From contig CANQBA010000034.1 in NCBI GenBank assembly GCA_947589545.1, forward strand, positions 1 through 41,382: a DNA stretch of 41,382 nucleotides, read 5' to 3'. Origin of the DNA: an uncultured Oscillospiraceae bacterium. GTDB taxonomy: Bacteria; Bacillota; Clostridia; Oscillospirales; Oscillospiraceae. Within the stretch, counting starts at the first letter, position 1. Every line of letters starts with the position of its first letter. This document shows, one piece after another, positions 1 to 41,382 of the stretch. The notes under the pieces are model-generated. The model was not told the origin of the DNA, ran no database searches, and was given only the letters and a program-made list of their open reading frames with translations. The position numbers were made by a program, and so were the translations under genes.

Positions 1-453
1 GCAGCCCTCGTCCATGGTGAAGCGCTGGCGCTCCCAGTCGCAGGAGGAGCCCAGGGTCTTCAGCTGCTCCACGATCCTGTCGCCGTACTTGTTCTTCCAG
101 TCCCAGACCCGCTCCAGAAACTTGTCCCGGCCCAGGTCGAAGCGGGTGAGGCCCTCGCCTCTCAGCTGCTCCTCCACCTTGATCTGGGTGGCGATGCCGG
201 CGTGGTCGCAGCCGGGGAGCCACAGGGCGGAGTAGCCCTTCATGCGCTTGTAGCGGATGAGGATGTCCTGGAGCGTCTCGTCAAAGGCGTGGCCCAGATG
301 GAGCTGGCCCGTCACGTTGGGGGGCGGGATGACGATGGTGAAGGGCTTCTTGTCGGGGTCGCGCTGGGCGTGGAAATAGCCCCCGTCCAGCCACATCTGA
401 TAGATGCGCTTCTCCACCGCCTTGGGGTCGTACACTTTCGGCAGTTCTTTCAT
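1..453 (-). CDS. valS: Valine--tRNA ligase, N-terminal part (runs off the window)
   Basis: Class I aminoacyl-tRNA synthetase that charges tRNA-Val in the cytosol. Only the first 151 residues are present; the gene continues beyond base 1. The translation starts [10 protein letters not shown] and carries PPPNVTG followed by HLGHA, the class I HIGH-type ATP-binding signature in the form typical of ValRS, then the [10 protein letters not shown] segment conserved in the ValRS/IleRS/LeuRS group. The start ATG (complement of 451-453) lies just downstream of a T-box leader, which fits a synthetase regulated by uncharged tRNA. IleRS and LeuRS are less likely because their equivalent motifs differ. Confidence is high. 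Confidence 0.95.
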
Positions 454-484
454 ACGTTTCCTTTCCTTTCCGGGGCAATAAAAA

Positions 485-514
485 TTCGCCCCAAGCAGAT
501 CTGCTCAGGGCGAA
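485..514 (-). terminator. T-box intrinsic terminator before valS
   Basis: Arms TTCGCCC (485-491) and GGGCGAA (508-514) enclose the palindrome AGCAGATCTGCT. On the minus strand the stem is followed by TTTTTATT. It is the terminating alternative to the T-box antiterminator. Confidence 0.88.
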
Positions 515-722
515 CGAAAGCTTTCATCCGCGGTACCACCTGAATTCCCCGCTTTCGCGGGGCGCTCAACGCTCTGTAACGGGAGCGCCCGTCGGCGGCT
601 GGCGGCAAAGCCCTCACCTCCGCGGCTCCGGGACGACCTTTCGGCGGTTTTCGTCAAAGCCTCGCACCTGCCGGCTTCTCTCTGGGACGATCCGCGCCTA
701 CTTCTTCCCCTCAACGCCATTT
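485..722 (-). promoter_or_regulatory. T-box riboswitch leader of valS
   Basis: The minus strand carries the T-box antiterminator signature AGGTGGTACCGCGG (complement of 528-541), followed by an intrinsic terminator (485-514) just before valS. Upstream, the stem I region shows the usual AGTA and CCAGAGAG elements and a GGTGCGAG segment (about 650-700). A GGTCGTCCCGGAGC stretch holds two overlapping GUC triplets, either of which would be a valine specifier. Uncharged tRNA-Val is expected to pair with the specifier and with the UGG of the T-box and so prevent termination. The exact specifier position was not proven by folding. Confidence 0.92.
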
Positions 723-728
723 GGGGGT

Positions 729-757
729 ATTATATGCGGATTTATCCCGTTTGTCAA
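729..757 (-). promoter_or_regulatory. Sigma-A promoter of the valS T-box transcript
   Basis: On the minus strand TTGACA (complement of 752-757) and TATAAT (complement of 729-734) are consensus hexamers separated by exactly 17 nt. Transcription should start near 722 and run through the T-box. Confidence 0.88.
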
Positions 758-835
758 GGCGTAATTTTACTTTTTGGCGGTGGGCGCGCCGGAAATTCGA
801 CACCCTGTCCGGCCGGATACGCGGCGGGTCAATCG

Positions 836-870
836 TAGGGGCCGCCTCCCGGGGCGGCCCGATTTTTGCG
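836..870. repeat. Short palindromic intergenic repeat between valS and the glucan synthase
   Basis: GGGCCGCC (839-846) and GGCGGCCC (853-860) form a perfect 8-bp stem preceded by AATCGTAG and followed on the plus strand by ATTTTTG. The U-tract faces the plus strand, where no gene needs a terminator, so it would be a poor terminator for the minus-strand gene that ends at 884. It resembles REP-like dispersed palindromes. No second copy was found in this window. The rest of 758-883 shows nothing else. Confidence 0.4.
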
Positions 871-883
871 TTACGGTTTCAAT

Positions 884-3800
884 TTAATGCGCCCCTTCTG
901 TGATCCTCCCTATCTCCACGCCCTCCTTTGACGCGGGCTCTCCGTCGATGAGCGCGCCCTCCGGGAAGAGGCGGATGTCCAGCGTCCTGCCGCCGGCGGT
1001 ATAGAGCACCCTGGCCGGGGTGAGGCTGTCGGGCAGCTCCGGCTCCACAAAGAGCCGCCCGTCCCGCATACGCAGGCCCAGCAGGCTCTCCGTCACCGCC
1101 CGGAAATACCACCCCGCCGACCCGGTGTACCACGTCCACCCCGCCCGGCCCGAAAGCCCCTGGGCGGCGCTGACGTCGGCGGCCATCACGTAGGGCTCGG
1201 CGGCGTACGTCCGCGCCTCCCGCTCCCCCGGCGCCAAGGCCGCCAGAAGCTCCGCGCCCCGCTCCCGCTGACCTGTCCGCAGCAGCGCCATCGCCAGCCA
1301 CACGGCGGCGTGGGTGTACTGTCCGCCGTTCTCCCGGAAGCCGGGGGCGTAGGCGCGGATATACCCCACCGTTGCGCTCCCCCGGTCAAAGGGCGGGTCA
1401 AAGAGCTTGACAAGCCGGCTTTTTTCGTCGTAGAGCCTTGTATACGCGCTCTGGAGCGCCTGCTTCACCCGCGACCTGTCGGCACCGGCAAAGGCGGCGA
1501 AGCTCTGGGAGAGGGAGTCCAATTCGCACTCCCGCTCCTCCTCCGGCCTGTCCCCGGCATCGCTCCCCAGAGGCGTGCCGTCGTCGCAGAAGCCCCGGAG
1601 ATACCACGAACCCCGGTAGGCCCCCTCTGCGGCCCGCAGCAGGGCGGCGGAGGCCCGCTCATACGCCTCGCCGTTCTCCCCCTCCCGGCGGCAGAGGGCC
1701 GCCAGCTCCCGCAGGACCAGACTGCCGAACAGGGTCAGCCACACGCTTTCGCCGCGTCCGGCCCGGCCCACGCCGTCAAAGCCGTCGTTCCAGTCCCCGC
1801 CCAGCATCAGGGCAAGGCCGTGCTCCCCCACGCCCCGCCGGAGGAACAGATCGGCGGCGGCCAGGGCGTGACGCAGTACCGTGTCCCGCTCCGCGCTCAC
1901 CTCGGGCCGCTCGTACCTGTCCCGCTCCCCCGCTTCCAGGGTTGGGGACAAAAGCCAGCTCTCCTCCTGGCGCAGAACGGTTCTGTCGCCGGTTCGATTT
2001 ACATAATCGCACAACGCCCAGGGCAGCCACAGCAGGTCGTCGGAGCAGTGGGTCCGCACGCCCATCAGGCCCTCCGGCGTGTCGTGCCACCAGTGCATCA
2101 CGTCCCCCTCCCGGTACTGGCGGGAGGCGGCCAGCGCGATCTGCTTCCGGGCCAGCTCCGGCTCCACCAAAAGCAGGGACAGGGCGTCCTGGAGCTGATC
2201 CCGGAAGCCCATGGCCCCGCCGTTCTGGTAAAGGCCCGTGCGGGCCAGCAGGCGGCAGGCCAGGGACTGATAGACGGCCCAGCCGTTGACAAAGGCGTCC
2301 AGGCGCTTATCCGGCGTCTCGATTTTCACCCGGCCGCAGATCTCCCGCCAGTGGGCCCTGGTCTTTTCCAGCAGTCTGTCCGCCTCCGCCAGGGCGCTTT
2401 GGAGCTCGGGAAGGGGCGCGGTGCCGGAGACGATGACAAGCCGCGCCGGGGCCGGCAGGGTAAAGGCGACGCAGGGCTCCTCCCCCGCCCCGGTAAACCC
2501 GTCGTACACCCCCATCAGGGCGCTTTTCCGCCGGCAGGTGAAGGCGTCCGGCGTCTCGGAGACGAGGCAGGTAAACCGCCGGTTTTTATAGGGGCCGGAG
2601 GGGTTGCGGGCGGTAAAGGCCCCGCCCTCGAAGCCCGTGACAATGGCCCTGGCCCCCAGGGCCGTCTCGCCCAGAATAAGGTTCAGGTCATAGGCCACCT
2701 CCGCGCCGCCGGTGTCGCCGGTAAGCTCCAAAATCAGCACCCTGGCGGCCATATCCACCGGCACAAAGGCGGTGAGGCGGGAGCGGACAGGGCCGAAGTC
2801 CCGTTCCCAGGCCGCCCAGCCGAAGCCGTACTCCACCAGCGTGGGCAGGCCCGCGCCGTCGGCAAAGAGGGAGCGCGCCGCGCCCCCCAGCCGCAGCGTC
2901 AGCCGCTCCGGCCCCGTTTCGGCCGCCGGATCGCCCAGCCAGGGGTCGATCTTGAAGAGCCGGGAATTGCCGCTCCACATATGGCCCGCGCCGCACTCGG
3001 TGGCCAAAAAGCCGAAGCTCTCGTTGGCCAGCACCAGGCTCCAGGCGGCCTCCGGCAGGGCGTCCGTCATGGCGAAGCGGAACGTCCCGTCCTCCGCCCA
3101 CCGGCACGTCACCTCCCCTGTGCCCCGCAGATACCGGGGGCGGGGCGCCGGCGTCCTCTCCCGGCGGGCCGGGGCGGCGGGAACGGCGTCCAGCCGGACG
3201 TTCAGATTGGCGTAGGCCTCGCATGCCACGCCGCCGTTCCCGGACGCCTCCACCGGATGGACGCCGCCCGGCGCGTCCAGGGTACTCTCCCGCCCTATGC
3301 GCCGCAGCTCCTCCAGCACCGCCGTCCTCTGGGCCTTGCGGTAGTCGCCGCCGTCGGTGAGGAGCAGAGCCAAATCGCTCTCCACCCCGTTTTCCGCCAG
3401 GAGCGCGTGGAGGCGGATGAGCTTTTTTACCCCCTCCAGCTCGTCCTCGCTCCCCACCCTGGCGCACAGCAGGGGGATCTGCCCGGAAAGGCCCAGGCTC
3501 CAGAGCTCCTCTAAGGGGATACTCCCCGCCGCCAGGAGCTTTTGGCGCTGTTCCGACGGCTCCGGGCCGAAGATCAGCCTGGGCAGGAGCCCCAGGGCGG
3601 CCCTGGTGTCGGCCACGTCCAGCCCCAGCATCAGCGCCGCGGCGGAGAGGCGGGACACCGCCTGATTTTCCCGGCGCTGGAGGTTCCTCTGGGCCGTGAC
3701 GGCGGCCTCCCCGGCGTCCGTCCCCACGCCCAGGGCGAAGGTCACACGCCCCCGGCCCCCGGTGAGCTTCAGAGGGACGGTCAGCGCCACATGGAAGTCC

Positions 3801-6800
3801 GGGCAGGCCCGCAAAAGCTCCCCCGCCCCCAGGGGCTCGCCCCGCCGGGCGTGGGTCACGGCGATAAAGGGCTTATCCGCCGCCGCGCACAGATAGACCG
3901 CCCGCTCCCCCGGCCTGGGCCGCCGGCAGACCGTCAGGACACCGCCGGTGAGCTTCGCCTCCAGGGCCAGCAGGGAGAAGGCCGGATGGGCGGTAAAGTC
4001 CGCCCGCCGCTGGAGCACCGGGGTAAAGACGCACAGGATCTCGCAGGAGGCCAGCTCCGCCGGGGCCGTCACCTCCACCTGGCGCACCTCCCCCGCCCCG
4101 GAGGGCGGGACGGAGACGGTGAGGACGGCGGACAGGCCGCCCCTTTTGGCCCTGAACGCCCCCTGGGTGTCGGAAAGCTCACAGGTATAGCGGGCCGTCT
4201 CGTCGTAGTCCGGGGCGGGGGTCAGGGGCAGCAGCTCCCTCTCCGTCCGCAGATAGAAGGCCATCCCCGTCTCCCCCAGGGGATCCGCGTCAAAGCGCGT
4301 GACCTCCAGCTCCCGGAACCGGGAACGGGACGCGCCCGTCTCCGTCAGGAGCACCGTATACGGCCCGTTGGACAGGGGCACGGCGGCGGGCGTCAGGGCG
4401 TCCACGGTGTCCAATTTCTCAAAATAGCCGCCGGACTCGCCCCTTCCGGGCTTCTCCGGCACATCCCGGGGACTCTGCCGCATGAGGATCCGGCCCGTGG
4501 GTACCCGCTCCTCCAACAGCTCCCGGAAGGCCCCCATGCGCCGGTCCTCCATGAATTTTTTCTGGAAGACGCCGCCGCACAGGACGTTGGCCACCGCCGT
4601 CAGGCTCATGCCCAGGTGGTGGGCCATAAAGCTCCGGACGATCCGGGGCCTGCCGCCGCCGGCGCGGGCGGGGGTGAAATCCGCCGCCTCGTAAAAGCCG
4701 TATTTCCCGTAGAGGCCCAGCCCCTCCAGCCGTTTCAGATTCCGCACCGCGCCCCGGGGATCCAGGGACAGGGCCAGGAATGTGGCGTATGGGGCGATCA
4801 CCGTCTCGGCATCCATGCCCCGCTTCAGGGCCAGGCGCTGGACGCCGTGGGCCTTGTAGCGGTAGGCGAGGCCCGGATCGAAGGCGTAAAAGCCGCTCTC
4901 GGAGATCCCCCAGGGGACGCCCCGCCGCGCCCGCTTCTGGACATAGAGGCAGAACCGGGCGCTCTCGTAGAGAAGGGAGTCCCGGGGGACGGGCAGGAGC
5001 AGATCGGGCATCAGGTACTCGAACATGGTGCCCGTCCAGCTGACCATCCCGGCGTAGCCGTCCTGGCTCACCAGGGCCCGGCTCAGCCGCCGCCAATGCT
5101 TGCGGGGGACCTGCCCCAGCGCCACGGCGATGAAGCCGGTCTGCCGCGCCTCGCTGGCCAGCAGGTCGTACCACCCCTTTGTGGGCTCGTCCTTCCCCAG
5201 CTCCCAGCCGATATGAAAAAGCTTCCTCCGCTCATCGAACAGGGGCCGCAGATCGGTGCCCTCGATGAGCTTCTCGCACCTCTCCGCACCGGTCCCGTCC
5301 CCCGTGGCGGCCAGCCACGCCTTCAGCGCGATGAGACAGCCCAGCAGATTGCCGCTGTCCACCGTGGAGACGTACCGGGGCTCCAGGGGCGCCAGGGTGC
5401 GGGTGTCGTACCAGTTCAGCAGATTCCCGTGCCATTTCTCCAGCTTCTCCACGGTGTCCAGCGTCCTGCCGATCCGCTCCCCGGCCTGGACGGGGCTTAT
5501 ATACCCCAGCTCCGCCGCCGCGGCGGCGGACAGGAGCGCCAGTCCGATGTTGGTGGGGGAGGTGCGGTGGGCCGCCCCGGTGTCCGGCTCGATCTGCACG
5601 TTATCCGGGGGCAGGAAGTTGTCCTCCGCCGTCATGTTCTCCTCAAAAAACCGCCAAATCTCCCGGCCCCGGCCAAGAAGCCACGCCCTGTCGGCCTGGG
5701 AGATATGCGCCTCCTGCCGGCGCGGGTCGGAGAGGGCCTTGGCAAAGGCCGGGGCGAAGATCCAGACGATCGCCACCGCCCAGGAGAGGGCGCTCCGGGC
5801 CCCCAACAGCAGAATTAGTCCCGCCGCGGGGCACGCCGCCAGGGCCAGATAGTTCACATAGACGGTGTTGCCGTGCTTTTTCTCCGCCTCCGAGGCGGTG
5901 ACCCAGCGCAGAAGCCCCCGGTGGCTGACGGTCATGCGCCAGAGGGCCGTCACGGCGGCCTTCAGCTGGATAGTCCCCTGGGCGGGCAGGAGCATCAGCG
6001 TCACCAGCCACCTGGTGAGCGTCCCGCCCAGACCCGGCAGGACGGCGGAGTGGTAGCGCGTAAGCCCGGAGCCGTCGTGCCGGAGAAAGCTCCGGGCCAG
6101 ATCCAGCAGGAGGGGGCTCACGAACCCCGCCAGGGCGATGACGGCCGCCGCCGTCAGCCCCCGCCCCGGCAGGAGCATGGCCGCCATTAAGGCTATGAGC
6201 ACCGCCGGGGGCAGAAGGCTCCGGCGCAGATTATCTAAGATCTTCCAGCGATCCAGCTCCGGGAGGGTATTCTTCACCAGCGCCCCGTCCCGGATCCTGA
6301 CCCGGCCGGTACACCAGCGCAGATTCTGCCAGTCCCCCCGGATCCACCGCTCCTGCCGGGCAAACCAGGAGGTGATCTTGGCGGGGCACCCGTCGGACAG
6401 CTCCAGATCGGTGACGAAGGCGCACCGCATGTACGCCCCCTCCAGGATATCGTGGGACAGCACCGTGTTGTCGGGGAACCGCCCGTCCAAAAGCCGCCGG
6501 TACACCGGCACGTTGATGAGCCCCTTGCCCATGAACGTCCCCTCGTCAAAGAGATCCTGATAGAGGTCGCTCACCGCCCCCGCGTAGGGGTCAAAGCCGC
6601 CCACGCCGGCAAAAAGCCGGGAGAAGTCGGTCTTTCCGGCGCTCTCCAGCTCCACCGCCACCCGGGGCTCCAGGATGCCGTAGCCGGACACCACCCGCTT
6701 TTGGGCCTCGTCGATGACCGGTACGTTCAGCGGGTGGAGGGCCGTGCCCACCAGCTCCCGGGCCGTCCCGGCGGTGAGGCGCGTGTCCGCGTCCAGCGTC

Positions 6801-8233
6801 AGGATAAAGTTCGCGCCCGGAAGGGCGCTTTCGTCCCCACAGAGGGCCCGGAGGGCGCTTTTCTCCCCGCTCAGGAGCCTGACCAGCTCCTCGATGGCGC
6901 CCCGCTTACGCTCCCGGCCCATCCACACCTTGTCGGCCTCGTTCCGCTCCCGCTCCCGGTAAAAGAGATAGAACCCGCCGCCGTATTTCCCGTTCAGCGC
7001 CTCCACCGCCGCCCTGGCGGAGGCCAGGATGGGGCCGTCCTCCCGGACGCGCTTCTGCCCCGCCTCCTTAAGATCCGCCAACAGCCCGAACAGCAGGTTC
7101 TCCCCCGCGTCCCGGTTGGCCAGCCTGTACTCCTCCATAAGGCGGGCGAATTTCGGCCCGTCCTTCTCCCCGGTCAGGAGGGCGGAGATGACGCAGACGG
7201 TCTTCCCCGCCTTGGGGATCCCGCCCGCCAGGGCCATCCTGGGCAGACGCCGGGGCCTGACGAGCCGCAGCGCCACGGCGTCTGTCAGATTTTTCACCGC
7301 CTCTGAAACGGGCAGGAGCACCAAAAGCGCGCTCCAACCAGACCCCGTGACCACGCCCGTAAGGACGGTGAAAAAGAGCGTGGCCAGGGTGATAACGGCG
7401 ATATACCAGGACGCCCGCCGCTCCTTGGGGGCCTTGCCCAGAGGGCGGGTGAAGATATACGCGCCCACATGCCGCTCCTCCCCCCGGGAGGCCAGCTCCA
7501 GCACCTTTTTGGCCGCGTCATACTCCTCCATCCCGGCCCTCCGCGCCTCCAGCGCCAGCCGCGCCCGGTAGGAGCGGCGGGTATCCTCGTCCATCAGGGG
7601 GTAGATCCCGGCGGGATCGGCCCGCAGGGCGGCCTCCACCCGGTTCACCGCCTCCAGGATATCGCCGGCGTCGATGACGGACAGCGCCCGGAGGGAGGTG
7701 AAGATGTTTTTGAAAAGCAGGGCCCGCTCCGCGTCGTCCCTGACCTCCCCCTCCGGCAATATGGCCTCCAAAAAGGCGCACAGCTCCGCCGTCAGGGCCG
7801 GGACAAAGGCGGAGAGCTCCCGCTCCGTCAGGACTCTCACCTTCTGAAACTCGTCCAGAAAGAGGCGCATCCGCTCCCCCGTCACCTCCCCGCGCCCGGA
7901 ACGCACCAGGGCGGAGGCCGCCTCGGAGATGAGGGCCCTGCCGCCGCCCAGGCACCGGGGCAGCTTGCCCAGGGCGCGCAGCTCCGCCGCCGCGGCCTTG
8001 CCCGCCCGCTCGGCCAGGTACCAGTTGTCCCGGAACCACTCGTCCGCCTCCCCCTGTCCGCCCCTTTTCAGGGCCGCGCAGTGGTCTGCCAGGACGCGCA
8101 GCGTCCTTTGAAGGCGGGCGGCGCTCTTAGCCCCGCTGACGAATCCGTCCCGCTCCAGGGCGGCGGCGGTGTTGCGGGCAAAGTTGCCCAGCGTCTCGTT
8201 TTCCATGTATATTCCCGTGTCGGCATCCTTCAT
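884..8233 (-). CDS. Cyclic beta-1,2-glucan synthase-type protein (GT84 + GH94-like), 2449 aa
   Basis: Giant membrane enzyme expected to initiate, elongate and cyclise beta-1,2-glucan from UDP-glucose. Seen in order: an N-terminal helical region; a membrane segment near residues 270-310; a GT-A glycosyltransferase with LDADT near residue 480 and QERWIRG near 630; further hydrophobic segments (about 670-830); a glucoamylase-like region with NIGLALLSAA and DSGNLLG (about 890-1150); then a C-terminal GH94-like part with GGDWNDG near 2150 and GWTWYTGSAGW near 2370. The length is slightly below the roughly 2800 residues usual in rhizobial NdvB/Cgs. The start is the ATG at 8233 because GGAGG lies 7 nt upstream; the TTG at 8245 would precede that site. 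It is monocistronic. Homologues exist in Clostridia, but the product made here (cyclic or linear) is inferred. Confidence 0.9.
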   Translation of the reverse strand: MKDADTGIYMENETLGNFARNTAAALERDGFVSGAKSAARLQRTLRVLADHCAALKRGGQGEADEWFRDNWYLAERAGKAAAAELRALGKLPRCLGGGRALISEAASALVRSGRGEVTGERMRLFLDEFQKVRVLTERELSAFVPALTAELCAFLEAILPEGEVRDDAERALLFKNIFTSLRALSVIDAGDILEAVNRVEAALRADPAGIYPLMDEDTRRSYRARLALEARRAGMEEYDAAKKVLELASRGEERHVGAYIFTRPLGKAPKERRASWYIAVITLATLFFTVLTGVVTGSGWSALLVLLPVSEAVKNLTDAVALRLVRPRRLPRMALAGGIPKAGKTVCVISALLTGEKDGPKFARLMEEYRLANRDAGENLLFGLLADLKEAGQKRVREDGPILASARAAVEALNGKYGGGFYLFYRERERNEADKVWMGRERKRGAIEELVRLLSGEKSALRALCGDESALPGANFILTLDADTRLTAGTARELVGTALHPLNVPVIDEAQKRVVSGYGILEPRVAVELESAGKTDFSRLFAGVGGFDPYAGAVSDLYQDLFDEGTFMGKGLINVPVYRRLLDGRFPDNTVLSHDILEGAYMRCAFVTDLELSDGCPAKITSWFARQERWIRGDWQNLRWCTGRVRIRDGALVKNTLPELDRWKILDNLRRSLLPPAVLIALMAAMLLPGRGLTAAAVIALAGFVSPLLLDLARSFLRHDGSGLTRYHSAVLPGLGGTLTRWLVTLMLLPAQGTIQLKAAVTALWRMTVSHRGLLRWVTASEAEKKHGNTVYVNYLALAACPAAGLILLLGARSALSWAVAIVWIFAPAFAKALSDPRRQEAHISQADRAWLLGRGREIWRFFEENMTAEDNFLPPDNVQIEPDTGAAHRTSPTNIGLALLSAAAAAELGYISPVQAGERIGRTLDTVEKLEKWHGNLLNWYDTRTLAPLEPRYVSTVDSGNLLGCLIALKAWLAATGDGTGAERCEKLIEGTDLRPLFDERRKLFHIGWELGKDEPTKGWYDLLASEARQTGFIAVALGQVPRKHWRRLSRALVSQDGYAGMVSWTGTMFEYLMPDLLLPVPRDSLLYESARFCLYVQKRARRGVPWGISESGFYAFDPGLAYRYKAHGVQRLALKRGMDAETVIAPYATFLALSLDPRGAVRNLKRLEGLGLYGKYGFYEAADFTPARAGGGRPRIVRSFMAHHLGMSLTAVANVLCGGVFQKKFMEDRRMGAFRELLEERVPTGRILMRQSPRDVPEKPGRGESGGYFEKLDTVDALTPAAVPLSNGPYTVLLTETGASRSRFRELEVTRFDADPLGETGMAFYLRTERELLPLTPAPDYDETARYTCELSDTQGAFRAKRGGLSAVLTVSVPPSGAGEVRQVEVTAPAELASCEILCVFTPVLQRRADFTAHPAFSLLALEAKLTGGVLTVCRRPRPGERAVYLCAAADKPFIAVTHARRGEPLGAGELLRACPDFHVALTVPLKLTGGRGRVTFALGVGTDAGEAAVTAQRNLQRRENQAVSRLSAAALMLGLDVADTRAALGLLPRLIFGPEPSEQRQKLLAAGSIPLEELWSLGLSGQIPLLCARVGSEDELEGVKKLIRLHALLAENGVESDLALLLTDGGDYRKAQRTAVLEELRRIGRESTLDAPGGVHPVEASGNGGVACEAYANLNVRLDAVPAAPARRERTPAPRPRYLRGTGEVTCRWAEDGTFRFAMTDALPEAAWSLVLANESFGFLATECGAGHMWSGNSRLFKIDPWLGDPAAETGPERLTLRLGGAARSLFADGAGLPTLVEYGFGWAAWERDFGPVRSRLTAFVPVDMAARVLILELTGDTGGAEVAYDLNLILGETALGARAIVTGFEGGAFTARNPSGPYKNRRFTCLVSETPDAFTCRRKSALMGVYDGFTGAGEEPCVAFTLPAPARLVIVSGTAPLPELQSALAEADRLLEKTRAHWREICGRVKIETPDKRLDAFVNGWAVYQSLACRLLARTGLYQNGGAMGFRDQLQDALSLLLVEPELARKQIALAASRQYREGDVMHWWHDTPEGLMGVRTHCSDDLLWLPWALCDYVNRTGDRTVLRQEESWLLSPTLEAGERDRYERPEVSAERDTVLRHALAAADLFLRRGVGEHGLALMLGGDWNDGFDGVGRAGRGESVWLTLFGSLVLRELAALCRREGENGEAYERASAALLRAAEGAYRGSWYLRGFCDDGTPLGSDAGDRPEEERECELDSLSQSFAAFAGADRSRVKQALQSAYTRLYDEKSRLVKLFDPPFDRGSATVGYIRAYAPGFRENGGQYTHAAVWLAMALLRTGQRERGAELLAALAPGEREARTYAAEPYVMAADVSAAQGLSGRAGWTWYTGSAGWYFRAVTESLLGLRMRDGRLFVEPELPDSLTPARVLYTAGGRTLDIRLFPEGALIDGEPASKEGVEIGRITEGAH

Positions 8234-8301
8234 AGAGTCCTCCAATGATCTCTCTTGGCGTTGTTCACACTATTATCTGTGCAAATCCAGAAAAGTATTC
8301 C

Positions 8302-8330
8302 TTGACAAACCCTCCCGCCCCGTGTATAAT
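8302..8330 (+). promoter_or_regulatory. Sigma-A promoter of ylxM-ffh
   Basis: TTGACA (8302-8307) and TATAAT (8325-8330) are both perfect consensus hexamers with a 17-nt spacer. ylxM starts 39 nt downstream. Confidence 0.88.
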
Positions 8331-8338
8331 AGGCCAGG

Positions 8339-8360
8339 TGTAAAACGAAACTGTTTTACA
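8339..8360. promoter_or_regulatory. Putative operator in the ylxM-ffh leader
   Basis: Perfect inverted repeat TGTAAAAC (8339-8346), a 6-nt spacer, then GTTTTACA (8353-8360). It covers the probable transcription start, between the -10 box and the ribosome binding site. The position suits a repressor site or a small 5' mRNA hairpin. YlxM itself has a helix-turn-helix, so autoregulation is possible but not shown. Confidence 0.5.
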
Positions 8361-8369
8361 GGTGATGAG

Positions 8370-8720
8370 ATGCGCAGCGACACATACCAGCTTACCCTGC
8401 TCTACGACTTCTTCGGGGAGCTTCTCACCGGCACCCAGCGGGAGTATTTCGAATACTACTACGCCGACGACCTGTCCCTCTCGGAGATCGCGGAGCTCAC
8501 GGGCGTCACCCGCCAATCCGTCCGCGCGGTCCTGGCCCGGGCGGAGGCGCTTCTGCGGGAGTACGAGGCGAAGACCGGCGTGGTGGCCCGCTTCCGGGAG
8601 ATCTCCAAAAAGGTGGACGAGCTCCAGGTCAGGGTATCCGAGCTTACGGCGCTCTCCACGGGGCGCGCCGGGGAGCTGGCGCGGGAGGTGCGCGACGGTC
8701 TGGAGGAATTGAAGGGTTGA
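8370..8720 (+). CDS. ylxM: YlxM/p13-like helix-turn-helix protein
   Basis: Small protein of the UPF0122 family (116 aa), found in Firmicutes next to ffh and linked to the signal recognition particle pathway. The N-terminal half contains a sigma-70 region 4-like helix-turn-helix (LSLSEIAELTGVTRQSVRA, about residues 32-50). The C-terminal half is helical and charged (ISKKVDELQVRVSELTA), suggesting a short coiled coil. The ATG at 8370 is chosen because AGGTG lies 5 nt upstream and the family begins here; the open frame upstream has no such signal. ffh begins 3 nt after the stop, so the two are co-transcribed from the promoter at 8302. Confidence 0.92.
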   Translation: MRSDTYQLTLLYDFFGELLTGTQREYFEYYYADDLSLSEIAELTGVTRQSVRAVLARAEALLREYEAKTGVVARFREISKKVDELQVRVSELTALSTGRAGELAREVRDGLEELKG

Positions 8721-8723
8721 ACT

Positions 8724-10070
8724 ATGGCATTTGAATCACTGTCCGACAAGCTGAGCGGCGTCTTTAAAAAGCTCCGCGGCAAGGGCCGGCTCTCCGAGGC
8801 CGACATCAAGGAGGCCATGCGGGAGGTACGCATGGCGCTTCTGGAGGCCGACGTCAGCTACAAGGTGGTGCGGGATTTTGTCAAGCAGGTCTCGGAACGG
8901 GCCGTGGGAGCGGACGTTCTGGAGTCTCTGACCCCGGCCCAGATGGTCATCAAGATCGTCAACGAGGAGCTTGTAAAGCTCATGGGCTCCACCACCACAA
9001 GGCTGAACATCAGCTCCAAGGGCATGACCGTGGTGATGCTGGTGGGCCTTCAGGGCGCCGGCAAGACCACCAACGGCGCCAAGCTGGCGGCGCTGATGCG
9101 CAAGCAAAACGGCAAGCGGCCCCTGCTGGTGGCCTGCGATATCTACCGTCCCGCCGCCATCAAGCAGCTGGAGACTGTGGGCCGGCAGCTGGACATCCCC
9201 GTCTTCCAGATGGGCACGGAGGATCCGGTAAACATCGCCAAGGCCGCCATCGCCCACGCCAAAAAGCACGGCAACGACCTGGTGATCCTGGACACCGCCG
9301 GACGGCTCCACATCGACGAACAGCTGATGGAGGAGCTCAGGCGCATCAAGGCCGAGACACAGCCCGACGAGATCCTGCTGGTAGTGGACGCCATGACCGG
9401 TCAGGACGCGGTGAACGCCGCCGCGGCCTTTGACGGGGCCCTGGGCATCACCGGCGTGATGCTGACGAAGCTGGACGGCGACGCCAGAGGCGGCGCGGCC
9501 CTGTCCGTCCGGGCCGTCACCGGCAAGCCCATCAAATTCTGTGGCGTAGGCGAGAAGCTGGACGCCATCGAGCCCTTCCACCCCGACCGGATGGCAAGCC
9601 GGATCCTGGGCATGGGCGACGTGCTGACCCTCATTGAGAAGGCCGAGCAGAGCTTCGACGAGAAGAAGGCCAGGGAGTTGGCGGACAAGATGCGCCGCAA
9701 CGCCTTCACCCTCCAGGACTATTACGACCAGCTCCAACAGCTGAAAACCATGGGCGGCCTGGGCGACATCGCCGGGATGCTCCCCGGCAGCATGGGCAAG
9801 GCCATGGCCGGGGCCAAGATCGACGAGAAGCAGATGGCCCGCACCGAGGCGATCATCCTGTCCATGACCCAAAAGGAGCGCAACGACCCCTCCGTCATCA
9901 ACTCCTCCCGGAAAAAGCGCATCGCCGCCGGCTCCGGCACCGAGGTGGTGGACGTGAACAGGCTCTTGAAGCAGTACGAGATGATGCGCGACCTGACCCG
10001 CCAGATGTCCAAGGGCAAGCTGCCCGGCTTCATGGGCGGCGGCCGGCGGCGCGGCGGCTTCCCCTTCTGA
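8724..10070 (+). CDS. ffh: Signal recognition particle protein Ffh
   Basis: GTPase subunit of the signal recognition particle (448 aa). It binds 4.5S/SRP RNA and the signal sequences of nascent membrane and secreted proteins and docks to FtsY. The N domain comes first, then the G domain with P-loop GLQGAGKTT near residue 110, DTAGRLHID near 190 and TKLDGDARGG near 248. The C-terminal methionine-rich M domain ends in GKLPGFMGGG and a basic tail. Length and all G motifs are normal. It is translationally close to ylxM. The SRP RNA itself is not in this window. Confidence 0.98.
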   Translation: MAFESLSDKLSGVFKKLRGKGRLSEADIKEAMREVRMALLEADVSYKVVRDFVKQVSERAVGADVLESLTPAQMVIKIVNEELVKLMGSTTTRLNISSKGMTVVMLVGLQGAGKTTNGAKLAALMRKQNGKRPLLVACDIYRPAAIKQLETVGRQLDIPVFQMGTEDPVNIAKAAIAHAKKHGNDLVILDTAGRLHIDEQLMEELRRIKAETQPDEILLVVDAMTGQDAVNAAAAFDGALGITGVMLTKLDGDARGGAALSVRAVTGKPIKFCGVGEKLDAIEPFHPDRMASRILGMGDVLTLIEKAEQSFDEKKARELADKMRRNAFTLQDYYDQLQQLKTMGGLGDIAGMLPGSMGKAMAGAKIDEKQMARTEAIILSMTQKERNDPSVINSSRKKRIAAGSGTEVVDVNRLLKQYEMMRDLTRQMSKGKLPGFMGGGRRRGGFPF

Positions 10071-10160
10071 GGCGGCCCCCAGGCAAGCAGGTTATCAATT
10101 ATCTTTCCGGGATATTTGAAATAAAAATCATTTTTTACACACTTTGGAGGTAAACACAAC

Positions 10161-10400
10161 ATGGTAAAGATCAGACTTCGCAGGATGGGCGCCAAGAAGG
10201 CCCCCTATTACCGCATCGTCGTGGCGGATTCCCGTTTCCCCCGGGACGGCCGCTTCATTGAGGAGCTTGGCACCTACGATCCCCGCACCGAGCCCAACAC
10301 CGTCAAGGTAGACGGCGACAAGGCCAAGGAGTGGATCCGCAACGGCGCTCAACCCACGGACACCGTCAAGAAGCTTCTCAAGAACGCCGGCGTGCTTTGA
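10161..10400 (+). CDS. rpsP: 30S ribosomal protein S16
   Basis: Small ribosomal subunit protein of 79 aa that binds 16S rRNA during early assembly. The sequence [20 protein letters not shown] is the invariant start of S16, and [14 protein letters not shown] follows. A GGAGG site lies 10 nt upstream. The 90-nt gap after ffh is AT-rich and shows no clear terminator, so both read-through and a separate promoter are possible. khpA follows after 13 nt, the usual Firmicutes arrangement. Confidence 0.98.
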
Positions 10401-10413
10401 TCGGTGGTTCGCT

Positions 10414-10644
10414 ATGAAGGAACTGCTGATCTATATCGCGCGCGCCCTGGTGGATCAGCCCGACGAGGTCACCGTGACCGAGCGCGAGGAGGGGGACAAG
10501 ACCGTCTTCGAGCTGCGTGTCGCCCCCGACGACATGGGTAAGGTCATCGGCCGTCACGGGAAGATCGCCAAGGAGATCCGCACGCTGATGCGCTCCGTCG
10601 CTCAGCGCCAGGGTCTGCACATCAGTGTGGATATCGTAGACTGA
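10414..10644 (+). CDS. khpA: KhpA, KH-domain RNA-binding protein
   Basis: Single KH-domain protein of 76 aa (YlqC/KhpA family). In Firmicutes it partners with KhpB/Jag in RNA binding and affects cell division and envelope growth. The KH signature GKVIGRHGKIAKEIR, with its GxxG loop (G-R-H-G), is at about residues 41-55. Gene order rpsP-khpA-rimM-trmD is the classical one. The ATG follows rpsP by 13 nt without a strong Shine-Dalgarno sequence, suggesting translational coupling. Confidence 0.95.
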   Translation: MKELLIYIARALVDQPDEVTVTEREEGDKTVFELRVAPDDMGKVIGRHGKIAKEIRTLMRSVAQRQGLHISVDIVD

Positions 10645-10688
10645 ATATCCGGCTTAACTTTATATCCGACTCAACATTTCTCAAGCCG

Positions 10689-10740
10689 TTGCCGCGGGGT
10701 CCTGCCCCGCGGCAATGTCATACCCGTGCGGCAATGTCAT
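10689..10740. repeat. Hairpin plus 13-bp direct repeat upstream of rimM
   Basis: TTGCCGCGGGG (10689-10699) and CCCCGCGGCAA (10705-10715) make an 11-bp stem with a 5-nt loop but no following U-tract. GCGGCAATGTCAT occurs at 10709-10721 and again at 10728-10740, ending 5 nt before the -35 box of the rimM promoter. It may be an end-of-transcript hairpin for khpA, a protein site, or part of a dispersed palindrome. Confidence 0.45.
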
Positions 10741-10745
10741 TTGAG

Positions 10746-10775
10746 TTGACAGGGGCCAAAAACCTGTGCTACAAT
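10746..10775 (+). promoter_or_regulatory. Promoter of rimM-trmD-ampS
   Basis: TTGACA (10746-10751) and TACAAT (10770-10775), with an 18-nt spacer, lie 30 nt before the rimM start. Confidence 0.65.
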
Positions 10776-10805
10776 ATCCACAAATTACGGCGTGGAAGTG
10801 AGCGT

Positions 10806-11285
10806 ATGGAGCTTATTGAGACAGGGCGGATCGTCAACACCCACGGACTGCGGGGCGAGGTGAAGATCGAGCCCTGGGCGGATTCGCCGGAGGCGTTCTG
10901 CGCCTTCCGGCGGCTCTTTGTGGAGGGCGCGGAACGGCGCGTGGAGCGCGCCCGTGTGCAAAAGCGCTTTGTGATCGCCAAGCTTTCGGGCCTCGACGGT
11001 ATCGAGGAGGCGGAAAAGCTCCGCAGCCGGGTGGTCTACGTGCCCCGGGAGGACATCCCCCTGGAGGAGGGCGGGTTCCTGCTCTCCGATCTTATCGGCT
11101 GCACGGCCTTCGATGAGGACGGCACGGCCCTGGGGAAGGTCACGGATATCCTCACCCCGCCGGGTGGGGAGGTGCTGGAGATCCGCGGGGCGCGGGAAAT
11201 CTTAGTGCCGCTGAACGACGAATTCCTCCTGGAGGCGGACGTGGAGGCGGGGCGCGTACAGGTACGGCTCCTGGAGGGCATGTGA
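10806..11285 (+). CDS. rimM: Ribosome maturation factor RimM
   Basis: 16S rRNA processing factor of 159 aa that helps mature the 30S head, probably through ribosomal protein S19. The N-terminal RimM domain shows TGRIVNTHGLRGEVKI (about residues 6-21); the PRC-barrel-like C-terminal part shows LIGCTAFDEDGTALGKVTDIL and EILVPLNDEFL. The start is the ATG at 10806, because homologues begin a few residues before GRIVNTHG and GGAAGTGAG precedes it; the longer upstream frame runs across the promoter. The stop overlaps the trmD start by one base. Confidence 0.96.
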   Translation: MELIETGRIVNTHGLRGEVKIEPWADSPEAFCAFRRLFVEGAERRVERARVQKRFVIAKLSGLDGIEEAEKLRSRVVYVPREDIPLEEGGFLLSDLIGCTAFDEDGTALGKVTDILTPPGGEVLEIRGAREILVPLNDEFLLEADVEAGRVQVRLLEGM

Positions 11286-12061
11286 TGCGGTACTGGATCG
11301 ACATTATGACCCTGTTCCCCGACACCGTGGGGGACATGATGAACGAGTCCATCCTGGGCCGGGCCCAGGACCGGGGCATCATCCGGGTGGAGACGCACCA
11401 GATCCGGGACTACACCAAAAACAAGCAGTGCCAGGTGGACGACTACCCCTACGGCGGCGGGCGGGGATGCGTGATGCAGGCCCAGCCCCTCTACGACTGC
11501 TGGCGGTTCATCCGGAAGGCCCACCGGGAGCCGGTGCACACGGTCTTCCTCTCCCCCTGCGGCAAGACCTTCACCCAGGCGGACGCCAGGCGGCTGGCCT
11601 CGGACTATGACAAGCTGATCCTGGTCTGCGGCCACTACGAGGGCGTGGATCAGCGGTTCATCGACGAATGTGTGGACGAGGAGATCAGCCTGGGGGATTT
11701 TGTGCTCACCGGCGGGGAGATACCGGCTATGGCCGTGGCCGACGCGGTGTGCCGGCTCATCCCCGGGGTGCTCCCCGACCCGGAGTGCTTTCAGGAGGAG
11801 AGCCACTGGGACGGGCTTTTGGAGTACCCTCAGTACTCCCGGCCGGAAATCTGGCAAGGGCGGCAGGTGCCGCCTGTCCTGCTCTCCGGCGACCACGCCA
11901 AGATCGCCCGCTGGCGGCGCAAGCAGTCCATCCTGCGCACGCGGGCGCGGCGGCCGGATATGTATGAAAAGCTGCGCTTTCAGGACACGAAGCAGGAGCG
12001 GAAGCTCCTGGCGGAGATTGAAGAAGAATGGGAGGAAATCAAACATGGATCCGAGATTTGA
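11285..12061 (+). CDS. trmD: tRNA (guanine-N1-)-methyltransferase TrmD
   Basis: Methylates G37 at N1 in tRNAs that have G at position 36, using S-adenosylmethionine, and so prevents +1 frameshifting. The protein has 258 aa. The trefoil-knot SPOUT motifs are present: LSPCGKTFTQ, LILVCGHYEGVDQR and EISLGDFVLTGGE. The start is the ATG at 11285, because GGAGGG lies 6 nt upstream; a GTG three bases earlier would leave too short a spacing. The start overlaps the rimM stop (TGATG), giving translational coupling. Confidence 0.97.
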   Translation: MRYWIDIMTLFPDTVGDMMNESILGRAQDRGIIRVETHQIRDYTKNKQCQVDDYPYGGGRGCVMQAQPLYDCWRFIRKAHREPVHTVFLSPCGKTFTQADARRLASDYDKLILVCGHYEGVDQRFIDECVDEEISLGDFVLTGGEIPAMAVADAVCRLIPGVLPDPECFQEESHWDGLLEYPQYSRPEIWQGRQVPPVLLSGDHAKIARWRRKQSILRTRARRPDMYEKLRFQDTKQERKLLAEIEEEWEEIKHGSEI

Positions 12062-13277
12062 AAAATACGCGAAGCTCCTGATTTCGGTGGGCATCAACGT
12101 CCAGCCGGGGCAGACGCTGGTGATCCGGTGCCCGGTGGACAAGGCGCCGTTTGCCCGTATGCTGGTGAGCGAGGCTTACAGGGCGGGCGCCCGGGAGGTC
12201 GTCATGCGCTGGGGCGACCAGTTTATCAGCCGGGAGACGTATCTGCACGCCGCTGACGAGATCTTCGACACCTACCGCCCCTGGGACGCGGACATGCTGA
12301 ACACCCTGGCCCGGGAGGGCGCGGCGTTTCTCAGCGTCATCGGCTCCGACCCCGACGGCATGAACGGCGTGGATCACACCCGCATGGTGCGGTCGAGCCG
12401 GGTCTTCGGCCCCGCCGTGGCGGAGTACCGGGAAATGCAGATGTCCGATAAGATCCAGTGGTGCATCGCCGCCCTGCCGGAGGAAAAATGGGCGCAAAAG
12501 ATGTACCCCGGCGTCTCCGGCGGCGAGGCCATGGAGAAGCTCACCGAGGCCATCTTCTCCACCATGCACATCACCGCCGATAACGACCCCGTGGCGGCCT
12601 GGAGGGCCCACAACGACGCCCTGAACACCCGGAAAAAGCGGCTGACGGAGTACCGTTTCCGGTCCCTGCACTACACAAATTCCCTGGGCACAGACCTTGT
12701 GATCGAGCTGCCCCAGGGCCACTACTGGGAGGGCGGAAACTCCCGGAGCGCCAAGGGCGTCGCCTTCAACGCCAATATGCCCACAGAGGAGATCTTCACC
12801 GCCCCCAAACGGGACGGCGTCAACGGGCGCGTGGTATCCACAAAGCCCTTTGTGATCGGCGGCGAGATCATCCCCACCTTCGCCTTCACCTTTGAACAGG
12901 GGAAAATCGTGAAAGTCGAGACAGCCGACCCCAAGCACCGCAAGATGCTGGAGGACGAGATCGGCGTAGACGAGGGGGCGTGCTATCTGGGCGAGGTGGC
13001 CCTGGTGCCCTACGACTCCCCCATCTCCAACATGGACACCCTGTTTTACGATACGCTCTTTGACGAAAACGCCAGCTGCCATCTGGCCTTCGGCGCCAGT
13101 TACCCCACGGTGGAGGGCGGCGCGGATATGACGGAGGCCGAACGTCTGGCCGCCGGGCTCAACCAGTCCATCACCCACGAGGACTTCATGGTGGGCTCCG
13201 CCGACCTCAACATCACCGGCCTCACCCCCGACGGCCGGGAAATTCCCGTGTTTGTCAACGGCAATTTCGCGTTCTGA
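12045..13277 (+). CDS. M29-family aminopeptidase
   Basis: Cytosolic metallo-aminopeptidase of the M29 family (AmpS/PepS/aminopeptidase T type), 410 aa, which removes N-terminal residues from peptides. Family features seen are FEKYAKLLISVGINVQPGQ at the N terminus, GTDLVIELPQGHYWEGG and NMPTEEIFTAP in the metal-binding half, and GEVALVPYDSPIS and HLAFGASYPT toward the C terminus. The ATG at 12045 is used because GGAGG lies 9 nt upstream; the much longer frame that begins inside trmD is a read-in artefact. It overlaps trmD by 17 nt and so is probably co-transcribed with rimM-trmD, an unusual companion for that pair. Confidence 0.92.
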   Translation: MDPRFEKYAKLLISVGINVQPGQTLVIRCPVDKAPFARMLVSEAYRAGAREVVMRWGDQFISRETYLHAADEIFDTYRPWDADMLNTLAREGAAFLSVIGSDPDGMNGVDHTRMVRSSRVFGPAVAEYREMQMSDKIQWCIAALPEEKWAQKMYPGVSGGEAMEKLTEAIFSTMHITADNDPVAAWRAHNDALNTRKKRLTEYRFRSLHYTNSLGTDLVIELPQGHYWEGGNSRSAKGVAFNANMPTEEIFTAPKRDGVNGRVVSTKPFVIGGEIIPTFAFTFEQGKIVKVETADPKHRKMLEDEIGVDEGACYLGEVALVPYDSPISNMDTLFYDTLFDENASCHLAFGASYPTVEGGADMTEAERLAAGLNQSITHEDFMVGSADLNITGLTPDGREIPVFVNGNFAF

Positions 13278-13395
13278 CAGTAGATGAAGCTTTTATTTAA
13301 GTGAATTATACCGTAATCTTAAGTAATTGTCAAGTATTATTTTTATTCATGCGAAATTTGCATAGATTTACCTTGCCCAGGTAGGGGGAATAAGG

Positions 13396-13600
13396 ATTCC
13401 GCCCTTATAGGGCGGAGGAAATTTGCTTTCTCCTCTTTTGTGTTGACAAAAGAGGAGAAAGCAGCAAAGAGGTGAAAAACAACCAGGGGAGGGATTTCGC
13501 GTTTTCCCTCCCCTGGTTTCTTTTCCTCTTTTGCTGCCTTTCTCCTTTTGGAAATCCAAAAGGAGAAAAGCAAGTTCCCGTCCGCCCTTAAGGCGGACAC
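13396..13600. repeat. Nested palindromic repeat of about 205 bp (five hairpins in mirror order)
   Basis: The central perfect 14-bp stem is AACCAGGGGAGGGA (13481-13494) with its complement at 13505-13518. It is flanked by an AAAGAGG/CCTCTTT outer arm. Outside lie a perfect 17-bp hairpin (13425-13441 with 13446-13462) and its mirror-image relative (14-bp arms around 13545-13574). Terminal small hairpins are CCGCCC/GGGCGG (13399-13415) and GTCCGCC/GGCGGAC (13580-13598). The two halves are imperfect inverted copies of each other centred near 13499, so the whole unit can fold as one cruciform. It encodes no recognisable protein. The rest of 13278-13395 is AT-rich and featureless. Confidence 0.75.
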
Positions 13601-13613
13601 CTTATAAAACCCC

Positions 13614-13634
13614 GGCGGGTCAAGGCGCCCGCCT
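13614..13634. terminator. Bidirectional terminator between the aminopeptidase gene and pgi
   Basis: GGCGGG (13614-13619) and CCCGCC (13628-13633) form the stem. On the plus strand TTATTATTTCTT follows; on the minus strand GGGGTTTTAT follows. It can therefore serve both converging transcripts. Confidence 0.65.
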
Positions 13635-13636
13635 TA

Positions 13637-15208
13637 TTATTTCTTAGAGAATTTGCTCATGGTCACGTCCTCGTCGTCGTAGGCGGCGGTGAGGGCGGGG
13701 TCGTTGGCGCACAGGTGGAGCATCAGGCGGAACACGTCCTGGGGGTCGGCGTTCAGGGCGGCGGCGATCTCCGGGGCGGTCATGGCCCTGCCGGTGGTGA
13801 GCAGAAGCTCACGGGCGCGGTTTTTCAGCTCGATCAGGACGCCGGCGCACTTCTTGCCGTACTCCACGGCGGGCTGGTGATAGGCGTTGATGTTGATGAG
13901 CTGGGCGTAGATGCCCACGGCGCGCTCCCAGATGGCGATGAGCTGGCCCACGTTGTAGGCGGAGACGCAGGGGACGGTGACGGTCATGGTCTTCTTGCCG
14001 TGATCCTCCAGATTCTTCTTGGTGCCCAGCATGAAGGCGTTCAGGTAGTCGCCGGAGGTGGAGTCCTCGCCCACGCAGACGGACTCGCCGGCCCGATCCT
14101 TCAGGACCTGGACGAAGATGACGAAGATGTTGGCGGGGCCGCCCACCAGCTGCTGGACGTAGCTGTGCTGGTCGGAGGTGCCCTTGTTGCCCATGACGGC
14201 CAGGCCCTGGTTGACCTTCTGGCCGTCCAGATCCAGCTCCTTGCCCAGGGACTCCATCACCAGCTGCTGGAGGTATTTGGCCAGGAGATCCAGGCTGTCC
14301 TTATAGGGGAGCACCACCTGAGTGACGCCGCCCTTGCCGCCGGACATTCTGTACCAGGCCAGGGCCATGATGGCGGCGGGGTTCTCCAGCATATTGGGCT
14401 CCCGGCCCAGCTCGTCGCAGTCAGCGGCGCCCTGGAGGAAGCTGTCGATGTCGATGCCCTGGAGGGCCAGGGGCAGCAGGCCCACGGCGGACATGACGGA
14501 GGTGCGGCCGCCCACCCAGTCCCACATGGGGAAGCGGGCGATCCAGCCCTCGGAGACGGCCACCTTGTCAAGCTTTGAGTCAACGCCCGTGACGGTGACG
14601 GCGTGCTTGGCGAAGCTCAGGCCGTGCTTTTCATAGAAGGCCTTGGCCTCCACCATGCAGTTGCGGGTCTCGATGGTGCCGCCGGACTTGGAGATGATGA
14701 CGGTGAGCGTCTCGTCCAGCGCAGGCTCCACGGCACGGAAGATGGCGTCCATGCCGTCGGGGTCGGTGTTGTCCAGGAAGTAGAGCTTCATCTTGTCCTC
14801 GGGGGTCCCCAATGCCTTGGAGACGAACAGGGGCCCCAGAGACGAGCCGCCGATGCCGCCCACCATGACGTTGACGAAATTGCCTCCCTTCTCGCCGGTG
14901 ATTTTGCCGGCGTGGACGTCGGCGGCGAAGGCCTTGACGGCGGCCAGGGTATCGGTGATCTCCTTCTGAAGCTCCGCCGTGGGGGCAAGCCCCGGGGCCC
15001 GGAGCCAGTAATGGCCCACCATGCGCTCCTCATCCGGGTTGGCGATAGCGCCGGCCTCCAGCTCGCGCATGGCCTTCTGGGCGGTGTTCATCTTCTTCTC
15101 CATGGAGAAGATGTACTCCGGATCCATATCCATGCCGCCCCACTCCATCATGAGCTTTGTCTTGGGGGAATAGAGAACGGTATTGGCGTACATTGTCCAG
15201 TCATCCAT
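13637..15208 (-). CDS. pgi: Glucose-6-phosphate isomerase
   Basis: Interconverts glucose 6-phosphate and fructose 6-phosphate in the cytosol (523 aa). It shows the sugar-phosphate isomerase signatures VGGIGGSSLGP (near residue 115), SKSGGTIETRN (near 170) and, further on, GNKGTSDQHSYVQQL with the expected catalytic segment. It is the last gene of the glycogen cluster and starts 7 nt after the GH13-GH77 gene stop, so glucose 1-phosphate released from glycogen (after phosphoglucomutase) can pass to glycolysis. AAGGAG lies 11-12 nt before the ATG. Phosphoglucomutase itself is not in the window. Confidence 0.96.
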   Translation of the reverse strand: MDDWTMYANTVLYSPKTKLMMEWGGMDMDPEYIFSMEKKMNTAQKAMRELEAGAIANPDEERMVGHYWLRAPGLAPTAELQKEITDTLAAVKAFAADVHAGKITGEKGGNFVNVMVGGIGGSSLGPLFVSKALGTPEDKMKLYFLDNTDPDGMDAIFRAVEPALDETLTVIISKSGGTIETRNCMVEAKAFYEKHGLSFAKHAVTVTGVDSKLDKVAVSEGWIARFPMWDWVGGRTSVMSAVGLLPLALQGIDIDSFLQGAADCDELGREPNMLENPAAIMALAWYRMSGGKGGVTQVVLPYKDSLDLLAKYLQQLVMESLGKELDLDGQKVNQGLAVMGNKGTSDQHSYVQQLVGGPANIFVIFVQVLKDRAGESVCVGEDSTSGDYLNAFMLGTKKNLEDHGKKTMTVTVPCVSAYNVGQLIAIWERAVGIYAQLININAYHQPAVEYGKKCAGVLIELKNRARELLLTTGRAMTAPEIAAALNADPQDVFRLMLHLCANDPALTAAYDDEDVTMSKFSKK

Positions 15209-15215
15209 AGGGTAG

Positions 15216-18200
15216 TCAGCTCCTTTGTGAATTGATAGTTAAGCTCAAAAGGCGCTCAGGAGCGTCTTTAAAGTCCTTGGTTTCGGCCTGCCACGTCCAG
15301 TTTTTCGCCGTGGTGCCGGGGGTGTTCATCCGGGCCTCGTTCCCCTTCTCCAGCACGTCCTGCAGCTGCAGGATCACCACATCGGCGCTGGAGGCGAACA
15401 GGCGCTCCTTCAGCCGCCGGGCGGCCTCCACGGGGTCAAGCTCCGGGTACGTCCGGGCGGCGTAGCCGGCCAGCGTCTCGTTGTCGTGGGTGCCGGAATA
15501 GCCGATCTTCTCCTTGGCCGGGTAATAGCCGTACAGGGGGCCGCCGTTCTGGTATTGCAGGATGTCGGTGCCCAAAAAGCCGCAGCGGCTCAAAAGCGCC
15601 CGGACAGCCGGGGTGATGGTGCCCAGATCCTCCGCCACAAAGGGCAGGGGGCCGAATTTGCCGTAGGCGGTCTGGAAGATCGCCAGGCCCGGGCCGAAGA
15701 TCCAATGGCCCTCCGCGGGGGTCTTCCCCGCCGGGATAGCCCAGGCGGACTCGAAGCCCATGAAGTGGTCAAGGCGCGTGTAGTCGTAAAGGTCGATCAT
15801 CCGCGCGAACCGGCGCATCCACCACCCAAAGCCGGTCTTGCGCATCACGTCCCAGTTGTAGAGGGGGTTGCCCCAGATCTGCCCGTCGTCGTTCCAGGCG
15901 GGCGGCACGCCGGCGATGAGGCGGGTGCCGCCGTTCTCATCCACCGTGAACTGCTCAGGCTCGGCCCACACGTCGGCGGAGTCGGCGGAGACGTACATGG
16001 GCACGTCGCCGATGACGGAGATCCCCTTCCCGTTGGCGTAGGCCCGCAGCTCCCGCCAGCAAAGCTCGAACCGGTACTGGCAGAATTTTTGAAATTCCGC
16101 TTCCCGTGCCAGGGCGCTGTCCTTTAAAAGCTCCGGGGAGTACCGGCGGTACTTCTCCGGCCATTTGGCGTGGTGCTCGTTGGAGACGGTCTTTTTGACG
16201 GCGGCAAAGGCGGCGTAGGGATCCAGCCAGGGGGCGTTCTCCCGGGTAAACCGCTCATAGGCCCCGTCGGGCCGGAAGGCATCGAAGGCCGCCCGCAGCT
16301 CCTCCTCGCTCTCCGGCAGGAGGGCGATGTTCCCGGCGAAGGCCGACGCCCCGGCGTAGGGGGAGCCGTGCATGTCGGTGGGGCCCAGGGGGAGGATCTG
16401 CCAGTATTTCTGGCCGGCGGAGGCCAGGAAGTCCACGAATTTTTTGGCGCAGGGGCCGATATTCCCCGGCCCTTGGGGGTTGGGCAGGCTGGTGATATGG
16501 GCCAGCACCCCCGCGCCCCGGGCCATGGGCCGGCCCAGGCGCTCTTTTTTGTGGAAGTGGAGGATGGCGGAGCCCAGGGACCACAGGGTGACGTTGACCT
16601 TCCCGTCCCGCACCTCAAAGCGGGCGCCGCCCAGGATATCAGTGACGTCCTCGCCCCGCAGGTCGATGGAGGCCTCCTGGGTGGAGCCGCCCCGGTTGAT
16701 GAGGACGGCGATGCCCTCGTCCGCCCAGCACCGGTACCAGCCGATGACGTCGTCGCCGAAGGCGAAGGGCTCAAAGGAGGCGTCGGGCAGCTCCGGGAAG
16801 GCCCGGCGCAGGTTGATGGCGTTGCGGTAGATGGTGAAGCAGTCCTTATCCTCCCGTCCCCAGGGGAAGGGGGCGCGGTTGAAGGGGTCGGAGTAGCCCT
16901 CCATGCCCGCCTCGTCGCCGTAATAGACGCAGGGCACGCCGGGGAGGGTCATCTGCATCAGCGCCAACAGCCAGAGCCTGCCCTTGCCAAGGCCCCGCTG
17001 CCGGTCGGAAAGGCGGTAGTGGAATTTTTGCTCCTCATTCAGGGTATCGGGATGGGGCGCGCCGCCCAGGGCCGTCAAAACGCGGGCCCGGTCGTGGCTG
17101 CCCATCAGGTTGAAGTTGGCGTTGAAGTTCTCGGGGGGATAGTTCTCCTGGAGGGAGAGCATGGTCTCCAGTACGTTCCGGGCGGAGTTGGAGCCCAGGA
17201 GATAGTAGAGGATGGCGTCCCGGAAGGGGTAATTCATCACGCAGTCCAGCTCGCTGCCCAGGAAGTACCGCCGGCGCTCGCCATAGCTGATCTTGTTGGA
17301 GGCGTCCTCCCAGACCTCCCCCATCAGGAGGCCCTCAGGCCCCTTCTCCGCCACCACGGCGGCCTTGATGCTCTCGATGAAGTCGTCGGGCAGCTCGTCG
17401 GCCACGTCCAGCCGCCAGCCCTTAGCCCCGGCGCGCAGCCAATGGCGCACTACGGAGTCCTCGTCGCCGCAGATGTACCGGCGGTAATCGGGGTTGCGCT
17501 CCTCCACGTCCGGCAGGTCGTCCACCCCCCACCAGCACTCGTATCTGTGGGGGAACTCGTAAAATCTGAACCAGTCGAAATATCTGGAATCCGGGCCCTG
17601 GCAGGCGCCGGGGCCGGGGTAATTTCCGAATTTGTTGAAATATTTGCTGTCACAGCCGGTGTGATTAAAGACGCCGTCCAGGATGACGGAGATGCCATGC
17701 TCTTCGGCCTCCCGGCAAAGCTCAGTAAAGCTCTCCTCGTCCCCCAGCATCCCGTCAATCCTCCGGTAGTCGCCGGTGTCGTAGCGGTGGTTGCTGACGG
17801 CCTCGAAGATGGGGTTGAGGTAGAGGGCGGTGATGCCCAGGCCCTGGAGGTAGTCCAGCTTCTCCCGGATGCCGGAGAGGGTGCCGCCGTAAAATTCCCA
17901 GACCTTGATCCTGCCGTCGGCCATGCGCTTATAGCGGACGGGGGTGTCCCAGTCCTCCACCAGCGCCTTGGGGGTGCCGGCGCGCTTTTGGGAGAGCACC
18001 GCCTCCGCCCGCGCCCGCCAGTCGCTCCCCCGGTAAAAGCGGTCGGGGAAGATCTGGTAGCAAATGGCGTTTTTGTACCAGTCCGGCGTCTTCCGGGGCA
18101 CATAGGCCGTGACCTGATACTCCGGGCACATGCCGTCGTAGATCTGGCCGACGCCGCCCACTCGCCCCGGCTGGGGGCCGTACCAGCAGCTCCCGCCGCC

Positions 18201-18449
18201 GGCAAAGTGGAAGATGAAGCTGTACCAGTAGATCTCGGGCGATTCGGGGGTGAAGGTGCAGGTGAACCGGCCGCCCTCCCGGTTCATCACAAAATAGTCG
18301 TCGCTTCTGTTCTCCACCCGGATCCTCAGCTCCGCCCATTCGGGCTCGCCGTCCCAGGTGTCTATGGAAACGCAAACAGCGCCGCCGAGGGCGACAGCGC
18401 CAAAGGGAGTGCGGAATTTCAATTCGCGGGAGTTGTGGTAGGCTCTCAT
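15216..18449 (-). CDS. GH13 alpha-glycosidase / 4-alpha-glucanotransferase fusion
   Basis: Two-enzyme fusion of 1077 aa for opening glycogen side chains. The N-terminal beta-sandwich (about 1-130) and GH13 barrel resemble neopullulanase/debranching enzymes, with GVFNHTG, nucleophile Asp in GWRLDVADE, acid/base Glu in MGEVWED and Asp in MGSHDRA. From about residue 580 a full GH77 MalQ unit follows, beginning GVLAHITSLPNPQGPGNIGP, with nucleophile Asp in YTRLDHFMGF, acid/base Glu in PFVAEDLGT and SGTHDNETLAG. All catalytic residues appear intact in both halves. The start at 18449 (MRAYHNSREL) has AAGGAA upstream; the longer frame extends into glgA. Such GlgX/MalQ fusions are known in Clostridia. 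Whether the GH13 part cleaves alpha-1,6 or alpha-1,4 bonds cannot be told here. Confidence 0.92.
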   Translation of the reverse strand: MRAYHNSRELKFRTPFGAVALGGAVCVSIDTWDGEPEWAELRIRVENRSDDYFVMNREGGRFTCTFTPESPEIYWYSFIFHFAGGGSCWYGPQPGRVGGVGQIYDGMCPEYQVTAYVPRKTPDWYKNAICYQIFPDRFYRGSDWRARAEAVLSQKRAGTPKALVEDWDTPVRYKRMADGRIKVWEFYGGTLSGIREKLDYLQGLGITALYLNPIFEAVSNHRYDTGDYRRIDGMLGDEESFTELCREAEEHGISVILDGVFNHTGCDSKYFNKFGNYPGPGACQGPDSRYFDWFRFYEFPHRYECWWGVDDLPDVEERNPDYRRYICGDEDSVVRHWLRAGAKGWRLDVADELPDDFIESIKAAVVAEKGPEGLLMGEVWEDASNKISYGERRRYFLGSELDCVMNYPFRDAILYYLLGSNSARNVLETMLSLQENYPPENFNANFNLMGSHDRARVLTALGGAPHPDTLNEEQKFHYRLSDRQRGLGKGRLWLLALMQMTLPGVPCVYYGDEAGMEGYSDPFNRAPFPWGREDKDCFTIYRNAINLRRAFPELPDASFEPFAFGDDVIGWYRCWADEGIAVLINRGGSTQEASIDLRGEDVTDILGGARFEVRDGKVNVTLWSLGSAILHFHKKERLGRPMARGAGVLAHITSLPNPQGPGNIGPCAKKFVDFLASAGQKYWQILPLGPTDMHGSPYAGASAFAGNIALLPESEEELRAAFDAFRPDGAYERFTRENAPWLDPYAAFAAVKKTVSNEHHAKWPEKYRRYSPELLKDSALAREAEFQKFCQYRFELCWRELRAYANGKGISVIGDVPMYVSADSADVWAEPEQFTVDENGGTRLIAGVPPAWNDDGQIWGNPLYNWDVMRKTGFGWWMRRFARMIDLYDYTRLDHFMGFESAWAIPAGKTPAEGHWIFGPGLAIFQTAYGKFGPLPFVAEDLGTITPAVRALLSRCGFLGTDILQYQNGGPLYGYYPAKEKIGYSGTHDNETLAGYAARTYPELDPVEAARRLKERLFASSADVVILQLQDVLEKGNEARMNTPGTTAKNWTWQAETKDFKDAPERLLSLTINSQRS

Positions 18450-18531
18450 ACGGTTAACGGTTCCTTTGAAAATGATAACGTTCAGGGGGCGTGGATCCGC
18501 CCCCCGGTTCGCCGGGAAAAGGCGGGATAAA

Positions 18532-20031
18532 TCAGTCCTCTTCGTCCTCCGGGTCGCCCTTTTTCCTGTTCCAGGGCTCGATCTCCGGGTGGGTGCGCTG
18601 ATACATGTCAAGATACTCCTGGGCGGCCCGATCCCAGCTGAAATCGGCGGCCATGGCGTTATCCATCAGGCGCTCCCAGGCGTCACGGTTGTTCCGGTAG
18701 AGCTCGCAGGCGGCCTGGAGGGTGAAGAGCATCTCGTGGGCGTTGTAGTTGGCGAAGCTGAAGCCGTTCCCCTCGCCGGTGTACTGGTTGTAGGGGGTGA
18801 CGGAGTCCTTGAGGCCGCCCGTCTCCCGCACCACGGGCAGGGTGCCGTAGCGCATGGCGATCATCTGGCTAAGGCCGCAGGGCTCAAAGAGGCTGGGCAT
18901 CAGCAGCATGTCCGCGCCGGCGTACATCCGGTGGGAGAGTGCCTCGTCAAAGCGGATGCAGGCGGCGCAGCGGCCGGAGCGCTCCCAGCTGTAGTAGGAG
19001 AGCATATCCTCATACTGCTTGTCGCCGGTGCCCAGGACGCAGACCTGGGCTTTGTCCAGGATCTCGCCGATGACGCGCTGGACAAGATCCATGCCCTTCT
19101 GCTCGGTAAGCCTACCGATCATGACGATCAGCGGCACGTTGGGATCCACCTCCAGGCCCATCTCCGCCTGGAGCTCGGCCTTGCATTTGGCCTTACCCGC
19201 CCGGTCGGCGGCGGTGAAGCGGTGGGGGATCAGCTTGTCCGCGGCGGGATCCCAGAGCTTGGTATCGATGCCGTTCATGACGCCGTAGAGGATGCTGGCC
19301 CGATCCCGGAAGATGAAGTCCAGCTTCTCGCCGAAGAAGGGGGTCTTGATCTCCTCGGCGTAGGTCTTGGACACGGTGCTGAGGATGTCGGCGTACAGGA
19401 GGCCGCCCTTCATATAGTTGATGCTCCGCTCGTCGCACCGAAGCTGGCTGGCGGCGGCGGGGATGCCCCACAGGCCCAGGATATCCCCCAGGACATAGTC
19501 GCTCATCTGGCCCTGGAACTTCAGGTTGTGGACGGAGAACACCGTCTTCACGTTCTCATAGAGGGGCAGGCCCTGATAGAACTCCCGCAGGAAAACGGGG
19601 GCCAGGGCGGTGTGCCAGTCGTTGCAGTGGAGCACGTCGCACTTGAAGTCGGGCAGATATTGCAGGGCCTCCACGATGGCCTTGGAAAAATAGGCGATGC
19701 GCTCGCCGTCGTCGTAATAGCCGTAGGGGCGCTCGCGGTTAAAATAGTACTCGTTGTCCACAAAGTAGTAGACCACGCCCTTATAGGTGAGCTTCTCGAT
19801 GCCGCAGTAGACGTTGCGCCAGCCGAGAGACACGTAGAAATCCGTGACGTGGGTCATCTTGGACTTAAATTCCTCGGGGATGGTCATGAATTTGGGGATG
19901 ATAACGCGGCACTCGCACCCGGCCTCCTTCAGCGCCTGGGGCAGAGAGCCGCCCACGTCGCCCAGGCCCCCCGTTTTCATGAACGGCACGGCCTCGTAGG
20001 CGGCGAACAGAACTCTGAGCTTTCTCCTCAT
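18532..20031 (-). CDS. glgA: Glycogen synthase (ADP-glucose, GT5)
   Basis: Transfers glucose from ADP-glucose to the non-reducing ends of alpha-1,4-glucan (499 aa). The ADP-glucose binding KTGGLGDVGGSLP (the KxGGL motif) is near residue 20, and the C-terminal Rossmann half carries PSLFEPCGLSQM and YGTLPVVRETGGL. The start is the ATG at 20031, since AGGAGG lies 10 nt upstream; the ATG at 20052 precedes that site and is rejected. It follows glgD across an 86-nt gap that contains a strong intrinsic terminator, so its supply may be set by read-through or by its own promoter. Confidence 0.97.
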   Translation of the reverse strand: MRRKLRVLFAAYEAVPFMKTGGLGDVGGSLPQALKEAGCECRVIIPKFMTIPEEFKSKMTHVTDFYVSLGWRNVYCGIEKLTYKGVVYYFVDNEYYFNRERPYGYYDDGERIAYFSKAIVEALQYLPDFKCDVLHCNDWHTALAPVFLREFYQGLPLYENVKTVFSVHNLKFQGQMSDYVLGDILGLWGIPAAASQLRCDERSINYMKGGLLYADILSTVSKTYAEEIKTPFFGEKLDFIFRDRASILYGVMNGIDTKLWDPAADKLIPHRFTAADRAGKAKCKAELQAEMGLEVDPNVPLIVMIGRLTEQKGMDLVQRVIGEILDKAQVCVLGTGDKQYEDMLSYYSWERSGRCAACIRFDEALSHRMYAGADMLLMPSLFEPCGLSQMIAMRYGTLPVVRETGGLKDSVTPYNQYTGEGNGFSFANYNAHEMLFTLQAACELYRNNRDAWERLMDNAMAADFSWDRAAQEYLDMYQRTHPEIEPWNRKKGDPEDEED

Positions 20032-20063
20032 TTCGGATCGTCCTCCTGTCATCGGTTTACTGG

Positions 20064-20104
20064 AAAAAACGCCTCCAAACAGACCCGGAGGGGCCTGTTT
20101 GGAG
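20064..20104 (-). terminator. Intercistronic terminator between glgD and glgA
   Basis: CTCCAAACAG (20073-20082) pairs with CTGTTTGGAG (20095-20104) as a perfect 10-bp stem. On the minus strand it is followed by GCGTTTTTT (complement of 20064-20072). It lies 14 nt downstream of the glgD stop, inside the cluster. Confidence 0.8.
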
Positions 20105-20117
20105 AGAGTGGATCGAC

Positions 20118-21200
20118 TTACGATTTGACAAAGGTGGTGTCGCCGGTGCCCTTGATGACGGTTCCGGCGTGGACGACCTGGGACTTGTCAAGGATGACGT
20201 TCTCCACCACGGCGCCGTCCTCCACGACGCAGTTCTGCATGACGATGGAGTTTTTCACCTTGGCGCCCTTGCCCACCTTCACGCCCCGGAAGAGGATGGA
20301 GTGATCCACCTCGCCCTCGATGAGGGAGCCCTCGGAGACCATGGAGTTGCGCACCCTGGCGCCCTCCAGATACTTGGCGGGGGCGGCCTCGGCGGCCTTG
20401 GTGGCGACGGGGCGCTCGCGGGTGAACAGCTCCTTGGCCACGTCGATGTTCAGAAGCTCCATGGAGTACTCGAAGTAATCGCGGCTGGTGAACATCTGGC
20501 GGGCATAGCCGTCGTATCTGTAGGCCCGGACGTCCATCTTGTCCAGATCGCCCTCGATGGCCTCGAAGAAATCCAGATAGTCGATGGCGGCGTACCACTC
20601 GATGATCTTCATCAGCAGGTCGCGGGAGATCACGAAGGTGTCCAGCATGGCGTCCTCATACTTCCTGGGGTTGGGCTTGAAGCCCACCACACGGCCGTTC
20701 TCCACGGTGACGCCCAGCCTGTGGGGCTCGTCCCGGTCGGCGGTGTTGTAGACCATGGTGATATCCGCGCCGGACTTGATGTGCTCCATGATCAGGGGCC
20801 GGTAGTCCATGTGGGAGATGACGTTGGCGGCGGTCACCAGGATATAGGGGGCCGGGCTGCGCTCCAGATAGACGGTGTTGCGGCGGATGTCCCGCAGGAG
20901 GAAGTGGCTGTTCTCGCTGTGTACGCCGAAAACGGAGCCGGGCAGGACGAAAAGTCCGCCGTTCTTCCGGTCCAGATCCCAGGCCTTGCCCGCGCCCACA
21001 TGGTCGATGATGGAGCGGTACTTGTAGGGGGTGATGAGGCCGATGGTGTTGATGCCGGAGTTCACCAGGTTGGAGAGGGGGAAGTCGATGACGCGGTAGT
21101 TGCCGCCGTAAGGGAGGGAACCGATGGTACGGTCCTCCGTCAGCTCGCCCATGCCCTTTGTCTCAAAGTTGGCGGCGATAAGTCCGATTACTCTATCCAT
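20118..21200 (-). CDS. glgD: GlgD, glucose-1-phosphate adenylyltransferase-like subunit
   Basis: Non-catalytic or regulatory partner of GlgC in Firmicutes ADP-glucose pyrophosphorylase (360 aa). The N-terminal nucleotidyltransferase fold is divergent: where GlgC has the [10 protein letters not shown] loop, this protein has LIAANFETKGMGELT, so the catalytic GGxGxRL loop is missing. SLPYGGNYRVIDFPLSNLVNSGI confirms the family. The C-terminal left-handed beta-helix repeats (VRNSMVSEGSLIEGEVDHSI) are present. The start lies 15 nt after the glgC stop with AAGGAGG 10 nt upstream, so the two are co-transcribed and probably form a heterotetramer. Confidence 0.95.
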   Translation of the reverse strand: MDRVIGLIAANFETKGMGELTEDRTIGSLPYGGNYRVIDFPLSNLVNSGINTIGLITPYKYRSIIDHVGAGKAWDLDRKNGGLFVLPGSVFGVHSENSHFLLRDIRRNTVYLERSPAPYILVTAANVISHMDYRPLIMEHIKSGADITMVYNTADRDEPHRLGVTVENGRVVGFKPNPRKYEDAMLDTFVISRDLLMKIIEWYAAIDYLDFFEAIEGDLDKMDVRAYRYDGYARQMFTSRDYFEYSMELLNIDVAKELFTRERPVATKAAEAAPAKYLEGARVRNSMVSEGSLIEGEVDHSILFRGVKVGKGAKVKNSIVMQNCVVEDGAVVENVILDKSQVVHAGTVIKGTGDTTFVKS

Positions 21201-21215
21201 AATTTCACACCCTCC

Positions 21216-22355
21216 TTATTCAACAATGGCGGCGTCGCCCACGACCGCGATGGGCACGTTGGCGTCGGCGGAGCCGAAAGCGGCCTTGGCCTTGACGACA
21301 GCGCCCTCGCCCACGATGGCCCGGACGACCCTGGCGCCCTTCTCAACGGTGACGTCGGGGAGAAGAATGGAATCCACTACCTCGGCGCCCTCCTCAATGG
21401 TGCAGCCCTTGGAGATGATGGAGTGCTCCACCTTGCCCAGGATGATGGAGCCGTTGGCCACGAAGGCCCGATCCACGCTGCCCTTGGGGCCCACATAGTG
21501 GGGCGGCAGGGAGTCGTCCTGGGTCAGCGTGGGGAAATCCTCGCTCATCAGATCGAACTGGGGCTCCGCCTCCAGAAGATCCATGCTTGTCTCGTGGAAG
21601 GTGGGGATGGTTCCCACGTCCTTCCAGAAGCCCTCGAAGCGGTGGACAAAGAGGCGCTTGCCCTGGGCAAGGAGGGTGGGGATGATGTTCTTGCCGAAGT
21701 CGTGCTCGGAGTCTGCGTCCCGGGAGTCGGCGATCAGGGACTCCTCCAGAACCTTCTTGGAGAAGATGTAGATGCCCATGGAGGCGAGGTTCGACTTGGG
21801 CTTGGGGGGCTTCTCCTCAAAATCGTAGATCTTGCCCGTCTCGTCGGCGGCCAGGATGCCCAGGCGCGGGGCCTCCTCCCAGGGGACGGTCATGACGGCG
21901 ATGGTCAGATCCGCGTTGTTCTCGATATGGGTGCGGAGCATCTTCCGGTAGTCCATGCGGTAGATGTGGTCGCCGGAGAGGATGATCACGTAATCGGGAT
22001 CGTAGAGGTTTATGTAGTCCAGGTTCTGGTAGATGGCGTCGGCTGTGCCGGCGTACCACTGGCCGCCGGTCTCGGTGGCATAGGGCGGGAGGATGGCGAC
22101 GCCGCCGTCATGGGAGTCCAGGTCCCAGGACGAGCCGGTGCCGATGTAGGTGTTCAGGAGGTAGGGCCTGTACTGGGTCAGCACGCCCACGGTGTCGATG
22201 TTGGAGTTGGCGCAGTTGGAGAGGGCGAAGTCGATGATCCGGTACTTGCCGCCGAAGGAGACGGCGGGTTTCGCGATGTGCTTTGTGAGAGCACCCAGCC
22301 TGCTGCCCTGCCCTCCCGCGAGCAGCATGGCTATGAACGGTTTTTTGTTTACCAC
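21216..22355 (-). CDS. glgC: Glucose-1-phosphate adenylyltransferase GlgC
   Basis: Makes ADP-glucose from glucose 1-phosphate and ATP, the committed step of glycogen synthesis (379 aa). Catalytic features are [13 protein letters not shown] at residues 12-24, [27 protein letters not shown] and [12 protein letters not shown]. The C-terminal beta-helix starts near residue 290. The start codon is GTG (complement of 22353-22355) with GGGAGG 7 nt upstream, an ideal spacing. The AT-rich stretch 22356-22450 upstream probably holds its promoter, though no consensus pair was clear. Confidence 0.97.
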
Positions 22356-22531
22356 AAGAAGACCTCCCTTATATAAAAATATTTATTTTATTACCAAGCT
22401 CTGAGCTTTGCTTGACCTGATTAATATTTTTTATAATATATTTTTTCCGGCGGCATGCGCGTCGGGAAAAATCCCGTTTGTCACACCGACTGTGCCGTCT
22501 GCGGCGGCGCGGGCGGCGTGACGGCAGGAAA

Positions 22532-22611
22532 ATTTTTCTGAATTTCGCAAAATTCAGAAAAATCTTCCGCACGTTCCCTTTAACTTGGAATGGACTCCGT
22601 CCATTCCAAGT
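22532..22611. terminator. Two perfect hairpins between glgP and glgC
   Basis: The first hairpin after glgP pairs GTCCATTCCAAGT (22599-22611) with ACTTGGAATGGAC (22583-22595) around a 3-nt loop, and its base overlaps the glgP stop codon. The second pairs ATTTTTCTGAATTT (22532-22545) with AAATTCAGAAAAAT (22550-22563) around CGCA and is U-rich on the minus strand. They probably end or attenuate the glgB-glgP transcript before glgC. Confidence 0.65.
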
Positions 22612-25028
22612 CAGTTTAGCTTCCACACGTCCTCGGCGTACTCGCGGATGGTGCGGTCGGAGGAGAAGATGCCGGAGCAGGCGGTGTTGTGGACGGACTT
22701 CTTGTACCACTCCAGCTTCTGGCCGTGCAGCTGCTCCAGGCGGTACCAGGCGTCCACATAGGGCTGGAAGTCCTTCAGGACAAAGAACTCGTCGTTGGAG
22801 TTCATGAGGTTGGAATACACGCTCTCAAAGCCGCCGGACAGCTTGGCGAAGGTGCCGTCGTTCAGCTGATCCACCACCCGGCGCAGGCGCGGGTTGGCGT
22901 CCACCTCGCCTCTGGCGAAATAGCCCCAGCTGCGCTTGAGCTGCGCGATCTCCTCCGTCCTCAGGCCGAAGATCTCGGCGTTCTCAAAGCCCACCTGCTC
23001 CACGATCTCCACATTGGCGCCGTCCAGGGTGCCCAGGGTAATGGCGCCGTTCATCATGAACTTCATGCAACCAGTGCCGGAGGCCTCCATACCGGCGGTG
23101 GAGATCTGCTCGGAGATGTCCGCGGCGGGGTAGATGAGCTGGCCGTTGGAGACGGAAAAGTTGGGGATGAACACCACTCTGATCCTGCCGCGCACCCGGG
23201 AGTCGGTGTTGATAACCTCGGCCACGGAGTTGACGAGCCGGATGGTGTTCTTGGCGAACTCATACCCCTGGGCCGCCTTGCCGGCGAAGATAAAGGTAGT
23301 GGGCCGGATGTCGAAATTGGGATCCTCCAGCATGCGGTTGTAGAGATCCATGATCTTGAAGAGGTTCAGAAGCTGGCGCTTATAGGCGTGGAAGCGCTTC
23401 ACCTGGATGTCGAAGATGGAGTCGGTGTCCACGATGATGCCGGTGGTGTCCTTGATATATTTGGCCAGCGCCTGCTTGTTTTTGGCCTTGGAGCGGGCGG
23501 CCTTGTCCAGGAAGGAGGGGTCGTCCTCAAAGGCTTTGAGCTTGGAAAGCTCCATGGCGTCGGTGTACCACCCATTGCCGATGGCCTCGGTGATGAGGGC
23601 GGCGTAGGTGGGGTTGGCCTGGGCCAGGAAGCGCCGGTGGGTGACGCCGTTGGTCTTGTTGTTGAACTTCTCCGGTGTCAGAACGTAGAAGTCCCGCAGG
23701 ACGTCATTTTTGAGGATCTCGGTATGCAGGGCAGCGACGCCGTTGACGGCGTGGCCGGCGATGACGGACATATTGGCCATGCGCACCTGGCCGCCCCAGA
23801 GGATGGCGGTGTTCATCAGCAGCTCCTGGTTCTGCTCACGCCGCTGGGCGAAGGACTCGCGGTAGCGGCGGTCGATCTCCGCCACGAAGTCGTAGACCCG
23901 GGGCAGAAGCCGCTGGAACATCTCGATGGGCCACTTCTCCAGCGCCTCGGGCAGGATGGTGTGGTTGGTGTAGGAGATGGACTTGGTGACGATCTCCCAG
24001 GCGGTGTCCCAGTCCAGGCCCTCCTCGTCGATCAGGAGCCTCAACAGCTCCGGGGCGCACAGGGCCGGGTGGGTGTCGTTGGTGTGGATGGCGATGAGCT
24101 CCGGGAACCGCTTCCAGGCGTGCTTGCCGTACTCGTGCTTATAATATCTGAGGATGGACTTAAGGCCGGCGGCCACGAACATGTACTCCTGCTTCAGGCG
24201 CAGAACCTTGCCGGGGTCGGCGTTGTCGTTGGGGTAGAGGACGGAGGTGATGGCCTCCACATCGGAGCGGAACTTCATGGCGCCGGCGTAGTCGCCGCGG
24301 TTGAAGGCGTCCATATCGAAGTTCTGCTTGGCGGGCTCCGCCGACCACAGGCGCAGATTGTTGACGTTCTTGCCGCCGTAGCCCACGATGGGGACGTCGT
24401 AGGGGACGGCGATGATCTCCTCGCCGCCCGTCCACTCATAGCTCATGGAGTTGCCGGTATATTTGTGGATAACGGTGCCGCCGAAGCGAACCCTCACGGC
24501 CTCCTCGGGCCGCTCGATCTCCCAGGGGTAGCCGCCCTCCAGCCAATTGTCCGGATCCTCCACCTGACAGCCCTTTTCGATGCGCTGGTGGAAAAGGCCA
24601 TAGCGGTAGCGGATGCCGTTGCCCTGTCCGATGTAGCCAAGGCTGGCCAGGGAGTCGATGAAGCAGGCGGCAAGCCTTCCCAGTCCCCCGTTGCCAAGGC
24701 CGGGATCCACTTCCTCCTGGGCAAGCTCGGCGATGGTCACGCCGTATTCGGCCAGGCCCTCCTCCACGATGTCCTTGATGCCGAAGTTCATGATATAGTT
24801 CTCCAGGAGCTTGCCCATAAGGAACTCCATGGAGAAGTAGTACACGCGTTTCTTCTCCTCGGCACGCATCTCGTCGTTGATGACCCGGACATTGCGGGCG
24901 TAGTTGGCGATCAGCTTCGCCAGGGTCTGGTACTTGAGCTTCGGCTCCAGCTTTTTGAAGGGCTTGCCGAAGTTGGCCACCGCGGCGGCCTCGATCTGTC
25001 TGATGAAATCTCTTTTATCCGTGAACAT
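22611..25028 (-). CDS. glgP: Glycogen phosphorylase (GT35)
   Basis: PLP-dependent release of glucose 1-phosphate from alpha-1,4-glucan ends (805 aa, normal length). Family landmarks are YFSMEFLMGKLLENY near residue 65, EVDPGLGNGGLGRLAACFIDSLA near 106 and the PLP-lysine segment EASGTGCMKFMMNGAITLGT near 665-685. In that segment a Cys stands where many phosphorylases have Asn just before MK. Start ATG with AAGGAG 8 nt upstream. It lies 61 nt downstream of glgB. The two hairpins after the stop may separate it from glgC. Confidence 0.97.
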   Translation of the reverse strand: MFTDKRDFIRQIEAAAVANFGKPFKKLEPKLKYQTLAKLIANYARNVRVINDEMRAEEKKRVYYFSMEFLMGKLLENYIMNFGIKDIVEEGLAEYGVTIAELAQEEVDPGLGNGGLGRLAACFIDSLASLGYIGQGNGIRYRYGLFHQRIEKGCQVEDPDNWLEGGYPWEIERPEEAVRVRFGGTVIHKYTGNSMSYEWTGGEEIIAVPYDVPIVGYGGKNVNNLRLWSAEPAKQNFDMDAFNRGDYAGAMKFRSDVEAITSVLYPNDNADPGKVLRLKQEYMFVAAGLKSILRYYKHEYGKHAWKRFPELIAIHTNDTHPALCAPELLRLLIDEEGLDWDTAWEIVTKSISYTNHTILPEALEKWPIEMFQRLLPRVYDFVAEIDRRYRESFAQRREQNQELLMNTAILWGGQVRMANMSVIAGHAVNGVAALHTEILKNDVLRDFYVLTPEKFNNKTNGVTHRRFLAQANPTYAALITEAIGNGWYTDAMELSKLKAFEDDPSFLDKAARSKAKNKQALAKYIKDTTGIIVDTDSIFDIQVKRFHAYKRQLLNLFKIMDLYNRMLEDPNFDIRPTTFIFAGKAAQGYEFAKNTIRLVNSVAEVINTDSRVRGRIRVVFIPNFSVSNGQLIYPAADISEQISTAGMEASGTGCMKFMMNGAITLGTLDGANVEIVEQVGFENAEIFGLRTEEIAQLKRSWGYFARGEVDANPRLRRVVDQLNDGTFAKLSGGFESVYSNLMNSNDEFFVLKDFQPYVDAWYRLEQLHGQKLEWYKKSVHNTACSGIFSSDRTIREYAEDVWKLN

Positions 25029-25089
25029 ATTGGGTACTCCTTATTGGTTTATAGAGTCTTCATAAAGCGCCGGAGCGCCAAAAAAGCGT

Positions 25090-26994
25090 TTATTTGTCCT
25101 TCCTGGGGGGCAGTCTTTTCAGGACGAGGCCGCCGATGGGCGGGGTGCGGACCACCACGGAATATTTCTTCCCATGGGCGGGGATCTTCTCCGCCTCCAG
25201 GGGCTGTCCGTTGACGCGGCCCGAGCCGCCGAAGCGCTGGTCGTCGGAGTTGAAGATCTCCACATACGTCCCCTTCCGGGGCACGCCCACGCGGAATTCC
25301 TCGTAGACCTCCGGCACGAAGGACAGAAGGCAGGTCAGATCCTCCGTGGGGACCTTGCCGTGGCGGATGAAGGTGAGGATGCACTGGCTGGCGTCGTCGG
25401 CGTCCAGCCACTCGAAGCCGTCCCAGGAGAAATTCTTCTGCCACAGGGCCTTCTCCCGCAGGAACAGGTGGTTCAGCTCCTTCACATATTCCTGGTGCTT
25501 TTTGTGGGCGTCGTAGTCCAGAAGGAACCACTCCAGCCCCTCGTAATAGCGCCACTCGATGAACTGGCCGATCTCCGCGCCCATGAAGTTGTGCTTGGCG
25601 CCGGAGTGGAGGGTCTGATATAAAAGCAGCGCCCGCAGGCCCGCGAACTGCCGCCAGTAGTCCCCCGGCATCTTGCCGATGAGGGACGCCTTGCCGTGGA
25701 CCACCTCGTCGTGGGAGAGGGCCAGGACGAAATTCTCGTTGAAGGCGTACATCATGGAGAACGTCAGGCCCCCGTGATGGGCGGGGCGGTAGGGGAAGTC
25801 GGTCTTCATATAGTTAAGGGTGTCGTGCATCCAGCCCATGTCCCACTTGAAGTGGAAGCCCAGACCCCCGTCCTCCGGCGGATAGGTGACCAGGGGCCAG
25901 GCGGTGGACTCCTCGGCGATCATCATCACGTCCGGGTACTCCCGGGACACGGTAGAGTTGATCTTCTGGATGAGGGCGATGGAGTCGTAGTCCTTCTCCG
26001 TGCCGTCGGCGGCGAATTTCTTAAGCCGCGGATCGTCGATGCCGAAGTTCAGGTAGAGCATACTGGTGACGCCGTCCATGCGGATGCCGTCGGCGTGGTA
26101 TTTCTCCAGCCAGTAGACGCAGTTGGAGATGAGGAAGCTCCTGACCTCGCCCTTTTTCACGTTGAACTTGTAGGTGCCCCACTGGGGATGGGAGCCGCCC
26201 TCGTAGAGGGGCTCGCCCACAAATTCCCCCAGGCCGTGGGCGTCCCGGCAGAAGTGGGCGGGCGCCCAGTCCAGGATGACGCCAAGGCCGGCCCTGTGGG
26301 CCTCGTTGACGAAATACATGAAGTCCGTGGGCGCGCCGTAACGGGAGGTGGGGGCGTAATAGCCGGTGAGCTGATAGCCCCAGCTGCCGTCGAAGGGGTG
26401 CTCCATCACGGGCATGATCTCCAGGTGGGTGTAGCCCATCTCCACGGCGTAGGGCACCAGCGTCTTGGCCAGCTCCCGGTAGGAGAGCATGGTGCCGTCC
26501 TCATGGCGGCGCCAGGAGCCCAGGTGCACCTCGTAGATGTTCAGGGGCTTCTCCCGTCTGTCGCCCCTGGCCCTGGCGGCCATCCATTTGCCGTCCGACC
26601 AGGCAAAGCCGTTCAGATCCGCAAGCCGGGAGGCTGTCTCCGGCGGCGTCTCGCAGGAATAGCCGTAGGGGTCGGCCTTGTAAAGGAGCCGGCCGTCCCG
26701 GGCCTCGATCACATACTTGTAGCTCTCCCCCTGGTTCAGACCCGGCATGAAGAGGTGCCACACCCCGGCGGCGTCGGCGGTGGACTCCATAAAGTGCCGG
26801 TTGGGATCCCAGTCGCACCAGGAGCCGGTGAGCCGCACCGAGCGCGCTCCCGGCGCCCAGACGTCAAAGCGCCAGCCCCAAACCCCGTTTTCCTCCGCCG
26901 GATGCGCCCCGAATTTCTCAAAGGCGTGCGTCCATGTCCCCTCGGCGAATTCCCAGCTTTCGTCGTCTGTTAAAATCTTGTATTCCATCGTCAT
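25090..26994 (-). CDS. glgB: 1,4-alpha-glucan branching enzyme
   Basis: Creates alpha-1,6 branches by moving short alpha-1,4 chains (634 aa). The N-terminal CBM48 region (about residues 20-130) contains WRFDVWAPGARSVRLTGSW. The GH13 barrel has the nucleophile Asp in GIRMDGVTSM, acid/base Glu in MIAEESTAWP and the third Asp in LALSHDEVVHG. An all-beta C-terminal domain ends in GGLVLKRLPP. The start at 26994 (MTMEYKIL) has AGAGG 5 nt upstream. It is the first gene of the glycogen cluster, so the promoter should lie in 26995-27083 or in the repeat element beyond; no confident hexamers were found. Confidence 0.96.
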   Translation of the reverse strand: MTMEYKILTDDESWEFAEGTWTHAFEKFGAHPAEENGVWGWRFDVWAPGARSVRLTGSWCDWDPNRHFMESTADAAGVWHLFMPGLNQGESYKYVIEARDGRLLYKADPYGYSCETPPETASRLADLNGFAWSDGKWMAARARGDRREKPLNIYEVHLGSWRRHEDGTMLSYRELAKTLVPYAVEMGYTHLEIMPVMEHPFDGSWGYQLTGYYAPTSRYGAPTDFMYFVNEAHRAGLGVILDWAPAHFCRDAHGLGEFVGEPLYEGGSHPQWGTYKFNVKKGEVRSFLISNCVYWLEKYHADGIRMDGVTSMLYLNFGIDDPRLKKFAADGTEKDYDSIALIQKINSTVSREYPDVMMIAEESTAWPLVTYPPEDGGLGFHFKWDMGWMHDTLNYMKTDFPYRPAHHGGLTFSMMYAFNENFVLALSHDEVVHGKASLIGKMPGDYWRQFAGLRALLLYQTLHSGAKHNFMGAEIGQFIEWRYYEGLEWFLLDYDAHKKHQEYVKELNHLFLREKALWQKNFSWDGFEWLDADDASQCILTFIRHGKVPTEDLTCLLSFVPEVYEEFRVGVPRKGTYVEIFNSDDQRFGGSGRVNGQPLEAEKIPAHGKKYSVVVRTPPIGGLVLKRLPPRKDK

Positions 26995-27083
26995 TACAAC
27001 CTCTTATGTAAATAATGTAAATAATGGCAGTGGTTCTCCCCGTCGGCGGCACGGTAAAACAAGGCGTACCTGCCGCCTTATAG

Positions 27084-27355
27084 CTGACGGAAGTCGAACC
27101 CGCGCCGCACCCCGCGGGCCCTTTTCGGCGCTTTTCCGCTTGTCGTCGTTGCCTTGCGTCAGCAAGGCTGCCTCCTCCGCACGGAAAATCCCTCGAAAAT
27201 TGCTCCGCTTGGAGTGCGAAGCAGTTTCTGGCGAGCGGATTTGTGTCCAGGCAAGGAAAAGCCCGCAGAGAATACTTTGTGTATTGTCAAGGGCTTTGAC
27301 GCAGCATGGGCGCAAATCCGCCGTCAGAAACCGGCGCGGGTTCGACTCCCGTCAG
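27084..27355. mobile_element. MITE-like element with tRNA T-arm-like terminal inverted repeats
   Basis: Terminal inverted repeats of 24 bp, 27084-27107 and 27332-27355, differ at one base. Each contains GGTTCGACTCC-type sequence (GCGGG, loop TTCGACT, CCCGT), which matches a tRNA T-stem and loop, but no other tRNA part is present. Inside, 27225-27330 is an imperfect 106-bp palindrome centred on AATAC-TTTGT-GTATT, and a small GCCTTGC/GCAAGGC hairpin lies near 27151-27168. No transposase is encoded. Clear target-site duplications were not seen. It fills most of the 609-nt gap between glgB and the next gene. Confidence 0.65.
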
Positions 27356-27506
27356 ATATTATAACAGATGGATTCGGATTTGTCCACCGTTTTCCATGCG
27401 ATTTGCGCGCCCTTTTTCGTTATTATTTACTGTTTGCTCAAAAAAACCGCGCCGTTTTTGCAGAGGTTGCACAAAAGTCCCCTGTTTTGCCCATCATGAT
27501 GCATTT

Positions 27507-27573
27507 TATAAACTTTTTGTTTACATTTGATTTGCCTATCGGCCTTGAAAACCGAAAAAAACAGGTGTAAACT
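27507..27573 (+). promoter_or_regulatory. Probable promoter region of the VanX-like fusion gene
   Basis: TTGAAA (27545-27550) and TAAACT (27568-27573), with a 17-nt spacer, precede the gene by 30 nt. Just upstream, TATAAAC (27507-27513) and GTTTACA (27519-27525) form a near-perfect inverted repeat around TTTTT, a possible regulator site. Other positions are possible in this AT-rich stretch. Confidence 0.4.
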
Positions 27574-27603
27574 TGACATTAACGCGCAAATGAGGTCGTT
27601 TTC

Positions 27604-29445
27604 ATGAAAAAATTCATCCTTTTGACCCTTCTTTTCCTGTCGGTTTTGTCTCTTCCCGCCTGCGGCGGGCCCGGCGGCGAGGACACCGCAGCGGGCCCCT
27701 TCACGGGCCCCACGGTGATCCGGCTGGACGACGCCGGCGTCACCGTCAACGGCGCGCCCGCCGGGGAGGACGCGGGCGCCGGGGTCACCGTCGGCCACGA
27801 CATCGTCTATTACGAATCCGGGCGCGGCCCCCTCTACGGGGAGGGGACGGCCAGGGACGAGCACCCCGCCGCCGAGGCCGCCGCCCACACCGTTGTACAC
27901 ATCACGCGGCCCGGCGTCTATGTCCTGTCCGGCCGGCTCTCCGCCGGACAGATCGCCGTGGATCTGGGCGAGGACGCCCGGGACGACCCCGCGGCGGTGG
28001 TGGAGCTGGTGCTGGCGGGGGTGGAGATCACCTGCACGGTGGCCCCGGCGCTCATCTTCTACAACGTCTACGAGTGCGACCGGGGCGGCGTCCCCTCCCC
28101 CACGGTGGACACCTCCGGTGCGGGGGCCGTTTTGCGGATCCGGGACGGCACAGACAATATTCTGAACGGCTCCTACGTGGCCAAAATCTACGCCTCCGTG
28201 GAGACGGACAGCGCGGGGCAGGTGCTGGACGGCAAAAAGCTCCACAAGTACGACGGCGCCGTCTACTCCAAAATGAGCATGAACGTCTTCGGCGGCACCG
28301 GCCGTCTCACCGTCAACGCCGAAAACGAGGGGCTGGACACGGAGCGCCATCTCACCGTAAACGGCGGCGTCATCCGCATCTTCTCCGGCAGCGACGGCAT
28401 CAACACCAACGAGGAGGGCGTCTCCGTCACCACTATAAACGGCGGCGATCTCACCGTCGTCGTGGGCGACGGGTACGGCGGCGGGGACGGCATCGACTCC
28501 AACGGCTGGCTGGTCGTCAACTGGGGCACGGTGCGGGCCTTCGCCAGCTCCGTCTCCCGGGACGCGGGCCTGGACGCCGATCTGGGCGTCATCCTCAACG
28601 GCGGCCAGGTGACGGCCGCCGGCTCCGTGCCCGTGGACGCCGCCCCGGAGAGCCTTCAGCGCTCCGTCACCTTCTCCCTCCCCCGGGGGGAGGCCGGCGT
28701 CTACTCCGTCCGGGACAGCGCCGGCGCGGAGCTCCTGACGGTGCAGGCGCAAAACGTCTTCTCCCTGCTGACCGTCTCCTCCCCCCGGCTCACCGGCGGG
28801 GTGTACGGCCTCTACCGGGGGCAAACGCTCCTGACCTCCGCCCGGTGCGGAACGGACACTCCTCCCGATACCACGCCGGATACCACGCCGCCTCTCCCCG
28901 ACCCGCCGCCGGAGGTACCAGACGATACGCTGGTGAACATCACCGACTACATCCCCGGCATCTATGTGGATCTGCGCTACGCCACGGAGGACAACTTCAC
29001 AGGGCAGATCGTCTACGACTTCACCGAGCCCCGGCTGCGTTACGGCACGGTGAAGCGGCTGGCCCGGGTCCAGGAGACGCTTCTGGCCCAGGGGTACAGC
29101 CTGAAGATCTGGGACGCCCTCCGTCCCGTCAGCGCCCAGTTCGCCCTCTGGGCCATCTGCCCCGACAGCCGGTACGTCTCCGACCCCAACAAGAGCACCT
29201 CCAACCACTGCCGGGGCAACACGGTGGACGTCACCCTGGTGCTGGCGGACGGCACCGAGATCCCCATGCCCAGCGATTTTGACACCTTCAACGCCCTGGC
29301 CGACCGGAATTACTCCGACGTCACCCCCCAGGCGGCGGAAAACGCCAAGCGCCTGGAGGCGGCCATGACCGCCCAGGGCTTCAAGCCCTACAGCGCCGAA
29401 TGGTGGCACTACACCGACGCCACCACCTACGGCGTCGTGGAGTAA
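27604..29445 (+). CDS. Lipoprotein: Cthe_2159-like carbohydrate-binding region fused to VanX-like D-Ala-D-Ala dipeptidase
   Basis: Predicted lipid-anchored cell-surface protein of 613 aa. A type II signal peptide ends in LPAC with the lipidated Cys at 20. Residues of about 80-300 form Gly/Asn-rich beta-helix repeats (NGGVIRIFSGSDGINTN, GGGDGIDSNG, LNGGQVTAAGS), as in the Cthe_2159/DUF4353 carbohydrate-binding family. A Thr/Pro linker (about 418-441) leads to an M15D peptidase with DALRP, the zinc motif S533-x-H535-x-x-G-x-x-x-D542 and E599-W-W-H602. All VanX catalytic and metal residues are therefore kept. It has GAGG 8 nt before the ATG and is monocistronic. D-Ala-D-Ala or other peptidoglycan-derived dipeptides are the likely substrates; no vanHA genes are nearby, so resistance is not implied. 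Confidence 0.85.
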   Translation: MKKFILLTLLFLSVLSLPACGGPGGEDTAAGPFTGPTVIRLDDAGVTVNGAPAGEDAGAGVTVGHDIVYYESGRGPLYGEGTARDEHPAAEAAAHTVVHITRPGVYVLSGRLSAGQIAVDLGEDARDDPAAVVELVLAGVEITCTVAPALIFYNVYECDRGGVPSPTVDTSGAGAVLRIRDGTDNILNGSYVAKIYASVETDSAGQVLDGKKLHKYDGAVYSKMSMNVFGGTGRLTVNAENEGLDTERHLTVNGGVIRIFSGSDGINTNEEGVSVTTINGGDLTVVVGDGYGGGDGIDSNGWLVVNWGTVRAFASSVSRDAGLDADLGVILNGGQVTAAGSVPVDAAPESLQRSVTFSLPRGEAGVYSVRDSAGAELLTVQAQNVFSLLTVSSPRLTGGVYGLYRGQTLLTSARCGTDTPPDTTPDTTPPLPDPPPEVPDDTLVNITDYIPGIYVDLRYATEDNFTGQIVYDFTEPRLRYGTVKRLARVQETLLAQGYSLKIWDALRPVSAQFALWAICPDSRYVSDPNKSTSNHCRGNTVDVTLVLADGTEIPMPSDFDTFNALADRNYSDVTPQAAENAKRLEAAMTAQGFKPYSAEWWHYTDATTYGVVE

Positions 29446-29452
29446 GCTGTCG

Positions 29453-29474
29453 AAAAAGCCCTGGCGGGCTTTTT
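29453..29474 (+). terminator. Intrinsic terminator of the VanX-like fusion gene
   Basis: AAAAAGCCC (29453-29461), loop TGGC, then GGGCTTTTT (29466-29474), starting 8 nt after the stop codon. Confidence 0.88.
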
Positions 29475-29483
29475 AACAAACCG

Positions 29484-29518
29484 ACTCCCCCGGACGCTAA
29501 GCTGTCCGGGGGAGTTTT
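29484..29518. terminator. Second hairpin between converging genes
   Basis: ACTCCCCCGGAC (29484-29495) pairs with GTCCGGGGGAGT (29504-29515), 12 bp, followed on the plus strand by TTTT. It also lies downstream of the minus-strand SLH gene and may stop that transcript. Confidence 0.75.
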
Positions 29519-29533
29519 GATAGATTAATAGAT

Positions 29534-30583
29534 TTACCCAAACATCCGCTGCAGGAGGGTGGCGGTCTGGGCTCTGTCCACCTGGCCCAGAGGCTCCAGC
29601 CTGTCGATGGCCGTGCCCTGGATCACCCCGTTGGCTACGGCCCAGCGCATCTCCGCGTCGGCCCAGTCGGGAACCAGGCCGGCGTCCACATAGCCGGTCA
29701 GCTCCGCTCTGCCCTCGGTGCTCTGGCCCGTGGCCTGGGCGGCCCGGAACAGCATGGTGACGATGGTGTTCCGGTTCAGAACGGTGTCGGGCTCCAGCCT
29801 GCCGTCTCCCGTGCCCCGCAGGATATCCAGGGACGCGGCCCAGTTCGCCGCGGGAATATACCAGTCCTCCGTCATGTCGGGGAAGGGGGCGGCATAATCG
29901 GTGTCCGGCGACCCGGCGGCCCGCCACATGGCATAGACGATCTCCGCTCTGGTTATACTCCCCAGGGGGCGGAAAAGCTCCGCGTCCCAATCCCGGAAGA
30001 GCCGCATATCCCGGGCATATCTGGCCTGAGCGGCGAACCAGACGCCGGGCGTAACGTCGGCGTAGGGCGGTTTTTCCAGGCCGGGGCCGGGGATATACGG
30101 CCCGTCCAGCATCAGCGCTCCGCCGGCGGGGGCGGTGTAGACCGCCGTGGTATCCTCCGTGGCAAAATACCGGATCCCCGCCGCCAGGGTGATCCCGGAG
30201 GGAACCGCCGCGCCGGCACGAACGTCGATGACCTCGCCGCTCTCCACCGTGAGGACGATCCCGTCCGTCAGCGGTGTGACGCTGCCGCCGAAGGCCACGG
30301 CGACCGTGCCGCCGGGGGTCAAATCGAACCGCTCCTGCCCCCGGGTGTAGGAGAAGGCGGCGTGCTCTCCGCCGTAGGGGGCCGCCGCCAGATCGTAAAC
30401 CGTCTGGAGGCGCTCCTCCGCCTTATTTTGCAGGCTCTCCGCCAGCGGGGCGGTGAAATTCCGATCCAGATAGTCCTTTGTGACCAGCGGATCGGCGCTT
30501 GTCCCCCCCAAGGAGGCCCCCGCCGCCGACATGGCCGCCAGGAGCAGTGCCGCCAGCAGGGCGGCGATGATTTTTTTCATCAT
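29534..30583 (-). CDS. Exported protein with C-terminal SLH repeats
   Basis: Secreted or wall-associated protein of 349 aa. The N terminus MMKKIIAALLAALLLAAMSA is a signal peptide. Residues of about 30-190 form a region I do not recognise (predicted beta-rich, with GVTLPPKA-like antisense only). The C-terminal half (about 195-349) holds SLH motifs: FRPLGSITRAEIVYAMWRAAG, FPDMTEDWYIPAANWAASLDILRG and a last one ending VDRAQTATLLQRMFG. SLH repeats bind secondary wall polymers. The start at 30583 is chosen because GGAGG lies 7 nt upstream. It begins 14 nt after the rex stop, so it is probably co-transcribed with rex. Confidence 0.85.
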   Translation of the reverse strand: MMKKIIAALLAALLLAAMSAAGASLGGTSADPLVTKDYLDRNFTAPLAESLQNKAEERLQTVYDLAAAPYGGEHAAFSYTRGQERFDLTPGGTVAVAFGGSVTPLTDGIVLTVESGEVIDVRAGAAVPSGITLAAGIRYFATEDTTAVYTAPAGGALMLDGPYIPGPGLEKPPYADVTPGVWFAAQARYARDMRLFRDWDAELFRPLGSITRAEIVYAMWRAAGSPDTDYAAPFPDMTEDWYIPAANWAASLDILRGTGDGRLEPDTVLNRNTIVTMLFRAAQATGQSTEGRAELTGYVDAGLVPDWADAEMRWAVANGVIQGTAIDRLEPLGQVDRAQTATLLQRMFG

Positions 30584-30597
30584 AAGGTGTCCTCCGC

Positions 30598-31227
30598 TCA
30601 CGAGACGCCCCGGAGATAATACCCCAGCGTCAGCAGGCTGTCCGACAGATGTACGTCCTCCACCACCGCGTCCCCCAGGTCGGCGTCGATATCGGTGCCG
30701 GTAAAGTTCCAGATGCCCCGGACGCCCCGGCGGACCAGGAGCCCGGCGATCTCGGCGGCGAAGGCCTTGGGCATGGTCAGCACCCCCACGTCCACGCGGT
30801 TTTCCGTAAGATACGCCTCCAGCAAAGCGCCGTCCAGGATGGCCGTGCCGTTAACGCTGGTGCCGATGAGGGCGGGATCGGTGTCAAAGGCGGCCTTCAG
30901 CTCAAAGCCGTAGGAGGAAAAGTGAAAATTGGCGATGAGGGCCCGGCCCAGATTGCCCGCGCCGATGACGATGGCCGAGAGTGTGCGATCCAGCCCCAGT
31001 ATGCCGCCGATGTCCTCCCGCAGCTGCTTCACGTTGTAGCCGTAGCCCTGCTGGCCGAAGCCGCCGAAGCAGTTGAAATCCTGGCGGATCTGGGAGGCCG
31101 TGAGGCCCATCCGCTCGCCCAGCTCCGTGGAGGACACCTTCTCCACCTCCTGCCGCTCAAGCATCGTCATGCGCCGCAGATACCGCGGGAGCCGCCGGAT
31201 GACATTGGCGGAGATCTTATATTTCAT
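30598..31227 (-). CDS. rex: Redox-sensing transcriptional repressor Rex
   Basis: Dimeric repressor that senses the NADH/NAD+ ratio (209 aa). The N-terminal winged helix contains SSTELGERMGLTASQIRQDF (about 32-51) and is followed by GGFGQQGYGYNV. The Rossmann domain starts with VIGAGNLGRAL (GxGxxG) near residue 88. The C-terminal swapped helix includes LLTLGYYLRG. Start ATG with GGGGTGA upstream. It is divergent from nifS across 177 nt. A classical Rex operator (TTGTTAA-N4-TTAACAA) was looked for in this gap and not found. Confidence 0.97.
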   Translation of the reverse strand: MKYKISANVIRRLPRYLRRMTMLERQEVEKVSSTELGERMGLTASQIRQDFNCFGGFGQQGYGYNVKQLREDIGGILGLDRTLSAIVIGAGNLGRALIANFHFSSYGFELKAAFDTDPALIGTSVNGTAILDGALLEAYLTENRVDVGVLTMPKAFAAEIAGLLVRRGVRGIWNFTGTDIDADLGDAVVEDVHLSDSLLTLGYYLRGVS

Positions 31228-31283
31228 CTCGTTTCACCCCTGCATGGAATGGTTTCGATCCATAAGAAGAAAGCGCCATTCTT

Positions 31284-31312
31284 ATATTAACACATAATTT
31301 ACGATATTACAA
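31284..31312 (-). promoter_or_regulatory. Possible promoter of rex
   Basis: On the minus strand TTGTAA (complement of 31307-31312), 17 nt, TAATAT (complement of 31284-31289). The surroundings are AT-rich, so this is tentative. Confidence 0.4.
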
Positions 31313-31322
31313 CATCATCTTA

Positions 31323-31350
31323 TTGACAAATCCGGTTTCTTTGGTATAAA
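31323..31350 (+). promoter_or_regulatory. Promoter of nifS-nadA-nifU
   Basis: TTGACA (31323-31328), a 16-nt spacer, TATAAA (31345-31350). Confidence 0.7.
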
Positions 31351-31356
31351 CTTATC

Positions 31357-31373
31357 TTTGGCTAACTGCCAAA
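31357..31373. promoter_or_regulatory. Putative operator in front of nifS
   Basis: Perfect inverted repeat TTTGGC-TAACT-GCCAAA located 7 nt after the -10 box, over the expected transcription start. The position fits a repressor site; the cognate regulator (NAD or Fe-S responsive) is unknown. Confidence 0.5.
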
Positions 31374-31404
31374 TGAGTAACTAGATTCGAGGCGATCATC
31401 CCAT

Positions 31405-32583
31405 ATGAGCAGATTCGTATACGCCGACAACGCGGCGACCACCGCCATGAGCGACACCTGCGTCAAGGCCATGCTCCCCTATTTCACTCAAAACTACGGC
31501 AACCCCTCCAGTCTCTATTCCGTGGGCCGCAGCGCCCGCCGGGGGCTGGACGAGGCCCGGGCCAAGGTGGCAAAATGTCTGAACGCCGAGCCCACGGAGA
31601 TCTATTTCACCGGGTGCGGCACGGAGTCGGACAACTGGGCCCTGAAGGGCATCGCCGAGGCCAAGGCCGCCAAGGGCAAGCACATCATCACCAGCTCCAT
31701 CGAGCACCACGCCATCACCCACACCCTGGACTGGCTGAAAAAGAAGGGGTATGAGGTCACCTATCTCAAGGCCGATCAAAACGGCGGCATCGACCTCCAG
31801 GAGCTGGAGGCCGCCATCCGGCCCGACACCGTCCTCATCTCCATTATGATGGCCAACAACGAGATCGGCACCATCCTGCCGGTTCAGGAGATCGGCCGCA
31901 TCGCCCACGAGCACGGCGTCCTTTTCCACACCGACGCCGTCCAGGCCGCCGGCCATATCCCCATCGACGTGAAGGCCATGAACATCGACATGCTCAGCAT
32001 CTCCGGCCACAAGTTCCACGGCCCCAAGGGCGTGGGCGTCCTCTATATCCGCCGGGGCGTCCGGGTGCCCCAGCTGCTCCACGGCGGCGGCCAGGAGCGC
32101 AACCAGCGCTCCGGCACCGAGAACGTGCCCGAAATCATCGGTATGGCGGCGGCGCTGGAGGAGGCCACAGCGAACCTGCCCGAGACGATGCCCCGCGTCT
32201 CCGCCATGCGCGACAGGCTCATCGAGGCTTTCAAATCCATCCCCTATTCCCGCCTCACCGGCGACCCGGTGAACCGGCTCCCCGGCATCGCCAGCTTCGT
32301 CTTTGAGTGCGTGGAGGGCGAATCCCTGGTGCTCTCCCTGGACGCCAAGGGCATCTGCGCCAGCTCCGGCTCGGCCTGCTCCTCCGTCTCCCTGGATCCC
32401 AGCCACGTCCTGCTGGCCATCGGCCTGCCCCACGAGGTGGCCCACGGCTCCCTGCGCCTCTCCCTCTCCGACACCACCACGGACGAGGATATCGACTACA
32501 TCATCGAGACGCTCCCGCCCATCGTCGAGCGGCTCAGATCCATGTCGCCCCTCTGGGAGGATCGGCTCAATGGAAAATTTTAA
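31405..32583 (+). CDS. nifS: Cysteine desulfurase (NifS/IscS class)
   Basis: PLP enzyme that takes sulfur from cysteine and passes it as persulfide to the NifU/IscU scaffold (392 aa). It starts YADNAATTAMSD, typical of the class. Further on are HHAITHTLDWL (PLP ring stacking His), SISGHKFHGPKGVGVLY (PLP Lys, near residue 203) and the flexible Cys loop in SSGSACSSVS (near 325). The loop length is that of group I (IscS/NifS) desulfurases. The Shine-Dalgarno is weak (GAGG 12 nt upstream). nadA overlaps its 3' end by 14 nt and nifU closes the operon. Confidence 0.95.
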   Translation: MSRFVYADNAATTAMSDTCVKAMLPYFTQNYGNPSSLYSVGRSARRGLDEARAKVAKCLNAEPTEIYFTGCGTESDNWALKGIAEAKAAKGKHIITSSIEHHAITHTLDWLKKKGYEVTYLKADQNGGIDLQELEAAIRPDTVLISIMMANNEIGTILPVQEIGRIAHEHGVLFHTDAVQAAGHIPIDVKAMNIDMLSISGHKFHGPKGVGVLYIRRGVRVPQLLHGGGQERNQRSGTENVPEIIGMAAALEEATANLPETMPRVSAMRDRLIEAFKSIPYSRLTGDPVNRLPGIASFVFECVEGESLVLSLDAKGICASSGSACSSVSLDPSHVLLAIGLPHEVAHGSLRLSLSDTTTDEDIDYIIETLPPIVERLRSMSPLWEDRLNGKF

Positions 32584-33481
32584 CGAGCTTCAAAGAGAGA
32601 TCCTTCTGCTGAAGCAGGAGAAAAACGCCCTTGTCCTGGCCCACTACTACGTGCCCCTGGCGGTGCAGGACGTGGCCGACGCGGTCTGCGACTCCTTCGC
32701 CATGGCCCAGAAGGCGGCCCGGGCGCGGGAGGATCTGATCGTCATCTGCGGCGTGCGGTTCATGGGCGAGAGCGCCAAGATCCTGTCCCCGGAAAAGACG
32801 GTGCTCCTCCCCTCTCTGGACGCCGGCTGTCCCATGGCGGACATGGTGACGCCCGAGGACGTGCTGCGGCTGAGAAGCGAGCACCCCAGGGCAAAGGTCA
32901 TGTGCTACGTAAACAGCTCCGCCGCGGTGAAGGCCGTCTCCGACGTGTGCTGTACCAGCTCCTCCGCCCTGCGGATCGCCAAAGAGCTGGACTGTGAGGA
33001 GATCATCTTCATCCCGGATAAGCATCTGGGCTCCTTTGTGGCCCGGCATGTGCCGGAGAAGAAGTTCTGGCTCCACCCCGGCTTCTGCCCCACCCATCAT
33101 AAGATCACCGAAACGGACGTCCTGGCGGCGAAAAAGGCCCACCCGGAGGCGGTGTTCGCCGTCCATCCGGAGTGCGGCGAGGACGTGGTCAAATACGGCG
33201 ATCTGGTGGGCTCCACCGCCGAGATCCTGGAGTTTGCCCGCAAGACCGAGGCGCCCGAGATCCTCATCGGCACCGAGGGGGAGATCGTGGAGCGGCTTCG
33301 CCGGGAAAAACCGGACAAGAGGATCTACGGCGTGGGCAGCTCCTTCGTCTGCCCCAACATGAAGAAGGTCACCCCGGAGGCGCTTTACGAGTGCCTGCGG
33401 GACGAAAAATATAAGGTCGAGCTGCCGGAGGCCCAGCTGCGGGCCGCCCGGGCGAGCCTCGACCGGATGGTAAATTCATAA
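32570..33481 (+). CDS. nadA: Quinolinate synthase NadA
   Basis: [4Fe-4S] enzyme that condenses iminoaspartate with dihydroxyacetone phosphate to quinolinate in de novo NAD synthesis (303 aa). The N terminus has NALVLAHYYVPLAVQDVADAV. The three cluster cysteines are visible in DAGCPMAD, HPECGE and FVCPNMKK, the expected order. The start ATG at 32570 lies inside nifS, with GGGAGG 9 nt upstream. nadB and nadC are absent from the window, so iminoaspartate must come from elsewhere. Its place between the desulfurase and the scaffold gene suggests local supply of its oxygen-sensitive cluster. Confidence 0.96.
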   Translation: MENFNELQREILLLKQEKNALVLAHYYVPLAVQDVADAVCDSFAMAQKAARAREDLIVICGVRFMGESAKILSPEKTVLLPSLDAGCPMADMVTPEDVLRLRSEHPRAKVMCYVNSSAAVKAVSDVCCTSSSALRIAKELDCEEIIFIPDKHLGSFVARHVPEKKFWLHPGFCPTHHKITETDVLAAKKAHPEAVFAVHPECGEDVVKYGDLVGSTAEILEFARKTEAPEILIGTEGEIVERLRREKPDKRIYGVGSSFVCPNMKKVTPEALYECLRDEKYKVELPEAQLRAARASLDRMVNS

Positions 33482-33493
33482 AGGAGGTACGAC

Positions 33494-33940
33494 ATGTATT
33501 CCGAAAAGGTAATGGATCACTTCACAAATCCCCGGAACGTGGGAGAGCTGCCCGACGCCAACGCCATCGGCCAGGTTGGCAACCCCGTCTGCGGCGACAT
33601 CATGAAGATCTATATGAAGATCGAGAACGGCATCATTGAGAAGGTCAGCTTCAAGACCTTCGGCTGCGGCGCTGCCATCGCCACCAGCTCCATGTCCACA
33701 GAGCTTGTAAAGGGCAAATCCATCGAGGAGGCCCTGAAGCTCACCAACAAGGCCGTGGCCGAGGCCCTGGACGGCCTGCCCCCCCAGAAGCTCCACTGCT
33801 CGGTGCTGGCCGAGGAGGGCATCCGGGCATGTCTGGCCGACTATTACAAGCGTCAGGGGCTGGAGCCGCCCCCGGAGCTGAAGGACACCGACTGCGACGG
33901 CTGCTGCGACACCTGCGCCAAGAACGGCGCCGCGCACTGA
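33494..33940 (+). CDS. nifU: Fe-S cluster scaffold NifU/IscU-like
   Basis: Scaffold on which Fe-S clusters are assembled from NifS-delivered sulfur (148 aa). The IscU-type core starts YSEKVMDHFTNPRNVGEL, with ligand cysteines in NPVCGD, KTFGCGAA and KLHCSVLAE. The C-terminal tail is unusual: after about residue 125 it ends in DCDGCCDTC, four extra cysteines that could bind metal or carry redox chemistry. AAGGAGG lies 6 nt before the ATG. It is the last gene of the nifS-nadA-nifU operon. Confidence 0.95.
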   Translation: MYSEKVMDHFTNPRNVGELPDANAIGQVGNPVCGDIMKIYMKIENGIIEKVSFKTFGCGAAIATSSMSTELVKGKSIEEALKLTNKAVAEALDGLPPQKLHCSVLAEEGIRACLADYYKRQGLEPPPELKDTDCDGCCDTCAKNGAAH

Positions 33941-33960
33941 ACCCGCGCAAGACGAGTAAA

Positions 33961-34066
33961 ACGGATGGGCAAAAGCCCATCCGTCAGCCTGCCGACAAAC
34001 ACCGTCCCTCGGCTTGGGGCGGTGTTTGTCGGCAGGCTGAAAGCAACCCGCATGGGTTGCTTTTTT
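33961..34066 (+). terminator. Three consecutive perfect hairpins after nifU
   Basis: ACGGATGGGC/GCCCATCCGT (33961-33984, loop AAAA) is followed immediately by a perfect 20-bp stem (33985-34004 with 34020-34039), then AAAGCAACCC/GGGTTGCTTT (34040-34063) with TTTTTT. The last is a classical terminator. The 20-bp stem is longer than termination requires and may be a repeat. Confidence 0.8.
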
Positions 34067-34094
34067 GATGCCGGCGACGATTCCGCTTACTTCA

Positions 34095-34129
34095 AAAATT
34101 CCCAGAACTGTAGTGGTTCTGGGAATTTT
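34095..34129. terminator. Bidirectional terminator between nifU and the XRE gene
   Basis: AAAATTCCCAGAAC (34095-34108) and GTTCTGGGAATTTT (34116-34129) form a 14-bp perfect stem with A- and T-rich outer ends, 5 nt from the XRE stop. Confidence 0.82.
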
Positions 34130-34134
34130 CTTTT

Positions 34135-34413
34135 TCAGCGGCTTGCTCCGGGGCTTTTTATGATGCTGTCCGGGAACATGGCGGCGTTGATGAGGTCGGC
34201 GGGATCTACTTCCAGGGCGTCCGCGATGTTGAAGAATGTGTCCAGTGACATACCGGTGACCATGTTCGGGGCTTCGATTGTGCTCAAATGTCCCCGGCTC
34301 ATTCCAGCCTTTTCCGCAAGTTGTTCTTGTGACATTCCGCGCATCCTTCGCAGCACACCGATAGCTATGCCAAGCTGAATAACTCTGTCTCTGTTCTTAA
34401 AGCTGATAGCCAT
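34135..34413 (-). CDS. XRE-family helix-turn-helix regulator
   Basis: Small Cro/C1-type DNA-binding protein of 92 aa. The helix-turn-helix spans about residues 18-72: LGIAIGVLRRMRGMSQEQLAEKAGMS followed by GHLSTIEAPNMVTGMSLDTFFNIADALEV. There is no extra sensor domain. AGGTGG lies 10 nt upstream of the ATG. It is divergent from the SLOG gene; an inverted repeat at 34428-34459 covers its own -10 box, so it probably represses itself and possibly the neighbouring operon. It marks the beginning of the accessory island. Confidence 0.9.
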   Translation of the reverse strand: MAISFKNRDRVIQLGIAIGVLRRMRGMSQEQLAEKAGMSRGHLSTIEAPNMVTGMSLDTFFNIADALEVDPADLINAAMFPDSIIKSPGASR

Positions 34414-34427
34414 ATATCTACGCCACC

Positions 34428-34459
34428 TTTCCTGAACAAATTATAGTATGAACAGGAAA
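34428..34459. promoter_or_regulatory. Putative XRE operator and XRE promoter -10
   Basis: TTTCCTGAACA (34428-34438) and TGAACAGGAAA (34449-34459) form an inverted repeat with two central mismatches and a 10-nt centre. On the minus strand TATAAT (complement of 34440-34445) sits in the middle. A protein bound here would block the XRE gene. Confidence 0.55.
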
Positions 34460-34486
34460 ATAACTCAGTCAGGCGTGCAATAGCAA

Positions 34487-34515
34487 TTGACTAATTTACC
34501 TAGCAATCGTATAAT
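34487..34515 (+). promoter_or_regulatory. Promoter of the SLOG gene
   Basis: TTGACT (34487-34492), a 17-nt spacer, TATAAT (34510-34515), 48 nt before the start codon. Confidence 0.75.
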
Positions 34516-34562
34516 TATAGAGATATATGTAGCCATCATGTCGCAAAGGAAGAAATAAAAAT

Positions 34563-35012
34563 ATGACGGTTACCTTTTGCGGGCACAGGACTACGCAGGA
34601 TACGCCCGAATTGCGGACGTGGCTTGCCGGCTGTGTTGAAAAGCTGATCTGGGAGGGCGCGAATACCTTCTACCTGGGCGGATACGGGAACTTTGACCGC
34701 ATAGCGGCCTCGGTGGTGTGGAAGCTCAAAGAGAAATATCCGCAAATTGAATCCGTCCTCGTCCTGGCCTATCTGGGGCGGGATGTCAACGCGGAGCATT
34801 ACGACAGAACGATGTACCCGGAGATCGAGGGCGGGCCGATGCGCTTTTCCATTGTAAAGCGGAACAGGTGGATGGTGGACAACAGCGATGTGCTGGTGGC
34901 GTATATCATCCTCGACAGCGGCGGCGCGGCGGATACCCGCAGATACGCCGTGCGCAGGAAAAAGCGCGTCATAAACTACAGGGAGGGGGACGTAAATGGA
35001 AACAGGGTATGA
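34563..35012 (+). CDS. SLOG-family (DUF1273-like) protein
   Basis: Small Rossmann-like protein of 149 aa that begins MTVTFCGHR, the start typical of YspA/DUF1273-type SLOG proteins. GGYGNFDRIAASVVWKLKEKYP gives the Gly-rich nucleotide-binding loop, and VDNSDVLVAYIILDSGGAADT matches the strand-loop found in the family's ligand site. SLOG domains bind nucleotides or nucleotide-derived ligands, and several are sensors or effectors in phage defence; the ligand here is unknown. The start has AAGGAAG upstream. The 3' end overlaps the next small gene by 17 nt. Confidence 0.8.
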   Translation: MTVTFCGHRTTQDTPELRTWLAGCVEKLIWEGANTFYLGGYGNFDRIAASVVWKLKEKYPQIESVLVLAYLGRDVNAEHYDRTMYPEIEGGPMRFSIVKRNRWMVDNSDVLVAYIILDSGGAADTRRYAVRRKKRVINYREGDVNGNRV

Positions 35013-35244
35013 GGAAGTCCGCGAGGAATTAAAGGGGTGGGACATCGAGGATCTGCTGTTTGGACTTCGTTGTGAGCTTAGCCTGTCGGGAAAGAAAAAC
35101 TACGACGCGGGCCTTGTTTCAGCTTACCTTGACGCGCTGGAGGAGAAGCTCCCCCAGACGCCCGTGACCGACGTATACGAGTCCTATGAGAACTTCAGGA
35201 AGAAAATGTTTGAAATATACGGCATAGAGCTTCCGCCGGCGTAA
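34996..35244 (+). CDS. Small acidic protein of unknown function
   Basis: 82-residue protein (METGYEEVREELKGWDIEDLL...) that I do not recognise. It is acidic and mostly helical by eye, with no signal peptide, membrane segment or cysteine motif beyond a single Cys. The ATG lies inside the SLOG gene with GGGAGG 8 nt upstream, a good ribosome site, and the 17-nt overlap means the two are translated together. It could be a SLOG partner. Coding status rests on the ribosome site, overlap and composition. Confidence 0.65.
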   Translation: METGYEEVREELKGWDIEDLLFGLRCELSLSGKKNYDAGLVSAYLDALEEKLPQTPVTDVYESYENFRKKMFEIYGIELPPA

Positions 35245-35294
35245 AGGAAACCGGGTCAATGATCTGCCGGCATGAGGCCGCGGCGTTTTCTGGT

Positions 35295-35325
35295 TTTGTC
35301 AAAAGTGTGAAAACACCTTGACAAA
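35295..35325. promoter_or_regulatory. Inverted repeat across the -35 box of the AAA gene promoter
   Basis: TTTGTCAA (35295-35302) and TTGACAAA (35318-35325) are perfect inverted arms, with GTGT...ACAC between them. The right arm is the -35 hexamer, so a bound regulator would exclude RNA polymerase. Confidence 0.5.
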
Positions 35326-35346
35326 TGCCGCGCGCCGGGATATAAT
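35318..35346 (+). promoter_or_regulatory. Consensus promoter of the leader RNA and AAA protease gene
   Basis: TTGACA (35318-35323) and TATAAT (35341-35346) are both perfect, with a 17-nt spacer. Transcription should start near 35353, giving a leader of about 150 nt. Confidence 0.88.
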
Positions 35347-35352
35347 GATTTT

Positions 35353-35483
35353 GTAAAAATTTATATTGCTTCAACCCCAGGCGCGTGGCGCGGTGTTGAA
35401 GACGTGTACGGCTGACATGAGCGTCCCGCGTTTTCCTGGTGTGTTGAAATCTGATCGCGGCAAGCTGATTGCCGCGTTTTTTT
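35353..35483 (+). promoter_or_regulatory. Structured leader with terminator: attenuator or small RNA
   Basis: CTTCAAC (35369-35375) can pair with GTTGAAG (35395-35401), enclosing CGCG/CGCG, or its TTCAAC with a second GTTGAA (35443-35448). CCGCG (35426-35430) can pair with CGCGG (35456-35460), which is the 5' arm of the terminator and so could act as an antiterminator. The strong terminator at 35456-35483 ends 18 nt before the AAA start codon, with no promoter in between. It does not match a riboswitch class I know. It may alternatively be an independent RNA of about 130 nt. Confidence 0.6.
35456..35483 (+). terminator. Intrinsic terminator just upstream of the AAA protease gene
   Basis: CGCGGCAA (35456-35463), loop GCTGA, TTGCCGCG (35469-35476), then seven T (35477-35483). 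Confidence 0.92.
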
Positions 35484-35501
35484 GTATGAAAGGAGAAAAA
35501 T

Positions 35502-38500
35502 ATGACAAAGAAATATGCACTTTCTTATGTGGGTGAATTCAAATGCGAGGATGAGGGGAGAAAAGGGTATTCAGAAGATCTCCGGGAGCCATGTATAATA
35601 GAGATAGACGAGGAGGCTGAGAAGATCTGGCAGCAAGAGCTTATTTGTCGCTATGCGGTGAGACTCCATGCGGAATTTAACGACTCGCTAAGTCGTGAAT
35701 CGACAAAACACAACGGAAGCTACACAAGACACGACAATAATGAGCCCATAGTTTGTTCTGCAGACGGTTACTATATAAAGGACTTGAGTTCCGATACCAT
35801 TTTGAAATATTCTTCCGAGCCGGAAAATATTAACTCTACTTACAGATTGTTTTTGGGCGACATAAGGCGGGCTCTCGCGCATGTGATGCTCATATGTCCC
35901 GATCACGTTAGAAGCCTCACATACCACGGAACGCATTACGAGGACATCCATGATATAACGCTTGAAAATCTGCATGTTACTTTTAGGGCAACAAGGACTA
36001 TTGGGAAAACGGTCCAGAAGGTCAAAATGGCGTTTCCCTTTCCCATTTATAAGCTTTCCTGCTATTATTACACGACAGGAGAGAACGGTGCGGACAAGAA
36101 GTTTGTTACCTTCAACGAAAGCGATTTTGATGAGTACGTGCCTGACGGATCCTGCTTGCGAAACAGTGAAATGATAGACCTTTCCGAGAGGATCCCGCTG
36201 TCCTTATGTTATGTGCGCGCGGATCGGGGCAAAATCATGGTCTGTGAGAAGCAAAAAAACGATAAGGAGGAATATTACAGCAGCACTTTAGAAGATTATG
36301 CAAAGCGGGTCCAGGCAGCGAAGGAGGTAATCAACAGAAAAAATGAGGAGAGTAAAAACGATCCTTCCGCCAAAACATATTACGTCAAACCCTTCTACTC
36401 AGATTCCGCCGAGTCACGTCCAGTGGATATTCGTTGGGTCAGAACCGACATTGATGTTCCCCACGTTATCGACGAGCTCTATGAATTGGAGGTCGAGGGA
36501 AAACAGGATCTGACGATCATCCCCTCGCCGGACGTTTTTGCGCTGAAACTTGGCTTGAGCGAAATGGATTATGCCGAATATGATCGTGACTGGATATCCA
36601 AACCACATTTGAGTCCAGAAAGAACAATAGATATGTTCTTTGGCAGCGCGTTGGTCGGCGGCAAGATGAAAAAAGGACTGTTCTACTATATTGAAGATAA
36701 GCTCACAGAAAAATACGCCTTTTGGGAGGATCCCGGCTCCGAAAAAGGGTCATACGGCATGACGGATATGATGGAGTCGCTTGTTCAAGGAGAAAGGAGC
36801 GATAAGGAACTTGAGAGGCCGACAGCGGACGCGAGGATCAGAGAGAAACTCAACGGCCTCCTGGAAACGCGCTCCCCCGATAACGCGCGACGTTTCTCCG
36901 AATTATTTGAAGAGAAAGTGATTGATCTTAAACCGTTTGATGACACCGATGCAGAGACAATCAGGGAAAAGCTGTACGGGAAAGACGAAAACATGGTTCC
37001 AAACGAGGAGGTGGTAGAAAAAGTACATGAGCAATACGTGATATGGAAGAATAAGGAGCCGAAAAACGGCAGCGCCCCCTCTATCCCCAACTTCGCCATT
37101 CTCGGCGCTCCCGGCACCGGGAAGACCACGATAGCCCGCGGTCTGGCCAAAGTCTTTGGTTACGACAATGAGCATCTCATCGTCAAATCCTCGGCTGATC
37201 TGAAGGGCAAGTTTGTCGGCCATACGCGCGACCAGGTATTCAAGATGCTGGAGGAGGCTGACGAACAGAAAAAGATCGTCTTTATTGACGAGGCGTACAG
37301 GCTCCTTGACGATAAGTTTGGGCAGGAGGCCCTGGCCATACTGCTCCCGGTGATGAGTGGAGACAGAAAGGCCATCGAAAGGCCGGTGACAAACTCATTT
37401 AATGATGCGGAAGACGATACGGGAGAGAAGGGAAAAAATTCCCCCTATACCTTCAAGAACGGCGCGCCGCCCATCTGGTTTGCCGGATACGAGAAGGAAC
37501 TGAGGACGATGCTCTCCGAGAACCCGGGCCTTTACAGGAGAATGACGATCCTGAAAATGCCGGAGCCCACCGCCAGCCAGCTCTATGAGAGCCTCCTGCG
37601 CAAAGCGGACGACACTCTGCGGGATGTATTCGAGCGGCCCGAGAACAAGACGCTCATCAAGAGCTACTTTGGCTGGGGCGCCAGCTGGGAGCACGCCGAG
37701 TACTTCGGCAACTACGGCGGCGTTGAGAGATTTTTGGATTCCTGCAAGGTATACATAAAAAGCCCAAACGAAACTGTTCAGAACAGGAAAGCAATAGAGA
37801 AGGTCATCAGTGACAAGAAGAACGAGATCAAACGGCAGTACCGCAGCGTCCTGTCGGCTCAGAAGGACGCAAACGGCAAAACCAGCATTTTCAGATTTGA
37901 GGTGGAGAGCGACATCGATACCACCTTCGATAACGTCAAGGGCAACGAGCGCGTCATAAACAGTCTTAACGAGATCGTCGATATGCTCCTCAACCGGGAG
38001 AAGTACAACGAGGCGGGCATCTTCGTACCCAAGGGGATGCTCATGTACGGCCCTCCGGGGACGGGCAAGACTCTGTTGGCCCGGGCGATGGCCGGGGAGC
38101 TCCAGAGGAAATACCGGAAAGATCAAAAGGATCTCCGGGTGGCGTTTATCCCCACCGCCTCCACGGAGCTCATCGACCCCTCCGGCGAACCGAACCGGAT
38201 CAAGTCCCTCTTCGCCCAGGCGGAGGATTACGACGCGGCCATCATCTTCATCGACGAGATCGACGGCATCGGGTGCAACCGGAACAGCCTCAACGCCCAG
38301 CGCACCTCTCTGTTTCAGCTGATGAAGGAGATGGACGGCTTTGAGGAGCGGAAGAACATCTTCGTCATCGCCGCCACCAACGCCCCCGACATTCTTGATC
38401 CGGCTCTCATGAGGGAGGGGCGCTTCGACAGGCATGTGACCGTCCTGCCGCCGGACAGGCAGGGCAGGATCGACATTCTGAAGCTGTATCTTAGCAAGCT

Positions 38501-39344
38501 CAGCGCCTGCAAGCTCTGCGACCGGGAGGATCTGGTGGAGGACATCGCCAAAGAGCTGGCCAAAAAGACCATGGGCTTCACGCCGGCGAAGCTCAAGAGT
38601 CTGGTCAACGAGGCCGCCCTCCTCTTTGAGCGCTGGGAGCCGGGCAAAACCGCCCCCTACGACCGCCAGGGCGACACGGAGGAGGATCGTTTCCGGAAGG
38701 ATCTTATGGAAATGATCAAGCGGGGCCTCATGGGAGAGGTCAGAACCGGCGGCAAAAAGGAGGACAATTTCACCGTTGACAGGAACGAGGGCTGGTCCGC
38801 CACCGCCATCCACGAGGTGGGGCACGCCCTGACCGGCAGGCTCCTGGGCCGGGAGATCAGCGAGATCACCGTCATCCCCCGGGGCATGGTCAACGGCTAT
38901 GTGGCGCACGTCCCCGACACTGTCAGGATCACAAAGCGGCAGCTGCGCCATGAGATCATGATCTCCCTGGGCGGCCTTGCCGCGGAGCAGCTCTTTTACG
39001 GCGACGACTTCTCCGCCGGCGCCTTCGAGGACATCAGGATGGCCACAAAGCGAGCCTATGATATGGTGACCAAATACGGCATGTCCGACGATATCGGCCC
39101 CATGGCGCTCATGTCCGAGGGCAGCGGGTACCTGGGAGAGCGCGGCGGCTTCGACTGCTCCGATGCCTTCAGGGAACGCGTTGACGACGCGGTGAGGAAG
39201 CTCCTGAACGAGTGCCTCTCCACCGTTCACGGCATGCTGTCCGCCCACAAGGACGCCATCGCCAGGATCGCCGAGATCCTGTTCGAGGAAGAGACCATGG
39301 ACACCGCCGCGTTTAACAAGACCTGTGAGAAAAACAACATCTGA
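35502..39344 (+). CDS. Dual AAA+ ATPase (CbxX-type + FtsH-type) with M41 zinc protease domain
   Basis: Soluble protein of 1280 aa, predicted to unfold and degrade proteins with ATP. Residues 1-500 resemble no family I know and show no membrane segment. The first AAA+ module has Walker A GAPGTGKTT at 535-543, Walker B VFIDEAYRL near 593-601, FGQEALAILL and WFAGYEKEL...NPGLYRR, as in CbxX/CfxQ/SpoVK. The second has GPPGTGKT at 850-857, IIFIDEID near 914-921 and MREGRFDRH with the arginine finger near 974, as in FtsH. The M41 domain keeps the zinc ligands H1104, H1108 (HEVGH) and D1177 (AFEDIRMAT). The two N-terminal membrane helices of true FtsH are missing. AGGAG lies 6 nt before the ATG. The first 1.5 kb is visibly AT-richer than the rest. 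The gene sits behind the attenuator-like leader. Confidence 0.9.
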   Translation: MTKKYALSYVGEFKCEDEGRKGYSEDLREPCIIEIDEEAEKIWQQELICRYAVRLHAEFNDSLSRESTKHNGSYTRHDNNEPIVCSADGYYIKDLSSDTILKYSSEPENINSTYRLFLGDIRRALAHVMLICPDHVRSLTYHGTHYEDIHDITLENLHVTFRATRTIGKTVQKVKMAFPFPIYKLSCYYYTTGENGADKKFVTFNESDFDEYVPDGSCLRNSEMIDLSERIPLSLCYVRADRGKIMVCEKQKNDKEEYYSSTLEDYAKRVQAAKEVINRKNEESKNDPSAKTYYVKPFYSDSAESRPVDIRWVRTDIDVPHVIDELYELEVEGKQDLTIIPSPDVFALKLGLSEMDYAEYDRDWISKPHLSPERTIDMFFGSALVGGKMKKGLFYYIEDKLTEKYAFWEDPGSEKGSYGMTDMMESLVQGERSDKELERPTADARIREKLNGLLETRSPDNARRFSELFEEKVIDLKPFDDTDAETIREKLYGKDENMVPNEEVVEKVHEQYVIWKNKEPKNGSAPSIPNFAILGAPGTGKTTIARGLAKVFGYDNEHLIVKSSADLKGKFVGHTRDQVFKMLEEADEQKKIVFIDEAYRLLDDKFGQEALAILLPVMSGDRKAIERPVTNSFNDAEDDTGEKGKNSPYTFKNGAPPIWFAGYEKELRTMLSENPGLYRRMTILKMPEPTASQLYESLLRKADDTLRDVFERPENKTLIKSYFGWGASWEHAEYFGNYGGVERFLDSCKVYIKSPNETVQNRKAIEKVISDKKNEIKRQYRSVLSAQKDANGKTSIFRFEVESDIDTTFDNVKGNERVINSLNEIVDMLLNREKYNEAGIFVPKGMLMYGPPGTGKTLLARAMAGELQRKYRKDQKDLRVAFIPTASTELIDPSGEPNRIKSLFAQAEDYDAAIIFIDEIDGIGCNRNSLNAQRTSLFQLMKEMDGFEERKNIFVIAATNAPDILDPALMREGRFDRHVTVLPPDRQGRIDILKLYLSKLSACKLCDREDLVEDIAKELAKKTMGFTPAKLKSLVNEAALLFERWEPGKTAPYDRQGDTEEDRFRKDLMEMIKRGLMGEVRTGGKKEDNFTVDRNEGWSATAIHEVGHALTGRLLGREISEITVIPRGMVNGYVAHVPDTVRITKRQLRHEIMISLGGLAAEQLFYGDDFSAGAFEDIRMATKRAYDMVTKYGMSDDIGPMALMSEGSGYLGERGGFDCSDAFRERVDDAVRKLLNECLSTVHGMLSAHKDAIARIAEILFEEETMDTAAFNKTCEKNNI

Positions 39345-39389
39345 GCGGTATATGTGTCCCGTTTCTATAGCATTAAGGAGGGGGTTTTG

Positions 39390-40361
39390 ATGTTCACGCC
39401 ATCTTTTCCCTATTCAGCGGAGGAGGCCGTCCGCCTGCTGGCGGCGGAGCTCTCCCCGGCGGACAAGGATTTGATCCTGATGACGCTGAACCGGAAAAAC
39501 ACGGAGAAGGCCCTGGTTGACGGCTGCTCTTGGCTGCAGATCCGGGAGGGCGGCGCAAGTCTGGATCCCCTGGATTGCCTGACAGTCGAGGACGAGGAGG
39601 AGCCGCCTCCGGAGGACGAGGAGGATGATGAGCCGGATAAGGCGCCGTTTGTGGACAGGCGGCTCAGGGGCAGAAACTCCCGGCCGTACACCAACATCTA
39701 CCTGCCCAAAAAGCTTCAATCCGCCCGGTTCCAATATCCGATGATCATAGAGGTGAACAGGAGCTTCGACGGCGTGACGGTTTCCGCCGGGGACGGCGGG
39801 GACGCGGATATCATTTACATCAACTCCGGGAGCACGCCCGTCAAGGTGGATGGAGAAAAGCTGATGCCCTACGCCCATATCCGCGTCAGATCCCCAAAAC
39901 ATCTGGAGGATCAGGCCTCCATTTCCGGCCCCGAGCAAAAGCGTTTGGCGCGCAGCGAGGGCGAGAAGATCGACTTCATGCTTCTCTCCTATCCCGTGGA
40001 GCACATGGCGGCGTGCAGTGCCGCCCTTGCCAGATTTCTCGACCACGCCGGCATGGAGAACGCCCAGGAGGTGGCCAAGGAGGATGTCTATCATGACGGC
40101 GGGTACGGGGAGATCCAGCGCCTCATAGAGGCGATCGACAAAAAGATCCGGCTCAGCAAATTCTCCCTGCGTCTGTCGGAGTACGACCTTGTCCGATTCC
40201 GTATAAGCCTCGCCGCCGGCCTCTATGGCATCCGCGTGGCCTACTACTTCGAGCTGCCGGGGTGGAACAACGAGGAGAGCAGGAGGGTCCTGCTGGAATA
40301 CCTGAAGGATGAGAAAAAAGGCGGCGTCCTCCTGACACTCCTGGAGCGGTATAACCTGTGA
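39390..40361 (+). CDS. Protein of unknown function downstream of the AAA protease
   Basis: 323-residue protein that I do not recognise. It has a short helical N-terminal part, a strongly acidic, proline-containing linker at about residues 67-83 (EDEEEPPPEDEEDDEPDK), a middle region with strands (YPMIIEVNRSFDGVTVSAG) and a charged helical C-terminal part (YGEIQRLIEAIDKKIRLS). There is no signal peptide or membrane segment. The start ATG at 39390 has AAGGAGG 8 nt upstream; a GTG at 39354 lies before that site and is rejected. It follows the protease by 45 nt without a terminator, so it is probably an operon partner such as an adaptor, regulator or substrate. The role is inference. Confidence 0.8.
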   Translation: MFTPSFPYSAEEAVRLLAAELSPADKDLILMTLNRKNTEKALVDGCSWLQIREGGASLDPLDCLTVEDEEEPPPEDEEDDEPDKAPFVDRRLRGRNSRPYTNIYLPKKLQSARFQYPMIIEVNRSFDGVTVSAGDGGDADIIYINSGSTPVKVDGEKLMPYAHIRVRSPKHLEDQASISGPEQKRLARSEGEKIDFMLLSYPVEHMAACSAALARFLDHAGMENAQEVAKEDVYHDGGYGEIQRLIEAIDKKIRLSKFSLRLSEYDLVRFRISLAAGLYGIRVAYYFELPGWNNEESRRVLLEYLKDEKKGGVLLTLLERYNL

Positions 40362-40444
40362 CCCTCTCGCGCTATTCTGATTTTTCCCGGAAATATACAT
40401 CGGCGCCGCTCCCGGCTTTGGGGGTGGCGCTCGTTTACGCTCTG

Positions 40445-40473
40445 GCGGCCCTGACCGGGGCCGCTTTTCTTTT
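40445..40473 (+). terminator. Terminator after the AAA protease operon
   Basis: GCGGCCC (40445-40451) pairs with GGGCCGC (40458-40464), followed by TTTTCTTTT. The rest of the gap 40362-40639 holds a weaker GCGCC/GGCGC hairpin near 40405-40430 and an AT-rich stretch (40580-40625) that could carry a promoter for the recombinase; nothing else was seen. Confidence 0.8.
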
Positions 40474-40660
40474 AAAGTGATTCTCTTCCCGGAACGATAA
40501 AAATTGGCTGTTCCCAAGGCGTTTCCCGCTTACATCTTTTCCGCGTCCGCCGGAAGGCTAATGAGGGAAAGATCAATTTGGTATTTGCCTCTTAATATTT
40601 ATTCGCGATAAAATTATAAGCAGGTAAAACGCCTAAAAGTTGCAAAAGGAGGGCTGCCGT

Positions 40661-41257
40661 ATCGAAAACTACGGTTATATTCGGGTCAGCACCCGCGAAC
40701 AGAATGAGGACAGGCAGGTCATCGCGCTGGCGGGGCACGAGATCCCGGAGGAGAATATCTACATGGACAAGCAGTCCGGCAAGGATTTTGATCGTCCGCA
40801 GTACAAAAAGATGGTGCGAAAGCTCCGAAAGGACGATCTTGTCTATATCAAGAGCATCGACCGGCTGGGCCGCAACTACGGGGAGATCCTGGAGCAGTGG
40901 CGGATCCTAACCAAGGAAAAGGGCGTGGATATCGTGGTGCTGGACATGCCCCTTCTGGACACGCGGCGCGGCAAGGATCTGATGGGGACGTTCCTCTCGG
41001 ACATCGTTCTGCAGGTGCTCTCCTTTGTGGCGGAGAACGAGCGCACCAATATCCGCCAGCGGCAGGCGGAGGGCATCGCGGCGGCGAAGGCGCGGGGCGT
41101 GCAATTCGGGCGGCCCCAGAGGAGCGTGCCGGACAACTTTCAGCTCATCTGTCAGGACTGGCAGGACAGGAAAATCTCGCTCCGCCAGGCCGCCATGGCC
41201 TGCGGGATGCCGGAAGGCACCTTTTATTCCCGCGCCAAAACGGTTGAAAAGGAGTGA
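40661..41257 (+). CDS. Small serine recombinase (resolvase/invertase)
   Basis: Site-specific recombinase of about 198 aa. The catalytic N-terminal domain has YGYIRVSTREQN with the nucleophile Ser, DRLGRNYGEI and the long E helix (FLSDIVLQVLSFVAENERTNIRQRQAEGI). The C-terminal helix-turn-helix is ISLRQAAMACGMPEGTFYSRAK. AAGGAGGG at 40646-40653 points to initiation at 40661, where the codon is ATC; counting that as residue 1 puts Ser at position 10, exactly as in gamma-delta resolvase. The open frame also extends to a TTG at 40640, but that precedes the ribosome site. The ATG may have mutated to ATC, or AUC may be used as a rare start. It suggests island mobility or DNA inversion. Confidence 0.85.
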   Translation: MENYGYIRVSTREQNEDRQVIALAGHEIPEENIYMDKQSGKDFDRPQYKKMVRKLRKDDLVYIKSIDRLGRNYGEILEQWRILTKEKGVDIVVLDMPLLDTRRGKDLMGTFLSDIVLQVLSFVAENERTNIRQRQAEGIAAAKARGVQFGRPQRSVPDNFQLICQDWQDRKISLRQAAMACGMPEGTFYSRAKTVEKE

Positions 41258-41307
41258 CTTACCGTGCCCGCCGCAACGGCCGCGTATCCGTCCTGCGGCG
41301 CGGAAAA

Positions 41308-41338
41308 GGGAGCTCCCCCGGCGGGGGAGCTCCCTTAT
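41308..41338 (+). terminator. Terminator after the serine recombinase
   Basis: GGGAGCTCCCCC (41308-41319) pairs with GGGGGAGCTCCC (41323-41334), 12 bp with loop GGC, followed by TTATTT. Confidence 0.82.
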
Positions 41339-41382
41339 TTGCGTTGTATGCTCGGGTTTTTTCGCTTTCTCAGCCCTCAAAG

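Follow-up and report, generated by a model that had tools for sequence, protein, structure and literature searches.

A putative regulated, cytosolic tandem-AAA+ M41 protease operon on foreign-looking DNA of an uncultured Oscillospiraceae bacterium

Overview of the locus

We analysed six genes near the end of the window, that is, the whole 41,382-nucleotide stretch of DNA taken from an uncultured Oscillospiraceae bacterium. Judging from the sequence, we favour as the probable reading that these genes lie on acquired, variable DNA composed of at least three cassettes with promoters of their own, in which the core would be an operon encoding a cytosolic AAA+ protease together with a 323-aa partner, while the XRE-SLOG-small protein genes and a serine recombinase would be its neighbours. 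The core most likely encodes a cytosolic AAA+ protease under regulation. The original prediction had described the six genes as a compact island and a candidate single system. All six ORFs were confirmed where it had placed them, between 34135 and 41257 (Table 1), and its divergent XRE repressor, SLOG protein, soluble CbxX-type plus FtsH-type M41 protein, partner of unrecognised family, leader RNA and recombinase are each borne out by the analyses below. The island stood only in part. Specifically, GC3 is 62–82% in the six genes versus 85–90% in nine other window genes, and because of this lower GC3 the six genes look foreign; however, no right boundary was seen within the contig, which stops at 41382, 125 nt past the recombinase.

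Table 1 Features of the locus, in window coordinates
Feature	Position	Strand	Evidence or detail
XRE (HTH_3) regulator	34135..34413	-	Pfam HTH_3, 37.9 bits
Candidate XRE operator, TAGCAA direct repeats around the SLOG -35	34481..34506	.	
SLOG promoter, sigma-70 type	34487..34515	+	TTGACT-17-TATAAT, 11/12 matches
SLOG (YpsA-like), 149 aa	34563..35012	+	PF06908
82-aa small protein, overlapping the SLOG end	34996..35244	+	ORF; no Pfam family
Inverted repeat over the protease -35, candidate operator	35295..35325	.	TTTGTCAA...TTGACAAA
Protease-operon promoter, sigma-70	35318..35346	+	TTGACA-17-TATAAT, 12/12 consensus
Proposed 5' leader RNA	35353..35501	+	start site inferred
Leader: possible 5' hairpin	35369-35401		
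Leader: alternative pairing	35370-35381 with 35435-35448		
Leader: terminator-like hairpin	35456-35476		plus seven T, to 35483; just ahead of ribosome site
Protease ribosome site	35488-35501		
1280-aa membrane-free tandem-AAA+ M41 protease	35502..39344	+	Pfam, NCBIfam, motifs
N-terminal region, residues 1-520, no known family	35502..37061	+	homologue searches negative
AAA1 core, CbxX/SpoVK type, residues 524-624	37071..37373	+	NCBIfam, motif alignment
AAA2, FtsH type	37902..38795	+	Walker A 850, Walker B 914, GRFDR 973
M41 zinc protease domain	38796..39317	+	HEVGH 1104-1108, GAFED 1173-1177
323-aa acidic-linker partner, second operon gene	39390..40361	+	ORF
Terminator-like hairpin past the partner gene	40444..40465	+	9-pair stem, then TTTCTTTT
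Phage-type serine recombinase (resolvase/invertase)	40640..41257	+	PF00239, 101.3 bits

Domain architecture of the protease and its partner

The reading frame of the protease is open across all 1280 codons, and Pfam recognises AAA (161.3 bits) and Peptidase_M41 (142.6 bits) in its product. Neither a membrane segment nor an N-terminal anchor appeared in a 19-residue Kyte-Doolittle hydropathy scan, the highest mean being 1.02. The SpoVK, EccA and CbbX models cover about residues 524–624, while the FtsH_fam model covers residues 801–1269. Aligned with three CbxX-type proteins, AAA1 keeps intact Walker motifs (Walker A GAPGTGKT at 535, Walker B IVFIDEA at 592) and an aromatic pore loop (FVG at 571), and it carries an NPGL...R segment that we take to be the arginine finger. 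The aromatic pore loop (F/Y)VGVG, present in all 13 FtsH proteins compared, is replaced in AAA2 by ID--PSGEP. Additionally, the HEXXH zinc site is intact, and D1177 in GAFED aligns with the distal Asp of the 13 FtsH proteins, which is presumably the third zinc ligand. The protein might instead be a product of decay or chimerism, in which a diverged copy of FtsH was joined to a CbxX gene without a selected function, as its single occurrence and the lost AAA2 pore loop would allow; against this stand the open frame, the intact Walker pairs, GRFDR and HEXXH, and the presence of both a ribosome site and a promoter that matches the consensus perfectly, and we consider it very improbable.

The partner gene may start at a GTG (39354, 335 aa) or at an ATG (39390, 323 aa) that is preceded by GGAGGGGG and lies 45 nt behind the protease gene. 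The partner matches no Pfam family, and its fold predicted without an alignment reached a pLDDT of 36, giving no usable structure. Gene order is the sole basis for pairing the 1280-aa and 323-aa proteins.

As a working model of the favoured protease-partner operon, the protease would assemble into a hexamer in which two ATPase rings are stacked on top of a ring of proteases. Substrates would be picked by the N-terminus and perhaps also by the partner, and the CbxX-type ring with its aromatic pore loop would grip and unfold them, while the FtsH-type ring without the loop may serve chiefly as a gate or spacer, driven by ATP, before the M41 chamber.

Comparison with known AAA+ systems

FtsH is similar in the order of AAA2 and M41, in the zinc and ATPase motifs, and in sequence (35–38% identity to 13 FtsH proteins), but the 1280-aa protein has, in place of a membrane segment, an additional AAA and an N-terminus of about 500 aa, carries a replaced pore loop, and scores 369.7 bits with TIGR01241 against a cut-off of 600. 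The CbbX/SpoVK/EccA group shares the first AAA core, the (F/Y)VGxT pore segment and NPGL...R, and differs by the protease fusion and an insert of about 30 residues; its scores of 61–71 bits fall below cut-offs of 423–467 (CbbX 60.7 of 459 bits, SpoVK 71.1 of 423 bits). The unnamed phage family phrog_30773 resembles the FtsH-type AAA plus protease part, with 297.6 bits and a best stretch at residues 798–1275 that leaves AAA1 and the N-terminus outside. Like type II AAA+ unfoldases such as p97/Cdc48, the protein has two AAA modules with unequal pore loops; eukaryotic Cdc48 has aromatic pore residues only in D2, whereas here the N-proximal module keeps the aromatic pore and the protease sits in the same chain (PMC7226402).

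Proteins with two FtsH-type AAAs are components of the published vWA-MoxR ternary conflict systems, and they have two AAAs, the second FtsH-type, sometimes with an extra N-terminal domain, as in our protein; the first AAA there is FtsH-type and dead, whereas here it is CbxX-type with Walker motifs intact (eLife 2020, PMC7159879). Together with the foreign-looking GC3 and the variable surroundings, this likeness would fit a phage or plasmid defence role, in which the N-terminus would detect a protein of the invader, the protease would degrade either that protein or a host factor, and SLOG would supply or read a nucleotide signal. The PADLOC models IetA (111 bits, E 1.8e-32, no cut-off shown) and TRIP13 (67 bits) also match AAA2, but these matches resemble the shared AAA fold, since FtsH_fam reaches 370 bits there, while the anti-phage IteA model NF042959 scores 85.1 bits against a cut-off of 510. 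IetAS pairs an AAA protein with a protease, a subtilase. None of the six proteins matched a vWA, MoxR, subtilase or nuclease family in Pfam, the SLOG gene recurs without the protease (see below), and no recurrent neighbourhood was shown. We regard defence as an unlikely, though not negligible, role.

Promoter, candidate operators and leader RNA

Promoter-like sites are over-represented in the stretch (12 observed versus 3.9 expected), while terminator-like sites are hardly above chance (12 versus 8.1, sd 3.1). The predicted sites include no terminator-like site in the interval that separates the small gene from the protease promoter, so read-through into the protease is possible. The operator-like repeat of the original prediction became two candidates of different sequence, the TAGCAA repeats between XRE and SLOG and the inverted repeat that overlaps the -35 of the protease operon. 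In four aligned XRE-SLOG intergenic regions, AGCA of the second TAGCAA copy is invariant and the first copy is not; TTGACT of the SLOG promoter is likewise invariant, with a variable -10. For the inverted repeat the support is modest, because its 8-nt arms reach a length that was also reached in 67 of 2000 simulations.

The leader RNA is suggested by the fully matching promoter and the terminator-like hairpin before the ribosome site. Its 5' block (35356–35401) occurs twice more in the same genome, each time with a TTGACA box ahead and a hairpin plus T run behind, as judged by eye and folding, which gives a comparison of three copies, two of them almost identical. The 5' hairpin was present in none of the three minimum-energy folds of whole leaders and formed only when the 5' end was folded in isolation. 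A leader peptide was set aside, as the frames disagree by eye across a 2-nt alignment gap of the leaders. The leader model R1, run with strict filters on 149 genomes, had no match in the 148 others. A leader DNA pattern hit 36 loci in genome contigs, where the three own copies scored 66–80 bits and the best non-own locus 22.8 bits; the two loci inspected closely (L182 and L196) resemble coding sequence. A stricter pattern found no locus in viral contigs, and no Rfam 15 family matched the leader at gathering score (best 16.9 bits, E 2.5). The sole Rfam 15 match passing in the window is a T-box at 503–723. The other two leader copies precede CxxC-repeat genes, and behind one of these genes comes a cassette of XRE-PIN-ankyrin, radical SAM and P-loop genes. 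We propose that a repressor at the inverted repeat and termination in the leader probably restrain expression, and that some signal would release it. A bolder version, in which an undescribed soluble double-ring AAA+ metalloprotease with a CbxX-type unfolding ring and an FtsH-type gate serves as a conflict effector armed by an undescribed leader RNA, appears improbable.

The XRE-SLOG module and the recombinase

The SLOG protein exceeds the PF06908 gathering cut-off only marginally (27.9 versus 27.7 bits), and this gene of the neighbouring module is where the locus resembles YpsA-like SLOG proteins. SLOG matches occur in 60 of 99 genomes, own genome counted. The XRE regulator, on the minus strand next to SLOG, probably serves the SLOG module: XRE copies 77–89% identical stand divergently beside SLOG at three other loci (L123, L127, L128), and in relatives the XRE-SLOG pair recurs together with its promoter region, while the protease is missing there. 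Among the 13 other SLOG loci fetched, a copy of the small protein (72% identical) lies behind SLOG at one (L122), and the protease or partner at none. Since SLOG loci lack the protease and the promoters are separate, we set aside the one-system reading, even with read-through from the small gene possible; the protease operon also has a different repeat and a terminator-like hairpin past the partner gene, and the recombinase relatives come without the other genes in the stretches fetched. The six genes probably do not form one system, and SLOG probably does not belong to the protease operon; the XRE-SLOG-small module and the recombinase would be neighbours rather than subunits.

In relatives the SLOG module occupies other settings, partly of mobile elements, with a relaxase and an actin-like gene among its neighbours, as is also true of the second SLOG of the same genome (L132). 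The recombinase scores 174.7 bits with the DNA invertase family phrog_125 and has 13 relatives in viral contigs; none of the other five genes was found beside them in the stretches fetched. This phage-type recombinase next to the operon and the relaxase/actin-like settings would suit mobile-element housekeeping, in which an element protease removes a repressor or host protein and controls excision or transfer, with the recombinase in the same element. Pfam and phrog models, however, assigned none of the six proteins to a relaxase, coupling-protein, large-integrase or phage structural family, the promoters are separate, and no attachment-site repeats were identified. We consider such a role doubtful.

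Homologues and genomic setting

The genome sets searched overlap and include the own genome, and the negative results apply beyond the window itself. No relative of the N-terminus was found in 391 class genomes or in 300 family genomes, none of residues 1–815 in 113 genomes of the order (E 1e-12), and none of the partner in 295 order genomes. Residues 1–746 gave matches in 80 of 99 relatives at E 1e-3, and the matches listed outside the window aligned within query residues 415–688. When AAA1 to M41 was searched in 398 phylum genomes (two candidates per genome), the matches listed all fell in the FtsH part. Peptide patterns, which detect close relatives only, detected neither the N-terminus nor the partner in viral contigs, nor residues 605–815 in genome contigs. 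By tblastn, the whole protein matched 1323 plasmid and 113 phage records, none covering more than 80% of the query, and the best 20 of each lie in the FtsH part; the N-terminus and partner had no plasmid or phage match at E 0.1. The single M41 locus that viral contigs yielded (L148) was an ordinary FtsH by frame and motifs. Searches of solved structures gave nothing significant for the partner (best E 0.07) or N-terminus (best E 0.075). Titles and abstract openings, in a search outside which most subscription journals lie, mentioned neither a CbxX-FtsH-M41 fusion nor SLOG with M41. As homologues of the N-terminus and partner were not found, the operon, the partner role and the pore-loop loss are read from one sequence.

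For the surroundings, we read 13 relatives downstream of nifU, drawn from 18 good NifU matches outside the window. No window gene past nifU clusters with any gene of these relatives, and no empty site was found among them. They show several arrangements, with three gene-sharing sets (L136/L137/L141, L139/L140 and L143/L144) that a few gene clusters also connect; the remaining six relatives share none.

Discussion

Our result speaks against the SLOG gene as a part of the machine. If the proposed reading is true, the locus encodes a membrane-free AAA+ protease that unites two unlike motor rings in a single chain, and the N-proximal ring bears the gripping loops. This arrangement would reverse that of eukaryotic p97/Cdc48 and would offer a direct test of which ring pulls. 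The leader, if it works as proposed, might define a small regulon.

Genomic setting

The source genome comprises 3.83 Mb in 148 contigs, and the window is the complete contig C34. Directly left of the six genes lie NifS-, NadA- and NifU-like genes (named by eye) that share 80–99% identity with their counterparts in the 13 examined relatives from the genus, so the contig is part of the source genome's lineage. The GC content is 54.4% from position 33941 onward versus 64.1% upstream, and the third-codon GC of the six genes is 62–82% versus 85–90% in nine other window genes; these two drops make the region look foreign. All six genes of the original prediction, encoding XRE, SLOG, a small protein, the 1280-aa protease, its 323-aa partner and a serine recombinase, were recovered in the window as open frames. 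After nifU, close to where the low-GC stretch begins on its left side, two inverted repeats lie within positions 33984–34129: one of 25 nt (96%) and a perfect one of 14 nt with a T-rich tail. The left end of the contig carries a T-box leader (503–723, minus strand, 106.8 bits).

Protease and partner protein

Residues 524–624 of the 1280-aa protein match the SpoVK, EccA and CbbX models, while residues 801–1269 match FtsH (FtsH_fam, 370 bits), with an M41 domain of 142.6 bits. The protein retains both Walker pairs, GRFDR, HEVGH and the distal Asp, and a search for a membrane segment in it found none. Pore loop 1 is (F/Y)VGVG in 13/13 aligned FtsH sequences (the genome's own FtsH, 11 loci from the AAA1-to-M41 genome search and one viral-contig protein), whereas AAA2 here reads ID--PSGEP and is two residues shorter. 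The pore segment of AAA1 is FVG, as against FVG, FVG and YVG in the three usefully aligned CbxX-type proteins, a set that omitted the wrong-frame fragments L007 and L009 and left the FtsH rows L002 and L039 to the FtsH alignment. By analogy with known AAA+ machines, the first ring (AAA1) may pull and the second (AAA2) may gate. The PADLOC IetA model also matches AAA2 at 111 bits, which reads as a shared AAA fold since FtsH_fam scores 370. Antisense to the protease runs a 617-codon open frame (37395–39248, minus strand), probably a shadow of codon bias.

The partner frame has an ATG start at 39390 with a strong ribosome site, leaving a gap of 45 nt behind the protease (9 nt with a GTG start) that holds none of the listed terminator-like sites. 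It received no family assignment (NCBIfam best E 0.11; PHROGs none at E 0.1) and showed no significant relative among solved structures; its structure predicted without an alignment reached pLDDT 36 and was left out of consideration. Neither the protease N-terminus nor the partner had a relative in the collections searched. For the sampled order and family this absence is a fairly strong result; elsewhere it is weak, because the largest collections were probed with nothing but short exact peptides.

Transcription units and leader

Predicted regulatory features of the window and leader copies in the source genome
Feature	Position	Strand or orientation	Remark
SLOG promoter-like site	34487–34515	divergent from XRE	TTGACT-17-TATAAT
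Protease promoter-like site	35318–35346		perfect consensus match
Terminator-like hairpin	40444–40465		3' of partner, ahead of recombinase
5' block copy L051	C2:51679–51726	-	own genome
5' block copy L052	C5:42460–42507	+	own genome

Twelve promoter-like sites were called in the window versus 3.9 expected, the SLOG and protease sites being the two best. All of these are consensus matches; terminator-like sites number 12 versus 8.1 expected, and the window scan listed none in the interval that separates the small gene from the protease promoter. We therefore only infer that the SLOG module, the protease operon and the recombinase are transcribed separately.

The leader RNA would start at about 35353. 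Its most stable fold pairs 35370–35381 with 35435–35448, and its 3' part forms a GC-rich hairpin followed by seven T immediately ahead of the ribosome site; the folding z is -2.3 and -2.9 for two cuts, and no Rfam family fits. Three copies of the leader are present, of which those on contigs C2 and C5 are nearly identical. A search of 148 other genomes did not find the 5' block, and it has no convincing copy in genome_contigs. A local 5' hairpin (35369–35401) is seen only on folding the 5' end in isolation, and is part of 0/3 whole-leader minimum-energy folds. Its CAACCCC segment makes a longer pairing with a downstream segment in the minimum-energy folds of two leaders, those of the window and C5; for the C2 leader the centroid shows this pairing in shortened form. 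The 5' block may be a DNA-binding site rather than an RNA element.

The C2 and C5 copies, with a TTGACA box upstream and a GC-rich hairpin with a T run downstream, each precede a long CxxC-repeat gene. These two genes are paralogous (longest frames 634 and 613 aa), their repeats look by eye like zinc ribbons, and weak relatives occur in 2/118 other genomes (E 1.5e-8 and 1.4e-4). In the own-genome loci L318 (4592–6433) and L319 (6692–8596), a domain ending CExCGxPG...LCDxC stands in tandem repeats, for which no Pfam family exceeded the cut-off (L318 tested). Behind the C2 gene, L319:3860–6421 (minus strand) encodes XRE-PIN-ankyrin, radical SAM and small P-loop proteins (Pfam), which we read as a conflict-type cassette.

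The SLOG module recurs without the protease

SLOG matches occur in 60/99 genomes, the source genome included. Thirteen further SLOG loci, in stretches 3.3–15.5 kb long, were compared; they are the top matches listed, leaving out G027:C100, which is cut by a contig end. At E 1e-3, the protease, partner and recombinase were each found in 0/13, the small protein in one (L122, a 3.3-kb contig) and XRE within the stretch in seven. The SLOG module thus recurs without the protease, which speaks against the proposal that the two form one system. XRE is divergent from and adjacent to SLOG in L123, L127 and L128 (77–89% identity), lies 1.5–2 kb away in L131, L132 (the source genome's second SLOG) and L134 (43–46%), and is a weak match about 5 kb away in L129. 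Across the XRE-SLOG gaps of the window, L123, L127 and L128, mean identity is 68%, TTGACT and ATTATAGTAT are invariant, and the TAGCAA repeats are retained only in part; the protease promoter region lacks TAGCAA. Since a relaxase is common to L129 and L130 (L129 tested: PF03432, 114 bits) and an actin-like gene, labelled ParM-type by us, to L131, L132 and L134 (L131 tested), some SLOG modules appear to ride on mobile elements. In 8/14 loci, counting the window, SLOG has a short gene overlapping it or close behind it: an 82-aa type in the window and L122, and a type of ~150 aa ending YYTHRxxVxGxE in L123, L128, L131, L132, L134 and, cut shorter, L125.

Beyond proteolysis, the function of the operon is conjectural: it might serve defence, which we consider unlikely, or control internal to the element, a role that is likewise doubtful. 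As judged from sequence, the region is real and unusual: next to a SLOG module found repeatedly without the protease, it holds a predicted operon, new in architecture, for a regulated AAA+ protease that has no membrane segment.
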